A DNA stretch of 64,000 nucleotides, from positions 1 to 64,000 of the forward strand of contig JABGXW010000162.1 in assembly GCA_018675575.1 (NCBI GenBank), in the 5' to 3' direction. Position numbers and translations under genes: made by a program. Origin of the DNA: Bacteriovoracaceae bacterium. Its GTDB lineage: Bacteria > Bdellovibrionota > Bacteriovoracia > Bacteriovoracales > Bacteriovoracaceae. The notes below the pieces were generated by a model, which saw nothing but the letters and a program-made list of their open reading frames with translations, was not told the DNA's origin and did no database searches. Below, one piece after another: positions 1 to 64,000 of the stretch; positions within the stretch are counted from its first letter, which is position 1; every line of letters begins with the position of its first letter.

Positions 1-293
1 TTATAGGCGCCTTCTTTTACCACTTTAACGGCATCAGAAACATTTGAATAAGCAGTTAGAATAAGAACAATAATTGCAGGGTCGTATTTTTTTATTTCTG
101 TTAAGGCTTGAATCCCATCCATCTCTGGCATGTTCACATCCATAACAACAAGATCATAATCATTTTTTACAACTTGATTAAGAGCTTCTTTTCCATTGTC
201 TGCGACATCAACAAAGAAATGATGAAACTCTAAGGCTTGACGAACAGAATCTTGTAAAACTTTATCATCATCAACAACTAGCACTCGGTGCAT
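1..293 (-). CDS. Response regulator, receiver domain (partial, C-terminal part outside window)
   Basis: The 97 visible residues are a CheY-like receiver domain. An acidic cluster DDD is at residues 8-10, the predicted phospho-acceptor is Asp52 in VVMDVNMPEMDG, the conserved Thr is in LTAYSN, and the Lys is in VVKEGAY. The reading frame runs off the left edge without a stop, so an output domain probably follows. The spacing and the AYSNVSDAVKVVKEGAY tail look like NtrC-type regulators, but the output domain is not visible. It starts 16 bases after the stop of the CHASE2 histidine kinase and is surely its cognate partner in one operon. Start ATG at 293 is preceded by GTTAGGAGG, a strong ribosome binding site. 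Confidence 0.9.
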   Translation of the reverse strand, partial: MHRVLVVDDDKVLQDSVRQALEFHHFFVDVADNGKEALNQVVKNDYDLVVMDVNMPEMDGIQALTEIKKYDPAIIVLILTAYSNVSDAVKVVKEGAY

Positions 294-309
294 ATGGCCC
301 TCCTAACGT

Positions 310-2193
310 TTATTCATTTTTCAACATAATATTGAATACTGTCCCTTCACCAATACTAGATTCGGCAGAGATTCTTCCACCGTGTAATTCTACAAAGTAT
401 TTTACCAGATAAAGGCCGAGTCCTGTGCCTTTAATTGAATGACTAGCATCATTCTTAACCCGATAGAACTTATCAAATATATGTTCAATATCATTTTCAT
501 TGATACCGATACCATTATCTTGGATTTTTACATAAATCCACTTCTCATCGTCCCACGATTTGATAGTAATCGTCGAATTTTCACCTGAATACTTAATAGC
601 ATTTTCAATCAGATTAGAAATGACCCTTATTATCAAACTGACATCTATCTGAACAGGGTAAAGTGGAGATAGGTCAAGTTCAAAATGAATTTTTTTATCC
701 GCTGCTTCAAAAACGAGTCCATTAACAATATTTTGAATAATCGGATTGATATCCTTTGGAGCTTTCTTCAGATCGAGATTTCTAGACTCAATTTTGGTTA
801 GATCAAGGATGGAGGTAATAAATTTGTTTAAATCTTTTGTTGATTCGATGATTGTTGATAGATCTTTATTAAGATCATCGTTCCCGGAAAATTTCTGCTT
901 CATAACATCAGCTAGTCCTGCAATTTTAGCAACGGGCGTTTTTAGATCATGGCTCATCAGCGAAATAAAATTTTGTTTTAAATTCTCTACTTTCTTAATT
1001 AATTTTGTTTCTTCTTGAATAGCATATCGTCTTTGATATTCTCCGATTGCACGAAAGGGAACCCAGATATAGTACACAACAAATATAGTAAGTATGATAT
1101 GAGTAATGTAAAGCCAAAGGCCAAGGGTAATAAAAAGAATATATGAAAAAACAATGGCCCCTAAAATAAGGCCTATCGTAATCATTAATCCAATTGTTGG
1201 TTTTACCCTCGATATCACAACAGACAATAAAATAGAGATAAGAATACATATACTATATGAAACTTCTGATGGAACTTGATAGACTGTTTTATTTTGTATT
1301 AATGCTTGTATTATTTGCGCATGAAGCGAAAGCTTAGGCGAATCAAATTTTTCTCGATTATATGGCGTTAATACATAATCTGAAGCATTTGATATATAGT
1401 TTGATCCAATTATAACTATCTTGTCGGTAAAAAAACCTTTGGGAAAGTTTCCAACCTGGGACCTATGAAAAGGTATTCTTTTAATGAGGCCTTTTTTTTC
1501 TAAAGGAGTGGTGTAATATCTAAAAAGAGAAAAGGTTGCATCAGCTTCACGCATATAGTATGCGCCTTGTATATCATTAATATTTAATGGTTTTTTTCCA
1601 TTACTTTCTCTGAACTTATTTGCTGCCCATAAGTGTAACGTGTCCTCGCCACTAAAATTAAGTATCGCCCGCCGTGAAATATCGTCTTTAGAAAAGGTTG
1701 CATTGTCTACGTTTATCAAGGCTAAAGAATAACCAAGTTCTTTAAGCTCTTGTGGTGGGAGCTGCTCTCCCCATGCGTCGACATCAGTACCAAAGCGAAA
1801 AGCACCACCTTGTTTTTTAAACTTTTTAATTGTGTCTTTAAACTTTGCCTGCTGCTCTCTCTCAAAGTCTGTTTCTGGTTCAAGAAAGTTAACAAGATAG
1901 ACAATAGTATTTGGTTTATCTTGTATGACTTTATCAATCAGTCTTGTATGTCCGGCATAGGTATAGGGATAAGTCTCACCGAGAAACTCGTCAGATTCTT
2001 CGTCAAGTCCTACCAATACAATATTATCTTTATATCCTGTTCCTATGTCATAACGAACTCTTAGGTCGTAAAAAACAGCTTCTAATGAAGAAAATGAATA
2101 TTGGCATAGAATAACAACAAAAATAATTGTAAAAAACAAAGGATAGTACTTTGAATAATCGTGTCCTTTATTTTTCTCAGGGTCGTCAGGCAT
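310..2193 (-). CDS. CHASE2-domain sensor histidine kinase
   Basis: 627-residue membrane sensor kinase. One N-terminal transmembrane helix (about 18-36) is followed by an extracytoplasmic CHASE2 domain (about 40-300), whose end shows the typical LHAQIIQALIQNKTVYQVP stretch. A cluster of about three helices follows (about 310-380), then a short coiled linker and a HisKA/HATPase_c core. The H-box is SLMSHDLKTPVAKIAG with phospho-accepting His415; the N-box is NLIENAIKYS (about 527-536), G1 is DNGIGI (559-564), the F-box is FDKFYR and G2 is GTGLGL (589-594). All catalytic motifs are intact. Its ATG directly follows the TAA of the upstream HtpX-like gene and the response regulator follows at 293, so the three are one operon. 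CHASE2 ligands are not known in general. Confidence 0.95.
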   Translation of the reverse strand: MPDDPEKNKGHDYSKYYPLFFTIIFVVILCQYSFSSLEAVFYDLRVRYDIGTGYKDNIVLVGLDEESDEFLGETYPYTYAGHTRLIDKVIQDKPNTIVYLVNFLEPETDFEREQQAKFKDTIKKFKKQGGAFRFGTDVDAWGEQLPPQELKELGYSLALINVDNATFSKDDISRRAILNFSGEDTLHLWAANKFRESNGKKPLNINDIQGAYYMREADATFSLFRYYTTPLEKKGLIKRIPFHRSQVGNFPKGFFTDKIVIIGSNYISNASDYVLTPYNREKFDSPKLSLHAQIIQALIQNKTVYQVPSEVSYSICILISILLSVVISRVKPTIGLMITIGLILGAIVFSYILFITLGLWLYITHIILTIFVVYYIWVPFRAIGEYQRRYAIQEETKLIKKVENLKQNFISLMSHDLKTPVAKIAGLADVMKQKFSGNDDLNKDLSTIIESTKDLNKFITSILDLTKIESRNLDLKKAPKDINPIIQNIVNGLVFEAADKKIHFELDLSPLYPVQIDVSLIIRVISNLIENAIKYSGENSTITIKSWDDEKWIYVKIQDNGIGINENDIEHIFDKFYRVKNDASHSIKGTGLGLYLVKYFVELHGGRISAESSIGEGTVFNIMLKNE

Positions 2194-3039
2194 TTATTTT
2201 TTAAACCTCTTAGAATAAACGTTTTTATATCTTGCTGCGAAAGGATTTGATAAATACTTCATTTCTCTAATAATTTCTAAATTTACATCAGGTAGAATCG
2301 CTAATTGATTTAGGATAAAAACAGAACCAGTCAAATGATTTTCCTGCCTCATTGTTTCTAGTTTAAAAAATGCAGAAGACAGTAGATGGCCGGAATGAGT
2401 CTGTTCACAAAACTTCTGATCAATTGATCCATTATCATTTATAAATTTCATTATGTATCGATTAATGGCCAAAGCAGGTATGTAAAAGAAGATCACTATA
2501 TCTGATAGTATCTTGAATAATACGCCCGCCTTAAAGAAACGAATACCCACCAAGATCTGCAATAAAAAAATTGGTAAAAAAAATATAGAAAAGCAGAGTG
2601 TGCAGACTGTTGCATTTCTTGATCCCTGAGAGTTTATTTTATGAATTCCAAATGTAACCAAGGTTTTAACTTCTTTTTTATCTAGTTTATCAAACAATGA
2701 CCTTCCAATAATAATTGAATGATCAAAGAGAGAACTCAGATAATAAATACTGTTTGGGTGTTTATGTGTAATGTAAAGCTCGACTGTAGGCAATCCAAGC
2801 AAACAGGTTTGATTAGAAATAATTTGTCGGAGCGATGCTTTTCCTTTGAGCAAAAAAGCATTCGCTAAAGTTAATATAATTTTATCGCCCCAACAGATAA
2901 AGAAACTGAAAAGTAACAAACTAAAAAGAAATCCAACAACTTCACCAATACCTGGAATTAAAACAAAACCTATAAATGACATAGGCATTAAGAGAGTAAA
3001 CATATAAACGATCAAAACTATTATAGTGCGAATAAACAC
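2194..3039 (-). CDS. HtpX/M48-like membrane protein with degenerate zinc motif
   Basis: 281 residues with two N-terminal membrane helices (about 3-50) and two more near 140-165 and 172-195, the layout of HtpX-type M48 peptidases. The stretch IIIGRSLFDKLDKKEVKTLV lines up with the part of M48 proteins just before the zinc motif, but where HExxH is expected there is T129-F-G-I-H133, so the first His and the catalytic Glu are missing. I therefore expect a non-catalytic relative (inference; assignment from pattern only). It is the first gene of the operon with the CHASE2 kinase and response regulator, so it may sense or modulate membrane state for that pathway. The start is GTG at 3039, oddly with GAGGA immediately against it; a slightly later start is possible. 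Confidence 0.6.
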   Translation of the reverse strand: MFIRTIIVLIVYMFTLLMPMSFIGFVLIPGIGEVVGFLFSLLLFSFFICWGDKIILTLANAFLLKGKASLRQIISNQTCLLGLPTVELYITHKHPNSIYYLSSLFDHSIIIGRSLFDKLDKKEVKTLVTFGIHKINSQGSRNATVCTLCFSIFFLPIFLLQILVGIRFFKAGVLFKILSDIVIFFYIPALAINRYIMKFINDNGSIDQKFCEQTHSGHLLSSAFFKLETMRQENHLTGSVFILNQLAILPDVNLEIIREMKYLSNPFAARYKNVYSKRFKK

Positions 3040-3081
3040 TCCTCATTTAGGCGCGGGGCGGCACTGTTATTTTTACACCAA

Positions 3082-3114
3082 GTGATTCAAATTATAGACA
3101 AAAATTTGAATCAC
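3082..3114. repeat. 12-bp perfect inverted repeat in divergent intergenic region
   Basis: GTGATTCAAATT (3082-3093) and AATTTGAATCAC (3103-3114) are perfect reverse complements around a 9-base spacer. It lies between the start of the minus-strand signalling operon (3039) and the plus-strand endonuclease gene (3296). No T tract follows on either strand, so it is more likely an operator or leader structure than a terminator. Confidence 0.8.
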
Positions 3115-3163
3115 GGCTATAACCAACTGCAGCTACAAATTAAGGACGAAAATTAAGAAACAA

Positions 3164-3234
3164 GGGAATTCACCACATAATCCCCTGAAACTACAGACCT
3201 TTATGCAGGTCGCCTGTAGTGTAAGACAGTCTTA
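3164..3234. repeat. Cluster of three consecutive stem-loops
   Basis: Three inverted repeats follow each other. The first pairs GGG-ATT (3164-3170, one bulged A) with AATCCC (3179-3184). The second pairs ACTACAG+ACCT (3190-3200) with AGGT+CTGTAGT (3207-3220), a 3-base CGC bulge and a TTATGC loop. The third is TAAGAC-A-GTCTTA (3222-3234). They do not encode a visible ORF. They could be operators or a small structured RNA. Confidence 0.6.
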
Positions 3235-3244
3235 TGATATGTAG

Positions 3245-3272
3245 TTGCATGCAAATTAGCGATAAATAATAT
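3245..3272 (+). promoter_or_regulatory. Candidate promoter for the endonuclease gene, -35 inside a palindrome
   Basis: TTGCAT (3245-3250), 16-base spacer, TAATAT (3267-3272). The -35 element is half of the perfect 10-bp palindrome TTGCATGCAA (3245-3254), which would place an operator on the promoter. The ribosome binding site GAGGAG lies just downstream. Confidence 0.4.
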
Positions 3273-3295
3273 GAATATGATGAGGAGCGGGGAAT

Positions 3296-4132
3296 ATGGA
3301 TTTTGAAAGACTACTATTCGGCACTGCCGGAGTACCTAACAGTACACCAAAAAAGAACAACCCAATTGAAGGTGTACGACAAATACATTCATTGGACCTA
3401 GACTGTATGCAATTAGAATTTGCTCACGGTGTAAGAATGAAAGACGAAGTTTCATCTGGTCTTCGTAAAGTTTCTTATGAACTAGGTGTCCCACTAACAT
3501 CACACGGTCCATATTACATAAACTTAAATGCTAGAGAACAAGATAAAATCGACTCATCCGTAGAAAGAATTATTCAAACTGCAAAAATCTCTGATCTTTG
3601 TGGAGCTGAATCTATGACTTTCCACGCTGCTTTTTATATGAAAGATTCACCATTTGATGTTTTCGATTTGGTTGAAAAAAGTATGGCCGTTATTGAAGAA
3701 AGACTTAATCGTCTTGATATAGATATTGAACTAAGACCAGAACTTACAGGCAAGACAAGTCAATTTGGATCATTAGAAGAATTGATCAGCTTAACTAAAA
3801 CAGTAAACTCATGCAGACCTTGTATGGATTTTTCACATCTATTTGCACGGACTGGAAAGTTTAATACAAATGAAGAGTACGAAGATGTACTGAATGTTTT
3901 AAAGAATGAATTAGGGGCCAAAGCTCTTCAAAATATGCATATACATATTTCAGGAATTAGCTCAAACTCAAAGGGAGACTTAAAACATCTTAATCTTGAG
4001 CAGTCTGACTTCAATTGGAAAGGACTACTTAACACATTAAAGAAATTTGATTGTCGCGGATATGTCATTTGTAACAGTCCAAATCTAGAAGACGATGCAA
4101 AAATGATGAAAGATTACTACTTAAGTCTATAA
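3296..4132 (+). CDS. Endonuclease IV-like AP endonuclease family 2 protein
   Basis: 278-residue TIM-barrel protein of the endonuclease IV/xylose isomerase-like superfamily, which cleaves DNA 5' of abasic sites using a three-metal centre. Metal-ligand positions can be followed: His70 (SHGPYYINL), His110 (TFHAAFY), Glu149 (ELRPELTGK), Asp178 and His181 (CMDFSHLFAR), His217 (HIHISG) and probably His231. The last ligand, normally Glu in a VICESPN-like motif, is Asn260 here (VICNSPN). It is closer to the short archaeal-type branch than to E. coli Nfo. GAGGAG upstream supports the ATG, and a strong terminator follows, so it is a single-gene unit. Loss of one metal ligand leaves activity uncertain. 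Confidence 0.8.
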   Translation: MDFERLLFGTAGVPNSTPKKNNPIEGVRQIHSLDLDCMQLEFAHGVRMKDEVSSGLRKVSYELGVPLTSHGPYYINLNAREQDKIDSSVERIIQTAKISDLCGAESMTFHAAFYMKDSPFDVFDLVEKSMAVIEERLNRLDIDIELRPELTGKTSQFGSLEELISLTKTVNSCRPCMDFSHLFARTGKFNTNEEYEDVLNVLKNELGAKALQNMHIHISGISSNSKGDLKHLNLEQSDFNWKGLLNTLKKFDCRGYVICNSPNLEDDAKMMKDYYLSL

Positions 4133-4159
4133 TTTACTATTTAAAGAAATAAGACTCAG

Positions 4160-4185
4160 CGCCACTTTTATAAGTGGCGTTTTTT
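4160..4185 (+). terminator. Rho-independent terminator after the endonuclease gene
   Basis: CGCCACTT (4160-4167), loop TTAT, AAGTGGCG (4172-4179), then six T. It ends the plus-strand endonuclease transcript and its T run overlaps the stop codon of the convergent gene at 4184. Confidence 0.92.
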
Positions 4186-4711
4186 ATGCTGCTAAAGAAT
4201 CGTGATTTATTTGACATTCATGTCGATAAACATCTAAACATTCTTGCATCTCATTTTCTGAATCGAACCCCAGAAAATGCACTTCTCCATAAAAGTGAGC
4301 AAGTAATATTTTACGGCCCTTAAAAAATTGAGAATTCATTACTTCATAGAGAATAGGATTTGCTACTTCAGAAACTTCTGTTAAAAACAATATCTCTGAG
4401 TCTAATGCTTCTCGTGCGTCTGCAAATACTGACCAATTCGACGGAAAATCAATTATCATATCGCTAGATGTAAGTCTAAAGCAACGGCTTTTTTCGCGAT
4501 ATTCAAATTCATAAAGAGAACAATCTCTTTTTTTAATATATTGATTAAAATTCATTATATTTTCATCAACTTTTTCCATCGATTCATGCTTATTATAGTA
4601 GTTTAATAGTTCTGCAGCAGATATTGCTTCATTATCAACTTCAATTGATTGATACGTTTCTTCCATCAATAAATTAATCAAACAATCATCATTTTCTTTT
4701 CTTGACTTCAT
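4184..4711 (-). CDS. Hypothetical cytoplasmic protein
   Basis: 175 residues, acidic, with no signal peptide, membrane helix or lipobox. I do not recognise a family. The N-terminal third is polar and probably helical (MEETYQSIEVDNEAISAAEL); the C-terminal half looks like an alternating alpha/beta domain with aromatic strands such as KILLAHFYGEVHFLGF. It is the last gene of the minus-strand run 5940-4184, 60 bases after the lipoprotein gene. I see no good Shine-Dalgarno before the ATG at 4711, so the start is not certain. Confidence 0.65.
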   Translation of the reverse strand: MKSRKENDDCLINLLMEETYQSIEVDNEAISAAELLNYYNKHESMEKVDENIMNFNQYIKKRDCSLYEFEYREKSRCFRLTSSDMIIDFPSNWSVFADAREALDSEILFLTEVSEVANPILYEVMNSQFFKGRKILLAHFYGEVHFLGFDSENEMQECLDVYRHECQINHDSLAA

Positions 4712-4771
4712 ACGTGACTTATCGGTTAGATTAGGCTCAGCATAAAGCTTTCATTAAATATTTAGTTGGAA

Positions 4772-5224
4772 CTACTTTTGGTTCCCAGTATTTATGGGTC
4801 TTTTTGAATCTATATAGGTTTTTACATTAGAAACATCTGATATTTTCCACATTTCATCTTCTTTTTGAACTTCTGCAATTTTTTTAATCACTGTCTCATA
4901 AGCCCGACCTTTTTCGTCAGACTGGTCATAGGCAAGAGTATATGTAATAAAACAAGTTTCATCAGAACATCTTGATAAGTTAACTTTATACTTACGAAGT
5001 TTAAGATCATCGTTGTACACAAACTGAGTGAGCGTTTCTTCATCCATTTCACGAATCTTTTGGAATAAAGCTCCTGTCGTCCTTTCTAGAAGCATCTCTC
5101 GTGATTGGTTTTTATTAAAGCGATATTTTATAAAGTCAGAAAGAACATCTTCTGCTGATTCTTTTTTTGTGCATGATGAAAGTAGTAACAATAGAACTAG
5201 TATATATCTCATTAATAGGCTCAT
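4772..5224 (-). CDS. Small predicted lipoprotein
   Basis: 150 residues. A hydrophobic leader (MRYILVLLLLLSSC) ends in the lipobox LSSC with Cys18, so the mature protein should be lipid-anchored in the envelope. The rest (about 130 residues) is charged, with two Cys (about 84 and 89) that could form a disulphide, and has the look of a small alpha+beta NTF2/DUF4878-like fold, which I cannot confirm. Its ATG overlaps the stop of the upstream PilZ-like membrane gene by four bases, so the two are translationally coupled. Function unknown. Confidence 0.75.
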   Translation of the reverse strand: MSLLMRYILVLLLLLSSCTKKESAEDVLSDFIKYRFNKNQSREMLLERTTGALFQKIREMDEETLTQFVYNDDLKLRKYKVNLSRCSDETCFITYTLAYDQSDEKGRAYETVIKKIAEVQKEDEMWKISDVSNVKTYIDSKRPINTGNQK

Positions 5225-5940
5225 TGATTACGTGGAACGTATCCTCTTTGATTAATAATATCATAATATTCATTCCAGCCTAAAGCGAAGCGCTCTTTTT
5301 GCCCTTTAATCTGCTTAATAGAGATCCCATACCCTTCACCGTACTTTGTCATAATTCGACCATCTGATAAAAATTCTTTTGTGCCAAATTCAAATTTTAA
5401 TTTAATTTTTCCTCGGATCATTTGAAATTCTGTAGGAACAAAAAAGCAACCCTGCGTTCCCCAGTTTGATAAATATCCTTTAATTTCTGCTCCACTACTG
5501 TCTACAACGATTCCCTCTAAATCATATTCCGAAAATTTGTTGATTCCATTTTTATGAAAACCGGGAACATAAATAGCTTCTTCCAATTCTGTTTTAAGCA
5601 TTATAAAAGATACAAAGGACAATCCAATATAAATAAAATTCAAGCTAAGTATAACTTTGTTAAATGTCATAAAAAAGACTTCTATGCTGTAATAAAAAGT
5701 CGCTCCACAGAATAATAGAAAAATAAAAGGGGCCAATGAGGAAACTCTAAATACAAGTAACAAAGAAAGACAAAGCAAGTAGGTCAATGAGGTATGCTGT
5801 TCAAAAGATGATTGCAACAATGTAAAATCGACAGCAGAACGTCCTGCTGCAACCGATTCTACGATGTGCAAATAGATTATTGATAATAAAATGTAAAGTC
5901 CAATATTTCTAATAACCGGACTGCGTTTATATACTCTCAA
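5221..5940 (-). CDS. Membrane protein with C-terminal PilZ-like domain
   Basis: 239 residues starting with TTG at 5940, preceded by AAGGA at good spacing. The N-terminal half has three to four membrane helices (about 12-30, 52-72, 73-90, 98-115). The C-terminal half (about 125-230) is a beta-rich cytoplasmic domain in which LSNWGTQGCFFV resembles the [D/N]xSxxG motif of PilZ c-di-GMP receptors, with Gly in place of Ser; a clear RxxxR is not obvious. Binding of c-di-GMP is therefore open. First gene of a two- or three-gene minus-strand unit with a lipoprotein and a hypothetical protein. Confidence 0.6.
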   Translation of the reverse strand: MRVYKRSPVIRNIGLYILLSIIYLHIVESVAAGRSAVDFTLLQSSFEQHTSLTYLLCLSLLLVFRVSSLAPFIFLLFCGATFYYSIEVFFMTFNKVILSLNFIYIGLSFVSFIMLKTELEEAIYVPGFHKNGINKFSEYDLEGIVVDSSGAEIKGYLSNWGTQGCFFVPTEFQMIRGKIKLKFEFGTKEFLSDGRIMTKYGEGYGISIKQIKGQKERFALGWNEYYDIINQRGYVPRNQ

Positions 5941-5970
5941 GTCCTTTCCTTACTGGTCTGCTATATTAAT

Positions 5971-5997
5971 CACAAACAGGAAAAGCCTGCATTTGTG
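5971..5997. repeat. Bulged inverted repeat overlapping the ferredoxin promoter
   Basis: CACAAACAGG (5971-5980) pairs with CCTG-TTTGTG (5986-5997, two bulged bases) across a 5-base loop. It covers the -35 of the ferredoxin promoter and sits upstream of the divergent gene at 5940, a typical operator position. Confidence 0.6.
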
Positions 5998-6023
5998 ACT
6001 TTTTCTTAAGATCATCTTATAAT
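5995..6023 (+). promoter_or_regulatory. Sigma-70-type promoter of the ferredoxin gene (leaderless)
   Basis: GTGACT (5995-6000), 17-base spacer, TATAAT (6018-6023). Seven bases separate the -10 box from ATG 6031, so transcription would begin at or next to the start codon. Confidence 0.7.
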
Positions 6024-6030
6024 GGTTATT

Positions 6031-6234
6031 ATGATTCCGAAACTTGAAATTAACAATCTTTGTATTTCTTGTGACAACTGTCGAGTACTTTGTCCAGAAA
6101 ACTCAATTTTTAAGAATGGAAGTGAATATGTCATAGAAACTTGGTCATGTACTCTATGCCAGGTCTGTATAGAAATCTGTCCCGTTGACTGTATTATGTT
6201 CATTAAAGAAGAAGCAGATTCAAAATTCATATAA
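6031..6234 (+). CDS. 2[4Fe-4S] ferredoxin
   Basis: 67 residues (70 if the ATG at 6022 were used). Two clusters are visible: CISCDNCRVLCP and CTLCQVCIEICP, each the CxxCxxCxxxCP pattern that binds one [4Fe-4S] cluster. It is a low-potential electron carrier; the partner enzyme is not next to it. I chose ATG 6031 because a TATAAT box at 6018-6023 overlaps the earlier ATG, so the earlier start could not be in that transcript. No Shine-Dalgarno is present. Its last 15 bases overlap the end of the convergent murU-like gene. Confidence 0.85.
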   Translation: MIPKLEINNLCISCDNCRVLCPENSIFKNGSEYVIETWSCTLCQVCIEICPVDCIMFIKEEADSKFI

Positions 6235-7176
6235 CTCTTTCTGAAAAATATTAGCAAACACTATTCCACTTTCTTCGCCATCGAGATCTATTGATGATTT
6301 ACTGAATGCGATCTGCATAAATTCATTTTGACTTCGATCTTCACTGCCCGAAAAATTAATGTGGTTCATATGCTTTGAGCGATAGCTATTATTTTCTGAA
6401 TTTAAATTGTCATTATTAATAATTCTTTTCTTCATAAAATCCAAGAATGGAGATCTCTTTTCTTTTCTGATATTCTCCAATACTCTAAATATTTCATTAA
6501 AATATCTAGAGCTTGTTCCAAAATCTACAAATTCCCACGAGCGATATTGTTCCACCAATACATCTTTATTTTTATAATCAGCAATCGTTCTAAAAAAAGA
6601 ACTCTTCCCACTACTTTTAGCAACTCTCGACGGTAAGCAAATAGCGACGCCAGCATAAGTCAGATCTGATTCACTGCTATCATTTGCTTCAGATATTTTT
6701 ATTAATTTTTCATTTTTTGTTATTAGCCTATTATAGGGATCTGACGCTAGACACGGCACAGGAAAGAGAATAACTGCAGCGTCTGAAGCTTCTAGTTTTG
6801 ATAAAGACTTTTCTAAGTTTTCTTTATTCAACATCAAGTAGGCGTCTGAGTTTAAAATAAGAATTGGTTTATCGCACTTTATTGATGAATAATTAAGAAT
6901 ATTATGAATTCCACCACCTGATCCAAGCAATGCCTTCTCATGTACAAATGTTATATTTACTTTGGCCTTTAATTCGGCCCTAACATCTATTAATTCTGCT
7001 TGATGATATATATTGATATAAACATTTGAAATTCCGAGGGAAGAAGCATAAACAATCTGAGTTTCTAACAAGCTGTATTCAAACAATGGCCACATGACCT
7101 TAGGAAGTTTTTTGCCAATTTCCCCCATTCGGGTTCCATATCCTGCCGCTAAAATAATACATTGGTCAATACTCAT
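6220..7176 (-). CDS. murU: MurU-like MurNAc-1-phosphate uridylyltransferase
   Basis: 318-residue nucleotidyltransferase. The start of the Rossmann-like fold is CIILAAGYGTRMGEIGKKLP, the NTP-binding loop, followed by PKVMWPL; a metal-binding ILNSDAYLM motif lies near residue 100. With the adjacent anomeric kinase AmgK it fits the MurNAc recycling route that makes UDP-MurNAc while bypassing de novo synthesis. Usual MurU proteins are about 220-240 residues; this one carries an extra C-terminal tail of roughly 80, partly Asn/Ser-rich. I start at ATG 7176 because it aligns with the family and overlaps the amgK stop by 11 bases; an upstream in-frame start (7263) would add 29 unrelated residues. A GlmU- or RmlA-like role cannot be excluded. 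Confidence 0.75.
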   Translation of the reverse strand: MSIDQCIILAAGYGTRMGEIGKKLPKVMWPLFEYSLLETQIVYASSLGISNVYINIYHQAELIDVRAELKAKVNITFVHEKALLGSGGGIHNILNYSSIKCDKPILILNSDAYLMLNKENLEKSLSKLEASDAAVILFPVPCLASDPYNRLITKNEKLIKISEANDSSESDLTYAGVAICLPSRVAKSSGKSSFFRTIADYKNKDVLVEQYRSWEFVDFGTSSRYFNEIFRVLENIRKEKRSPFLDFMKKRIINNDNLNSENNSYRSKHMNHINFSGSEDRSQNEFMQIAFSKSSIDLDGEESGIVFANIFQKELYEF

Positions 7177-8200
7177 AGTATATTTTGGAAAGACAGGTGG
7201 AGAGCTCTTGAAGCTCGTCGTTCTTATTAAGAATGGATCTGAGGTTTTCGAAGCAGTAACCAATATACTTTAAGTAACGATGATCAGCTCTTGTAGAATA
7301 GATATATGCAAAACTTCCAATTGCCTTATAAACCCTTTGTATTGCTGCGTAGTCGTAGTCTCGTAAAAAGGACTCAAAGCTATAGTTTTGTGTGTTTTTT
7401 GCAGCAAACTCATTATAATAATATTTTTTCAATTCATATTTGTTAGATCTCTCAATTTTATAATAAGCATCTTCTAGCATTGACACTAGGTCGTATTGAG
7501 CAATTCCCATTCTTGCATCTTGAAAATCAATCACAACAAATTCGTTATTTATAACCATTATATTTCTGGTGTGGAAATCTCGATGAGTTAAGACTCTTTT
7601 TTGATTTGCTAAAGGCTCACATATTTTCGTAAATTCAGATCTAAGTATTCTCGCTTCATCGTCCGACAACTTATGATTAAAAAACTTCTCAATCAAGTAC
7701 TTATTCGTAAACTCGACTTCAGAATATAGCTTTTCAAAATCGAATGCTAGTTCAGAGCATTTCTTATTTTCTAAACTTGACGGTTGAATTTTATGAATAG
7801 AGATAAGGATATCTATAATTTTTGTGTAAAGCTCTAGTTCCTCATCGACAGTATTATTTTCTGCCAGGTATCTTATTAAAGTTTGATCACCAAGATCTTC
7901 CTCTAAGAAATAACCCTGTGAAGGATCATAATCATAAATTCGAGGAACTCGAACACCTTCAGACTCTAATAACTTTTGCACTTCCATAAATGGAGATAAG
8001 TGTTGCTCTTTCTCTAAAGGGTTTGCAAGACAGACAACATAAGAGCGCCCCTCACCTTCAATTCGGTAATACCGACGGGTAGAAGCATCACCTGTTAGTT
8101 TCTCAACCTCTAGATTTTTTATTTCTTCTATTTTTTTTCGTTCTATTGAATCTGCAAATAATTTTTCTACAAATAATCGTTCCGATAATTCTGGTTTCAT
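7166..8200 (-). CDS. amgK: AmgK-like anomeric amino-sugar kinase
   Basis: 344-residue aminoglycoside phosphotransferase-fold kinase. GDASTRRYYRI (37-47) is the nucleotide loop typical of AmgK. The Brenner motif is HRDFHTRN (206-213) with catalytic Asp208, and IDFQDAR (224-230) provides the metal ligand. AmgK phosphorylates MurNAc and GlcNAc at the anomeric carbon, and MurU then activates the product to UDP-sugar. It overlaps the upstream lipoprotein gene by four bases (ATGA) and the downstream murU start by 11, so all three are coupled. Recycled wall sugars could come from its own envelope or, in a predator, from prey (inference). Confidence 0.8.
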   Translation of the reverse strand: MKPELSERLFVEKLFADSIERKKIEEIKNLEVEKLTGDASTRRYYRIEGEGRSYVVCLANPLEKEQHLSPFMEVQKLLESEGVRVPRIYDYDPSQGYFLEEDLGDQTLIRYLAENNTVDEELELYTKIIDILISIHKIQPSSLENKKCSELAFDFEKLYSEVEFTNKYLIEKFFNHKLSDDEARILRSEFTKICEPLANQKRVLTHRDFHTRNIMVINNEFVVIDFQDARMGIAQYDLVSMLEDAYYKIERSNKYELKKYYYNEFAAKNTQNYSFESFLRDYDYAAIQRVYKAIGSFAYIYSTRADHRYLKYIGYCFENLRSILNKNDELQELSTCLSKIYYEY

Positions 8201-8991
8201 GATCCAATTCTCCCAACCTCATTTACAAAATGATAAAAGGATTTGGATGAGTTAGAAGGCTGCCTAGACCTATTCATTTTTTCAACAATGCCCTGCTTAA
8301 CAACGAAGTTCTTGAATAAAAATTCTTCTTTTGATATTTTCTTGCTAGAGCCCAGTTGGAACATAAAATCTAATGTGTTCTTATTTTGCGTTTGTAACCA
8401 ATTCAAATATGCTGAAGAGTCATAACCTGCTCTTCCTAAAACATAATAAGTCCATTTGTTAACTTCCATTTTTATTTTGAGAGGTAAACGAGTAAGAGAA
8501 AGCATCTTTTCGGTACTCAGAAATCCTATAGGAACAACTGCTTTTTTTAAATAAATATTTCTTTGAGATTTAACAATCTCATGTGAGAGCGCAGCAACAA
8601 GAAGATGTTCATTTTTTAAAAACTTCTTCACTAGACTTGAGGACAAAAAGAATTGTGAACCTGGCAGTGAAAAATAAAATGGTGTCTTATTTTTAATAAT
8701 ATAAAACTTAGGACTTAGATTATACTCTAAGATCAACTCACTATGCTCTACTATTCTGTGATAAATTGATGTCAAATAATGACGACTTCTTCCGGAAATT
8801 CTTATCGTTTGAATTCCTGGCGAATTTATATATTCACCACTGAGAAATGCAAGTTGGGCCATGTAATCTTGATTTTCATACTTAACGATTTTCTTATTAT
8901 ATGGATTATTGATCAAATGATTGGCCCATTGTTTCATCGTAGAGCAAGAAATCATTAGGGTTGATAAGATTAGATATGACCATATTTTCAT
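8197..8991 (-). CDS. M48-like lipoprotein with degenerate HExxH
   Basis: 264 residues. Lipobox LMISC with Cys16 predicts an envelope lipoprotein. The segment around 103-145 follows the M48 (BepA/LoiP-like) pattern, hydrophobic strand plus a NEHLLVAALSHEI helix, but the zinc motif reads H137-E-I-V-K141: the second His is Lys. Protease activity is therefore doubtful; the family assignment is from pattern only. It leads the operon with amgK and murU, which hints at a role near peptidoglycan turnover. The ATG at 8991 has no Shine-Dalgarno and lies 6 bases after an extended -10 box. Confidence 0.65.
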   Translation of the reverse strand: MKIWSYLILSTLMISCSTMKQWANHLINNPYNKKIVKYENQDYMAQLAFLSGEYINSPGIQTIRISGRSRHYLTSIYHRIVEHSELILEYNLSPKFYIIKNKTPFYFSLPGSQFFLSSSLVKKFLKNEHLLVAALSHEIVKSQRNIYLKKAVVPIGFLSTEKMLSLTRLPLKIKMEVNKWTYYVLGRAGYDSSAYLNWLQTQNKNTLDFMFQLGSSKKISKEEFLFKNFVVKQGIVEKMNRSRQPSNSSKSFYHFVNEVGRIGS

Positions 8992-8997
8992 TTTTTT

Positions 8998-9006
8998 ATT
9001 GTAGCA
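8998..9006 (-). promoter_or_regulatory. Extended -10 promoter of the M48-like/amgK/murU operon (leaderless)
   Basis: Read on the minus strand, TGC TACAAT is an extended -10 element. Six bases (8992-8997) separate it from the ATG at 8991. No clear -35 box is present, as is common for extended -10 promoters. Confidence 0.5.
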
Positions 9007-9061
9007 TGTTTTTCGGAGATTTTGAGGGGCTCTGCATAGTGCAAGTCTTAACCTAAACTAA

Positions 9062-9086
9062 AAGCCCTCTTATAAATAGAGGGCTT
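9062..9086 (-). terminator. Terminator of the LysM lipoprotein gene
   Basis: AAGCCCTCT (9062-9070), 7-base loop, AGAGGGCTT (9078-9086). On the minus strand the stem is followed by TTTTAGTTTA. It sits 24 bases beyond the stop of the LysM gene. Confidence 0.85.
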
Positions 9087-9109
9087 ATATTTTCCAAGAA
9101 TTTTTTGTT

Positions 9110-9730
9110 TTATTCAGAAGCAAGATCTCTACTTGGGATGTAATAAAGTGTAAATCCTGCAAAAATAAGATTCGGATTTTTGATCATTGGTCTATTATTA
9201 TCATAGATTGATTTCCACTTGGCCGAACTTCCGTACTTGTCATTTGATATTGTTCCTAGAGTATCTCCATTTATAATTGTATATGGGTTACCCTTTGGTT
9301 CCCAAGAAAATTTTTCAGCTGGCTCAGTAAAGTTTAACACCTGCCCTTCTGAGATTCTTACGATATTTCCATTTTGACTCGATAAATCGGCCCATTTTGA
9401 GTAGTCACCGTAAATCTTAAAGGCGATCCACATTAATGTGTCTCCTGATTTAACTGTATATGTTCCATTTGCTCCTGCATCCATTGATGGGGCTTCTGAA
9501 ATTGTTGGAGAATCTTCAATAGATGGCCCTTCATTGTCTGAATCTGAACTTTCTTCAGTTACTAATTCGTCGTCGACTGTAAGGTCTTCGTCTTCAGAAT
9601 CAACAATAAAATCAGAATCTAATTCTACTGTTTCATCGTCTCCATTTTCATCGGTATCTGTCTTTTTATTTCCTGAACATGACACTAAGGTCAGTAGTAA
9701 AATAATAGACACGTACTTTAACCATTTCAT
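9110..9730 (-). CDS. LysM-domain lipoprotein
   Basis: 206 residues. Leader ends in lipobox LVSC with Cys18. A very acidic Asp/Glu/Ser-rich linker (about 24-75) is followed by two LysM modules: YTVKSGDTLMWIAFKIYG (from 91) and YTIINGDTLGTISNDKYG (from 150). LysM modules bind GlcNAc in peptidoglycan, so this should be an envelope protein tethered to the lipid and holding on to the wall. No catalytic domain is present. AGGAG lies before the ATG, and it is transcribed alone, with a clear terminator. The acidic linker may act as a spacer or keep the protein off anionic membrane. Confidence 0.88.
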   Translation of the reverse strand: MKWLKYVSIILLLTLVSCSGNKKTDTDENGDDETVELDSDFIVDSEDEDLTVDDELVTEESSDSDNEGPSIEDSPTISEAPSMDAGANGTYTVKSGDTLMWIAFKIYGDYSKWADLSSQNGNIVRISEGQVLNFTEPAEKFSWEPKGNPYTIINGDTLGTISNDKYGSSAKWKSIYDNNRPMIKNPNLIFAGFTLYYIPSRDLASE

Positions 9731-9835
9731 TCAATACTCCTTGGAATAATATTTTCAAATTATTACCTACATATCGGTACTATTTTTCAGGTATTTAGCA
9801 TTTGTTATTATTTTAAAGTAAAAACTCAAGTTCTC

Positions 9836-9846
9836 AACACGTGGCA
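9836..9846 (+). promoter_or_regulatory. 11-bp motif shared with the sigma-54 promoter at 15799
   Basis: AACACGTGGCA. The same 11 bases occur on the minus strand at 15810-15820, upstream of another envelope gene, and in both places CACATT follows 8-9 bases later. Here the -12 GC of a sigma-54 promoter is not conserved (CA instead). Confidence 0.4.
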
Positions 9847-9889
9847 GAAATGTACACATTCCCGAGCAAAGCGGACAAGTTTTCCATTC

Positions 9890-9919
9890 TAGACTTTATG
9901 CACATTAATTCGGTAGAAT
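9890..9919 (+). promoter_or_regulatory. Promoter of the outer-membrane protein gene at 9926 (leaderless)
   Basis: TAGACT (9890-9895), 18-base spacer, TAGAAT (9914-9919). Six bases then precede the ATG at 9926, and no Shine-Dalgarno is visible. Confidence 0.55.
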
Positions 9920-9925
9920 ATTAAA

Positions 9926-10909
9926 ATGAAACATATGAATCAAGTTTTCATCATTCTCATACTAATCTTTTTCTCTCAGGTAATGGCGCAAGAATCCGTG
10001 GTAGACCAGTTCACAGAGAATAGTAATTCTGAGCTAGCTCCTTCTTTAGCTATAGAGAAAATTGAAAGAATTTCTCCATCTAATAGAATTTTTGTTATTA
10101 CAAATTCCAATAATGCCTTTGATAAGGGTGACTATATTTCCATCCTCAGTAATTCCAATCTTGCTTCGCGTGCATTAGTGGCAAAAACTACCGATGGGGG
10201 TCTCGCTGGCATAAAAATCCTGAAAATTTACAGCCTATCACAATGGAAAAAGCTGAAAAAAGGCTCTACAATTCAGATTATTCGAGGTGATGACAGCTAT
10301 TATCGTCAAAAGAAAAAGAAACTTACTGAAAAAGATAATGAATCCATTGTCAAAGGAGCTGAAGATCTTTTTGATAAAACAACCTTTCTCGAAGACGATT
10401 TAAATCTTGAGGAAAAATCAAATAGAATCATCAAACAAGATAATATTGTCTGCCTAAGTTATGGTGAAGTAGAATCTATTGATAATGACAGTTCAGCCCA
10501 GGGCTACACTCAGCTCAATGTAAGCTGGGCTTATCAAATTGAAGACAATATTTGGGGAGAATTTAGTTATGGTCAAAATATTATTGCTGATTTCCCAAAC
10601 CCAGGCCTTGAGACCAAACTAACCAATTTGAGTTTCAAGGCAAAATACATTATTCAAGCACCATTTTTCTCATACGTAATGCCTTATGTTGGCTATCAAA
10701 TCCTTGGTTCCGAAAGTCCGGGTGCAGGTACTCCAGATATTAATAATCCAGGCCTAGATTTGGAAGCAGAGCTGCAATTAGTAGAAGATATGAAAAAAAG
10801 CTCTGTTATTTTTGGTATTACTGTTTTAAAAAGACTTGTACCGGGCTGGTTTATAAGGGCCGATCTGGGTAGCGATATTATTTCATTGGGATTTGGACTT
10901 GAATTCTAG
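9926..10909 (+). CDS. Predicted outer-membrane beta-barrel protein
   Basis: 327 residues. Sec signal peptide with cleavage after VMAQ (about residue 22). A periplasmic or linker segment (about 23-165) contains a Lys-rich stretch YRQKKKKLTEKDNES. The C-terminal half has alternating strands with aromatic girdles (YTQLNVSWAYQI, WGEFSYGQNI, FSYVMPYVGYQIL) and ends in GLEF, whose terminal Phe is the usual barrel signature. Function is unknown. The next gene, a small lipoprotein, begins inside its 3' end, and folK follows. It appears to be expressed from a leaderless promoter. Full topology cannot be judged by eye. Confidence 0.75.
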   Translation: MKHMNQVFIILILIFFSQVMAQESVVDQFTENSNSELAPSLAIEKIERISPSNRIFVITNSNNAFDKGDYISILSNSNLASRALVAKTTDGGLAGIKILKIYSLSQWKKLKKGSTIQIIRGDDSYYRQKKKKLTEKDNESIVKGAEDLFDKTTFLEDDLNLEEKSNRIIKQDNIVCLSYGEVESIDNDSSAQGYTQLNVSWAYQIEDNIWGEFSYGQNIIADFPNPGLETKLTNLSFKAKYIIQAPFFSYVMPYVGYQILGSESPGAGTPDINNPGLDLEAELQLVEDMKKSSVIFGITVLKRLVPGWFIRADLGSDIISLGFGLEF

Positions 10910-11081
10910 GAAAATTTCTTTTTTTTTACTCTTGATCTCACTGCTATTCAGCTCGGGTTGCGGTGTTAAGTCCTACCCCACAGCACCAGAGGGCACAGGT
11001 ATTCCATCCTATCTTAATCAGTTTTTGGAGTTTGAAGAACAAAAGCTCGATAAAGCTAAGAAAAATAAGAATAATAAATGA
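10893..11081 (+). CDS. Small predicted lipoprotein
   Basis: 62 residues from TTG at 10893 (or TTG at 10899). A hydrophobic leader ends in FSSGC, a lipobox with Cys at about 23, leaving about 40 mature residues that end in a Lys-rich KKNKNNK tail. The start lies inside the last codons of the outer-membrane protein gene (17-base overlap) and its stop overlaps the folK start by four bases, so it is translated as part of that unit. Role unknown. It resembles LptM-type short lipoproteins (LPTAPEGTG-like stretch after the Cys), but this is only a resemblance. Confidence 0.6.
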   Translation: MDLNSRKISFFLLLISLLFSSGCGVKSYPTAPEGTGIPSYLNQFLEFEEQKLDKAKKNKNNK

Positions 11082-11536
11082 GTCTTATCATCGCAACTGG
11101 TAGCAACCAGGGAAATTGTGAAGAAAACTTACAAAATGCACAAGCTGTATTAGAAACTCATTTCAAACTCATTAAATCCAGTAGAGTTTATTCTAGCAAG
11201 GCCGTTGATTATTGTGACCAACCATTTTTCCTCAATCAAGTCCACGAATTTGAAATTCCTAAAAAAGCTCCTGCTGAGATAATGACTCTCCTATTATCTA
11301 TAGAACGAAGCCTTGGAAGAGAGCGTAAACTTGAAAAGGGCCCTAGAATAATTGACCTAGATATCTTATTCTTTGGAAATCTAATTAGTGACACAGAACA
11401 TCTAAACCTGCCCCATCCACGACTCTTTGAAAGAAGTTTTGTATTACGTCCACTTAGTGAACTTCCCTATTATAAAGTTTTAGAACAACAGTTTAAGTTT
11501 AATTTCAACTTTGAGATTGATGCCAGCCCGATTTAA
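11078..11536 (+). CDS. folK: 2-amino-4-hydroxy-6-hydroxymethyldihydropteridine pyrophosphokinase
   Basis: 152 residues, the usual size for HPPK, which transfers pyrophosphate from ATP to 6-hydroxymethyl-dihydropterin in folate synthesis. The N-terminus IIATGSNQGNCEENL replaces the usual LGSNLG loop. The family signature is KGPRIIDLDILFFG, with the two Asp that bind magnesium, followed by LPHPRLFERSFVLRPL. The start overlaps the upstream lipoprotein stop by four bases. No folP or folB is next to it. Cytoplasmic. Confidence 0.95.
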   Translation: MSLIIATGSNQGNCEENLQNAQAVLETHFKLIKSSRVYSSKAVDYCDQPFFLNQVHEFEIPKKAPAEIMTLLLSIERSLGRERKLEKGPRIIDLDILFFGNLISDTEHLNLPHPRLFERSFVLRPLSELPYYKVLEQQFKFNFNFEIDASPI

Positions 11537-11569
11537 ATCATTTTTATCCAATTACCGACTCAGTCCATA

Positions 11570-11598
11570 TTGACCCACAATCAAGTAATTCCTATAAT
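11570..11598 (+). promoter_or_regulatory. Strong sigma-70-type promoter of acd-etfBA
   Basis: TTGACC (11570-11575), 17-base spacer, TATAAT (11593-11598). A leader of about 17 bases then carries AAGGA before the ATG at 11622. Confidence 0.85.
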
Positions 11599-11621
11599 GA
11601 TCAACAATCAAGGATTTTATA

Positions 11622-12767
11622 ATGATGAACTTTGAATATACCATTGAACAAAAAGAAATTCGTGAAATGGCGATGAAGTTTGCGCGCAATGAAATGATGA
11701 CTGTTGCTACAGAGTTTGATTTGAGCGGTGAATTTCCTAAAAGTCTTTTTGAAAAAGCGTGGAGTCATGGTCTCATTAATACCTGCATTCCAGAAGAATA
11801 TGGTGGCGTTGGATTTAGTGCCGTCGATTCTGTCATCATTTCTGAATGTTTATCTTATGGTTGCATGGGAATGAATTCTTCTATCATGTCCAACGACCTT
11901 GCATTGTTGCCAATAGTAATCGGTGGAACGCATGAGCAAAAAGAGAAGTTCTTAAGGCCTTTTACTGAATCTTATAAAATCGCGTCTTTTTGTTTAACCG
12001 AACCTGGGAATGGTTCAGATGCAGCTGGAATTAAAACAACAATTAAAAAAGATGGTGACGACTTTATTGTAAATGGTGAGAAGATGTGGATCACCAATGC
12101 TGGATTTGCAGACCTTTTTATTCTCTATGGAACTTCAGATCCGTCGTTAAAACATAAAGGAATTACTACCATTATCATTGACCCTAAAACAGAAGGGATA
12201 GTCATAGGAAAATCTGAAAAGAAAATGGGGCATCGCTGTTCAGACACAAGAGGAATCACTTTTAACAATGTGAGAGTTCCTAAAGAAAATATCATTGGTA
12301 AAGTTGGTGATGGCTGGGCAATTGCTATGAAAACTTTAGACCATAGCCGTCCATTAGTTGCTGCCTCTGCATTAGGCGGAGCTCAATGTGCCCTAGACCA
12401 TTCTGTAAATTATGCAAAAGAACGAGTTCAATTTAATACGGCGATTGCAAATCATCAGGCTATTCAGTTTATGATTTCAAATATGGTGATAAAAGTTGAA
12501 GCCTCGCGCCTACTAGTCACTAAGGCAGCATGGCTTTTAGACAAAGGTGAATCTAATACTAAAGTAGCCTCATCAGCAAAAGCATTTGCAGCTGATGCTT
12601 GTATGGAAATTTGTACTGATGCTGTTCAGATTTATGGTGGTTACGGATATAGTGTTGAATACCCAGTAGAAAAATTAATGAGAGATGCTAAGCTTATTCA
12701 AATTTATGAAGGCACATCCCAAATTCAAAGAATAGTAATAGCAAAAGAAATATTTTCAAGGAGTTAA
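11622..12767 (+). CDS. Acyl-CoA dehydrogenase (short/medium-chain type)
   Basis: 381 residues, FAD flavoprotein that oxidises acyl-CoA to trans-2-enoyl-CoA in beta-oxidation and passes electrons to ETF. The FAD/substrate segment FCLTEPGNGSDAAGIKTT, the WITNAG motif and the C-terminal LMRDAKLIQIYEGTSQIQR are standard; the catalytic base is Glu363 in IYEGTSQ, the medium/short-chain position. Two bases later etfB starts and etfA follows, giving an enzyme-plus-electron-acceptor operon under one strong promoter. Exact chain length preference or a branched-chain substrate cannot be settled from sequence. Confidence 0.95.
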   Translation: MMNFEYTIEQKEIREMAMKFARNEMMTVATEFDLSGEFPKSLFEKAWSHGLINTCIPEEYGGVGFSAVDSVIISECLSYGCMGMNSSIMSNDLALLPIVIGGTHEQKEKFLRPFTESYKIASFCLTEPGNGSDAAGIKTTIKKDGDDFIVNGEKMWITNAGFADLFILYGTSDPSLKHKGITTIIIDPKTEGIVIGKSEKKMGHRCSDTRGITFNNVRVPKENIIGKVGDGWAIAMKTLDHSRPLVAASALGGAQCALDHSVNYAKERVQFNTAIANHQAIQFMISNMVIKVEASRLLVTKAAWLLDKGESNTKVASSAKAFAADACMEICTDAVQIYGGYGYSVEYPVEKLMRDAKLIQIYEGTSQIQRIVIAKEIFSRS

Positions 12768-12769
12768 AT

Positions 12770-13558
12770 TTGAATATTTTTGTATGTATTAAACAAGTTC
12801 CAGACACTGAAACAAAGGTTACACCAAACTCAGATGGAACATATATTGAAACAAGTTCTATTAAATGGATTATGAATCCTTATGACGAATACGCAGTTGA
12901 ACAAGCGCTGCTTCATAAAGCAGCCAACACTGGATCAACAATTACTGTTGTTAGAGTTGGTGCTGTCAAGGATACTGAAGTCTTAAGAACTGCTTTAGCT
13001 ATGGGTGTTGATGAAGCTATCTTGGTAGATGCCCCTGATAATTTAGATTCTTATCAAACAGCTAAGGCCATTAAAGGCGCGATTGAAAAATCTGGCAAAA
13101 CAGCTGATTTAATCCTTACTGGAAAGCAGGCCATCGATGATGACTGTCTTCAAGTTCCTCAACTTTTAGCTCAATTGATGGAACTTCCTTCTATTTCTGT
13201 GGTTGTTGGATTTGAGGGTACAGGATCTGATCTAACTCTAAGAAGAGAAGTAGAAGGCGGGGCTATTGAAGTTTATAAAACGTCAGGTCCTTGTGTTGTT
13301 GCTTGTAATAAAGGATTAAATAGTCCTCGTTATGCAAGTCTTCCTGGAATTATGAAGGCCAAGAAAAAGCCACTCGCAATTCATTCATTAACCGATATTG
13401 GTGTGAATCAGGATGATGTAAGAGTTAAATATTCAAACTTTGTTTTACCTCCTGAAAAACCTGCAGGTAAGAAGTTTGAAGCTATGGAGGAAGGTCAACA
13501 GGCCGCAGTTGTTGCTGAAGTTGTTGGTCTTTTAAGAACGGAAGCGAAGGTTTTATAA
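12770..13558 (+). CDS. etfB: Electron transfer flavoprotein beta subunit
   Basis: 262 residues from TTG at 12770, with AGGAG six bases upstream. Shows the ETF-beta start CIKQVPDTETKV, the adenine-nucleotide-binding PYDEYAVEQAL region and LTGKQAIDDDCLQVPQLLAQ, and GLNSPRYASLPGIMKAKKKP near the C-terminus, the family signature region. With etfA it forms the heterodimer that carries FAD and AMP and takes electrons from the acyl-CoA dehydrogenase encoded just upstream. Eleven bases separate it from etfA. Confidence 0.96.
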   Translation: MNIFVCIKQVPDTETKVTPNSDGTYIETSSIKWIMNPYDEYAVEQALLHKAANTGSTITVVRVGAVKDTEVLRTALAMGVDEAILVDAPDNLDSYQTAKAIKGAIEKSGKTADLILTGKQAIDDDCLQVPQLLAQLMELPSISVVVGFEGTGSDLTLRREVEGGAIEVYKTSGPCVVACNKGLNSPRYASLPGIMKAKKKPLAIHSLTDIGVNQDDVRVKYSNFVLPPEKPAGKKFEAMEEGQQAAVVAEVVGLLRTEAKVL

Positions 13559-13569
13559 GGAAAAGTATT

Positions 13570-14529
13570 ATGGCAAACGTATTAGTTTTTACAGAAACTC
13601 AGGGTGAACATGTTAAGTCTGTCACACTTGAAATATTAGGAAAATTAGCAGGACATAATGTCGATGTCGCTTGTGTTGGGTCTTTATCAGATATTGCCAC
13701 GGCAGATTTAGCAAAATATGGTGCTGGAAATATTCACAGCCTTACAGGTGACAAATTAGATAAGTATTCACCTGAAGGATATTCAAATGCACTTCATGGA
13801 TTTATCGCCGATAAATCATATGATTATGTTTTTGCAGGATCAACCTCATTAGCAAAAGACCTCATGCCAAGACTAGCTGGTACATTTAATGCTGGAATGG
13901 CGTCTGAAGTAATCAATTTTGCTTTTGAAGGTGATAACTTTCATGGAACCAGACCTCTCTTTGCAGGAAAATGTTTAGCAAAAGTTGAACTTGTAGGCCC
14001 CAAACCACATTTTGTAACAGTTAGACCCAACGCTCTCGGATTACCAAAGTCACCTACAGCTGGAGCTGGAACAAAAGCTCTTGTTGCGGTTTCTGCGGGG
14101 GAGATTACCGCTGTTATTCAAGAGATCATTAAAGGTGCTTCTGAGAAGTTAGATCTAACAGAGGCAAATATTATTGTTTCTGGTGGACGAGCAATGAAAA
14201 ATGAAGACAACTTCAAAATTCTACACGAGATGGCAGATGTCTTAGGCGCAACAGTCGGAGCTTCAAGGGCAGCTGTAGACTCTGGTTACGCCGCTCATTC
14301 AATGCAAGTAGGGCAAACAGGTAAGACTGTTTCCCCTACTCTTTACATTGCTTGTGGAATCTCTGGCGCTATTCAACATTTAGCAGGAATGAGAACATCT
14401 AAAGTCATTGTAGCGATCAATACTGATCCAGATGCTCCTATCTTCACTAAGGCAGATTATGGAATTGTTGGGGATTTATTTCAAATTGTTCCAATTCTTA
14501 CTCAAGAATTTAAAAAGCTTCTAAATTAA
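13570..14529 (+). CDS. etfA: Electron transfer flavoprotein alpha subunit
   Basis: 319 residues. The C-terminal FAD domain is clear: IIVSGGRAMKNEDNF, GASRAAVDSGYA, VGQTGKTVSPTLYIACGIS and AINTDPDAPIFTKADYGIVGD. Together with EtfB it passes electrons from acyl-CoA dehydrogenase to ETF-quinone oxidoreductase, which is not in the window. It ends 12 bases from the convergent gene at 14542 with no clear terminator between. AAGGAAAAG precedes the ATG. Confidence 0.96.
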   Translation: MANVLVFTETQGEHVKSVTLEILGKLAGHNVDVACVGSLSDIATADLAKYGAGNIHSLTGDKLDKYSPEGYSNALHGFIADKSYDYVFAGSTSLAKDLMPRLAGTFNAGMASEVINFAFEGDNFHGTRPLFAGKCLAKVELVGPKPHFVTVRPNALGLPKSPTAGAGTKALVAVSAGEITAVIQEIIKGASEKLDLTEANIIVSGGRAMKNEDNFKILHEMADVLGATVGASRAAVDSGYAAHSMQVGQTGKTVSPTLYIACGISGAIQHLAGMRTSKVIVAINTDPDAPIFTKADYGIVGDLFQIVPILTQEFKKLLN

Positions 14530-14541
14530 GAGTGTACGGCA

Positions 14542-15747
14542 TTATTTGATTGAGGCTGGTCTTCTATTTGATGTTGATCGGCCCTTTGCAAAGTTAAATC
14601 CTGACTTTTTAACCTTTAGAACCATTTCTTCTTTTGTTTCAATTTCTTCTATATTTTCTTTTAATTCTTTTTCGTAGTCTTCATACTTTTTTCTTTCTTG
14701 TGACACATCTTCCCTAATTTCGATTTCCTGAGGAGAAGCATTAGCTTCTTTTTCCTCGTCTATCTCTTCCTGCTTAACCATCTTATCGTATTCAATTTTT
14801 TCTTGAATTTCCAACAAGTTATCATATTCTTCTTGTGTCACAAAGTTAAGCATTGCACCTGCAAAGACTCCTGTTGCGAATCGTATTCTATAACCGTCCT
14901 TTCCATTATTAGTTATGATTCCGCTTATAACTTGATCATCTGCCTCAAAGCTAAACTGTCCACCCGTATTGATTTGTATAAAAGGAACACTTAGAGATAG
15001 TTCTTTATTCGATCCTTTATGAATTGTGATTTCAAGGCTTTCGATATTTCCACCAAGCAATGAAACTGAACCTGATATCTTTTCTCCCATCAGGACATCT
15101 TTATTTTGCTTAGGATCTAAAGCTCTTTCTAAAACAAGATCAACATCTCTATTAAGATTCACTCCACCTTTCGATTTAACTATTTTCTTAGGAGCGACTT
15201 TCTTTTTAACCAAGGCACTAGACCTAGAGGCGACATCTACTTTTCTTATTTTTGGTGCTCTTTTATATCTCTTTGCTTCTATAATTTCATAACCCTTACT
15301 CATTGATCTAAACAAAGCGATTCTTGTTCCCGATTCATGTAAAAGTGAAATATCAAAATCAAGACCCCTATCTCCATCAATTCTAACTAAGCTTGTAGCA
15401 ATCATTTCTAGAGTTACTTCAATAACAAGTCCTTTATCTTTATTTCTATTTTGATCGTAAACAATGGACTCATCGGTATTATATATTTTAGTAATTCTCC
15501 AATCGCCATCAATACTTAGTTTATTTTTCACATTGAATGCTATGTATTGTGCTGAAGCAAGTTCGCTTTCTGCCGATGCAACGATACGGTTTGAAGAATC
15601 TTCACTATAGGCTTCTGTTATAATTTCATTATTAAACATGAAGTCGTTTGAATTAAAACGAAGATCAGAGAAAGTACCCGCTACTGCTACGGAGATCATT
15701 GCTCCGAGAATTAGTAAGAATTTGGTTGATGTATTTTCTGCACTCAT
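14542..15747 (-). CDS. Secreted or membrane-anchored protein with C-terminal coiled coil, sigma-54-dependent (predicted)
   Basis: 401 residues counted from ATG 15747, chosen because GGAG lies nine bases upstream; an in-frame TTG at 15777 would add ten residues. One hydrophobic segment (FLLILGAMISVAVAG, about 10-24) is a signal peptide or anchor. The middle (about 60-290) is beta-rich with a Lys-rich hinge VKKKVAPKKIVKSKG; the last 110 residues are strongly charged heptad-like sequence (EEIDEEKEANASPQEIEI). I do not recognise the family. A sigma-54 consensus promoter sits at 15799-15814. Convergent with etfA. Confidence 0.7.
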   Translation of the reverse strand: MSAENTSTKFLLILGAMISVAVAGTFSDLRFNSNDFMFNNEIITEAYSEDSSNRIVASAESELASAQYIAFNVKNKLSIDGDWRITKIYNTDESIVYDQNRNKDKGLVIEVTLEMIATSLVRIDGDRGLDFDISLLHESGTRIALFRSMSKGYEIIEAKRYKRAPKIRKVDVASRSSALVKKKVAPKKIVKSKGGVNLNRDVDLVLERALDPKQNKDVLMGEKISGSVSLLGGNIESLEITIHKGSNKELSLSVPFIQINTGGQFSFEADDQVISGIITNNGKDGYRIRFATGVFAGAMLNFVTQEEYDNLLEIQEKIEYDKMVKQEEIDEEKEANASPQEIEIREDVSQERKKYEDYEKELKENIEEIETKEEMVLKVKKSGFNFAKGRSTSNRRPASIK

Positions 15748-15798
15748 TTTTACTTGCTCCGTATAATTCTTGTTCAACTGACTGTACGGGGTTTAATG

Positions 15799-15814
15799 TG
15801 CAAATGTTGTGCCA
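15799..15814 (-). promoter_or_regulatory. Sigma-54 (-24/-12) promoter
   Basis: On the minus strand TGGCAC-N5-TTGCA, with GG and GC separated by exactly 10 bases, matches the RpoN consensus completely. Transcription would start near 15788, giving a leader of about 40 bases with GGAG before ATG 15747. An enhancer-binding activator would be required. Confidence 0.75.
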
Positions 15815-15993
15815 CGTGTTATTTCTATAAAGTCTGGCCTTAGGAGGTTTTTACCATAGCTAAGCCTCTGATTATTCATTAGTGTCAACTTTTTAGGCGC
15901 TTTGATGGTGTCTATTTTTTGGACGGTTGTCCTAGATTGGGATTTTTATGTCTGCTATTTTGATGACTTGGTCTTGCTCTTTTATTGCTCTAG

Positions 15994-16185
15994 CTATTCA
16001 TCCATGGGAGATTTACCTTCATAGTCAGCGTGACTTGATCGAAATCTTTTTAATGCAATAACAACAAGGTCCGCAATGGGCATGCCGGAGTTATTTGACA
16101 TCTTTTCGAAGGCATCAACAACTTTCTTTTCAATTTTTACACTTAAGTCTTTTAGTTCACCGGTATTATGTTCTTGGGTTTTCAT
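15994..16185 (-). CDS. Small ribbon-helix-helix-like protein
   Basis: 63 residues. KDLSVKIEKKVVDAFEKMSN followed by IADLVVIALKRF has the strand-helix-helix pattern of CopG/Arc-type DNA-binding proteins, which act as dimers. It overlaps the DUF4388 gene by four bases and is the last gene of the Mrp operon. It could be a repressor or the antitoxin half of a pair; no toxin is adjacent. The assignment is from pattern and modest in certainty. Confidence 0.6.
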   Translation of the reverse strand: MKTQEHNTGELKDLSVKIEKKVVDAFEKMSNNSGMPIADLVVIALKRFRSSHADYEGKSPMDE

Positions 16186-16730
16186 GTTTTCTCCAGCTGT
16201 TGAAATACTTTAATTGCTTTTTTTTGTCGTAGGGATACCAACGCTTCAGTTACTTCATATTTATACAATGGGACCATGTCATAGATATCTGCTACTTTAC
16301 TATAATCTGAAATGACTTTCAATACATCAAATTCTGATTCTGTTATAGTTTCACCTGATAAAATAAATTCAGCATTAACTATTAGTCGGAGATTCATCGG
16401 AGGAGTTAACTTAAGCGACTTGAGATAACGTTCATATCTATGCCTAGATTGAATTTTAAAAGCGTGAATGTCCAATTTAAAGTCAGTGTTTTCAGACTCT
16501 ACAACTTCAGGTTCAACAACAAACTTTTGTTGTTCTGTTTGTGAAATATTTTCAATTAAAACATTAAACAATGTTTTCTTACCCGTTGCAGCTTTGTATT
16601 CGCATCTAATAATATCGCCATTTAAAAGCGAAACTATTCCAAGGAATTGTTTATTGGATGCTTTTAATATATTAACTCGACCAGTAAAGCCTATCAGGCA
16701 TTGCTCTTCGAGTATCTCTAAGAAACTCAT
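16182..16730 (-). CDS. DUF4388/PATAN-like domain protein
   Basis: 182 residues. The N-terminal part (about 1-65), with FTGRVNILKASNKQFLGIV followed by LLNGDIIRCEYKAATGKKTL, matches the PATAN/DUF4388 layout found in signalling proteins of Deltaproteobacteria and relatives, where it often links to gliding or two-component systems. The C-terminal part (about 120-180) looks like a winged-helix unit ending LVSLRQKKAIKVFQQLEK. It lies 17 bases downstream of mrp and overlaps the RHH-like gene by four bases. Function unknown; a regulatory role is inferred. Confidence 0.65.
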   Translation of the reverse strand: MSFLEILEEQCLIGFTGRVNILKASNKQFLGIVSLLNGDIIRCEYKAATGKKTLFNVLIENISQTEQQKFVVEPEVVESENTDFKLDIHAFKIQSRHRYERYLKSLKLTPPMNLRLIVNAEFILSGETITESEFDVLKVISDYSKVADIYDMVPLYKYEVTEALVSLRQKKAIKVFQQLEKT

Positions 16731-16747
16731 GTTTTTCTCACAAAGTA

Positions 16748-17905
16748 TTAAGTAAACATTCTACCTAAAAAGCCTTTAGATTTTCTACTGTCTTTTACAT
16801 TCAATTTATTATCAATCGCCCTGGCCATGGCAATAAAAGAATCCCAGGTTCTAGTTCCTCGGTTTACAGTTAGACTCATGAACGGCTGTCCCTCATCTCC
16901 CCCAGATCTTATTTCAGTTAAGAGGGGAATTTCTCCAAGAAAATCTATATCCATTGTTTCACAGGCTGCTTGCACACCTTCTTTACCAAAAATATAGTAT
17001 CTTTTATCAGGCTGATCCTCTGGAATAAAATAGCTCATATTTTCAACCATTCCCAGTATGGGTACATTTACTTTTTGGAACATGTTAATTCCTTTTTTTG
17101 TATCTTGTAATGCCACAGCTTGTGGAGTTGAAACGATTACTGTTCCTTGAACCTCTGTTGCCTGGATCATCGACAGTTGCATGTCTCCTGTTCCCGGAGG
17201 AAGATCAATTATTAAGTAATCAAGTTCTCCCCAATCAGCATCAAAAAGAAATTGATTTAAAATTCCACCAAGCATAGGTCCTCTCCAAATAACAGGATCA
17301 TCCTCAGAAATAAAACAACCAAAGCTTAGAAACTTTAATCCATAAGCCTCAAGTGGAAGTATTTTATTTTCACCATTAGCAGATGGTTTCTTTCCTCTCG
17401 CTCCTAATAGCATTGGCAGGCTTGGGCCATAAACATCGGCATCGATAACGCCAACCTTTTTGCCATTCTCTAAAAGTGAAAGCGCAAGATTTACCGCCAA
17501 AGTAGACTTTCCCACTCCTCCCTTACAGCTTGATACAGCAATAATATTTTTAACATTTTCAATTTGTCTTTTTGGGGCGGGAGTTGCATGACCAGCTTTT
17601 ACTTGAGCTGGCTCAGTTTTTTCTTTTGATATATTTTCTTCGTGGTGACCCGTGGCGTCAGACGAGTTTTCGGAGATCGTTTTGACAAGAATTTTCTTAT
17701 CCTTAGTATATTGCTCGGTAATGAGATTTTTGAAAGAAGTTTCAATTTCTCGTTTTGTTTCTGGCGTGATTCCATCTCTTTTATAGGTGATCTCAATAAC
17801 AAGATCTGTTTCATTTAAATCCATTAGTCTGCCCTCATCTGAAAGAGATACTCCAGTAAGTGGATTTTTTATTTGTTTTGCTAGATCTGTTAATACCTGA
17901 TTCAT
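16748..17905 (-). CDS. mrp: Mrp/NBP35-family iron-sulfur cluster carrier ATPase
   Basis: 385 residues. An N-terminal MIP18/DUF59-like domain (about 1-75) is joined by a charged linker (78-112) to a ParA/MinD-type ATPase with deviant Walker A SCKGGVGKST (126-135), DADVYGPSLP and IIDLPPGTGD. Such proteins bind and deliver [4Fe-4S] clusters to apoproteins. The CxxC usually found after VENMS is replaced by YFIPEDQPDKRYYIFG, so a Cys-poor subtype as seen in some other phyla. Followed by the DUF4388 and RHH genes in one operon. A 12-bp palindrome AAGTTTAAACTT (17921-17932) lies just upstream of the start. Confidence 0.92.
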   Translation of the reverse strand: MNQVLTDLAKQIKNPLTGVSLSDEGRLMDLNETDLVIEITYKRDGITPETKREIETSFKNLITEQYTKDKKILVKTISENSSDATGHHEENISKEKTEPAQVKAGHATPAPKRQIENVKNIIAVSSCKGGVGKSTLAVNLALSLLENGKKVGVIDADVYGPSLPMLLGARGKKPSANGENKILPLEAYGLKFLSFGCFISEDDPVIWRGPMLGGILNQFLFDADWGELDYLIIDLPPGTGDMQLSMIQATEVQGTVIVSTPQAVALQDTKKGINMFQKVNVPILGMVENMSYFIPEDQPDKRYYIFGKEGVQAACETMDIDFLGEIPLLTEIRSGGDEGQPFMSLTVNRGTRTWDSFIAMARAIDNKLNVKDSRKSKGFLGRMFT

Positions 17906-18033
17906 TTACTTGTCCCTGATAAGTTTAAACTTTCTTATATCTTAAGTTTTCTATAATTGCATTTATTCCTAGCGTAAAAATATAAATACACATATCATTT
18001 ATATTGAATATATGACTGAAGGATTAGTTTAAA

Positions 18034-18621
18034 TTGGCCCCAAACCTTAGAAATATTTATCTTATCGATTCTCGCTTTCAGCTCAAATATAGCTTCTATG
18101 TTTGTGTTCTTATTTTCTTATCAAGTATTATCTATCCTTATACTATCTTTGAATTACTCTCATATTTTATCGATTTTACTGCTAAAAACATACACAAACT
18201 ACCGGAACTTAAGTCATTAAACCAAAGTTTAGAAGACAAAAGAAATAATCTTATAATTATACTCGTTTTATGGCAGCTTGGTTTTACTGCGCTTGCCTTT
18301 TTAGTTAACATCTTTTTAACGCACAAGATTGTGGGACCTCTTTTTAAACTTAAGAATTTTTTTCTAGCTATCGCTGATGGTAAAGATAATGGTAAATTAT
18401 ACTTTAGAAATGGTGATTACTTTCCAGATATTGCCGTTTCTTACAACAATGCTATGGATAAACTCAAAGAAGACCGTAAAAACGATTTTGTTTATCTAAA
18501 CGAAGTTTCTGCCTACTTAAATAATCTTAATCAGGTTGTACCTGATGACAAGAAGGTGGTGTTACAAGAGATTGTTAACAAGCTGGATGAAATACAAAAA
18601 GATTTTCAAAATCAAGCATAA
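18034..18621 (+). CDS. Membrane protein with HAMP domain, no output domain
   Basis: 195 residues from TTG at 18034, with GAAGGA upstream. Two transmembrane helices (about 18-42 and 73-95) flank a short periplasmic loop of about 30 residues, and a HAMP domain begins at KIVGPLFKLKNFFLAIADG (about 98). The C-terminal part is helical (VSAYLNNLNQVVPDDKKVVL) but contains no methyl-accepting, kinase or cyclase domain. It may act as a partner or regulator subunit. The lytic transglycosylase gene follows 21 bases later on the same strand. Function unknown. Confidence 0.75.
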   Translation: MAPNLRNIYLIDSRFQLKYSFYVCVLIFLSSIIYPYTIFELLSYFIDFTAKNIHKLPELKSLNQSLEDKRNNLIIILVLWQLGFTALAFLVNIFLTHKIVGPLFKLKNFFLAIADGKDNGKLYFRNGDYFPDIAVSYNNAMDKLKEDRKNDFVYLNEVSAYLNNLNQVVPDDKKVVLQEIVNKLDEIQKDFQNQA

Positions 18622-18642
18622 ATCAAATGACAGGAGGTCCTT

Positions 18643-20688
18643 TTGTATTTAAAAGCAATAAGTACTTTTATTCTTTGCATAACCACATGCTTCGCATCTC
18701 CAAAGATTTCGAAAAATATTCAAAAATCATTATTTAATTTCAACAATTCATCCAACGACAAGAAGTTAGCGCGAGAAATAAACTCTTATACTAGGTTTCT
18801 TAAATCTTATCGATACAAGTCATTAAATATCAATAATATTAAGTTTTATCTCAATAAAACATCTGCCTTTAAGGAATTAAAGGATGTTATTAATTGGTCA
18901 ATGAAAGTTATTAAACTAAATACTAATTCCGCGAACTTTTATCAATTATGCGCCCGTGAAAAATCTATGTCACAGTTTGAGAACAAATTAATTGATTTAA
19001 CTATTCTTTTTTGCAACCATAAATTTCTTAAAAAAATAAGTTCTCATAAAAACCGTTTTTCATCTCAGCAGTTAACCCACTTAAGCAAGAACCTTTCAAC
19101 ACTTCTCTTAAAAGAAACACGTCCTCTCTTTTCCCTTTTTTTAAACCGAATTAAGAAAGGTTCTGTGAATTTTTATAGGGTTTCAAACCATATAAATAAT
19201 TATTATGTCGAAAACTACCAGTCACCTGCTGGTAAGATTCTTCAGAGCATTAATATCAATGACGAGCTGACTACCTATATTCAAAACAATGGAATTGACC
19301 TTCATACTTCCAAAAAATTCTTCACCCAAGAATTTAATACGTTAATAAAACAAACTCGTGCTGAAATTAAAAAAAGAAATTTATACCAAGCAAAGACGAT
19401 GTTTTCTCAAGCATTAGCCTTTTTCCATCAGAACAAACAATACATTTCCCCCGTTCACGCATGGAGAAATTTTCTTTATACAACACAAGATTTTTCAAGA
19501 TTAAAAGAATTTCAAATAGCTCATGAATCTTATAAACAAATTCTGCAAGTTTGCACATATGAACAAAAAGACAAAACTCTTTTTAATATGCTCATAAATA
19601 GCATCCGCTCAAATAATATTCCGATGCTTCAACTAACCCTAAACTCGTTTTCATACTTAGATAGCTTCTCAAAACATTCTATAAAGCTTCGGTTCTGGAT
19701 CGCCCGTGCACTAGAAAAAACAGGTGACAAAAAAACGTCCATGTATCTTTATAAGAAAATAGCAAATAGCTCATCTTTACAATATTATTCGGTTTTATCT
19801 TCTCGTAAGATCTCAAGGAATACTAATATTAAGAATATTCACAAGCTATTACCAAAAAGAGAGATCGCAAATATACAGCAAAGTATTTTGAAGAAAAAAT
19901 ACTTAAGTATTCCTTTTCAACAAAAGCTAAAGAGAATTGCTCTCTGGGTAGATCTTCAGATGGATGGACTCATTGAACTTGAATCCCAAGATATACTCAA
20001 ACTCTCTGCAAAACAGGTTTTTAAGTCCGAGCAATTCAGCCGACAGTTTGGAAAAATACAATTTCAAAGACTGATGTTTAAAGAATTGATCAATATGTAT
20101 AACGAGAAGGGAAAGTATCTCCAAACTTTTAAGCTTGTTTACAAAGCAATTGAATCACAAACCTATGATATCAACGACAAGAGTTTAAAGGTTTTATTTC
20201 CATTTCGATATCTTAAAAAAATTGAGAGATATTCAAAAACTATTGACCCTTTACTTATCCTTGCCTTAATAAGACAAGAGTCTGCGTTTAATCCCAATGC
20301 AAAGTCCCATGCCGGTGCTCAAGGCCTAATGCAACTGATGCCTGCCACAGCAAGAAGATACAAGCGAAGACTAAAAGCTTATCAATTGAAAGACCCCTCT
20401 TTAAATTTAAGAATTGGTATAAAGTACCTTAAAAAGCTTTTGAAGAAATATGATGGTAATTTAATTCAAACCCTTGCTGCATATAATGCAGGAGAGGGAC
20501 GTGTTAAAAGATGGATGAAAAATGTTTTTATTCATAAAGATCCGTTATTAGCAATTGAATCCATCCCCTTTAAAGAAACACGTAACTATGTGAAGTTTAT
20601 TTATAGGAATATATATTTTTATAAATTTCTCACAAATAGTTTGAATTTAGGGACGCCACTTAAAGAAACTTTTAAAGTTATTATTTAA
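18643..20688 (+). CDS. Soluble lytic murein transglycosylase (Slt70-like)
   Basis: 681 residues from TTG at 18643 with a strong GGAGG site six to seven bases upstream. A signal peptide (about 1-19, cleaved near CFASPK) leads to a long helical, Lys-rich superhelix domain (about 25-520) and a C-terminal SLT domain. The catalytic Glu is Glu546 in IRQESAFNPNAKS; GAQGLMQLMPATA and LAAYNAGEGRVKRW are the other family motifs. It cleaves the MurNAc-GlcNAc bond and forms 1,6-anhydro products, the substrates of AmgK-type recycling routes. It ends overlapping the convergent ychF by four bases. A role in prey-wall remodelling is possible but not shown. Confidence 0.9.
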   Translation: MYLKAISTFILCITTCFASPKISKNIQKSLFNFNNSSNDKKLAREINSYTRFLKSYRYKSLNINNIKFYLNKTSAFKELKDVINWSMKVIKLNTNSANFYQLCAREKSMSQFENKLIDLTILFCNHKFLKKISSHKNRFSSQQLTHLSKNLSTLLLKETRPLFSLFLNRIKKGSVNFYRVSNHINNYYVENYQSPAGKILQSININDELTTYIQNNGIDLHTSKKFFTQEFNTLIKQTRAEIKKRNLYQAKTMFSQALAFFHQNKQYISPVHAWRNFLYTTQDFSRLKEFQIAHESYKQILQVCTYEQKDKTLFNMLINSIRSNNIPMLQLTLNSFSYLDSFSKHSIKLRFWIARALEKTGDKKTSMYLYKKIANSSSLQYYSVLSSRKISRNTNIKNIHKLLPKREIANIQQSILKKKYLSIPFQQKLKRIALWVDLQMDGLIELESQDILKLSAKQVFKSEQFSRQFGKIQFQRLMFKELINMYNEKGKYLQTFKLVYKAIESQTYDINDKSLKVLFPFRYLKKIERYSKTIDPLLILALIRQESAFNPNAKSHAGAQGLMQLMPATARRYKRRLKAYQLKDPSLNLRIGIKYLKKLLKKYDGNLIQTLAAYNAGEGRVKRWMKNVFIHKDPLLAIESIPFKETRNYVKFIYRNIYFYKFLTNSLNLGTPLKETFKVII

Positions 20689-21794
20689 ACGTTAAATCTA
20701 AAGTGCATTATGTCGCCGTCTTGAACAACATACTCCTTACCTTCAACTCTAAACTTACCAGCTTCTTTAACCTTAGCCTCCGTTCCACAATTAAATAGAT
20801 CTTCACAGTGGAAAACCTCCGCCTTAATGAAGCCTTTTTCAAAGTCAGTATGAATGACTCCAGCTGCCTGTGGAGCCTTATCACCACTTTTAAAAGTCCA
20901 AGCACGAACTTCTTGAACTCCGGCTGTAAAATAGGTGCGAAGTCCCAACATCTTATATGCAGTATGAGAGAGAATATCTATTCCTGATTGCTGTATTCCC
21001 GCAGCCTCTAAAAATTCTTCTTTCTCTTCTACCGTTGTTAAAGATGCAATTTCAGATTCTAGTTTTCCACAGATAGATAAACAGGCAGCATTCTCTTTAA
21101 TAGCATGCTCTTTAACAAGCTTAATATATTTATTATCTTCAGCAATTGCATTCTCATCTACATTACATAAGTAAAGAGTTTCTTTTAAAGTTATAAGGTT
21201 TAAAGGCCCCAATAATTCAAGTTCTTCTTCAGAAAAATCAAGTGTACGTGCCCCTCTCCCCTCTTCTAACTCTTTTGCAAGTTTTTCAAGGATTGGAAAT
21301 AGCACTTTTGCAAGAGACGAAATTTCTTTTTTTTGATTCTTCATTTCTTTAGGTAGTTTATCTAATCTCTTTTTAACAGAATCATAATCAGCTAAAGCTA
21401 ATTCTATGTTTATAATCTCTATGTCATCTATTGGATCAATTCTTCCGCTAACATGAACAATTTCACTGTCATCAAAACAGCGAACGACATGAACAATTGC
21501 ATTTACTTGTCTAATGTGACCCAGGAATTGATTCCCGAGTCCCTCTCCTTGACTAGCACCCTTCACTAATCCGGCGATATCCAAAAATTCAACGATTGTT
21601 GGAATCATTTTCTTAGGCCCAATAATTTTTCCAATCTTATCCATTCGCTTATCAGAAAGAGTTACAACACCTAAGTTTGGCTCAATAGTACAGAAAGGAT
21701 AGTTCGCGGCCTCCGCTGGTGCTGATGTTAATGCTTGAAAGATTGTGGATTTACCAACATTTGGAAGTCCTACAATTCCACATTTTAATGCCAT
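20685..21794 (-). CDS. ychF: Redox-regulated ATPase YchF
   Basis: 369 residues, the standard YchF/OLA1 length. P-loop GLPNVGKSTIFQAL, switch-like DIAGLVKGASQGEGLGNQFL, then a coiled-coil insertion and a C-terminal TGS domain (KGFIKAEVFHCEDLF). YchF binds ATP rather than GTP and interacts with ribosomes. It is last in the run tRNA-Gln, prs, pth, ychF, seven bases after pth. The 3' end overlaps the slt stop by four bases. Confidence 0.97.
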   Translation of the reverse strand: MALKCGIVGLPNVGKSTIFQALTSAPAEAANYPFCTIEPNLGVVTLSDKRMDKIGKIIGPKKMIPTIVEFLDIAGLVKGASQGEGLGNQFLGHIRQVNAIVHVVRCFDDSEIVHVSGRIDPIDDIEIINIELALADYDSVKKRLDKLPKEMKNQKKEISSLAKVLFPILEKLAKELEEGRGARTLDFSEEELELLGPLNLITLKETLYLCNVDENAIAEDNKYIKLVKEHAIKENAACLSICGKLESEIASLTTVEEKEEFLEAAGIQQSGIDILSHTAYKMLGLRTYFTAGVQEVRAWTFKSGDKAPQAAGVIHTDFEKGFIKAEVFHCEDLFNCGTEAKVKEAGKFRVEGKEYVVQDGDIMHFRFNV

Positions 21795-21801
21795 ATTTAC
21801 C

Positions 21802-22374
21802 TCAAGTTATAATTATTTTTTTATTATATTTTTTAAAAGCTCTTTCATAATTAAACTGACAAAAGTCTTTTATTATTTCTTCAGATGTTTCATATACCCT
21901 TTCTATTATAATTAGATCATCGCCTTTAAAGTTTGAAAGCACATGATCTGAGATAGATCCATGCACAGGTCTACCAATCCCTATTCTTAAACGATAATAA
22001 TCATTCGTTCCCATATGTTGAGAAATTGATTTTAGGCCATTATGACCTGCGAGTCCGCCTCCACACTTGGCGACAATTGTTCCCACAGGTAAATCAAGCT
22101 CGTCTTGAATTACTAAAATATTCTGTGGCTCAATTTTAAAAAATGAACATAAAGGTTTAACTGATTCACCACTCAAGTTCATATAAGTTTCTGGTTTTAA
22201 AAAATATATTTTGTCATTATCCACATCCATACTTGCAAACAATCCCTTAAACTTACTTTTCCAAGCTAAGATAGAATATTCTCTGGAGTTGTCCATAACT
22301 TGCCAAGCAACATTATGTCTCGTGCCTTCATATTCAGCACCAGGGTTTCCAAGTAAGACGATAAGTTTATTCAC
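21802..22374 (-). CDS. pth: Peptidyl-tRNA hydrolase
   Basis: 190 residues, normal length. It releases peptidyl-tRNAs dropped during translation. LGNPGAEYEGTRHNVAWQV carries the catalytic His20 and Asn10, YMNLSGESV and QDELDLPVG are conserved, as is GGGLAGHNGLKSI. It lies six bases downstream of prs; many bacteria have the L25/Ctc gene (rplY) between prs and pth, which is missing here. Cytoplasmic. Confidence 0.97.
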   Translation of the reverse strand: MNKLIVLLGNPGAEYEGTRHNVAWQVMDNSREYSILAWKSKFKGLFASMDVDNDKIYFLKPETYMNLSGESVKPLCSFFKIEPQNILVIQDELDLPVGTIVAKCGGGLAGHNGLKSISQHMGTNDYYRLRIGIGRPVHGSISDHVLSNFKGDDLIIIERVYETSEEIIKDFCQFNYERAFKKYNKKIIIT

Positions 22375-22380
22375 AATAAT

Positions 22381-23334
22381 CTAGATAAAGAGAGAGCTCA
22401 CAGAATCATTATTAAATGTTCTATGAATTGCCTTTGATAAAATTTCGGCGGTAGAAAGAACTATAATTTTACCTACTGACTGAGCAGCCTCACTTAAAGG
22501 GATCGTATCTGTGACTATAATTTGATCTAGGTGTTCTGAACCTGAAATTCGCTCTATAGCAGGATCTGAAAAGACAGGATGAGTAGCACAGGCAACGACT
22601 TTTGTTGCGCCATTTGCTTTTAGGGCCTTCGCTGCTTCAATTAATGTCCCTGCCGTATCGACCATGTCATCAATAATGATACATTCTTTACCTTCGACGC
22701 TACCTACAATATTCATTGCCTTAGCAACATTTTTTCCTGTTCGTCGCTTATCAATCATCGCAATGTCAGTTTTTAATTTTTTTGCATAATAACGAACACG
22801 CTCAACACCTCCAGCATCAGGAGAAACAAAAATTGTATCTTTTGTATAAAGCTCTCTCTTTACGTAATCCATAATAACTGGAGAGGCATAGATATTATCA
22901 AATGGGATATTAAAAAATCCCTGAATCTGTCCAGCATGGAGATCCATTGTAATAACTCTCGTAGCACCGGCTACAGTTAAAAGGTCTGCAACCAACTTCG
23001 CTGTAATTGGAGTTCTTGGAGAAACTTTTCTATCTTGTCTGGAATAACCATAATGTGGAATCACTGCAGTAATAGAAGATGCGGATGCTCTTTTTAAGGC
23101 ATCTATTGTTATTAATAATTCCATTAAATTATCATTAGATGGAGTACAGGTTGACTGCACAACAAAGACATCAGCTCCCCTTACATTTTTTTCTATCTCA
23201 CAAAAGATTTCACCATTTGCAAACCTAACTAATTGAGGATCAACTAAAGCGACATCTAGGAAATCGGAAATTTTAGTTGAAAGAGTCGGGTTTGAAGATC
23301 CTGATACTAAAACGATTCGCTTCACTCTAAACAT
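22381..23334 (-). CDS. prs: Ribose-phosphate pyrophosphokinase
   Basis: 317 residues. Makes PRPP from ribose-5-phosphate and ATP, for nucleotide, His and Trp synthesis. RFANGEIFCEI, VVQSTCTPSNDNLMELL, YGYSRQDRKVSPRTPITAKL, VSPDAGGVERVRYYAKKL and the PRPP-binding loop IIDDMVDTAGTLIEAA are intact. The ATG at 23334 lies against GGAAAAGG; a GTG at 23325 has AAGGA eight bases upstream and fits the family start (VKRIVLVSGSSNP) equally well, so the true N-terminus may be three residues shorter. Co-oriented with tRNA-Gln 24 bases upstream and pth downstream. Confidence 0.96.
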   Translation of the reverse strand: MFRVKRIVLVSGSSNPTLSTKISDFLDVALVDPQLVRFANGEIFCEIEKNVRGADVFVVQSTCTPSNDNLMELLITIDALKRASASSITAVIPHYGYSRQDRKVSPRTPITAKLVADLLTVAGATRVITMDLHAGQIQGFFNIPFDNIYASPVIMDYVKRELYTKDTIFVSPDAGGVERVRYYAKKLKTDIAMIDKRRTGKNVAKAMNIVGSVEGKECIIIDDMVDTAGTLIEAAKALKANGATKVVACATHPVFSDPAIERISGSEHLDQIIVTDTIPLSEAAQSVGKIIVLSTAEILSKAIHRTFNNDSVSSLFI

Positions 23335-23358
23335 CCTTTTCCAGCAGTAGCCGAAAAA

Positions 23359-23433
23359 TGGTTGGGGTGGCAGGGATCGAACCTGCGAATGACAGAATCA
23401 AAATCTGCTGACTTACCACTTGTCGACACCCCA
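23359..23433 (-). tRNA. tRNA-Gln (anticodon TTG)
   Basis: A complete cloverleaf can be drawn on the minus strand: acceptor TGGGGTG/CACCCCA, D-arm GAC/GTC, anticodon stem GCAGA/TCTGT with loop TTTTGAT and anticodon TTG, variable CATTC, T-arm GCAGG-TTCGATC-CCTGC. The discriminator is A and CCA is encoded at 23359-23361. The prs gene starts 24 bases downstream. Confidence 0.97.
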
Positions 23434-23453
23434 GTATTTTTTGAATTGAGGTA

Positions 23454-23482
23454 AATATACTATCCGTACTTCCAATTTTCAA
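23454..23482 (-). promoter_or_regulatory. Sigma-70-type promoter of tRNA-Gln (and probably prs-pth-ychF)
   Basis: On the minus strand TTGAAA (23482-23477), 17-base spacer, TATATT (23459-23454), about 20 bases before the mature tRNA 5' end. Confidence 0.8.
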
Positions 23483-23499
23483 GACAAGATTACATATTG

Positions 23500-25476
23500 T
23501 TAGTCATCATGATCACAACTAAACTCATTAAATCTTTTTCCTCGATCTCGATAAAATTCTTCGAATATTTTAAAACTTGTATTTGACCCATATAAACGCA
23601 TTTCATTGTTCTTTGTTCTACTTCCTTCTAGACCAACCCAGATGACACCAAGCCTCTTTCCTTCATAAAACACAAACCAGCTGTCGTAACCATTATTGGA
23701 GGTACCTGTTTTACCAAAAAAACTCATGTTTTTCATGTGTTGCCCAACGCTCTTTCTTATTGTTGTAATTTTGGGATCAGAAAGAAGTCTTAATACCGAG
23801 TCAAAATCATCGGTAAGATTATCAATTGATTTAGTTTTTAAAAACTTCTGGTAAAGAGCACATTCCCTAGTAACAAAATCGTCATACAATTCGTACAGCC
23901 CCCTAACGCTAAGCTCCAAAGAGCCTAGCAGTTGTGCTGGGTATTCCGAAAGCGGGCTTAATATATTTGGTATTCTAGACTTTAGGTTTTCTTCAATAAG
24001 TTCAAAACCCACATCTTCTGCTATTCTTATGACAGGCCTGTTTAGCGATGTTGCAAGAGCCTCTGCTAATGTAACAGTTTCAGGTATCCCCTTATGGGAC
24101 TCACGTGGAGACCAGTTTCCAGACTTTAACTTCAATTTAATTTCTGAAGTTTCAACTTCGTCCGACAATTTTTTTCCATTGTCTAAAAATATACGATATA
24201 AAATAGGTTTTATAGTAGATCCTATTTGATGTTTTTCTTGTTCCATAGCACGTTGTTTTTTTCTTTCGTACTTAGAATAATATGTGAAATATTCAAGACC
24301 TCCCTGCTTCCTTCTCCCCTTTAATTCTCTCGATAATGGTTTTCCGATGATGGCCTTGATTGCAAAGTCTCTACCAGAAGACCTTTTCTTTACAAAATAT
24401 TTAACTTTTGAAACTTTTTGAAAGAATACATATTGCTCGAATATTGTTAGTATATTCTCTTTTGCAATACTCGCACGCCAAACATTGTAATAATTTTCGT
24501 TTTCTGATTTGACTTTTAATTTTTCTCTCCAGTTTTGCCATTGTTTTTCGGACCATGGCTTAACAAACTCGCGAGGAAATAAACTTAAAAAGACCAGCTT
24601 TCTAAAGACCACTCTTGTTCTTTTTTGAATTCTATCTAAATGTCTTATGGGATTAAAAAAATTTGGGCCCTTTAACATAGAAATTAAAATTGAAGCCTCA
24701 TAAGGATTTATTTCGGATGGTTTTTTGTTAAAATAAAAAGAACTTGCAGCGTAAAGTCCTTTAATTTTTATTCCACCAACTGCACCCCAAAAAATCTCAT
24801 TAAAATATGCCTCTAGTATATTTTCCTTGGAAAAGTTAAGCTCTATATAAATAGAGGATATAATTTCCTTAAGTTTTCTGGTTAATGTTTTCTGATTTGA
24901 ATAAAATAAATTTCTTACTAATTGCTGGGTCAGTGTTGACGCTCCTTGAACCATTTTCATTTCAATTAAATCAACAACTATAGCTCGCACTATAGATTTA
25001 AAGTCGATCCCAAAATGGTCTAAAAAACGAGTATCCTCAATGCCCATCAGGCCCTTCCAAAATAAACTCGGTATAGAATCAAAGGCCATCCTATGTTGAT
25101 AACAATAAATAATCTCACATTCATTTTTATAAAAAGATTCAACTTTAAAATCTTCCAAAATTTCAATTTGTTTAGATATTCCTAAAATTTTTATAATATT
25201 TTTGGTCGATTTTTCTTTCTTCCATCTTTTTGCGTCCAATTTGTTTGGAGAAAACAGGAGAAGATTATTAAGGTCATTTTCTTGAACGAGCGCACCTTTT
25301 TCTAAATAGATTTTAGTTCGATTATTTTCAATCTCGGCCAACTGGCCAGAGACTGGCTCTAAACGATGACTTGGAATGTCAGAAATTACCGCTAGAACAA
25401 AAATGACTAAGCCTAAAATTCCTGCCATAGACAAGAGAATAAAGTACTTTAAAAAGATCTTTATGCCATGCCTCAT
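23500..25476 (-). CDS. Class A penicillin-binding protein (glycosyltransferase-transpeptidase)
   Basis: 658 residues with one N-terminal membrane helix (about 10-33). A GT51 domain has the catalytic Glu147 in GIEDTRFLDHFGID and the motif QGASTLTQQLVRNLF (about 177-191). The transpeptidase domain has S420-T-I-K423, SLN (477-479) and KTGTS (589-593). It polymerises glycan strands and cross-links peptides in the periplasm. The inter-domain region is rather short and the protein lacks a C-terminal extension, so smaller than the typical 750-850-residue PBP1. The gene is single, divergent from the outer-membrane protein at 25589. Closest in organisation to PBP1B/1C types, not resolvable here. Confidence 0.93.
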   Translation of the reverse strand: MRHGIKIFLKYFILLSMAGILGLVIFVLAVISDIPSHRLEPVSGQLAEIENNRTKIYLEKGALVQENDLNNLLLFSPNKLDAKRWKKEKSTKNIIKILGISKQIEILEDFKVESFYKNECEIIYCYQHRMAFDSIPSLFWKGLMGIEDTRFLDHFGIDFKSIVRAIVVDLIEMKMVQGASTLTQQLVRNLFYSNQKTLTRKLKEIISSIYIELNFSKENILEAYFNEIFWGAVGGIKIKGLYAASSFYFNKKPSEINPYEASILISMLKGPNFFNPIRHLDRIQKRTRVVFRKLVFLSLFPREFVKPWSEKQWQNWREKLKVKSENENYYNVWRASIAKENILTIFEQYVFFQKVSKVKYFVKKRSSGRDFAIKAIIGKPLSRELKGRRKQGGLEYFTYYSKYERKKQRAMEQEKHQIGSTIKPILYRIFLDNGKKLSDEVETSEIKLKLKSGNWSPRESHKGIPETVTLAEALATSLNRPVIRIAEDVGFELIEENLKSRIPNILSPLSEYPAQLLGSLELSVRGLYELYDDFVTRECALYQKFLKTKSIDNLTDDFDSVLRLLSDPKITTIRKSVGQHMKNMSFFGKTGTSNNGYDSWFVFYEGKRLGVIWVGLEGSRTKNNEMRLYGSNTSFKIFEEFYRDRGKRFNEFSCDHDD

Positions 25477-25501
25477 ATCTTTTCCGTATTGACTTGATTC
25501 T

Positions 25502-25531
25502 TTGACTTCATTATCTGGTTTATCATATTAT
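25502..25531 (+). promoter_or_regulatory. Promoter of the outer-membrane protein gene at 25589
   Basis: TTGACT (25502-25507), 18-base spacer, TATTAT (25526-25531), giving a leader of about 50 bases with CGGAG before the GTG start. Confidence 0.7.
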
Positions 25532-25588
25532 AACTCAGCAAATTTATTAAGCGTATTATCCTAAAACTAACACTTATCGGAGCATTCA

Positions 25589-27073
25589 GTGACCCACATA
25601 CTATCAGTACTTATTCTTTTGACAACAATTCTCATCATCCCAAAAGCACAGGCGCTTCCCATAGATTGGCATGGAGCATTTGGAGTTGATACCACTCTTC
25701 TTGATAATTTCAGAAGGATTGAATCAACTACCGATAATAGTAATAATACAGGTCTAGAACCTGGTCTAACGTCAGGAAATCACGGCGCGGCCCATTTCGA
25801 GTCCTACATTTTTAGACTTAATCCAAATATCATTATTAATGATTCAGCCTCTTTAAAAGGTGAATTTTCTTCTGGCTACGGACGTGGTGGCTACCTTGGA
25901 GAAGCTAGTCAAACAAATTTAGAAGGATCTTTTGGAAATGCCCTCTATCATTTAAATGGTCAAGATGGAGCAAATTCAATCGTACTCAATCAATTTTACC
26001 TTCAACTTTTTTCAGACACTGCAACATATGAGATTGGTCGCCACACCACACATTGGGGACTTGGGGCGGTAGAAAATGATGGCGGAAAGCTTTGGGATCG
26101 TCATGCTTCTTCTAGAGACGGCATTACAATGAAAGTCAAAGTTGGATCTTTTTATTTTCAACCTTTCTGGTCAAAAGTAGCTCAAGGAGCTAGCTTAACC
26201 AGGGCAACTGATATTAAACAATGGGGCTTCTCACTATTATATGACAATCCAGAAAGAGATCTTTCCTTCGGTATTCTCTATTCACTTAAAGAAAATAATT
26301 CTTTTAATGCCTCCGTTGTCACCGATATAAATAATCCATCTACAACAAATCCGACCGTCGATAATACTGTCGCCATCGGTTCCGCCGACATTAAAACTAC
26401 AGATATTTACGCCAAAAAAACAATTGGAGATTTTGATGTGGCGATCGAAGTTCCCCTCATGAGTGGTGAAATTGGAAATCTTTATGGTGTTGGGCAAACG
26501 AGCTATGAAGCTAAGGCCTATATTATTGAATCAAATTATAATCTTAATGAAAGCTGGTCAATTGGTCTTGATGCTGGAATGGTATCTGGAGACAAGGGCG
26601 ATACGGGTTCTTTTGCGGCCATGTTTTTAAATCCTAATTACCAAGTTGCAAACTTTCTTTTTCGTTACAACCTAAGAGCAATCAGCGCAACAACCACAAC
26701 ACAGAGTATCTACGACTCATATGTTACTAATGCACAATACATTAAATTTAAAGCGGGATACAAAGGCGAAACGTGGGATTGGGACTTTGCTGTTCTTACG
26801 GCCACGGCACAAGAAACCGCAACAACCGGTTCAGCCGCTTATAACCACGAGGCCAACCATAGAATCTCTTCTTCAAACACAACTCAAGATGCAAATATGG
26901 GTATCGAAGTTGATATTAACTTTCGTTACAAGTGGAACAAAGAAATCTCTGTTGGTGGTGGCGTAGGGTATCTTATGACTGGTGATTATTTTACCTATAC
27001 AAATGACACCACAGTGGTAAATACTGCTTCTAATGCTCTTGCCATTCAAGTTAATACAGGTGTTAGTTTCTAA
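25589..27073 (+). CDS. Predicted outer-membrane beta-barrel protein
   Basis: 494 residues from GTG at 25589 with CGGAG upstream. Signal peptide about 1-22 (PKAQALP). The rest is a series of amphipathic strands rich in Gly, Asn, Thr and aromatics, with a conserved-looking block YEIGRHTTHWGLGAVENDGG followed by LWDRHASSRDGI, and the C-terminus ends in GVSF, the terminal aromatic typical of BAM substrates. Possibly a large porin of 16-18 strands. No homologous function recognised. Single gene with its own promoter and a strong shared terminator. Confidence 0.8.
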   Translation: MTHILSVLILLTTILIIPKAQALPIDWHGAFGVDTTLLDNFRRIESTTDNSNNTGLEPGLTSGNHGAAHFESYIFRLNPNIIINDSASLKGEFSSGYGRGGYLGEASQTNLEGSFGNALYHLNGQDGANSIVLNQFYLQLFSDTATYEIGRHTTHWGLGAVENDGGKLWDRHASSRDGITMKVKVGSFYFQPFWSKVAQGASLTRATDIKQWGFSLLYDNPERDLSFGILYSLKENNSFNASVVTDINNPSTTNPTVDNTVAIGSADIKTTDIYAKKTIGDFDVAIEVPLMSGEIGNLYGVGQTSYEAKAYIIESNYNLNESWSIGLDAGMVSGDKGDTGSFAAMFLNPNYQVANFLFRYNLRAISATTTTQSIYDSYVTNAQYIKFKAGYKGETWDWDFAVLTATAQETATTGSAAYNHEANHRISSSNTTQDANMGIEVDINFRYKWNKEISVGGGVGYLMTGDYFTYTNDTTVVNTASNALAIQVNTGVSF

Positions 27074-27096
27074 GAAGTTTTAAATACAACAGAAAC

Positions 27097-27127
27097 AAAA
27101 AAAGGCTCCTACTGGGAGCCTTTTTTT
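27097..27127. terminator. Bidirectional Rho-independent terminator
   Basis: Seven A, GGCTCC (27104-27109), 5-base loop, GGAGCC (27115-27120), seven T. It separates the convergent genes ending at 27073 and 27148 and works in both directions. Confidence 0.95.
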
Positions 27128-27147
27128 GTTTCAATTTGTAATTTTAC

Positions 27148-29097
27148 CTAATACCCGCGCATCATTGAATTTCCAAATGGATTAAATCCACCACCAAAGT
27201 TTTGAAATCCACCACCACCACCAAAGTTTTGAAATCCTCCTTGTGGCTGTTGCATTTGAGGAAGATTCACATAACCAGTACCCGAGTCGATACTACTACC
27301 ACCGCCCAATGAATAATAATCAGAGGAAGAAACAAACTCTTCTCCAAAGCTATATTCTGAATAATAACCCACAGGATCGTATAGTCCTGTATTCCCGGCC
27401 GATGTAGACGCCACTGTTCTTTTATATTCGTCATAATTTTCTGAGTATCTTCCAAATTTTTCTGAAGCCACACCAATTTGTCTATTATAAGCGGCCCTTC
27501 TTCTCAACGCCGTCTTTTGCGACCGCTGCGCTTTTTGTTGACATTTTTGTACTTTAAATTGTGTTCTAAACCAACCGACACAATCTTTATATTTTTCCTG
27601 AATTTTCTTCATGTCTTCTTGATATCTTTTATCTCTAGTTCTAGTAAGTGCAGCATGTCTTTTCTTTTGTGACAGCGCTGGATTCATATCACCATCTCGT
27701 GAAGATGCTTCCTGATCCCACTCGTGTAAAATTCCGTCAAACTTTTCTAAAGTTTCTGTTATTGTTTTATTAGCTGTTTTAATGGTTAATCTATCACCAC
27801 GAGAATCATCCGTTTTACCGTCTTTATACACTCTACCAAATGCATGTGATTTAAGCCTAAACCCTTCAACCATTTTTGCTTGGTCTGTATGTCCGTAATG
27901 TTTAAGAACTTCCATCACATTTTTATAACCAAGTTTTTTTGTGTTTTTTGAATACTCTTGTATCTTTTGATTATATAATTTAATCTGTTTATCTATTTCT
28001 TTTCTCTGTTCTCTACTTGGTCTTGGTGGACCTGCTCTAGTTGCTATTAATTCTTCTAATTGAATAATATAAGGAGTAAGAATATTTTTATTTAGTTTTT
28101 CTAAAAGAACGACATAATCGTCTGCGAGATCTGAAGCTTCTTCAGCATCTAAGGAAGGTTTTCCACCTGTCATTTTAAAGTCTCGCCCAATAAGCTCCAT
28201 CTCCTCATAGATCTTTTTGGCATCATCATCTAAAACCTTAGCAAGTGCTTGCTCTAGAACCTTTTTCAATAATTTATAATTTCCAACTGACTTGGGATCA
28301 AGGTTTTTCAATGCTGAAATAATTTTCTTATATTCATTTGATTTACACGCTTCATATACCGTTCTTTTTATTCTTGAGTCTGGAGAAAAGTATGCTGTGT
28401 ATTCGCCTGATTTATTAATATTTTCTTGCTTAAAGCAATGGTTATAGGCCTTGGCATTGCCAAACGCGGGACCAAATGAGCCATTATCCAGGGTTGCCGT
28501 AGGAGAAAGAAACATAACTTGTAAATCTTTGCTGGTATTGAATTCATCACCTGTAATATTTAATTCCATATACTGAGCATCTTTAAGTTTTGCTCTATCG
28601 GCATGAAAGTTCACTCCACCATTATCTCTTGTCACAACTGGTGAATCACCCTTTTGCAAACACTTTAGATACTTTTGATAGACGGTTTCATCTGTAGTTC
28701 CATGGGAGCTATTATTGTTTGCGTTTTTTGCTTTAACAAATAACTTGTTATCTTTTAATTCAAATTCAAACTCTAGATCTAAACAATTTCCATAATATTG
28801 AGGTATTTCTACTTTTAGTTTTCGTAACTCATCGTCATAACGAAATTGAAAACCTTCTTGATCTACAATTAAGTTTTGAAGCATGGACATTGGCATATAG
28901 CTGTCAGTAGAACATTCTGTCGCTTCTGTTGCATTGATAGAAACGCCATTAACTTCAGAAGGGGTACTGTTAATAACTCCTCCAGAATTTCCACTGGCCT
29001 TGGGCCGTCCAGTTACTTGCCAGCCTCCAGCTAATGAGACAGATGAATAAAGAAAGATTGAAATCATTCCAAGTTTAATCACATTTTTAGGCATCAT
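27148..29097 (-). CDS. Large secreted protein of unknown function with Gly-rich tail
   Basis: 649 residues with a signal peptide (about 1-23, cleaved after SLAGG). No known domain seen. An N-terminal half with several Cys (about 61, 104, 173, 242, 270) suggests disulphide-bonded periplasmic or exported folding; residues about 280-560 are long charged helices (KKIQEKYKDCVGWF, KVQKCQQKAQRSQ). The C-terminal 35 residues are two copies of GGFQNFGGG (27188-27237 in DNA), then NPFGNSMMRGY. AGGAA precedes the ATGATG start. A hairpin and an overlapping palindromic array lie upstream (29112-29185), suggesting tight control. Large size and helix content resemble secreted predator proteins, but this is only inference. 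Confidence 0.7.
   Translation of the reverse strand: MMPKNVIKLGMISIFLYSSVSLAGGWQVTGRPKASGNSGGVINSTPSEVNGVSINATEATECSTDSYMPMSMLQNLIVDQEGFQFRYDDELRKLKVEIPQYYGNCLDLEFEFELKDNKLFVKAKNANNNSSHGTTDETVYQKYLKCLQKGDSPVVTRDNGGVNFHADRAKLKDAQYMELNITGDEFNTSKDLQVMFLSPTATLDNGSFGPAFGNAKAYNHCFKQENINKSGEYTAYFSPDSRIKRTVYEACKSNEYKKIISALKNLDPKSVGNYKLLKKVLEQALAKVLDDDAKKIYEEMELIGRDFKMTGGKPSLDAEEASDLADDYVVLLEKLNKNILTPYIIQLEELIATRAGPPRPSREQRKEIDKQIKLYNQKIQEYSKNTKKLGYKNVMEVLKHYGHTDQAKMVEGFRLKSHAFGRVYKDGKTDDSRGDRLTIKTANKTITETLEKFDGILHEWDQEASSRDGDMNPALSQKKRHAALTRTRDKRYQEDMKKIQEKYKDCVGWFRTQFKVQKCQQKAQRSQKTALRRRAAYNRQIGVASEKFGRYSENYDEYKRTVASTSAGNTGLYDPVGYYSEYSFGEEFVSSSDYYSLGGGSSIDSGTGYVNLPQMQQPQGGFQNFGGGGGFQNFGGGFNPFGNSMMRGY
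27188..27237. repeat. Two tandem 23-bp direct repeats encoding the Gly-rich tail
   Basis: The 23-base unit starting CCACCACCAAAG and ending GAAATCC occurs at 27188-27210 and 27215-27237. In protein it encodes GGFQNFGGG twice, so it is a coding microrepeat and could vary in number between strains. Confidence 0.85.
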
Positions 29098-29111
29098 AAG
29101 TATTTCCTAAA

Positions 29112-29132
29112 ATACCAATTTCACTTTGGTAT
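29112..29132. repeat. 7-bp hairpin in the leader of the large secreted protein gene
   Basis: ATACCAA (29112-29118) and TTGGTAT (29126-29132) are perfect reverse complements around TTTCACT. It lies 15-35 bases before the ATG, so it would be in the mRNA leader, near the ribosome binding site. Confidence 0.6.
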
Positions 29133-29157
29133 CTAAATTATGGTACTTTTCTCCTTG

Positions 29158-29185
29158 ATCTTATCGGATAAGATTACGTAATCTT
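29158..29185. promoter_or_regulatory. Overlapping palindromic operator-like array
   Basis: ATCTTATC-G-GATAAGAT (29158-29174) and the perfect 16-bp palindrome AAGATTACGTAATCTT (29170-29185) share the half-site AAGAT. This sits 61-88 bases upstream of the ATG at 29097, close to the expected promoter, where it would bind a dimeric regulator at two adjacent sites. Confidence 0.7.
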
Positions 29186-29254
29186 GAGTAAAACTGATTC
29201 ATTGCTATAATTTCAGTTAAGCTTACCGTGAAACCTTATATTTATAAGCACTTA

Positions 29255-31264
29255 TTAATTCAAAAAATAGGGATCGACATCATATTTGACAGAAATAGTA
29301 TGACCTGGGTTGTGACCAGACTTTAGCGTTTTTAATAAGTTATGCAGTTGATTAATACTTGTTGATTTAAGCATCAACGCCCAGGTGAACTTATTAACTC
29401 TTTTTTCCATTAGGGCCGGTCTTGGACCAAGTAGCTTAACTTCAGAAAAATGGTTTGAGATAAGGTGCTCAATAGATTGAAACATAGATTTACTTTCTTT
29501 AATAACAAAGTTTTGGTTTTTTCCTGTTAAGTAAATCATCACCAACTTAGTATATGGAGGACTATCACATTGTTCTCGCATTTCAATTTCATTTTTATAG
29601 AAGTCTGAGAAATTATGATTTACAACATATTCAAATATTTCATTATCTGGATTAAGAGTTTGAACAATCACTTTTGAGTCCCCTCCAAATCGACCAGAGC
29701 GGCCAGAAACCTGAGTTAATTGTTGGTAAACTCTTTCGTGTGATCGATAATCTGGAAAATTTAATTGTGAATCTATTCCTAAAATTATAACGAGGTCAAC
29801 CTTTTCAAAATTATGACCCTTAGAAAGCATTTGAGTTCCAACAAGTATCTCTATTTTCCCATCATGAAATTCTCTAAGCCTTTCTTCAACTTTAGAAACT
29901 GTAGTCACCTCGTCCCTATCAAAACGCTCAATTCTTTTATCAGGAAAAATATGTTCTAAAACCTCTTTTATTTTTTCTGTACCAAAACCTTTTTGAAGCA
30001 TAGTCATGTTTCCACAAATATCACATTGATCAGGCATCACTTCCTTATAATCGCAAACATGACATTCTAAACTATGTCGCTGTTTATAAACTCTAAGGCT
30101 CGTGGAACAATTCAAGCAATCAAAGCTTTTGCCACAGGCACGGCATTGAAGATGGCCTGCAAAGCCAAGTTTATTCACAAAAACCAGTACTTGCTTATTT
30201 TTTGATAATGACTTTTCCATTTCATCAACAGACTGCTTCCTTAAAGGCCATATCTCTTGATCAATAGTCTTTTTCATTCTGATATCGATTAAGGTAATTT
30301 CTGGAAGTTTTGAATCCCCCACTCTTTCTGGCATCTTTATATATTGACTAGGATTATCTTTTTTAAAAGATTTAAATGTATCAACAGCAGGGCTCGCAGA
30401 ACCTAGCACTATAGGAATCTTTAACAAACTAGCTTTTTTAATTGCAATGTCTCTTGCATTATAAGGACAACGATCATCTTGCTTAAATGATTGATCATGC
30501 TCTTCATCAATAATAATTAAACCAAGATTTTTAATAGGAACAAAGACGCTAGACCTTACGCCAATGATAAGAACGGGTTCATTGAGTGATGCTGCCTCTT
30601 TCCAAAGCATATACTTATCAGAATTACTGATACTGCTATTATAAGAATATATTTTGCAATCTTTATCTAAATGCTTTTTAAAAAACGCCACAAACTGTAT
30701 CGTTAAATTGATCTCTGGCAATAAGTATAAAATGGTTCTATTCATCGTCAATATTTGCTTCATAAGCTCTAGGAAAACAACAGACTTGCCTGAGCCCGTA
30801 ACTCCATGAACTAGCCACTTAGAAAAACCATTATTTAATTGTGGGCAAATTTTATTTATAGCTATTTCTTGAGATTCTGAGAACAGATAGCCTGTCTCTT
30901 GCCCAAGACATGTTTCATAATTTAATGGTCTTGGCCTTTTCATGGTTTTTGGGATCGTTTCAAAAATCAAAGGCCCCATTGGATAATGATAATAATTGGA
31001 AATCCATTCATAAAAAACCAATTGCTCTTCACTTAAAAGAAGTTCATTTGAAATGACCTTCCCGATCTTCTTAACTTCAAATCCATTAGGAATAGCTATC
31101 TTTGCCTGATCAGTAGAAATCAAACACCCTTTAGTCTTTCTATTACCAAGTGGAATTTCTACAATGGTTCCATCGGCAAGAGAAAGGTCCTCCTCAGCTA
31201 TTTCATAAGTCAGTAAAGAATCACCAACAGGTAAATTTATTGCAATTTTACAAAGCTTAGTCAT
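29255..31264 (-). CDS. priA: Primosomal replication protein N' (PriA helicase)
   Basis: 669 residues, near the usual length. Superfamily 2 helicase that restarts stalled forks. Walker A GVTGSGKSVVFL, Walker B IIIDEEHDQSFK, the VLGSASPA motif and QVSGRSGRFGGDSKV motif VI are present. A zinc-binding insertion has Cys pairs in CRACGKSFDCLNCSTSL and CHVCDYKE...CDICGN. The N-terminal 3'-DNA-binding domain precedes it. It follows the secreted-protein gene at 31268 by three bases and has no Shine-Dalgarno of its own, so translation is probably coupled to that gene. Confidence 0.97.
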   Translation of the reverse strand: MTKLCKIAINLPVGDSLLTYEIAEEDLSLADGTIVEIPLGNRKTKGCLISTDQAKIAIPNGFEVKKIGKVISNELLLSEEQLVFYEWISNYYHYPMGPLIFETIPKTMKRPRPLNYETCLGQETGYLFSESQEIAINKICPQLNNGFSKWLVHGVTGSGKSVVFLELMKQILTMNRTILYLLPEINLTIQFVAFFKKHLDKDCKIYSYNSSISNSDKYMLWKEAASLNEPVLIIGVRSSVFVPIKNLGLIIIDEEHDQSFKQDDRCPYNARDIAIKKASLLKIPIVLGSASPAVDTFKSFKKDNPSQYIKMPERVGDSKLPEITLIDIRMKKTIDQEIWPLRKQSVDEMEKSLSKNKQVLVFVNKLGFAGHLQCRACGKSFDCLNCSTSLRVYKQRHSLECHVCDYKEVMPDQCDICGNMTMLQKGFGTEKIKEVLEHIFPDKRIERFDRDEVTTVSKVEERLREFHDGKIEILVGTQMLSKGHNFEKVDLVIILGIDSQLNFPDYRSHERVYQQLTQVSGRSGRFGGDSKVIVQTLNPDNEIFEYVVNHNFSDFYKNEIEMREQCDSPPYTKLVMIYLTGKNQNFVIKESKSMFQSIEHLISNHFSEVKLLGPRPALMEKRVNKFTWALMLKSTSINQLHNLLKTLKSGHNPGHTISVKYDVDPYFLN

Positions 31265-31267
31265 GTA

Positions 31268-32332
31268 TTAATAGAAGAATATTTCAGCTGTATTCCCCTC
31301 TACCGACTGTTCGATTGTGTTAAGTGATGTTTTTTCCATAACGTCTTTAATAATCTTTGCTTCAGAAAGCTTTTTCTTCATTTCCATATATCGCTGTTTT
31401 ATAGTTTTTGTGAGCTTTGAAAATGTTTTATATTTTAAAATTCTTATTTTAAATACTCTTTCTACTAGATCTTTAAAATAAACAATTTTTGGTAATTCAT
31501 GAATCCCATCGAATAAAATGTATTCCCCAACACGTAAATCAATTGTTCCTCCTCCATTATCGAACTCAACCTGTTTAAGTTTTAAATTTACATTATCAAA
31601 TAATGCGTTAGTGCTATCTAGACTGACTTTCCAGAAAAATTTATTTCCCTCTCTATGAAGAAAAACATTGTTTGACTTCATATACATAGCATCATTCATG
31701 GTATTTTTAATTTCTACATTTTTTTCGGGGTCTTCATTTTTAAGTGGCGACTGCAGTTCACCTTTAAGTTCTTTATCTTCATTTATTCTTGTTAGATATG
31801 ATTTGTATTTATTATATAGAATTATTTTCTTTTCATTTAACGCCAGTTTGTTTGAATAATAATCATTATTATATCGAGTTAAAAACTGAGACATTCCTCT
31901 TGAATCATTTAACGCAAACATATTGATCATTGAAATAAACAATTCCCTCTCAATGCTTTTATCTTTATTCATTTTGTCTAAAATATTTGGATAATAAGAA
32001 ACTTTTGATACTCCAGACCTCCCCATGGAAGCTCCGTTGTATTCTATTTTCATATATTCTATTCTATTAGGATTTTCTACAGATAAAAATATCTTAATAT
32101 ATTTTTCTATTTTGGGAATCGCTGCGGCCATATCTTCTAAGGGCACTGTACTCTCATTATTTTTTGGTGTTATAAGCATTTGCTCTTTAACTTTAAAACT
32201 AATTACTGCGATTGTTCCATCTATATCTTTATTATTTATATTTCTAAACAGTCCTTCAACTGTGGGTATCGCTGCTTGGACTGGTCTCAAACAAATAATC
32301 ATCAAGATTAAAATAATCTTTTGTATCTTCAT
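31268..32332 (-). CDS. Secreted protein of unknown function
   Basis: 354 residues with a Sec signal peptide (about 1-20, cleaved at VQAA). No family recognised. The mature part mixes basic helical segments and short beta stretches, ending KTSLNTIEQSVEGNTAEIFFY. It overlaps galU upstream by four bases and priA downstream by three, so it is embedded in a housekeeping operon. Probably periplasmic, with no cysteine-rich or catalytic motif seen. Confidence 0.7.
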   Translation of the reverse strand: MKIQKIILILMIICLRPVQAAIPTVEGLFRNINNKDIDGTIAVISFKVKEQMLITPKNNESTVPLEDMAAAIPKIEKYIKIFLSVENPNRIEYMKIEYNGASMGRSGVSKVSYYPNILDKMNKDKSIERELFISMINMFALNDSRGMSQFLTRYNNDYYSNKLALNEKKIILYNKYKSYLTRINEDKELKGELQSPLKNEDPEKNVEIKNTMNDAMYMKSNNVFLHREGNKFFWKVSLDSTNALFDNVNLKLKQVEFDNGGGTIDLRVGEYILFDGIHELPKIVYFKDLVERVFKIRILKYKTFSKLTKTIKQRYMEMKKKLSEAKIIKDVMEKTSLNTIEQSVEGNTAEIFFY

Positions 32333-33210
32333 AATTTATACCTTTCAACCTTATCTTTTATGATTTCTTCCATCATATCTCGAGTTTCTGAGTTTCTTAA
32401 CGCAAACTCTACTGTTGCATTTAAATATCCTTTTATTGATCCTGTATCAAAACGGTCACCTATAAATATATGTGCATAAACATCTTGTCTCTCTGCCAAT
32501 AAGTTTATAGCATCAGTTAACTGGTACTCCCCTCCTACACCCCTTGGTATTTCCCTTAAGCAATCAAATATCTTGTTTGTAAGAATATATCTTCCTGGAG
32601 TCGCCAAGTTTGTTGGTGCTTTATCTGGAGATGGCTTTTCGACCATTTTTTTCATTTTTAATGTTTTCTTACCTTCTAAAAAAATTCCATCAACAATGCC
32701 ATATTTATCAGTGTCTTGATTAGCAACCTCCATGACTCCAATAACGGCATTATTATTATATTGATTAGATATACTCATTAGCTGGGCACAAACGGGGGTT
32801 TCAGCCAAAATCAAATCATCTCCCAATATGACACAAAATGTTTCTCCTGTTGTGAATTCTTCTGCATAACTTATGGCGTGACCAAGCCCTAATTGCTCAT
32901 CCTGTCGAATAGTTTGGATCTCAATAGAGCTCCCAATTGTCTTAATTTGCTCAAAAAGATCATCTTTCCCACGTTCTTTTAAAAATTTTTCTAATTTATT
33001 ATTTCTTTTGAAATAATGCTCTATTGACCCCTTTCCTTCAGAGGTGATGAACAATATTTCCTCGATACCCGCTTCTATGGCCTCCATGACTGCATAATGG
33101 ATCATTGGCTTATTGATTATCGGAATCATCTCCTTGGGTATTTCTTTAGATGCAGGTAAAAATCTCGTCCCTTTTCCGGCCACGGGGATGACAGCTTTTC
33201 TTATCTTCAT
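32329..33210 (-). CDS. galU: UTP-glucose-1-phosphate uridylyltransferase
   Basis: 293 residues. Makes UDP-glucose for surface polysaccharides. VIPVAGKGTRFLPASKEIPK is the nucleotide loop, with KEMIPIINKPMI, FCVILGDDLIL for metal binding, and the VEKPSPDKAPTNLATPGRYI and GVGGEYQLTDAI motifs. AGGAAA precedes the ATG at 33210. It leads the operon galU-31268-priA and is divergent, 30 bases apart, from the barrel gene at 33241, with overlapping promoter space. Confidence 0.96.
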   Translation of the reverse strand: MKIRKAVIPVAGKGTRFLPASKEIPKEMIPIINKPMIHYAVMEAIEAGIEEILFITSEGKGSIEHYFKRNNKLEKFLKERGKDDLFEQIKTIGSSIEIQTIRQDEQLGLGHAISYAEEFTTGETFCVILGDDLILAETPVCAQLMSISNQYNNNAVIGVMEVANQDTDKYGIVDGIFLEGKKTLKMKKMVEKPSPDKAPTNLATPGRYILTNKIFDCLREIPRGVGGEYQLTDAINLLAERQDVYAHIFIGDRFDTGSIKGYLNATVEFALRNSETRDMMEEIIKDKVERYKL

Positions 33211-33216
33211 TATAAT
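33188..33216 (+). promoter_or_regulatory. Promoter of the barrel/CFI-box/LptF-like/ArnT-like operon
   Basis: ATGACA (33188-33193), 17-base spacer, TATAAT (33211-33216), then a leader with TGGAG before ATG 33241. The -35 lies inside the first codons of galU and the -10 abuts its ATG, so the two divergent units cannot be transcribed at once without interference. Confidence 0.65.
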
Positions 33217-33240
33217 TTTCCTATAACCAATGGAGTAAGT

Positions 33241-34179
33241 ATGAGAACAAATAAGTTAACATTAAATATACAATTTTTCTCTAAGCATTGCTTTATTTTT
33301 CTAAGCTTCGCAATAATGGTGCATTTACCACATGATGCCCTAGGTAAATTAAGAAACTTTGAAACAACAAGAATTAAATCTACTGCCGGAACCGGCGTTG
33401 GAAGCATATTACTTGACGAGGCCACTCTACTAAATCCTGCATCAATGGGATTTTATACTGTTTCTTCAGTATTTTTTCAAACCGGTGGGGGACAAATCAC
33501 CCCTGCTGAATCTGGTGTCAGCTACAATGGCATTGAACCTGAGGCCACTGCGTTTATTGCCTCTGATGCCAGCAGAGGAACAGGCGGCTCCCTCTCATAT
33601 ACCAAACAAAATTATGATTACGACTCGAGAAATGTTTTTTCAGCATCGCTTGCTACGCCTGTCACAAAAACCTCCACACTTGGGATAACCTATAGAAACA
33701 GTACTGATTTAATCAGTTCTACAGATGATGGTCTGAATATAGTCGAAGAAAACTATTCGCAAATTATTTTTGGGTTTATTCATGCATTAAGTCCCAACTT
33801 CTCAATTGGCCTTGTTGCCATTGACCCATTTCAAGAAAGACCTGAAGATACAAGAGCGATTCTTGGCATGCAATACGTCTACAAATCTCTATCCATTATG
33901 TTCGATATCGGTGCTAACTACAATGAAGACTTGACAGATTCTCCCCTCTATCGTGCCGCCACACAAATTCAAGTAATGAATGACTTCTATATAAGGTTTG
34001 GCGTATTTAAAGATGAAGGACTAAAGGAAAGCGGAAACGGTGTCGGAGCTGGCTGGGCCGGACCTAAATTAGTTTTAGATCTTGCATTAAAAACAACTCG
34101 AGTTGATCACAGCTCTCTTTTAATTAAAGATGGAGAAAGCATAAAAGAAACATCTTTTTCTCTATCTTACAAATTCTAG
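33241..34179 (+). CDS. Predicted outer-membrane beta-barrel protein
   Basis: 312 residues. Long N-terminal leader with a hydrophobic core (about 14-35, ending HDALGK). The mature protein starts TTRIKSTAGTGVGSILLDEA with TLLNPAS, the style of FadL/PorV-like barrel starts, followed by alternating strands, and ends FSLSYKF with a terminal Phe. TGGAG lies before the ATG. The next gene starts nine bases later and the run continues as one operon to 37600. Cargo unknown. Confidence 0.78.
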   Translation: MRTNKLTLNIQFFSKHCFIFLSFAIMVHLPHDALGKLRNFETTRIKSTAGTGVGSILLDEATLLNPASMGFYTVSSVFFQTGGGQITPAESGVSYNGIEPEATAFIASDASRGTGGSLSYTKQNYDYDSRNVFSASLATPVTKTSTLGITYRNSTDLISSTDDGLNIVEENYSQIIFGFIHALSPNFSIGLVAIDPFQERPEDTRAILGMQYVYKSLSIMFDIGANYNEDLTDSPLYRAATQIQVMNDFYIRFGVFKDEGLKESGNGVGAGWAGPKLVLDLALKTTRVDHSSLLIKDGESIKETSFSLSYKF

Positions 34180-34188
34180 GAAGAGACA

Positions 34189-34887
34189 ATGGCCGAAGAA
34201 AGAGTTATTCCAGATTCCGTCATCGCTGCTTACCGTGAGCGTGTTACGAATTTCAAAAAAGCAAAAATTTATATCACAAAAAATAATGTCCCAAAAGCTG
34301 TAGAATATTTACAAAAATATTTGCATTCCGTTGCTGCATTCTGGGACGTGGTTGAAAAAGATTTAAATCCGGAGTTATTTAAAGACGAGGGTCACGTTTC
34401 AGAGCAATTACTCATTTCTTATGCCTATTGGGACCTGGCAAAATCCTACGACAGGGCAGATGCCTTCTCAGAAGAAACGGTAAGATGCTTGAAACAGTTC
34501 GTCCTTTTCTCTGTTGGTTTCAAATACCAGTATGCCAATTCACTCATGATTAGAAAGCACATTAGATTAAATAAAGCTAAAAACCAAAAGGCATTTCAGC
34601 AAGCATATGAAAAAATCTATGTTAAAATAAAGTCATGTTTTATTGCCACCTATTCTTTTAATGAAACTCATCCAGTTGTAAATGAACTCCGACTTTTTAG
34701 AGACTCTCATTTACAAAATTCAAAAATTGGCAAAAAGTTTATTTGCCAATATTATTATCACTCTCCCTTGTTTATTAATCATTTAGAAAAGATTGATCGA
34801 CACCTGTTATTAAAACGTTTTTTATTTCGCCCAACTTTATATATTCTTTATAAAATAATTTTTTTCTATCGGAAGCTTGTTACATGA
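34189..34887 (+). CDS. CFI-box-containing protein with C-terminal membrane-seeking tail
   Basis: 232 residues with no signal peptide. The C-terminal half has C150-FIATYSF...HPVVNELRLFRD followed by GKKFICQYYYHSP, a close match to the CFI-box (CFIATA...G...LR.FRD) sorting-type domain seen in many bacterial proteins of unknown function. A basic, aromatic C-terminus (LYILYKIIFFYRKLVT) may touch the membrane. The stop overlaps the LptF-like gene by four bases (ATGA), so they are coupled. Function unknown. Confidence 0.7.
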   Translation: MAEERVIPDSVIAAYRERVTNFKKAKIYITKNNVPKAVEYLQKYLHSVAAFWDVVEKDLNPELFKDEGHVSEQLLISYAYWDLAKSYDRADAFSEETVRCLKQFVLFSVGFKYQYANSLMIRKHIRLNKAKNQKAFQQAYEKIYVKIKSCFIATYSFNETHPVVNELRLFRDSHLQNSKIGKKFICQYYYHSPLFINHLEKIDRHLLLKRFLFRPTLYILYKIIFFYRKLVT

Positions 34888-36002
34888 TTTTAAGGCTCAA
34901 CATTTTGAAAACATTGATCTTTAAAGAATGGTTTAAGATCTTTTTTTCATCCGCTATGTTGCTATTCCTTTTAATCTCCGTAGCAAACCTTATTACAGGT
35001 TTTTTACGAGGAAATGTTTCTGTCATAGATGTGATCATGAATCACATTTTAGAAACCCCTGGTGCCATGAACAAGATATTACCTGTATCTTGTTTAGTAG
35101 CATCTCTCTTTAGTATTAATAAACTAAAGAATAGAAATGAATTAACAGCGATATTTGCATCTGGATTTTCTAGAAAAGAATATTTATTCACAATATTTCA
35201 AGCTTCTGTACTTGTTGCTCTCTTTCAATTTGGCATGAGTGGGTTTATTGACCCCTACGCCAAAAAACACCGTTCAACTTTAATTTCAAATCCTGAAAGT
35301 AAATTTAAAAACTTGAAGTCAAAAGGATTACGTGCAAAAACTGTTGGCAGTGGGAAACTATGGTATCGATCTAACGACTATTTCTTTTCATTTTCGACAT
35401 ACGATAAACATAAAAAGAAGCTTTATAATATCGCTCTTTTTTTTATAGATGCAGAAAGCAGGCTTTATCGAACGATCTCAGCTGATTCCATGATCTTCAC
35501 AAATAATAATATATGGACTGTTTCTAAAGGAATAGAATCCTATGGACTTTCAAAAAATGATTTTCCCATTATTAAAACTTTATATAATCAGGCCATAAGC
35601 ATTAGAGAGAAACCAAAAGACTTCCTGCAAATTGAAGCTGATATAACGACATTAAATGTTATGGATTTAATGCTCTACGTTAGGCAGTTGCAACAATCGG
35701 GTATTAACGTTAATGAATATTTGGTTTTACTCTATGACAAGTTTTCCTCTGCGCTAATTTGTATCATATTTAGTTTACTTGCTGCTATTTCTATTTTCGA
35801 TCCCAATAGAAGAAATAAAACCTTTGGTAAAAATATTGTCTTTATTTTTATATTTACGCTTTCATATTGGTTAATATATTCTTACTCGTTAGAGCTAGGT
35901 AAAAGCTCACGTATTCTGCCGCTTATTTCTACATTTTCTGTTCCAGCATTTTTTCTTCTTTTCTTAAGTTATTATTTTATTAAAAATAGAGACTTAAAGT
36001 GA
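34884..36002 (+). CDS. LptF/LptG-family permease
   Basis: 372 residues with the six-helix arrangement of YjgP/YjgQ proteins: helices near 18-40, 60-80 and 100-118, then a periplasmic jellyroll-like domain (about 125-260), then three helices near 280-372. LptF and LptG are the inner-membrane partners of LptB for lipopolysaccharide extraction and normally come as a pair; only one is here. The stop overlaps the next gene, an ArnT-like transferase. Could be LptF, LptG or a related paralogue. Confidence 0.82.
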   Translation: MILRLNILKTLIFKEWFKIFFSSAMLLFLLISVANLITGFLRGNVSVIDVIMNHILETPGAMNKILPVSCLVASLFSINKLKNRNELTAIFASGFSRKEYLFTIFQASVLVALFQFGMSGFIDPYAKKHRSTLISNPESKFKNLKSKGLRAKTVGSGKLWYRSNDYFFSFSTYDKHKKKLYNIALFFIDAESRLYRTISADSMIFTNNNIWTVSKGIESYGLSKNDFPIIKTLYNQAISIREKPKDFLQIEADITTLNVMDLMLYVRQLQQSGINVNEYLVLLYDKFSSALICIIFSLLAAISIFDPNRRNKTFGKNIVFIFIFTLSYWLIYSYSLELGKSSRILPLISTFSVPAFFLLFLSYYFIKNRDLK

Positions 36003-37600
36003 TGCTAAGAAAAAATCTTCATTTCCTGTTACCATCAGCTGCTTTCTTGTTTTGGCTTTGTGATTTAGGAAACATTGAGGCGATCAGGCAAGGAACAGAA
36101 GGGTTCTACTTACAAGTCTCTAAAGAAGTTTTTCAATTTAAGTCATGGCTTGTACCTATGTACTTAAAGCAGCCTCATTGGTCAAAACCCCCTTTTCACT
36201 TTTGGCTTCCCCAACCATTTTTTATCATTACGGGATCCTCTTCACTATTTCTCAGTAGATTATCAATATTGACCACTACATTCTTACTTACTTTTTTAAT
36301 AGATCTTTGGTCTGTCAAACATCTAAAGTTCAAAAGGTTTCTACTTTTCTTTGTTTTACTATCTTCCGTAGGTTTTTTAAAATATGGGCGAATCTACATG
36401 ATGGAAATGCCTCTCAGCTTATTAACAGCATATGGCGCGCTTTTATTTTTTCAATTTTTAGAGACAAATAAAGCAAGAGACCTAATCTTCGCGGTACTAA
36501 TAACTGCTATGGCAAATTTAGTAAAAGGTCCCGTTTCATTTGTTATGAACTTTGGAGGTGTCTTCATCTACCTCGGTTATGAGTACTTTCAAAATAAACG
36601 ACTTAGCATAATGCCATATACCATGTGGATTATAGGTTCTTTAACAATTGGTTCACTTTGGTATTTAATCTGCTATCTGAAGTATGGATTCGAATTTATA
36701 GATTATTTCTTTCTAAGAGAAAATCTAGGTAAATTTCAATCAAAATCATATCCAATAAGCTCTGTAATTAATGGTTTATTAATCTTTTCTTTACCTTGGA
36801 CACTTTTCGCGCCCCTATTAGTTAATAAGAAATTATTCATCGAATTTTGGAATACGAAAATAAATCGTTTCCTTTTCTTTCACTTCATATTCTTTTTCGT
36901 TTTGTGGATGATTCCGAGTCAGCGTTCTCATCATTATGCCATGCCTGCACAGCCATTTTTTCTTATGATCTTAACGATTGTCATTACTTATTATAAAAAG
37001 ACTATTAAAAAAAGATGGTTAAATCTTTGCCAAAAATCCATCGTTAGTTTGTACTTATTTTTCACTTTCCTACTGTCACTAAGCCTAGTCTTCTCTGAAA
37101 TAAGATCAGATGGTATTTCTTTACTCAGACTTTTGATCGGTGTGATCGTCAATGCTTATTCAATTCATTTTATTAGAAAAAATATAAATGATATTCAAAA
37201 AATTGCTATCTTTTCTTTCATTTCATTTAGCTACATTTGGATTTTCTTTGCTCCAGTTTATTATTTGCCTACAATTCCAACGGCGATCATCAATCAAGTT
37301 AAAAATCATCAGGTTTCAGTCATTTTTAATAAACCTTATTTTTTATCCGAATTGCTCGGCAAAGACGTTCGAGTCCTAAATTCATCTCTAATCCAAGCAG
37401 ATAAGTCCGCCCCAAAGAATTATTACATCATGAGTCAAGAAATGTTTGAAAAGCATAATTTTAAAGACTTCCTGGCAATACAGAGCTTTTGGCCCATTTG
37501 GAGACGTGGAAATAAGCTCAAAAACATTGCCCACGCCTTTTCACAAAATAGTCTCAAATCTCTACAGCAAAATATGGTGCTATTGATTCCTTTAAAATGA
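35999..37600 (+). CDS. ArnT-like (GT83/PMT-fold) membrane glycosyltransferase
   Basis: 533 residues (532 from ATG 36002). Around 11-12 membrane helices. QPHWSKPPFHFWLP with the preceding acidic residues and YGRIYMMEMPLSLL, KGPVSF are the hallmarks of ArnT-type transferases that use undecaprenyl-phosphate sugars to modify lipid A or other envelope acceptors. The last 130 residues form a soluble periplasmic domain. The gene starts inside the LptF-like stop (GTGATG), so they are coupled; modification of LPS during export is a natural inference. Substrate sugar unknown. Confidence 0.85.
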   Translation: MMLRKNLHFLLPSAAFLFWLCDLGNIEAIRQGTEGFYLQVSKEVFQFKSWLVPMYLKQPHWSKPPFHFWLPQPFFIITGSSSLFLSRLSILTTTFLLTFLIDLWSVKHLKFKRFLLFFVLLSSVGFLKYGRIYMMEMPLSLLTAYGALLFFQFLETNKARDLIFAVLITAMANLVKGPVSFVMNFGGVFIYLGYEYFQNKRLSIMPYTMWIIGSLTIGSLWYLICYLKYGFEFIDYFFLRENLGKFQSKSYPISSVINGLLIFSLPWTLFAPLLVNKKLFIEFWNTKINRFLFFHFIFFFVLWMIPSQRSHHYAMPAQPFFLMILTIVITYYKKTIKKRWLNLCQKSIVSLYLFFTFLLSLSLVFSEIRSDGISLLRLLIGVIVNAYSIHFIRKNINDIQKIAIFSFISFSYIWIFFAPVYYLPTIPTAIINQVKNHQVSVIFNKPYFLSELLGKDVRVLNSSLIQADKSAPKNYYIMSQEMFEKHNFKDFLAIQSFWPIWRRGNKLKNIAHAFSQNSLKSLQQNMVLLIPLK

Positions 37601-37606
37601 GATTTC

Positions 37607-37638
37607 TAGACTAACGCAACGCCTACGTGCTATATAAT
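37607..37638 (+). promoter_or_regulatory. Promoter of the def-fmt-rpe-hut operon (leaderless)
   Basis: TAGACT (37607-37612), then TATATAAT (37631-37638; TATAAT at 37633-37638). Six bases separate TATAAT from ATG 37645, and no Shine-Dalgarno exists, predicting a leaderless mRNA. Confidence 0.6.
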
Positions 37639-37644
37639 CTTCCT

Positions 37645-38235
37645 ATGTCGGCCATTAATTTAGATTTAAAAGACTACATACTTGAAGGGGAACTATTAAA
37701 TATTTTTAAATATCCTTCTCCAGTACTCAAAAAAGTAGCCGATCCAGTAACAGACTTCAATGATGATTTAAAACTACTCGTTAAAAATATGCTTTTTACT
37801 ATGTACAAAGCGCCAGGAATTGGTTTGGCCGCTCCACAGGTTGGTCTTTCTCACCGACTTTTTGTGCTTGATGTAGAATTTCAGCGCGAAGAAATACACA
37901 ATCCTGATGGGGATTGTGAAATTAGGCTTAGTCATTTCAAACCACGTGTCTTCATAAACCCAATAATCTCTGACTTAGAAGGAGAGATTATCCATGAAGA
38001 GGGATGTCTCTCTGTTCCGGGAGTCTACGAAGATGTGAAACGTGCTGAAAAAATCACGATCAACTATCAAGACCTAGATGGAAAGTCACACAAGATGGAG
38101 GCCGAAGAAATGCTTGCTATTTGCCTCCAGCATGAAAATGATCACCTTGACGGTGTTGTTTTTCTTGAACGATTAAGTCTCATCAAAAAAAACTTACTCA
38201 CAAAGAAATATTTAAAGAAGAAGAAACGAGGCTAG
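37645..38235 (+). CDS. def: Peptide deformylase
   Basis: 196 residues from ATG 37645; an in-frame GTG at 37627 lies upstream of the -10 box and is unlikely. Removes the formyl group from nascent N-terminal Met. Motifs GIGLAAPQVG, EGCLSVPG (metal ligand Cys121) and QHENDHLDG (metal ligands His163 and His167, catalytic Glu164) are intact; Asn replaces the usual Ile/Leu next to the Glu. It has a roughly 20-residue insertion (REEIHNPDGDCEIRLSHF). It is followed 10 bases later by fmt, the opposite formylation step, as is common. Confidence 0.95.
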   Translation: MSAINLDLKDYILEGELLNIFKYPSPVLKKVADPVTDFNDDLKLLVKNMLFTMYKAPGIGLAAPQVGLSHRLFVLDVEFQREEIHNPDGDCEIRLSHFKPRVFINPIISDLEGEIIHEEGCLSVPGVYEDVKRAEKITINYQDLDGKSHKMEAEEMLAICLQHENDHLDGVVFLERLSLIKKNLLTKKYLKKKKRG

Positions 38236-38245
38236 GGGCCAATAA

Positions 38246-39199
38246 TTGAAAAAGTTAAATTGTGTTTTTATGGGTACACCAGACTTTTCAGTTAAAACTT
38301 TAAAGGCATTAATTTCTCATCCTCAAATAAACATCTTGAAAGTTGTCACCATGCCTGATCGAAAATCGGGACGGGGGAAAAAACTACAAGCTCCACCTGT
38401 TGCACAATTCGCTCTCGATCATGACCTCCCCCTATTGCAAACAGAAAATATAAATAAGGAAACAGTATTCCTAGAAGAAGAGAATATAGACCTCATCATC
38501 GTAATTGCATTTGCACAGTTTTTAAACAGTAAGGTTTTATCTCTTCCTAAGATTGGCTGCTTCAATATTCATACTTCAATACTTCCAAAATATAGAGGTG
38601 CTGCCCCGATTCAACACGCCATACTCAATGGAGACTCTTTGACAGGTGTCACAATCCAAAGAATGGTTAAACAAATGGATGCCGGTGATATCGGACATTT
38701 AAAAAAATGTCCCATCGATAAAAATGAAACCTGCGGCAGTCTATTTAAAAAACTTGAAGTTTTATGTGGCAAAGAGGTCTTTTGCTTCATTGATAATTTA
38801 TGTAACGATAATATCGCATGGGTTTCACAAAATGAAGACGATGCTACATTCGCACCAAGCCTTAAAAAGAAAGATGGTTTAATTGATGCTTTTTCTCTAG
38901 ACGCTGTTGCCATTGAAAGAAAGGTAAGGGCATTTTCTCCTTGGCCTGGTACTTATTGTTTTATAAATAATACCAGAATCAAAGTTTTAACATGTGAACT
39001 TTCTTCATTAACTTTGATTCCTGGAAACATTTCAACTGTGCAAGGTACGTTAATTCTTGGAACTAAAAATGGGTCTTTAAGACTTACAACAATTCAGCTT
39101 GCTGGCAAAAAGTATTGTGACGATCAGCAATATATCAACGGATTAAAATCTTCTAACAAATCATTAGATCTTACTTATACAACTGAGGAAACTTTATGA
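38246..39199 (+). CDS. fmt: Methionyl-tRNA formyltransferase
   Basis: 317 residues from TTG at 38246, with AGGGG upstream. Transfers formyl from 10-formyl-THF to initiator Met-tRNA. The MGTPDFSVKTL nucleotide-fold start, the SGRGKK loop, CFNIHTSILPKYRGAAPI and MDAGDI motifs are present, with the C-terminal tRNA-binding domain after AFSPWPGTYC. It ends overlapping rpe by four bases. Paired with def. Confidence 0.96.
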   Translation: MKKLNCVFMGTPDFSVKTLKALISHPQINILKVVTMPDRKSGRGKKLQAPPVAQFALDHDLPLLQTENINKETVFLEEENIDLIIVIAFAQFLNSKVLSLPKIGCFNIHTSILPKYRGAAPIQHAILNGDSLTGVTIQRMVKQMDAGDIGHLKKCPIDKNETCGSLFKKLEVLCGKEVFCFIDNLCNDNIAWVSQNEDDATFAPSLKKKDGLIDAFSLDAVAIERKVRAFSPWPGTYCFINNTRIKVLTCELSSLTLIPGNISTVQGTLILGTKNGSLRLTTIQLAGKKYCDDQQYINGLKSSNKSLDLTYTTEETL

Positions 39200-39849
39200 C
39201 TATTATCTCACCCAGCTTACTCGCTTGTGATTTTGTCAATATTGAAGCGGAGTTAAATCATTTCACTGAAGTTAAGGATATCTGGTTTCACTTAGATATT
39301 ATGGATGGACATTTTGTTCCTAACTTAACTTTTGGACAAACCATTATTAAGCTGATCGCAAAAAAAACGAATCAATTACTTGATGCTCACTTCATGGTTT
39401 CTAACCCTGATTTTTATATTGAAGAATTAAAAGATTATGGTCTTCACAATTTCACTTTCCATGTTGAGGCTTGCGACAACCCATTAGAGCTTTTGCTGCG
39501 TGCAAAGAAATATTATCCATCGGTTGGAATTTCACTTAAGCCTGGTACAGAACTTTCTGTCTTGTCTGATGACATCTTAAAAGAAATTGATTTATTACTT
39601 GTGATGTCTGTAGAGCCTGGATTTGGTGGCCAATCCTTTATTGAAAATACTTATAATAAGCTTAACGATATAACTGATGCCAAAGAAAAGCATGGATATA
39701 ATTTCAATGTTCAAGTAGACGGCGGTGTTTCCAATGCCAACAGTCATAAATTAATCAAACATGGCTGTAATAATCTCGTTGCAGGTTCTTATGTTTTTAA
39801 AGATGGTCCCACAACATATCTCTCCAAAATAGATTCATTAAGGAATTAA
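39196..39849 (+). CDS. rpe: Ribulose-phosphate 3-epimerase
   Basis: 217 residues. TIM-barrel enzyme of the pentose phosphate pathway. Metal ligands are in WFHLDIMDGHFVPNLTF and LLDAHFMVSNP, the catalytic Asp in VDGGVSNAN, and the VMSVEPGFGGQSFI phosphate loop is intact. It overlaps fmt by four bases and leads directly into hutH, two bases later. Confidence 0.97.
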   Translation: MTIISPSLLACDFVNIEAELNHFTEVKDIWFHLDIMDGHFVPNLTFGQTIIKLIAKKTNQLLDAHFMVSNPDFYIEELKDYGLHNFTFHVEACDNPLELLLRAKKYYPSVGISLKPGTELSVLSDDILKEIDLLLVMSVEPGFGGQSFIENTYNKLNDITDAKEKHGYNFNVQVDGGVSNANSHKLIKHGCNNLVAGSYVFKDGPTTYLSKIDSLRN

Positions 39850-39851
39850 AA

Positions 39852-41402
39852 ATGACAAATAGCTTATCACTTGAAATTGATGGTAAAAATTTAACTGTTG
39901 ATGATGTTATCAAAGTTGCTGAGAATCCAAATCACAAAGTTAGTATTTCAAAATCCGCTTTGGTCTTAATGAAAAAGTCTCGATCTCTTGTAAGCGAAAT
40001 TGTCGAAAAAGGAGATCCTGTCTATGGTATTAATACCGGTTTTGGAGCTCTTTCAGACAAGCATATAAAGAAAGAAGACTTAAAAGAATTACAATACAAT
40101 CTAATTCGTTCACATTGTACTGGAGTCTCTTCTCCCTTATCAAAAACAGCAACAAGGGCCGTAATGCTTTTACGAGCAAATTGTCTCGCTCAGGGCCACT
40201 CTGGCATTAATCCTGATATTGTTAAGCTAATATGTGAATATTTAAATCATGATATTATACCCCTCGTTCCTTCAAAGGGATCTGTTGGTGCTTCTGGCGA
40301 CCTTGCTCCTCTTTCTCACATTGCTCTTACCTTAATTGGAGAAGGAGAAGTCTTTTATAAAAATAAAAAATTGCCTACCTCTCAAGCTTTAAAACAAGCT
40401 GAGTTAGAAGAAATTACCCTTGGCCCTAAAGATGGTCTGGCACTTATAAATGGTACCGCTGTTATGGCGGGCCTTGGTTGTATTGCAGTTTCTCTGGCCG
40501 AAAGACTCTTAAAGTCCGCAGACATCATAGCTTCCATGACGCTTGAAGGTGTCAGAGGTACAATTTCTGCCTATGACAAAAGAATTACCGCGCTAAAACC
40601 ACATCGTGGTCAAATTGATAGTTGCGATAACTTAAACTTCTTATTAAGCGGAAATGGTATTTCTGAAATATCGGCGTCCCATAAAGACTGTGGAAAAATT
40701 CAGGACCCTTACTCTCTTCGCTGTTTACCTCAAGTCCACGGTGCCTGCAGACAAACATACCTACACACCAAAGAAGTTATGCAAACTGAAATAAATTCTG
40801 TAACTGATAACCCTCTCATATTTGCTGACGACAAAGAAGTTATATCCGGTGGAAACTTTCACGGAGAGGCGATCTCATTTGCCATGGACTATCTTGCTAT
40901 GGGTATGGCAGAAATCGCTAATATTTCGGAAAGGCGGGTTGAAAAAATGATGAACCCTAGCTTCTCGAGTCTACCTGCTTTTTTAATTGACGATAATGGA
41001 CTTAACTCAGGACTAATGATTGCTCATGTAACAACCGCAGCCTTAGTGTCAGAAAATAAAATCCTCTGCCATCCAGCTTCAGTCGACTCTATTCCAACTT
41101 CAACAGACAAAGAAGACCATGTTTCAATGGGTGTAACTGCGGGATTAAAACTTTTAACAATCATTGATAACGTTACTCATAGTCTTGGCATAGAGTTACT
41201 TTGTGCTGCACAGGCAATCGACTTTCACAAACCTTTAAAAACAACAGCTCCCCTATTAAAAGTACATAATTTAGTAAGAGACCATGTCGAGTTTATTTCA
41301 AAAGATAGAGTTCTTAGTCATGAAATTGATACACTTGCTTATCAAATAAGAATGGGTCATATCGTATCTGCTGTTGAATCAAACTATGGAGAATTAAAAT
41401 AA
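39852..41402 (+). CDS. hutH: Histidine ammonia-lyase
   Basis: 516 residues. Deaminates L-histidine to urocanate, the first step of histidine degradation. The MIO cofactor forms from Ala147-Ser148-Gly149 in [31 protein letters not shown] and the active-site Tyr region are typical. Its TAA overlaps the hutU ATG by one base. It sits downstream of def, fmt and rpe on the same strand without a visible promoter of its own. Confidence 0.96.
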
Positions 41403-43057
41403 TGAATTCAATACCACTTCCACCCTTAGGATCTAAACTGACCTGTAAAGGCTGGCATCAAGAAGCTGCTTTGAGATGTCTTCTTAATAACCTTCATCCC
41501 GAAGTCGCTGAAGACAGGGAAAATTTAATTGTATATGGAGGCAATGGTCAAGCGGCAAGAAATCACAAGGCGCTAGCAGATATCATTCACTCTCTTCAAA
41601 ATTTAGAAGACAATGAAACTCTTCTTATCCAAAGCGGAAAGCCCGTTGGGATTTTACCAAGTCATAAGCATGGTCCACGTGTCTTAATTGCAAACTCAAA
41701 TCTTGTTCCCGAATGGGGAAATTGGGATCATTTTAACAAACTAAAAAGTGAAGGTCTTATGATGTATGGTCAGATGACTGCCGGCTCTTGGATTTACATT
41801 GGTTCACAGGGAATTTTACAAGGAACCTATGAAACCTTTATGGCCGCAGCGGAAAAGCATTATGGGCCAGGAAAAGACCTTACAGGTAAAATTGTTTTAA
41901 CAGCTGGAATTGGTGGAATGGGTGGTGCCCAACCCCTTGCTGTTAAAATGGCCGGAGGTATTTTCCTTGGCTGCGATGTGGATGCCTCACGAATTAACAA
42001 AAGAATAACTACAAAGTACTTAGATATTTTTGCAAAGACCTATCAAGAGGCGCTAGACTTAGCACTTAAAGCTAAACAAGATTCTAAAGCGATAAGTATT
42101 GGAGTTACAGGAAATGCGGCAGAGTTTTTTGAATTCGTATTGAGGTCTGGTCACAGCATGGATATTGTAACAGACCAAACTTCTGCCCATGACCCAATCA
42201 ACGGTTATGTTCCTCGTGACCTAAGCTTAACAGATGCAATGGAATTGAAAGTTTCAAATCCAAAATCCTATAAAGAAAAATCATTGAACACCATGAAGCA
42301 TCATGTTCAAGCTATGCTTGATTTTCAAAAGAAAGGATCTCATGTTTTCGATTATGGAAATAACTTGAGAGAAGGTGCAAGGCTCGCTGGATTAGAAAAT
42401 GCATTTGATTTTCCAGGCTTTGTTCCTGCTTATATTCGTCCATTATTTTGTGAGGGATCTGGCCCTTTTAGATGGGTTGCTCTTTCCGGAAACCCAGAAG
42501 ATATACGAGTTACCGATCAGGCCTTAAAAGAATTATTTCCTGAAAATAAAAAGTTACTTAACTGGTTAGACAAAGCGCAAGAAATGGTTGCCTTCCAAGG
42601 TTTGCCTTCACGAATTTGTTGGTTAAAATATGGCGAAAGAGAACAGGCAGGATTGTTATTTAATAAACTTGTTAGAGAAGGAAAAGTAAGTGCTCCAATA
42701 GTTATAGGTCGTGATCATCTTGACTGTGGATCTGTTGCTTCTCCTAACAGAGAGACGGAAAGCATGAAAGATGGAACTGATGCTGTTTCCGATTGGCCTT
42801 TGTTAAATTTAATGATCAACACAATGAACGGTGCCTCATGGACAAGTTTCCATCACGGAGGGGGCGTTGGAATTGGTTATTCTCAACATGCAGGAATGGT
42901 CATTGTTGCAGATGGTACTGAGGATATGGAGCAACGTTTGAAAAGAGTTCTGAACGCCGATCCTGGCATGGGAATAATTCGTCATGTTGATGCCGGTTAT
43001 GACATTGCCGAAAAGGCTGCCACCAAAACAAATATTAAATTTCCATCAAAGAGATAA
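41402..43057 (+). CDS. hutU: Urocanate hydratase
   Basis: 551 residues, normal length. Hydrates urocanate using tightly bound NAD+. [20 protein letters not shown], the NAD fold [20 protein letters not shown] and the active Cys in [20 protein letters not shown] are conserved, with [19 protein letters not shown] near the end. It starts one base within the hutH stop and ends two bases before hutI. Confidence 0.97.
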
Positions 43058-43059
43058 TT

Positions 43060-44280
43060 ATGCAGATATGGAGAAAGTTTTCTCAGATTTTAACTCTAGA
43101 TAAAGCGGCAAAAAAAGACGGTCGAAACTTAATACCTACTGATATATCTACGATACAAAATGCATCTGTCGTTTTTGATGACGAAACAATTCATTGGATT
43201 GGTGAAGACAATGATTTACCTGAAAAGTACTTAAACATAAAATCAAAATCTTTTGAAGGGCATGTCCTCACACCTGAGCTTGTTGATGGCCATACTCATT
43301 TACTATTTGGTGGTGATCGATCATTAGAATATTCAATGAGGTTAAACGGAGCCGATTACGCCGAAATTGCGAAAACCAATGGCGGAATTCTTTCAACGAT
43401 GAGAGAAACAAATATATTAGAATCAGAAAAACTATTTAAAGTTTGTATAGAACGAATAAAGACATTAATAAATCATGGTGTTGGAACGATAGAAATTAAA
43501 TCGGGTTATGGGCTATCATTTCAAAAAGAATACGAATTAAGTCATATCATTTATCAACTCAAGCAATATTTTGCACCACAAGTAAATATCATCAACACAT
43601 ATATGGCAGCTCACGCTGTTCCAAAAGAGTTTTTAAGCTCCGTAGATTATATGGACAAAGTCGTACTTCCCTTAATGGATAAGCTAAATCAAGAAGAAAT
43701 AATTGATTGTGTCGATATCTTCCATGAAAATGGTTATTTCACTTATAACGACACAGAGAAGTTATTTGATCATGCAATAAAACTTGGTCTTCCTTTTAAA
43801 AGCCATGCTGATGAATTTTCAGACAACAAGGGTGCCCTTCTAGCTGCAACAAAAGGCGCACTAAGTGCCGATCATTTATTATGTACTTCAAAAGATGGAA
43901 TATCGGCCCTCGCAAAATCAAAAACTGTAGCAACCCTGCTTCCAGGGACAGGTTTTTTTCTGGGGAAGCAACAGGCCAATGCTCGAGATTTTTTAGACAA
44001 TGGTGTTCGCCTATCTCTAGCAACGGATTATAATCCCGGATCTTGTCACTGCGATAATCTTATGATGATAGCGTCCATAGCCGCTCCGACTTTAAAATTA
44101 AATCAAACTGAACTTTGGTCGGCCATTACACTTAATGCTGCCCATGCTGTTGGACTTACTAATCAAGGTGCAATTGTAAAAGGGTTGGCTCCACGATTCT
44201 CATTATTTAAGGCCAAAAATATCGATCAAATCACCTATCATTGGGGTAAAAACCTTGCAGTCAATATTTCAAAGCTCTAA
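43060..44280 (+). CDS. hutI: Imidazolonepropionase
   Basis: 406 residues. Amidohydrolase opening the imidazolone ring to N-formimino-L-glutamate. Metal ligands are in DGHTHLLFGGDRSLEY, KSHADEFSDNKGA and LATDYNPGSCHCDN. The following step (HutF or HutG) is not in the window, so the pathway must finish elsewhere. Last enzyme of the hut group; the Kazal-like lipoprotein follows 14 bases later. Confidence 0.96.
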   Translation: MQIWRKFSQILTLDKAAKKDGRNLIPTDISTIQNASVVFDDETIHWIGEDNDLPEKYLNIKSKSFEGHVLTPELVDGHTHLLFGGDRSLEYSMRLNGADYAEIAKTNGGILSTMRETNILESEKLFKVCIERIKTLINHGVGTIEIKSGYGLSFQKEYELSHIIYQLKQYFAPQVNIINTYMAAHAVPKEFLSSVDYMDKVVLPLMDKLNQEEIIDCVDIFHENGYFTYNDTEKLFDHAIKLGLPFKSHADEFSDNKGALLAATKGALSADHLLCTSKDGISALAKSKTVATLLPGTGFFLGKQQANARDFLDNGVRLSLATDYNPGSCHCDNLMMIASIAAPTLKLNQTELWSAITLNAAHAVGLTNQGAIVKGLAPRFSLFKAKNIDQITYHWGKNLAVNISKL

Positions 44281-44294
44281 CCGACAAGTTTATT

Positions 44295-44588
44295 ATGAAT
44301 TCACTAAGAAAAATTATTTTTATGACTTTGATACTTTTTGCAGTTAGTTCTTGTGGAAAAGATATGCTTAATAAAAACTCTTCTAATGCCCTGATTCACC
44401 CCCAAGAGGCAACCTGCAACAACAACTCAGGAGAAATCTGTGGTCAACCTCCGATGCCTCCTTGTGCGCCTAATGCTTTTTGTGCGCAAGTCATGCCTAA
44501 TCCTGTTACTTATCAGAATGATTGCCTAATGAAAGAAGCTGCTGCGACTTTTGTTAATGCTGGTCAATGTCTTTCTATTTCTTTGTAG
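44295..44588 (+). CDS. Lipoprotein with Kazal-like protease inhibitor domain
   Basis: 97 residues. Lipobox VSSC with Cys20 gives an envelope lipoprotein of about 78 residues. The tail CAPNAFCAQVM then PVTYQNDCLMKEAA and NAGQC has the Cys spacing and PVTYxNxC core of Kazal-type serine-protease inhibitors, with about six Cys (an even number for disulphides). It could protect the cell surface from proteases released in prey or by the cell itself. It lies 14 bases after hutI on the same strand and is convergent with the TlpA gene four bases away. The inhibitor assignment is by pattern. Confidence 0.65.
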   Translation: MNSLRKIIFMTLILFAVSSCGKDMLNKNSSNALIHPQEATCNNNSGEICGQPPMPPCAPNAFCAQVMPNPVTYQNDCLMKEAAATFVNAGQCLSISL

Positions 44589-44592
44589 AAAA

Positions 44593-45156
44593 TTATAAAC
44601 TGAGAAGCGAGTCAAAGTTTTCAAAAACCTCTTCAGAATAAAAATCCTTCTGACCACGAGACACTTGATAGACTTCTCCACGATTAAAAATAATAGATAC
44701 GGGAATCGCTTCTACCATAAAGTCATTAATAATTTTTCCTTCCTTGTCTTGAATAATAGAAAAATTAAGATCGTATTTTTTAATAGTTTTTTCGATTTCC
44801 ATTTTTTGTTTTTCAACATCCGTATTAATAGCAATTATTTTTACTTGGTCCACTGAATATCTTTTTCTAAGTTTTATAAGTGAAGAAAATTCGTCGAGGC
44901 AAGGCTTACACCATGAGGCCCAGAAGTTTAAAATTACAATAGGCGCTTTTTCTTTTTTTAAATCAATATTGAGGCCGTTGAAAGATTTAAATATAGACTC
45001 TTGAAAAATACTTTCATAATGTGAATTGGCTTTTTTTTCTTCGGAGCTAAGGTTAGCGTTTGAATTACCGTGTTGGAACGCAAACTGTGCAACAAGATAT
45101 CCCGCTAAGACAACGATAAGGCAGAAAATGGGGATAAATCTCTTAAACTTATTCAT
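44593..45156 (-). CDS. TlpA/ResA-like membrane-anchored thioredoxin
   Basis: 187 residues with one N-terminal helix (about 8-27) and a periplasmic thioredoxin domain. The redox pair is C83-KPC86 in FWASWCKPCLDEF, and the cis-Pro is in MVEAIPVSIIF. Such proteins reduce disulphides in the periplasm, often for cytochrome c maturation, but no ccm genes are nearby. The ATG at 45156 has TAGAAT six bases upstream and no Shine-Dalgarno near it. Single gene, divergent from the pilin-like peptide. Confidence 0.9.
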   Translation of the reverse strand: MNKFKRFIPIFCLIVVLAGYLVAQFAFQHGNSNANLSSEEKKANSHYESIFQESIFKSFNGLNIDLKKEKAPIVILNFWASWCKPCLDEFSSLIKLRKRYSVDQVKIIAINTDVEKQKMEIEKTIKKYDLNFSIIQDKEGKIINDFMVEAIPVSIIFNRGEVYQVSRGQKDFYSEEVFENFDSLLSL

Positions 45157-45162
45157 AGTTAA

Positions 45163-45168
45163 ATTCTA
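45163..45168 (-). promoter_or_regulatory. -10 box of the TlpA-like gene (leaderless)
   Basis: On the minus strand TAGAAT ends six bases before ATG 45156. The -35 is weak. GAGGAAT occurs further upstream but too far from the start to serve as a ribosome binding site. Confidence 0.4.
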
Positions 45169-45209
45169 TGTTATTCCTCGTAAAGGCGGCAGACTGAAGC
45201 ATTTGCCGA

Positions 45210-45237
45210 TTGTTTAGATCATATATAACTGTATTAT
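45210..45237 (+). promoter_or_regulatory. Promoter of the pilin-like peptide gene (leaderless)
   Basis: TTGTTT (45210-45215), 16-base spacer, TATTAT (45232-45237). Seven bases then precede ATG 45245 with no Shine-Dalgarno. Confidence 0.45.
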
Positions 45238-45244
45238 AACTGTT

Positions 45245-45457
45245 ATGAAAGCATCTTTACCAATTATTAAGGATTTATACAAACCTTCATCTACTGAAAA
45301 TGGTCAGTCATTGATTGAATTTGTCTTCCTCATGGCGTCGATGATTCTCATCTCCTTTTTATTACTCAAGGGATTCAATTCTGGGATTGGAAAAATTTGG
45401 ACAACCTACGTAACGGCCATTGCAAAGCCCACTCCTTCAGACATAACATTAAGATAA
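45245..45457 (+). CDS. Small Flp/TadE-like (pseudopilin-type) protein
   Basis: 70 residues. A hydrophilic N-terminus is followed by ENGQSLIEFVFLMASMILIS: Gly-[x3]-E before a single membrane helix is the type IV pilin/Flp prepilin signature (Gly at about 20 as cleavage site). The mature part would be about 50 residues. No Tad/Flp or pilus genes are adjacent; TlpA-like protein and glpK flank it. It may be a TadE-like minor pilin or an orphan; this is pattern only. Confidence 0.6.
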   Translation: MKASLPIIKDLYKPSSTENGQSLIEFVFLMASMILISFLLLKGFNSGIGKIWTTYVTAIAKPTPSDITLR

Positions 45458-45479
45458 TTTTTTATTTAGGAGATTCCCC

Positions 45480-46961
45480 ATGGGTTTCATTTTAGCAATA
45501 GACCAAGGAACGACTGGAACAACAGCTGTTCTCATCAATGACTCAAATTTCAAGTTTGTTGATAAGGTAAATAAAGAATTCCCACAAATTTTTCCTCAAC
45601 CAGGCCAGGTAGAGCATAATCTCAATGATATTTGGGATACTGTGCAAGAAACGGTTAAAGCTCTTCTTAAAAAAAATCATCTCAAAGGAAAAGATCTCTC
45701 TGCTATTGGAATAACCAATCAACGTGAAACGACATGTGCTTTTTCTAAAGCTGGAGAACCTCTCGCTAATGCTATCGTTTGGCAAGATAGACGTACCTTT
45801 GACTTTTGCCAATCCATCAAAGCAAAAGAATCTGAGGTTCAAGAACTTACCGGTTTACCGATTGATCCTTATTTTTCAGGTACTAAAATGAGGTGGCTCC
45901 TCAAAAATAATAAACAAGTAAAGTCAGCGGTAATCAAAGATGATTTACGATTAGGAACCATTGATACTTTTTTACTTTATAAGTTAAGTGGACATAAAGC
46001 ATTTGCAACAGAGTCTTCAAATGCCTCTCGTACCTTATTAATGAATCTTTCCTCTGGTAAATGGGATGAAAGTTTAACCAAACTATTTGAAGTTGACCCA
46101 AAGTTTCTACCCGAAATAAAAGATTCCTTTGGTTTCTTTGGTGAAACCTCCGGTCTTTCTTTTTTACCTGATGGCATTCCAATTTCTGGCATACTTGGCG
46201 ACCAACAATCTGCTCTTTTTGGACAAGCTGGTTATTCAAAGGGAGATATAAAATGTACCTATGGAACAGGAGCGTTTATGCTTCTCAATACTGGTAGAGA
46301 TATTAAAAGATCACAAAATGGATTACTCTCAACTGTTGCTTACCAGAAAGACGGAAACTTAACATACGCTTTAGAAGGTTCATGTTATATAGCAGGCGCT
46401 GCTGTTCAGTGGCTTCGAGACAATTGTTTTTTCTTTAAAGATAGTCCTGAAATCGAAACTCTTGCTTCTAAAATCACAAATCTCGACGAGATGAAAAATA
46501 TTCTCTTTCTTCCTTTTTTCACCGGAATTGGCTCTCCCCATTGGAAAGCAGAAGCAACTGGTGCACTAATCGGTCTTACAAGAGACACAAGTCAAAATCA
46601 TATCTCAAGGGCCTGTCTTGAAGGAATAGCATTATCAATAAATGATTTAATTAATGCTATGAAAAAAGACACTGGTCTCGCTATCTGTGAATTAAAAGTT
46701 GATGGAGGTGCCGTTGCAAATAATCTACTTATGAATATTCAAGCATCTCTGTCTAAACTAAATATTATAAGACCCAAGGTAATTGAAACGACCGCTTATG
46801 GGGCCGCTTTAGCTGCTGCTATTGGTGTCGGTAAGGTTTCATTTAATGAGATTGATAAGCTTTGGGTGGAAGATAAAGTTTTTGAATCTGCAGGTTTTGA
46901 TGACGACTATTTTAATCTTAAGAAACACCAATGGAGCAAGGCGATTAAAGCACTCTATTAA
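45480..46961 (+). CDS. glpK: Glycerol kinase
   Basis: 493 residues, typical length. Phosphorylates glycerol with ATP. The N-terminal phosphate loop is AIDQGTTGTTAVLI; TNQRETTCAF binds glycerol, and the C-terminal ATP fold has VDGGAVANNLLMN and AYGAALAAAIG. AGGAG precedes the ATG. No glpF or glpD is adjacent. Glycerol released by phospholipid degradation is a plausible source, given the patatin and phospholipase D in this window (inference). Convergent with radA. Confidence 0.96.
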   Translation: MGFILAIDQGTTGTTAVLINDSNFKFVDKVNKEFPQIFPQPGQVEHNLNDIWDTVQETVKALLKKNHLKGKDLSAIGITNQRETTCAFSKAGEPLANAIVWQDRRTFDFCQSIKAKESEVQELTGLPIDPYFSGTKMRWLLKNNKQVKSAVIKDDLRLGTIDTFLLYKLSGHKAFATESSNASRTLLMNLSSGKWDESLTKLFEVDPKFLPEIKDSFGFFGETSGLSFLPDGIPISGILGDQQSALFGQAGYSKGDIKCTYGTGAFMLLNTGRDIKRSQNGLLSTVAYQKDGNLTYALEGSCYIAGAAVQWLRDNCFFFKDSPEIETLASKITNLDEMKNILFLPFFTGIGSPHWKAEATGALIGLTRDTSQNHISRACLEGIALSINDLINAMKKDTGLAICELKVDGGAVANNLLMNIQASLSKLNIIRPKVIETTAYGAALAAAIGVGKVSFNEIDKLWVEDKVFESAGFDDDYFNLKKHQWSKAIKALY

Positions 46962-46974
46962 ATTTCGCGATATT

Positions 46975-48225
46975 CTAAAACAAATGCGCTTCTAAATTCA
47001 CAATATGATTCAATCCTGCCAGAGATGACCCTTTGATTGCTCCGCTCAAAGACAATTCGCCGTTAAGAACTAGGCCTGTTTTGATTGATTTTTTTCTATA
47101 GCTACTCATTATCGAAGCGACAATCGGAAGATCTATTTGTTTTTCATTTTTCTGACTAGGACCTGTTATATTCATATAAATATCATATGATCCAAGCTTT
47201 ATGTTCAAATATTTCTCAATCACGGCAAGAAGTATATTCATTCGATTCAATTCAAATCCCTGTGCCGCTTTTTTTGGACATTGTGAATTATTGTCTAAGA
47301 TCAACGTCTGAATTTCGCAAAGTATTTCTCTCTCTGAACATCTAAGTTTTCCAAGACATGTTCCAATAATGCCACTATTACTTTGTTCTATAAATTGCTG
47401 TAAAGGATTTTTTACGGGGCTCAATCCTTTTTCATTCATCTCGAAAACACCTATTTCATTTGTTGCTCCAAATCTATTTTTTACAGGTCTAAGAATTCTT
47501 TGATCTGAGTTTTTATCTGCTTCAAAATAAAGAACAGTATCCACCATATGCTCTAAAAGTTTTGGACCTGCTAAACTCCCGTCTTTTGTAATATGCCCTA
47601 TGATAATAATGCTCGTTTTTACTTGTTTAGCAAAGTTCATCAGAGAAAGTGTCACTTCTTTTACTTGAGCTGTTGCTCCTGGGTGACCCGAGATATCTTG
47701 CGAATAAATTGTCTGTATAGAATCAATAAGAACTAGTTTGGGTTTTAATGATTTCATATTTGCCTCGATAGACTGCCATTTTGTTTCATGATCTACATAA
47801 AGAAATGATGAGGCTAGCCCAAGTCGATTAATACGAAGACCTACTTGTTCACAAGTTTCTTCTCCAGACACATACAAAACTTTTTGTTCATTTTTTAGAG
47901 CATAGGTGCCTAATACAGAAGTCAAAAGAGTAGATTTTCCAATTCCGGGATCTCCTCCCAATAAAGTAAGTGAGCCCAAAACCATACCTCCCCCCATCAC
48001 ACGGTCAAATTCATCAATATGAACTTGAATACGGTTGTGGCCAAGTTGTTTAATTTCCGTGGATGGAATCATCTTTTTTTTATCTTTACCGTCATTTTCA
48101 ACATTTTCCTCCTTTTTGTTTACAAAGCTATTCCACACTCGACATTTCGGGCACTTACCTAGCCACTGAGCACTTTGGTGCTCGCATGATGAACAGATAA
48201 AAGTAGATAAAATTTTCTTTGCCAT
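46975..48225 (-). CDS. radA: DNA repair protein RadA
   Basis: 416 residues from ATG 48225, preceded by GGGG; a TTG at 48255 would add ten residues but does not match the family. N-terminal zinc finger CSSCEHQSAQWLGKCPKC, RecA-type Walker A GGDPGIGKSTLLT, LVLIDSIQTIY, the KNRFGATNEIGVFEM RadA motif and a Lon-like C-terminal domain (LDNNSQCPKKAAQGFELNRM). RadA drives branch migration of D-loops in recombination. Divergent from the phospholipase D gene. Confidence 0.95.
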   Translation of the reverse strand: MAKKILSTFICSSCEHQSAQWLGKCPKCRVWNSFVNKKEENVENDGKDKKKMIPSTEIKQLGHNRIQVHIDEFDRVMGGGMVLGSLTLLGGDPGIGKSTLLTSVLGTYALKNEQKVLYVSGEETCEQVGLRINRLGLASSFLYVDHETKWQSIEANMKSLKPKLVLIDSIQTIYSQDISGHPGATAQVKEVTLSLMNFAKQVKTSIIIIGHITKDGSLAGPKLLEHMVDTVLYFEADKNSDQRILRPVKNRFGATNEIGVFEMNEKGLSPVKNPLQQFIEQSNSGIIGTCLGKLRCSEREILCEIQTLILDNNSQCPKKAAQGFELNRMNILLAVIEKYLNIKLGSYDIYMNITGPSQKNEKQIDLPIVASIMSSYRKKSIKTGLVLNGELSLSGAIKGSSLAGLNHIVNLEAHLF

Positions 48226-48326
48226 TGAGAATTTCCCCCAAATAATGTTTAACAAGATTAATTATTTTAAAAAGTTATACATAATTGTATTTATTCATAT
48301 TTTGCTATCGATTTAGGAGAAACATC

Positions 48327-49814
48327 ATGCATCGATCAATAATTGTCTCATTAGCACTGCTTTTATCCGCGCAAACATTTGCCACCAGAACACCTGCCGC
48401 GGCAACAAAAGCTCCATACGCCTTATTTTCACCTCTTCAAGGTGAAAGGGCATTTAATGAAATGTATGAACTCATCAAAAGCGCCGAAGACTACGTACAC
48501 ATAACTATTTACAGTTGGAGTGACGGTGAAATTGATAAGGCCATGCTCTATGCTCTTAAAAATGGTGTTAAAGTTAAAATTGTTCTTCACCCACCTCTAG
48601 CAAAAAAAGCGCGAACTATAAAAAAAGTTTTAAAGCTTGAGGCCGCTGGTGCTGAAGTAAAGATAGCAAAACAAAATATGCACGAGAAATTTCTTCTTGT
48701 TGATGGAAAGACGTTAGTTAACTCTTCTGCCAATCTGTCTAGCGGTGCCAAAACAAGATATTCAGAAGCTTTTGTTTTCCATCAAAAATATAGATCAACT
48801 ACAAATTCAGTTAACAGTTTAATCAAAGATTTTAGACATGAGTTTACGGTTCTTTGGAATTCATCTAAAGATATGATCACATCAGATGAAGATAATGCTG
48901 ATGCATTAAATGATTATACTAAATTAACAGACGAAGATGTCGTGATTAACCTTCCATCAGAAAACACTGATCTTTGTCTTTATTCAAGTTCAATGAACTT
49001 TAAAGTAAAAGAAAACAGACCTTCTTCATCTGCTTATTCCCTTGGAAAATTTATCTCTCTCGGTAGAGTTAAAGTAAACGGCGAACAAACTTGGAAAGTC
49101 AGAGATCTTCTCATTAAAAAAATCGATGCTGCAAAGAAAACGATTGAACTTTCTCTCAACCACTTTAATATTCGTGCCGTCTCTGATGCTCTTATTGCAG
49201 CAGTTAAAAGAGGTGTTGATGTTCGTTTAAATGTTGATAACCAAGAATATAAATCAAAACCGAACAATAAAGAAATGACTCCACAGTTTGTTCAAGACTG
49301 GAAGAGCCTCGAAGGAAATGCCAAGAAAACAGCCCCAGTAAGAGTTAAGTATTATGCTCATACGCCCTCCCCTTCGAGATGGCTTCTAAATCATCACAAG
49401 TATATTTTGATTGATTATACTGCTTCAGGAAAAGGAACAACTTTATTAGCGGGATCTTATAATATTTCAAGAAATGCTGAACATAGACAATTTGATAATA
49501 TGGTTATGTACGGATCCACAAAATACAAGGCAGTGTTCAAAGGATTCAAGACAGAGTTCGATAGGCTTTGGTCACTCAATAGAGACGAGGATGATCAACC
49601 GAAACAAGAGGCTCTTGATACGTTTCTTGTCCCTGATAAAGGTGCTTTTTATCTTCATGCCAAAAAGGCCGTTGCTTTAACTTTTAAAGAAGTGAGGGCG
49701 CTAAGAAGAAAAGTAGGACAATTAGCAAAAGGAATATTTTCAAATTATAAAAAGTCAAAAGACTGTTTACTTTATAGGCCCAAAACACAGACATATTTGG
49801 GCTGCCCAAAATAA
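48327..49814 (+). CDS. Secreted phospholipase D-family protein, two HKD motifs
   Basis: 495 residues from ATG 48327 with TAGGAGA upstream; the longer reading frame (from 48285) lacks a Shine-Dalgarno. Signal peptide about 1-19 (AQTFAT). First HKD: H119-E-K121-FLLV-D126, followed by NSSANLS. Second: H356-H-K358-YILI-D363 with GSYNIS. Both catalytic sets are intact, so an active phosphodiesterase (phospholipase or nuclease) is expected. The C-terminal 110 residues have no known domain. Divergent from radA and convergent with ligA; a stem-loop lies between the ends. Exported PLD could attack prey membranes (inference). Confidence 0.88.
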   Translation: MHRSIIVSLALLLSAQTFATRTPAAATKAPYALFSPLQGERAFNEMYELIKSAEDYVHITIYSWSDGEIDKAMLYALKNGVKVKIVLHPPLAKKARTIKKVLKLEAAGAEVKIAKQNMHEKFLLVDGKTLVNSSANLSSGAKTRYSEAFVFHQKYRSTTNSVNSLIKDFRHEFTVLWNSSKDMITSDEDNADALNDYTKLTDEDVVINLPSENTDLCLYSSSMNFKVKENRPSSSAYSLGKFISLGRVKVNGEQTWKVRDLLIKKIDAAKKTIELSLNHFNIRAVSDALIAAVKRGVDVRLNVDNQEYKSKPNNKEMTPQFVQDWKSLEGNAKKTAPVRVKYYAHTPSPSRWLLNHHKYILIDYTASGKGTTLLAGSYNISRNAEHRQFDNMVMYGSTKYKAVFKGFKTEFDRLWSLNRDEDDQPKQEALDTFLVPDKGAFYLHAKKAVALTFKEVRALRRKVGQLAKGIFSNYKKSKDCLLYRPKTQTYLGCPK

Positions 49815-49824
49815 TTACTTTAGT

Positions 49825-49853
49825 CTACCATAAGACATGTGCCCTTATGGTAG
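49825..49853. terminator. 10-bp stem-loop between convergent pld and ligA
   Basis: CTACCATAAG (49825-49834) and CTTATGGTAG (49844-49853) pair perfectly around a 9-base loop. No T tract follows on either strand, so it may be a Rho-dependent or weak terminator or just a mRNA 3' structure. Confidence 0.5.
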
Positions 49854-49924
49854 AAGATAAAAAAACATCATCCAAATACATTAGGTTCTTTACATAGTCA
49901 TATGCTATTTATGTGTATTGAGTT

Positions 49925-51793
49925 TTAGAGGTCAGATTCGCCGATGATTGGAATTCCCAGATCTTTTGCTTTTTTGGCCTTTGAAGATCCACTATCTGCA
50001 TCATTTGTAAGAAGGAGGTCTGTATTTTTTGAAACAGAAGCTACAATTGCTCCACCTGCTGCTCGAATCTTTGCCTCAACAATAGAGCGTTTTTCTGTTA
50101 AAGCTCCAGTGATACAAATTTTTTTTCCAGATAATTCTGATTCTATAACTTCAATTTTTTCAAATTCAAATCCTAGCTTCAATAGCTTATCTACAATGGG
50201 AATTTTTTCTTTAAAGGAACAAATAAACTCTCTTGATGATTTTTCTGCAAAGGAGTCAACTTCGCTAAGGCTTTCGATAGTTAAGTTTTTTAACCTTGGT
50301 ACCGTGTTAAATCCTGCCTTAACAATTTTGTCACATTTATTATAGGCCCCTCCGTTTATTCCTAAAGCTGAAAGAAAAGTTGTTATATCTGCATTTTTAG
50401 ATGCCTCAATGGTTTCAACAAATTTATCTGCAAGTTTATCTTTTACTTTATCTAGGGATAAAAAATCTTCTCTTTCCAATCTGTAAAGATCAACTAAGTC
50501 TTTAACCAACCCAACTCTCATCATTTCTTCTAATCTTTTAGATGAAAGGTCATCAATCCCGATCTTTTTTATGAAATTTAAAATAGCCTCTTTTTTTTGA
50601 TCAGGACAATTTTTGTTTCGACAGAATATTCTAATGTTCTCTATGATGATTTTCTTTTCACAGCTTGGGCAATATTTAGGAATAGTAAATTTATTCTTTG
50701 ATGCTTTAACAACATGTAAAAACTTTGGAATGACCTCTCCAGATCGTACAATCTCAATTTCGTCGCCTTTTTTTAAATTATTTTGTTTCACAATACCATA
50801 ATTATGAAGAGTGACTCGTGTAATCATGGCACCACTGAGCTCTACTTCCTTTACAAAAGCAACTGGTGTCAGAATTCCGTTTCTTGAGACTGACCAATGT
50901 ATGTCTTCAATTATTGTTTTCTTTGTTGTTCCTTCAAATTTAAACGCCATTTTAAAGCGAGGATGATGGGCCGTGGAACCTAACTCTTCATGAAGTAGAG
51001 TATTGTCATAGGTAAACACAATACCATCAATCTGATAATCACCTTCACTGATGAATATTTGAGTTGACTCTATACAAGCCTGTAGCATCTTCTCATTCTT
51101 AATCATTTCAAAGTCGGGTATTTCAAATGTTTCTTTTGTAAGTTTTTTAAATTTATCTGTTTCTGATTTTGATATTTGATCTTCAATTAAATCAAAGGCC
51201 ATAAATTCTATATAGCGACAAAGCTCAACATTTTCTTTTCTCGAAATTAAGCCGGCAACAATATTTCTTTGACTCGTAGGCTTTTCTAATCCAATACTTT
51301 CCATTTCTTTACAAAGTTCAAAAAACATTTCATCTCGAATAAAGAGTTCTCCTCGAACCTCTGACCTCCCCTTAAGGTTGATCGAAGATGGAACTGATTC
51401 CATCCATTGTACCTTTACTGTTATGTTTTCACCAAAAGAACCATCTCCTCGAGTTTTAGCAAGACGGAGTCTTTTTTCATCATAGATAAGTGAGCAGGAA
51501 ATACCATCAATTTTTCTGGTGGAGATAATATTTTCATCTCCCTTCCACTTTAAAAGCTCTTCTATTTTATAAGTTTTAGCAAGCGAAAGCATTTTCGTTT
51601 CATGTTTTATTTTATTGGAGCCAATTGTCTTTTCGACTGATCCAATAATCTTCAATACGGAGCTGTTAGGTGAAACATTTTTTAACTTTTCTTCTAATTT
51701 ATCGAAATCAAAATCTGAAATCTCTGGTCGTCCCTGATAATAGAGGGCCTTATGATATTTAATCAACTCTTCTAATTTTTTTATTTCTTTCAT
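49925..51793 (-). CDS. ligA: Divergent NAD+-dependent DNA ligase
   Basis: 622 residues, about 50 shorter than usual. An N-terminal Ia-like segment (ISDFDFDKLEEKL), then the adenylation domain with nucleophile Lys94 in RKIDGIS, Glu149 in EVRGELFI, and Lys285 in AFKF. The motif IV signature DGxVxK reads DGIVFT (Thr261 where Lys is invariant). The Asn/Arg motif is QRNIVAGLISRK instead of PRNAAAGSLRQ. The OB fold, zinc finger (C375, C378, C391, C396), HhH and a C-terminal BRCT (ITGALTEKRSIVEAKIR) follow. It is 8 bases after the barrel gene. Given the divergence it may be a second ligase with altered activity; whether a canonical LigA exists elsewhere is unknown. Confidence 0.85.
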   Translation of the reverse strand: MKEIKKLEELIKYHKALYYQGRPEISDFDFDKLEEKLKNVSPNSSVLKIIGSVEKTIGSNKIKHETKMLSLAKTYKIEELLKWKGDENIISTRKIDGISCSLIYDEKRLRLAKTRGDGSFGENITVKVQWMESVPSSINLKGRSEVRGELFIRDEMFFELCKEMESIGLEKPTSQRNIVAGLISRKENVELCRYIEFMAFDLIEDQISKSETDKFKKLTKETFEIPDFEMIKNEKMLQACIESTQIFISEGDYQIDGIVFTYDNTLLHEELGSTAHHPRFKMAFKFEGTTKKTIIEDIHWSVSRNGILTPVAFVKEVELSGAMITRVTLHNYGIVKQNNLKKGDEIEIVRSGEVIPKFLHVVKASKNKFTIPKYCPSCEKKIIIENIRIFCRNKNCPDQKKEAILNFIKKIGIDDLSSKRLEEMMRVGLVKDLVDLYRLEREDFLSLDKVKDKLADKFVETIEASKNADITTFLSALGINGGAYNKCDKIVKAGFNTVPRLKNLTIESLSEVDSFAEKSSREFICSFKEKIPIVDKLLKLGFEFEKIEVIESELSGKKICITGALTEKRSIVEAKIRAAGGAIVASVSKNTDLLLTNDADSGSSKAKKAKDLGIPIIGESDL

Positions 51794-51801
51794 TTTATAC
51801 T

Positions 51802-53283
51802 TTAAAAAGTGAAGACTGCTCCAATTTTAACATCCGTGTTTTTCAACATTACTGATTTTGGGCCCGTCTTAAAGTTTGCATTACTAGATATATACCCCAC
51901 GGTTAGTTCATATGTCATGCTTGGAGAATAAACATACGATCCTCCGATCTCCATATGGTAATTAGATGTTGAGCTAGGACTTTGATAAAGATTAACGTCT
52001 TGTGCAAATGCTGGGTTAAATATGAAGTCGAGCTGTAATGATATTTTTACTAGTTTATGAATTGGTAATGTTCCCCTTACACCAAAAAGGATTCCTGAAA
52101 ATGTCACTCCTGAAATTAAGTCTGTAACTGAGGTATCTAATCCATAAGAATAAGAAGCGTAACCTGCAAAGGCATCAATTTGTGGCCCAAAAAAGAAACC
52201 CAGCGGAAGATATTTATATCCCGCCTTTAATTTAAAGATTGATCCAGAAAATGTATTTGATGGGCTTGTTAACACTCCCTCTTCCTTAGAATACGAACCA
52301 AATGATCTTCCAAGCTCCAGTGACCCCCACCAGTCTCTGGTGGCCCAAATTTCAGCAACCACATCAATACCAAATACAATTCCACCAATTTTTTTAGTGG
52401 TTGTATCTACTAAAGTGTCAGATCCTGTTCCAAGCGTTGCATGAAGCGCAATCGTGCCATGCTTTCCAAATGAATTAGCATTTATTTCTTTATAATATTC
52501 ATCGTTTGTTTTTTTGTTTTCGCCTTTAATTTCTTTTTTTAAAACTACCCAATCATCAACATTTACTTTTTTTCTATTTTCATATTGAGTTATGTTTCCT
52601 TGGCTTTGACTGCTAGAAACATGGAATAGTTTCCCATTACCAATAATTTGAGTTTCCCAACCTACTATTTCTTTTAATAATGGATGTTTCTTTTTTCTAA
52701 TGGGTCTTGTTATCTGAACCTGATTTTGTGCATATGCTCCATATCCATGCCCTAAATCAGTTGTGAATTGATCTCCTAACACACCGATAATTCGACCATC
52801 ATATGGTATCGATTTCTCATAGACGTCCAGCCAATTTTTTACAGTCTGAGCAATTATTATCGGATCATCAGAATCAAGCCTCGTTTCTTCTTTAAAATAA
52901 ATATCAGATCCGTTATCTGCTAAAATCTTAACTTTTACATCGACACCTTTCATAACACTCATAATCGATACTTTTATAAGTGAACCTGCTTGAACTTTTT
53001 CAGCAATTGTTCTTAACACATCTTTATTTTCTAAGTAGGCATTCAGGTTTCTTTTGTAATTTGAAAGAATATCTAATATGCCAGAGTTGCTTTCATAAAA
53101 GCACCAAGTACCTTCTTTCAAATAAAGTTCTAATTCTTCGAATACTTTATATCCAATAGCTCCTGCAACAGAATCCTTAACGGGCATAAGCATGCATCTT
53201 CTCTGGCTAAATCCAGGCCACGAAGCTTTTGAATATAGTAAGGTTATAAGTATTAAACTTATTAATTTTATTTTTTTAAGCAA
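51802..53283 (-). CDS. Predicted outer-membrane protein with periplasmic N-terminal domain
   Basis: 493 residues with a signal peptide (about 1-22). Residues 25-160 look like a periplasmic alpha/beta domain with a TolB-N/CsgG-like rhythm (FEELELYLKEGTWCFYES, SLIKVSIMSVMKGVDVKVKI). The C-terminal half (about 280-493) is barrel-like: FFGPQIDAFAGYASYSYGL, FSGILFGVRG, YELTVGYISSN, ending IGAVFTF with a terminal Phe. It overlaps the HTH gene upstream by eight bases and precedes ligA. Function unknown. Confidence 0.72.
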   Translation of the reverse strand: MLKKIKLISLILITLLYSKASWPGFSQRRCMLMPVKDSVAGAIGYKVFEELELYLKEGTWCFYESNSGILDILSNYKRNLNAYLENKDVLRTIAEKVQAGSLIKVSIMSVMKGVDVKVKILADNGSDIYFKEETRLDSDDPIIIAQTVKNWLDVYEKSIPYDGRIIGVLGDQFTTDLGHGYGAYAQNQVQITRPIRKKKHPLLKEIVGWETQIIGNGKLFHVSSSQSQGNITQYENRKKVNVDDWVVLKKEIKGENKKTNDEYYKEINANSFGKHGTIALHATLGTGSDTLVDTTTKKIGGIVFGIDVVAEIWATRDWWGSLELGRSFGSYSKEEGVLTSPSNTFSGSIFKLKAGYKYLPLGFFFGPQIDAFAGYASYSYGLDTSVTDLISGVTFSGILFGVRGTLPIHKLVKISLQLDFIFNPAFAQDVNLYQSPSSTSNYHMEIGGSYVYSPSMTYELTVGYISSNANFKTGPKSVMLKNTDVKIGAVFTF

Positions 53284-53608
53284 GTGGAAGCTCCGGTAAT
53301 AAAGAAGGTTTCTTTTCTACTCCTTCATAAATAGAAACGAGCATTTGAAGATCATTAATCTCTTCTTCTTTTTGGCTTAATAATTGTTTTAGTCTTTTAT
53401 TTTCTAAACTTAATTTTATTTCTTTTTTAGATAAAGTTGCTGGCAAAAGTTGTGTGTTCAATGCAGCATCGACTTTAATAAAATATTTTCCATCTATTTG
53501 TTTGCTTTTTAACTTTTTTGACTTAATTTTTCTTCTAATCGTAGAAATGGAGGTTTGCTTATCTGCTGCATACTCAAGTATGGATAACCATTTTTCATTT
53601 ATACTCAT
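53276..53608 (-). CDS. Excisionase/MerR-like HTH protein with coiled coil
   Basis: 110 residues. WLSILEYAADKQTSISTIRR then KIKSKKLKSKQIDGKYFIKV has the short winged-helix (HTH_17/MerR-like) form with a basic helix; residues 60-100 are a Leu-heptad coiled coil (LENKRLKQLLSQKEEEINDL). It likely binds DNA as a dimer. AGGAG lies before the ATG. It overlaps the barrel gene by eight bases and ligA follows, so it may regulate this three-gene unit. No recombinase is adjacent. Confidence 0.7.
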   Translation of the reverse strand: MSINEKWLSILEYAADKQTSISTIRRKIKSKKLKSKQIDGKYFIKVDAALNTQLLPATLSKKEIKLSLENKRLKQLLSQKEEEINDLQMLVSIYEGVEKKPSLLPELPLA

Positions 53609-53632
53609 TTGCTACTCCTAAGGTGTCTCTGT

Positions 53633-53661
53633 TTGTTTTAAATATCAACTTCTTATATGAT
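53633..53661 (+). promoter_or_regulatory. Candidate promoter of the patatin gene
   Basis: TTGTTT (53633-53638), 17-base spacer, TATGAT (53656-53661), five bases before ATG 53667. A leaderless start at 53667 is possible, but a stronger site AGAAGG before ATG 53721 is the alternative. Confidence 0.35.
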
Positions 53662-53666
53662 AATGA

Positions 53667-54896
53667 ATGTCTATAATTAAATCAAAGACCTTGGGTGACG
53701 CGGGGCAAGAGAAGGTTGCTATGAGAAGAGTAGATTTATCACATTTAAAAGACAAAAAAACGGCATTAGTACTTTCTGGTGGGGTTGTGAAGGCATCTGC
53801 ATGGCATCTTGGCGTGGCACTTGCTCTTGAAGAAATCGGTTTCACATTAAAAAATAATCACACTACACCTTCAGAATTTGAAATCTCCACTTATGTAGGC
53901 TCATCAGCTGGCGCATTAATTAGTCTTTATTTTGCGTGTGGCTTTGGACCAGCTGATGTCATAAGAGCAACTCTCAAAGACAAGGACGCAATTTTAAAGC
54001 CAATCTCCTATAGAGATATGCTCTGTTTAAAAAAGCCCATGAACAAACCTCCCCGCTCTACTGTTTATGATCCGCTGAATGGTCTTCCTATCTTTCTTAA
54101 ACAAATTTTAAAACCGGTTCTCAATATTTCGGGAATTTTTACAACTACAGGCCTTTACGAATACTTACAAGAACACGTTCTTACTTCTGATCAATTCGAA
54201 GACTTTAAATCTGATATCTTTGTTGTGGCAACACAGTTGGATCATTCAAGAAAAGTCATCTTTTCAAAATATAATTACCCAAATCCAGGACACGATTCAA
54301 CAGCAGAGTATTATACTGGAACACCTGTAAGTGAGGCAGTGGCCGCAAGTATGAGTGTTCCTCCTTTTTATTCTCCCTTTCCTGTTCAAAATCCACAAAC
54401 GGGACAGACAGAATATTATATCGATGGGGAAATTCGAGAAACCTTATCAACTCATGCTGCAGTAGATAATGGATGTGAATTAATCATTAGCAGTTGGACG
54501 CACACGCCTTATCATTATCATGATGAAATTGGATCTCTTATCAACTATGGTCTACCTGCCATATGCATGCAGGCAATCTATCTTTTAATTCAAAAGAAGA
54601 TTGTTGCTTCTAGGGCGATAAGAAAAAGGTCAGAAGATATTCTCGACACGGTTAATGATTATCTTAAAACAAATAAGTTCGATGAAAATCATAGAAAAAA
54701 ACTAATCGAAATTTTAGAGAGAAAACTAAATTTTAATCCTGATGTACATCTCATAGATATATATCCCAAACATGAACATTATAATATCTTCTTTAGAAAT
54801 TCTTTTTCATTGGATCCAAAGAAAACATCCGAAATTGTTACCCAAGGATATAAGCAAACACTAAAGACATTTAGAAAGCACGAATGGAAAAGTTAA
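53667..54896 (+). CDS. Patatin-like phospholipase
   Basis: 409 residues from ATG 53667 (391 if ATG 53721 is used; the latter has AGAAGG five bases upstream). Ser-Asp dyad acyl hydrolase. The oxyanion loop is LSGGVVKASAWHLGV, the nucleophile Ser80 is in VGSSAGAL (G-x-S-x-G), and the Asp is D253 in IDGEIRETL, where the usual DGG/DGA is DGE. No signal peptide. Patatins release fatty acids from phospholipids; the acyl-CoA dehydrogenase upstream could use them. The MltD-like gene starts 13 bases inside its end, so they are co-transcribed. Confidence 0.85.
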   Translation: MSIIKSKTLGDAGQEKVAMRRVDLSHLKDKKTALVLSGGVVKASAWHLGVALALEEIGFTLKNNHTTPSEFEISTYVGSSAGALISLYFACGFGPADVIRATLKDKDAILKPISYRDMLCLKKPMNKPPRSTVYDPLNGLPIFLKQILKPVLNISGIFTTTGLYEYLQEHVLTSDQFEDFKSDIFVVATQLDHSRKVIFSKYNYPNPGHDSTAEYYTGTPVSEAVAASMSVPPFYSPFPVQNPQTGQTEYYIDGEIRETLSTHAAVDNGCELIISSWTHTPYHYHDEIGSLINYGLPAICMQAIYLLIQKKIVASRAIRKRSEDILDTVNDYLKTNKFDENHRKKLIEILERKLNFNPDVHLIDIYPKHEHYNIFFRNSFSLDPKKTSEIVTQGYKQTLKTFRKHEWKS

Positions 54897-56275
54897 AAAG
54901 GGTTCTTTGGCCATCATTATTTTTAATATCCGATCAGGCAATTGCTCTTTCCCCTGAAAATATCTTTCAAAATGATCATGAATATGTAGAAAGGGTTATT
55001 GCTAAACATGTTCTTTCTAATAAAGGTTTTGAATTCTTACTGCCAAAAGATAAGTTTAAAATCATTTCTCTAGATCCAAAAAACAAAGTCAATGATGTTT
55101 TCAACATACCGGGTTATTTTTCAAATGCCGTACACTTTTGGTTTAACGTATATACACTCTATAACTCAAATTTTTCAATCATACATGATAAAAATAATCT
55201 TAGTCTTGTTTACAAGGTTTTAGATTATACCTCGCTTCTAAAGTCAGTTTTGAATCATCATACAAAAGTCTCTCTTATGTCTCAATTCACCCTCAACAAA
55301 GTACGGGCGCTTAAAAAGTCAATAAGAAATCTATCGCTAAATATTAATATTGGGAAAGATGAAAAAGACATTAAAAAAATGTTAATAAAAGCTAGAATAA
55401 AAATTCCAAAAACTTCTAAGAAGCGCACAAAGTTTTATAATCGGCTTGCCTTTAATATGCGTGCCCAAACGGGCCAAAAAAATAACATCACTCAAGGTAT
55501 AATTAACTTTTCAAACTATCGTAAAACAACAGAAAAGATCATTTCAATTATTAATCTACCCGAAGAACTTCTCGCGATTCCTTTCTTAGAGTCTAGTTAC
55601 AATGTTAATGCAGTATCTAAGGTTGGAGCTGCTGGCGTTTGGCAATTTATGCCAAGAATCGCAAGACACTTTATGTCGCAGTCAAAACAAACTGATATGA
55701 GACTGAATCCCCTGTTGGCCAGTGTTGCTGCTTTTCATTTACTTAAACAGAATAAGCAAATATTAAAAAGATGGGATCTGGGTATTACTGCTTACAATTC
55801 AGGAACTAAACATATTGTTCGGGCACGAAAAAAATTTAAAAAACAAAATCTCTCTCTTCAAGAGTATATTGAGCGGTATAAGCATCCTCATATTGGCTTT
55901 GCTACAAAAAATTTTTACAGTGAATACCTAGCATTAGTATACGCATTAGCTTATCAGGACGAGCTATTTGATTTTAAATCAGTGAAGATAAAATCTCTGA
56001 ATATACGATCCAATAAACTTTATATATATGTTACAAAGTGTAGGTTTGTTCCAAATAATATTTATTATGCGCTAAGAAAAAGCAGTCCTGATTTTAAATA
56101 TCTAAATTTACATCTAAAATACAAGAAAAGATCTTATCCTCGGGGAACCTTATTGGTTAGTGATATTCACTTAACATCTAAGCGTTACCTAAAAGTTTCA
56201 TTAAAAAATATAAAACAAATGTATCCAAAATACTGGAAAAAACTTGTGAGAAACTACAGCTGTTCTACCAAATAG
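54884..56275 (+). CDS. MltD-like membrane-bound lytic transglycosylase
   Basis: 463 residues. N-terminal hydrophobic leader (about 5-22) with no lipobox Cys in place; an export signal is likely. The SLT domain has catalytic Glu236 in AIPFLESSYNVNAVSKV, GAAGVWQFMPRIA and the ITAYNSGTKHIVRA helix, the MltD pattern. The C-terminal part contains no recognisable LysM; the segment GTLLVSDIHL is only a vague match. It shares 13 bases with the patatin gene and 22 with the convergent gene. It cleaves glycan strands, possibly during prey invasion or own growth. Confidence 0.85.
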   Translation: MEKLKRVLWPSLFLISDQAIALSPENIFQNDHEYVERVIAKHVLSNKGFEFLLPKDKFKIISLDPKNKVNDVFNIPGYFSNAVHFWFNVYTLYNSNFSIIHDKNNLSLVYKVLDYTSLLKSVLNHHTKVSLMSQFTLNKVRALKKSIRNLSLNINIGKDEKDIKKMLIKARIKIPKTSKKRTKFYNRLAFNMRAQTGQKNNITQGIINFSNYRKTTEKIISIINLPEELLAIPFLESSYNVNAVSKVGAAGVWQFMPRIARHFMSQSKQTDMRLNPLLASVAAFHLLKQNKQILKRWDLGITAYNSGTKHIVRARKKFKKQNLSLQEYIERYKHPHIGFATKNFYSEYLALVYALAYQDELFDFKSVKIKSLNIRSNKLYIYVTKCRFVPNNIYYALRKSSPDFKYLNLHLKYKKRSYPRGTLLVSDIHLTSKRYLKVSLKNIKQMYPKYWKKLVRNYSCSTK

Positions 56276-58572
56276 GTTTCGTCTGAACAGAAGGTTTGAA
56301 TATACTCTTTAGTTTTATCTAAATAATTGATTTCTATATTGATAAGTCCCTGCAGGTCCCCAACATAAAAAGCTTTTTGTGCGAACTCAGAGATCTCATC
56401 TGACATCGTTCCGTCTTGGTCTAGGTATGCAGACTCTATATTCATAGGACCCTTAACTGTGTCTCCACCAACTTTTATATTTAGAACTTCTTTTTCTAAG
56501 TTTAATTGTATAAGACAACGACCTTTTAAATCCAAAAGTTCCATACTACCCATAATATTCTCAATAAAGTTTCGTGAGGGCACCTCAACTTCATTCTTAT
56601 CCCAGGTTCCAAGATAAACCGTTTCACCAAGGTGATTAAATTCAAAATACTTTCGCATTCCCATCACTAAAGCAGGGAGTTTCATTGTAAACAAATTAAG
56701 CGCTTCTTGAGTGGCCTTAATATCTCTGTTAAAAAATTTAATATCACTTCCAAATAATTCAAGCTCTTTCTTTTCTTTAGCAAATATATTTCTCTCCATC
56801 AGCACTAGTTTCTGTTCTTCTGGGTCAACAATATATGGACTTTCCATTAATACTTCGTCTTCAATAATATGAATGACTTTTTCTGCATAATGACTATTCA
56901 GAGTTCTCATTTTTAATAATGTATTACCGGGTGCGACACCTAAATAAAGAGCAAAGGTTGCATCTATCATAGTATCTACTTCTTTGAACTTTTCATCATA
57001 AAGAATTTTGGCCTCATAATTTGTATCAATATCAAGTGTGTCAATTTGATCATCAATCTCTACAAGTAAAAATCCACCTTGTCCCTCAATTTTTTGTTCT
57101 GTAAGAAGTCCTGCCATAGCTTCCTGACTAAAAACAGGTACCTCTACAGACATTGTTCCAGGCTCAAGAATAAGGTTAACAATGGTTCTCATCATCCCCC
57201 TTTTGAGTATCGTTCCCCTAAAGACTGAATGTCTTCCGGTTAAGTTAATATCCAGATGTACAGATCCTGTACTGTCATCTGATAGCCTTGTATTCATATC
57301 GTGTGCTGTGGCCAATTCAAAATTTTCAATAGTTCCTATTCTCCCTTCTTTAAAGCTAACCTCTTTTACATTTACCACAGTTGTGGAGTTTGATTTTTGA
57401 GTAGTCACTTTTAATGGTGCCGACAAGGCTGTCTTTATAAGATCTTCTTGCTCGCTATTTTTTTTATTTGCTTCTGACTTATATGAATATCCACTTGTCT
57501 CGGGCAAAACATCTACTTTAATTTCCGGTTTAATAAGATTTTTTTTCTTATGTTTTTTATTCTTTTTAATACTTATTTTTTGGGTTGGTCCTACAGGGGC
57601 ATGGTAAGCAATCAAGGGTGTTATTTTATGATTTTGCATTTCTCTAGAAATTACATTTTTAACCATTTTTGAAATAACAGCATCATCTAAGGCCACAATT
57701 TTTTTCTCAATTGCTTCGGGTTGAATACTCAATAGTTCTTCCGCCTGATTAACCATTGCTGTATCTTCGCGATTTTTTGAGTAGTCAATAAAGACCATTT
57801 CTTCTTCAATGGCTTTTTTGTCAGCTTCTCTTACAGCAAGTTTTTGTACTTTAGGCATTTTATCTATAGTCGATACAAATTGAAGAGCCTTCATATTTCC
57901 TGCAAGCAAGGCCAATTGTTTATCATCTTTAGGGTTTTTTAACAGAACTAATTTTTTAGTTGTTTCTTTTTCTTCTTTAGTTGCAAGTTTTTTTAGAGTG
58001 GTTTCAATATTTATTTTCTCTAATAATGATGACCAAGTCATCATCTGATGATTAATTATTTTAAAACCTGAATGCTGAATTAGCTCATCAGTTATAATAG
58101 ATTCATTTTCATTCAATGTGATTTTATTATAAACAAATTTTTTCTCTATAGCTTTACTAGTAATTTTAATTTCTTTTACTACTATTCTTTTTGTTGCCAT
58201 TTTTAAAAAATCTACTTTCTTTCTTTTTACATTTTTTCTTTCTTCGATTTTATCGAGAGGAGATTCTGTTTTGCTAATTACTCTAGGTAAATAACTTGAA
58301 GTTTTCTGTACCCTAGAAGGCATTGCTTTTTTAATAACTTTTTTAGGATTCGATATGGTTAATTTAACATCCTGTCCAATCTTTTCCGGAATCAAAAGCT
58401 TCATAGACAAGTTACCAATTATTTCTAAACGACTAGCACCAATATATATATGAGGTGAACCTATTATAATTGGCTTAAAAACGACTTTTGAATTTGATGT
58501 ATAAGATAAGTGCAACGTGTAGCTAAGCACAAACAAAAGAATAAAAAGTAAAGTAGTAAAAGTTTTTTTCAT
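56254..58572 (-). CDS. Large Lys-rich membrane-anchored or secreted protein of unknown function
   Basis: 772 residues. An N-terminal hydrophobic segment (about 5-24) is a signal anchor or signal peptide. Residues about 30-420 are low-complexity-like, very rich in Lys/Glu with many predicted helices (KKNKKHKKKNLIKPEIKVD), a probable periplasm-spanning stalk. Residues about 420-770 appear to be beta-rich, with repeated VVNLILEPGTMSVEVPV and TLLKMRTLNSHYAEKVIHI style strands, and end in a Cys-containing tail. No family recognised. It is downstream of the ATP synthase operon, separated by 235 bases, and convergent with the MltD-like gene (22-base overlap). No strong Shine-Dalgarno at the ATG. Confidence 0.65.
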   Translation of the reverse strand: MKKTFTTLLFILLFVLSYTLHLSYTSNSKVVFKPIIIGSPHIYIGASRLEIIGNLSMKLLIPEKIGQDVKLTISNPKKVIKKAMPSRVQKTSSYLPRVISKTESPLDKIEERKNVKRKKVDFLKMATKRIVVKEIKITSKAIEKKFVYNKITLNENESIITDELIQHSGFKIINHQMMTWSSLLEKINIETTLKKLATKEEKETTKKLVLLKNPKDDKQLALLAGNMKALQFVSTIDKMPKVQKLAVREADKKAIEEEMVFIDYSKNREDTAMVNQAEELLSIQPEAIEKKIVALDDAVISKMVKNVISREMQNHKITPLIAYHAPVGPTQKISIKKNKKHKKKNLIKPEIKVDVLPETSGYSYKSEANKKNSEQEDLIKTALSAPLKVTTQKSNSTTVVNVKEVSFKEGRIGTIENFELATAHDMNTRLSDDSTGSVHLDINLTGRHSVFRGTILKRGMMRTIVNLILEPGTMSVEVPVFSQEAMAGLLTEQKIEGQGGFLLVEIDDQIDTLDIDTNYEAKILYDEKFKEVDTMIDATFALYLGVAPGNTLLKMRTLNSHYAEKVIHIIEDEVLMESPYIVDPEEQKLVLMERNIFAKEKKELELFGSDIKFFNRDIKATQEALNLFTMKLPALVMGMRKYFEFNHLGETVYLGTWDKNEVEVPSRNFIENIMGSMELLDLKGRCLIQLNLEKEVLNIKVGGDTVKGPMNIESAYLDQDGTMSDEISEFAQKAFYVGDLQGLINIEINYLDKTKEYIQTFCSDETYLVEQL

Positions 58573-58745
58573 ATATATTTAATTAACCTTATTACTCTAT
58601 TTTCCAACATTTACGTATTGATTCAAAGCATAAGCATATTCTTCCCCTATTATTGTACATGGAATTAAATTTTAGGGGGACATTTGAAATATTTTTGTGA
58701 ATTTATAAAATAATTTTTAAATTGAATATTAGCTCTTGAGTAGTC

Positions 58746-58780
58746 AAAAAAAAACCTAAATTATCGAGGCCTTCATTATT
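58746..58780 (-). terminator. Possible terminator of the ATP synthase operon
   Basis: On the minus strand a weak stem around AGGCCT...AGG is followed by nine T (58754-58746). The U tract is strong but the stem is short, so this is tentative. Confidence 0.35.
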
Positions 58781-58783
58781 TAC

Positions 58784-58793
58784 TGACTAGTCA
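58784..58793. repeat. 10-bp perfect palindrome
   Basis: TGACTAGTCA, 15-24 bases downstream of the atpC stop. It may be a short stem in the transcript end or a binding site; nothing else distinguishes it. Confidence 0.4.
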
Positions 58794-58807
58794 TGATTAA
58801 TTTTTAC

Positions 58808-59227
58808 TTAACCCTTGAAAGATGCCATCTGTATTCTCAGTTTCGCTCTTTCAATTTTTCTTGTGTACTTGATGAAGTCATCTTCTGAAAGTGACTCAGA
58901 ACCTGAAAGCATATTCTCTGAATACTCAAGTGCCTTCTTTGCTCTTCCTAGCTCGATATCTATTTTTTCTTCTGAGGTATTAGTAAGAATAATTATTTTA
59001 TTTTCTAATACTTTACAAACACCAGTTGAAACTGAAAAAAACTTATCAGCATCGTTCGCTCCACCAAATACAGAAACCATACCCGTCTCTAACTTAGAAA
59101 CAATGTGAGTATGGTCGACAAGTACATTGATTTGACCTTTTACTGTTGGAACTAATAATGACTCTGCAGGTAGGTCCTTAGCAATAACTTTTGCTGGAGT
59201 TAAAATATCTACTGTAAAGTTGCCCAT
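58808..59227 (-). CDS. atpC: ATP synthase epsilon subunit (F1)
   Basis: 139 residues, typical. N-terminal beta sandwich (FTVDILTPAKVIAKDLPAES then VPTVKGQINVLVDHTHIVSK) and a C-terminal helical hairpin (RAKKALEYSENMLSG). It is the central-stalk subunit that regulates ATP hydrolysis. Last gene of the operon, 28 bases after atpD. AAGG precedes the ATG. Confidence 0.96.
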   Translation of the reverse strand: MGNFTVDILTPAKVIAKDLPAESLLVPTVKGQINVLVDHTHIVSKLETGMVSVFGGANDADKFFSVSTGVCKVLENKIIILTNTSEEKIDIELGRAKKALEYSENMLSGSESLSEDDFIKYTRKIERAKLRIQMASFKG

Positions 59228-59255
59228 CTTTCTTACCTTTTAATTAATAAATTTA

Positions 59256-61555
<2,300 letters not shown>

Positions 61556-61568
61556 TTATAAAACCTAA

Positions 61569-63077
61569 TTAGAATTTAAGTGAACTTATATAATTCTTAA
61601 TTGCAGCAATAAGTTTTGGCTCCATATCTTTTGTGATTTGGAGTTCTAAAGCCAGGCTGTCCATAATATCCTTATGTTTTGCTTTCATCATATCATTTAG
61701 GCCCTTCTCAGTTTCAGAAATTTTATTAACTGGTACATTATCTAAATGACCTTTAGTTGCGGCGTAAAGACTTACGATCTGATCAACAACTTCCATTGGA
61801 GAATATTGACCTTGCTTAAGAAGTTCAACTAATCTCTCTCCTCTTGATAGCTGTCTTTGAGTAGTATCATCAAGGTCAGATCCAAAAGCTGCGAAAGCTG
61901 CTAGCTCTCTAAATTGAGCAAGGTCAAGTCTTAATGTACCTGCAACTTTTTTCATTCCTTTAACTTGAGCGGAACCACCAACTCGAGATACCGAAAGACC
62001 TACGTTCACTGCCGGCCTAATACCAGAATTGAATAAGTCAGCTTCCAAATAAATCTGTCCGTCAGTAATTGAAATAACGTTTGTTGGGATATAAGCGGCA
62101 ACATCACCTTCTTGAGTTTCAATAATTGGAAGTGCAGTCATTGATCCATTACCTTGTTCATCAGATAATTTTGCAGCTCTTTCTAAAAGTCTACTATGTA
62201 AATAAAAAACATCTCCAGGGAAAGCTTCTCTTCCCGGTGGTCTTCTAAGAAGAAGTGACATCTGTCTATAAGCTTGTGCTTGTTTTGTTAAGTCATCATA
62301 GACGATAAGGGCATGTTTACCGCTATCTCTATAATATTCTCCCATAGTTGCACCAGTAAATGGAGCAAGAAATTGCAAAGGAGCAGTTTCTGAGGCCGTA
62401 GCAGAAACAATTACTGTGTAATCCATCGCTCCCGCATCAATGAGTTTTTGTTGTAATTGACGAACTGTTGAAGCCTTTTGTCCAACGGCTACGTAAATAC
62501 AAACAACGTCCTTACCCTTTTGATTAATAATTGTGTCGAGGGCAACGGCTGTTTTACCTGTCTTTCTGTCTCCAATAATTAGCTCTCTCTGGCCACGTCC
62601 AATTGGGATCATAGAATCGATTGCTTTAATTCCTGTTTGCATTGGCTCATGAACAGATTTTCTAGCAAGAATGCCTGGAGCCTTAACTTCAACCTGTGAT
62701 GATTCATTCGTCTTAATATCGCCCTTACCATCAATTGGTTCGCCAATAGCATTTACAGCTCTACCAAGAATAGCATCTCCAACCGGCACCGAAACAATTG
62801 TTTCAGTTCTCTTGGCCGTTGAACCTTCTTTAATATTATTGTCATCACCAAGAATGGCAACACCAACATTATTTGATTCTAAGTTCAGAACCATTCCTTT
62901 AGTGCCTGTTTCAAACTCAACGAGCTCTCCGGCCATAACGTTTTTTAAACCAAATACTCTGGCGACACCGTCACCGATTGTTAAAACAGTTCCAACCTCG
63001 TCAACTTGAAGTTTTGTTTCAAAATTTGCGATTCTGTCTTTAATGATACTTGTAATCTCTTCAGGATTCATTGACAT
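61569..63077 (-). CDS. atpA: ATP synthase alpha subunit (F1)
   Basis: 502 residues. Non-catalytic nucleotide-binding subunit. P-loop [15 protein letters not shown] (from 169), [15 protein letters not shown], the [20 protein letters not shown] stretch, and the signature [26 protein letters not shown] precedes the ATG. Nineteen bases after atpH. Confidence 0.98.
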
Positions 63078-63096
63078 TTAATACCTCTTTAACCTT

Positions 63097-63636
63097 TTAT
63101 AAACTTAATACATCATTTTTAAAATTATCTAATTGGTTATCTAATGAAGCGTCTAATTGAAGATCTTCAACAGTCACTCTATAGCCAGCAGTGATATTTT
63201 CATTTTTGATATAATCTAGTTCACAGTTTTTACCTAATTTATCTTTTAAATATCTTTTGATTTTTTCTTTAACTTCAGCTTCAATCGACTCATCAAAGCC
63301 TTGTATTTCTCCTCTTAAAAATCCCCTCGCATGATCATCCATCACGATGATATTTTTAAAGATCATCGGAAATAATCCCATTCTTTTTTCTGTAATAAGA
63401 AAGAAAATGAAGTTTGAAAGTAATGCAGAAGTCTTAAGGCCACTCATCACTTCCTTCATAACATTTGTTTTTTCCTCTAGGGTAAATACTTCTAAAAAGA
63501 GCACGTTTTCTAAATCGTTGCACTTATTGATTGTTTCATTTAAAGCAACAAGTTGTTCTGCGACATTAATATTTGCCTCATCTGATAACTCATAAATTGC
63601 TTTAGCGTATGCTTTTGCTGCTGCTTGCTCTTTCAC
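63097..63636 (-). CDS. atpH: ATP synthase delta subunit (F1)
   Basis: 179 residues. Peripheral stalk subunit linking F1 to subunit b. AAAKAYAKAIYELSDE is the N-terminal helical bundle and ITAGYRVTVEDLQLDASLDN the C-terminal signature (VxxGxxVxxxxxxxDxSxxxxLxx). TTAGGAGTT precedes the ATG. Twelve bases after atpF. Confidence 0.95.
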   Translation of the reverse strand: MKEQAAAKAYAKAIYELSDEANINVAEQLVALNETINKCNDLENVLFLEVFTLEEKTNVMKEVMSGLKTSALLSNFIFFLITEKRMGLFPMIFKNIIVMDDHARGFLRGEIQGFDESIEAEVKEKIKRYLKDKLGKNCELDYIKNENITAGYRVTVEDLQLDASLDNQLDNFKNDVLSL

Positions 63637-63648
63637 TCTAACTCCTAA

Positions 63649-64000
63649 TTAAGATAGACTCGAAACTAACTTTGTAGTTGCTTTTGATTGAAGCTCTTTA
63701 TCATTGCTAATTGACTTTTTCGCTTGTTCAATTACTTTATCTAATAACTCACTATTTAGTTTCGTTATCATTTGGTTTTTATCTGATTCTAGCTTGTTTG
63801 CAGCATCTCTGCTCATTCTCATTAATGTTTGTGTTGTTTCTTCTTTTGCGATAATCGCATACTTTCTTACATCTTCATCAGATGATTCATTTATTTTTAA
63901 GATTTCAGTGTCTAACTGCTCAAGTTTTTTTGCATATGAATCGTATTTAATTTGCGCCTCTTTATATTTCTCGTCAGCTAAACTGTAGAGGGCAGCGACA
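63649..64000 (-). CDS. atpF: ATP synthase subunit b (Fo), partial: C-terminal part only
   Basis: About 116 residues plus the TAA at 63649-63651 are visible on the minus strand; the gene runs off the right edge. It is an extended charged helix (EKYKEAQIKYDSYAKKLEQL then SDEDVRKYAIIAKEETTQ and DAANKLESDKNQ) with the QAKKSI-type end, as in subunit b cytoplasmic coiled coils. Its position directly before atpH confirms the assignment. The membrane helix is outside the window. Confidence 0.9.
   Translation of the reverse strand, partial: VAALYSLADEKYKEAQIKYDSYAKKLEQLDTEILKINESSDEDVRKYAIIAKEETTQTLMRMSRDAANKLESDKNQMITKLNSELLDKVIEQAKKSISNDKELQSKATTKLVSSLS

Follow-up and report, generated by a model that had tools for sequence, protein, structure and literature searches.

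The 157-nt gap at positions 29098-29254 of the window (the whole stretch of 64,000 nucleotides that was analysed) separates priA from the gene of a 649-residue protein, with both genes lying on the minus strand. The features discussed in this work are given below in window coordinates.

27148-29097, minus strand: gene of the 649-residue protein, which is probably exported (signal-like stretch at the N-terminus, conserved cysteines and a Gly-rich tail)
29098-29154, minus strand: predicted mRNA leader, its start taken from the promoter spacing
29104-29108, minus strand: AGGAA, a Shine-Dalgarno-like sequence a short distance 5' of the ATG at 29097
29112-29132, minus strand: weak 7-bp leader hairpin, seen as an inverted repeat (29112-29118 with 29126-29132, 7-nt loop)
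29158-29174, no strand: 17-nt palindrome (8+1+8: 29158-29165 and 29167-29174) that contains the -10 box and some of the spacer
29160-29167, minus strand: putative -10 box CCGATAAG, with 0 mismatches to CCGATAAG
29160-29187, minus strand: predicted sigma-28 (FliA)-type promoter TCAAG-N15-CCGATAAG, exact to TYAAGNNT-N12-CCGAWAAG and, with N15, matching the published consensus at 10 of 11 positions
29170-29185, no strand: perfect 16-bp palindrome AAGATTACGTAATCTT (8+8: 29170-29177 and 29178-29185), extending over parts of the -35 box and the spacer
29180-29187, minus strand: putative -35 box TCAAGATT, found with the upstream regions lined up on the -10 box (TCAAG is 29187-29183)
29255-31264, minus strand: priA, the upstream neighbour, with Pfam PriA domains

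The 649-residue protein is restricted to one bacterial family: a single-sequence search detected relatives in 50 of 115 genomes belonging to that family, a profile search did so in 93 of 129 genomes sampled across the class, and the 51 matching genomes in a draw of 240 from the phylum all (51/51) belong to the same family. Of 45 complete sequences, 37 were selected for alignment, the window protein among them; the others are 18-35% identical to it, and cysteines 62, 105, 146, 221 and 251 (window numbering) are invariant. The protein is probably exported, since signal-like N-terminal stretches, as judged by eye, are seen both in the window protein and in its relatives. Many of the C-terminal tails (last 45 residues) in the protein and its relatives look low in complexity, with an abundance of Gly, Met, Gln, Pro or Asn, and differ in sequence. 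Pfam, NCBIfam, PDB profiles and AlphaFold revealed no recognisable family or structure. In particular, the Pfam and NCBIfam searches of the protein returned no match, a family search over the 37 orthologues gave 24 families, each in one or two members (best E 0.0035), the best match among PDB profiles had an E of only 0.028, and the single-sequence AlphaFold model of residues 55-500 had a mean pLDDT of 50 and was not used.

The surroundings of the gene recur in part across the family. Upstream of the gene, 37 of the 47 loci examined (the window's own among them) carry a match to priA and 7 a match to the window's 354-residue neighbour, with neither found in 3, while the gene that faces the 649-residue one from downstream was found in 42; these neighbour counts are lower bounds, because some of the fetched stretches were short or stopped at a contig end. 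The closest named relative of the window priA, 46% identical, comes from an uncultured Oligoflexia genome. The 494-residue product of the convergent gene (25589-27073) has a sub-threshold match to TIGR04551 (E 2.8e-9, 36.4 bits for a cut-off of 300); where found among the first 30 loci, it shows about 45-56% identity and is better conserved than the exported protein itself.

The initial annotation of the gap had taken two overlapping perfect palindromes that share a half-site for a cooperative regulator binding site, and had called the 16-bp one too long to be expected by chance in 157 bases. Both palindromes are indeed present, at 29158-29174 and 29170-29185, and how unexpected they are depends on what is regarded as the region searched. 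About 0.016 such palindromes are expected in 157 nt of the same composition, and the argument from length holds only if this region had been selected beforehand; it does not hold for the 64 kb that were scanned, where 5 palindromes with arms of at least 8 bp and a gap of 0 or 1 occur, versus 4.1 and 4.3 in two Markov simulations. The overlapping pair is mildly unusual, because one was seen in 1.8% of 600 simulated windows, a figure uncorrected for the variety of features that a reader might have picked out. The pair alone is not strong evidence of function.

When the upstream regions of the orthologues are placed side by side, what is kept is a pair of boxes and not the palindromes. The conserved boxes are TCAAG, TTAAG or TAAAG, followed after about 15-16 nt by CCGAWAAG or, in one genus, by CCGTTAAG, and the pair sits as a rule some 20-60 nt 5' of the ATG. 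We scored these regions against TTAAG-N16-CCGATA, a Bdellovibrio bacteriovorus consensus, over 11 positions and with both N15 and N16 allowed. At least 9 of 11 positions matched in 41 of 47 regions (window included), whereas in 100 Markov-shuffled sets the number averaged 1.68 and never exceeded 5. The orthologue counts are not independent, because some genera are represented by several genomes. Six regions scored lower: L165 (with 5), L024 and L168 (7), and L008, L021 and L030 (8); L035, L172 and L173, which have no tblastn match to the protein, had been dropped before the count of 47, and G064 was left out. Additionally, among 14 further diverged homologues, 11 reached at least 9 of 11 and 3 reached 8, where 200 shuffled sets gave a mean of 0.7 and a maximum of 4.

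The spacing of the boxes was tabulated on the 45 regions of at least 40 nt: 9 of 11 or more was reached by 27 of them at N15 and by 16 at N16, and the other spacings gave 3 (N12), 0 (N13), 2 (N14), 8 (N17, where the same sites may be counted in another register) and 0 (N18). Over both strands of the window, the promoter is one of three sites at 10 of 11, with none higher. For this looser test the background is about a tenth, since 5 of the 53 window genes have a site with at least 9 of 11 upstream.

Two further observations concern the same regions. In most of genus g15 a variant, TAAAG-N16-CCGTTA, stands upstream of the same gene, namely in L026, L027, L029, L032, L033, L034, L156, L158 and L164, with slight deviants in L031 (N15) and L030 (CCGTAA). 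Just past the -10 box of the window, near the predicted transcript start, there is an AAGGAG-like purine-rich stretch (29146-29156, minus strand), too distant from the ATG to serve as a ribosome site, which recurs at the same place in L006, L011, L012, L013, L015, L016, L018 and L022.

The palindromes do not recur upstream of the orthologues, which, so far as sequence goes, is an outcome that the initial annotation had named as counting against its reading. In the 25 orthologous promoters with an N15 spacer and at least 9 of 11 matches, to which this count was confined, a mean of 2.44 of 8 arm pairs is kept at the places of the 17-nt palindrome (slid controls 1.68-2.72) and of 2.92 of 8 at those of the 16-bp palindrome (slid controls 1.08-2.52). 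No such palindrome is present in the corresponding gap of L007, a locus of the same genus. The genome search that the initial annotation had proposed gave a similar picture: the window site itself is the only exact copy of AAGATTACGTAATCTT in the genome assembly, and with up to 3 mismatches the 16-mer has 47 places in its own genome versus 110 for the control, i.e. fewer, and the 17-mer 21 versus 14, with no clear genome-wide set of either palindrome at that tolerance. An operator regulon was rejected on these genome counts, although a lone, lineage-specific operator may exist. Within the 64-kb window there is one near match to the operator-type sequence besides the site itself.

These results bear directly on the possibility that a dimeric regulator binds both overlapping palindromes cooperatively and thereby controls the exported-protein gene. 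Such a putative operator can draw on the perfection of both palindromes and their common half-site, on the rarity of an overlapping pair in the simulations, on the position of the palindromes over the promoter, which would suit a repressor, and on the 16-bp palindrome lying slightly above all six slid controls. Nevertheless, the missing conservation, the palindrome-free gap of the same-genus locus and the genome counts speak against it, and we consider it very unlikely; the conserved element is the FliA-type promoter, and the palindromes come with neither conservation nor a clear genome-wide set. A variant in which, in one lineage, the spacer of the FliA promoter evolved into a double operator, so that a species-specific regulator lying across the -35 and -10 boxes would keep FliA polymerase from expressing the exported protein at a particular point in the life cycle, seems to us just as improbable.

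Most simply, the palindromes would result from promoter boxes and spacer that match by coincidence. In minus-strand orientation the sequence reads TCAAGATTACGTAATCTTATCCGATAAGAT, in which the -35 region contributes AAGATT and the -10 region GATAAGAT, while the spacer holds ATCTT. Six of the eight letters in one arm of the 29170-29185 palindrome are the AAGATT of the -35 box, and GATAAG of the -10 box likewise makes up six of eight in one arm of the 29158-29174 palindrome. Both palindromes can be traced to the AAGAT that the -35 (AAGATT) and -10 (GATAAG-AT) sequences have in common, together with a chance ATCTT in the unconserved spacer, which pairs with both. The case shows that a sigma-28 promoter can resemble an operator array.

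The sigma factor that such a promoter calls for is encoded in the same genome (TIGR02479, 264 bits for a cut-off of 189.6). The strict pattern TYAAGNNT-N12-CCGAWAAG, which was derived from the orthologues, has 121 exact sites in 59 genomes of the family versus 8 for a reversed-pattern control, some of the 121 being the promoter of the same gene in relatives. In the 3.7-Mb genome of the organism itself there are 5 exact sites, the window site among them, versus 1 for the control; the figures are 26 versus 9 with up to one mismatch and 154 versus 158 with up to two, where there is no enrichment. All five exact sites lie outside reading frames of at least 150 residues and face a reading frame (the shortest, of 78 residues, at L129). 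The motif is followed by the earliest possible start codon after only 9 nt at L127 and 0 nt at L128, so that either the true start must be further down or the site is no promoter. With up to one mismatch, 16 of the 26 sites are outside such frames and 10 inside. The 200 nt upstream of the five flagellin-family genes of this genome contain sites with at least 9 of 11 in three cases and with 8 in two, to be read against a background of about a tenth of genes. A separate observation is that L126 and L131 (contig C5 of the same genome, 7121-7194) form two FliA-type sites back to back, 18 bp apart and in opposite orientations, preceding exported-looking proteins of 323 and at least 487 residues, the second site with one mismatch.

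The transcript and the opposite strand were also considered as places for the element that matters. The 7-bp hairpin at 29112-29132 exists as annotated, and lying 5' of the ribosome site it might regulate or stabilise the mRNA. A stem is found in the leader of the window gene and in several orthologues, being clear and most stable in two loci of genus g24 (L017, -10.6 kcal/mol, z -1.54; L020, -10.7 kcal/mol, z -1.80), and the lowest z is -2.32 (L169). The window leader, however, folds at -8.4 kcal/mol with a z of -1.33 versus shuffles, which is not significant, the 36 leaders folded in this way have a mean z of -0.31 with only 7 below -1, and no Rfam family was matched at its gathering score (3 sub-threshold matches look like chance). 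The suggestion of a regulatory leader structure thus finds no clear family feature behind it, and control through the leader RNA is unlikely. On the plus strand, the sequence TTGAGT-16-TATAAT (29184-29211) could be an antisense sigma-70 promoter, with 10 of 12 matches and a TG ahead of the -10; but 2 promoter-like sites in 601 nt compare with 2.1 expected in shuffles, no plus-strand reading frame of at least 60 residues starts between it and 31668, and it is extremely unlikely to be what matters here.

We therefore return to the FliA (sigma-28) promoter, which, judging from the sequence, very probably drives the gene of the exported 649-residue protein (a probability of roughly 0.88). What was computed is the recurrence of boxes and spacing at the orthologues, the presence of FliA, the enrichment of the strict motif in the family and the lack of palindrome conservation; from these we infer FliA binding at the site, the start site and expression in the swimming attack phase. 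On the minus strand, the RNA polymerase with FliA would recognise TCAAG (29187-29183) and, across a spacer of 15 nt, CCGATAAG (29167-29160). Transcription would start near 29151-29154, as the promoter spacing suggests, and the leader, some 55 nt long, would finish with the AGGAA ribosome site and the ATG at 29097. This polymerase would probably transcribe the gene while the flagellar programme is on. By analogy with the FliA genes of Bdellovibrio bacteriovorus, the exported protein is probably made in the swimming, hunting attack phase, the organism itself being probably a predator. The earlier idea that the protein is tightly controlled survives to the extent that the region very probably controls the gene, and probably in a stage-specific manner, but by way of a FliA-type promoter instead of an operator array.

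This reading would place a family-restricted exported protein in a likely FliA regulon, would make it a candidate for the stage of swimming or of contact with prey, and would add another non-flagellar gene to the proposed FliA control in predators of this group. The promoter was kept while the protein diverged to 18-35% identity. Among the papers listed for Bdellovibrio FliA attack-phase promoters, Bacteriovorax with FliA and Halobacteriovorax attack-phase promoters, none has a title or an abstract opening that deals with this locus.

The flagellar class 3 promoters of enterobacteria have the consensus TAAAGTTT-N11-GCCGATAA. Against this consensus, the promoter described here has the same kind of box letters and an equal overall spacing, but TCAAG or TTAAG stands where TAAAG would be and the gene is not recognisably flagellar.

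The closer comparison is with Bdellovibrio bacteriovorus, for which one study reports TTAAG-N16-CCGATA in 92 of 140 attack-phase promoters, assigned to FliA, and attributes to FliA the control of about two thirds of the mapped attack-phase promoters (PMC3627812). According to a second study, its FliA could not be deleted and activated the flp1 and flagellin promoters in E. coli, and pilus genes of other predators in the group were proposed, from their promoter sequences, to be under the control of FliA (PMC5430801). The present organism probably belongs to another family, and its FliA promoter is predicted from sequence; the spacer, written as 16 in PMC3627812, is counted as 15 nt here. As in B. 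bacteriovorus, FliA is encoded in the genome, and two boxes of the TTAAG and CCGATA type stand ahead of the gene of a probably exported protein.
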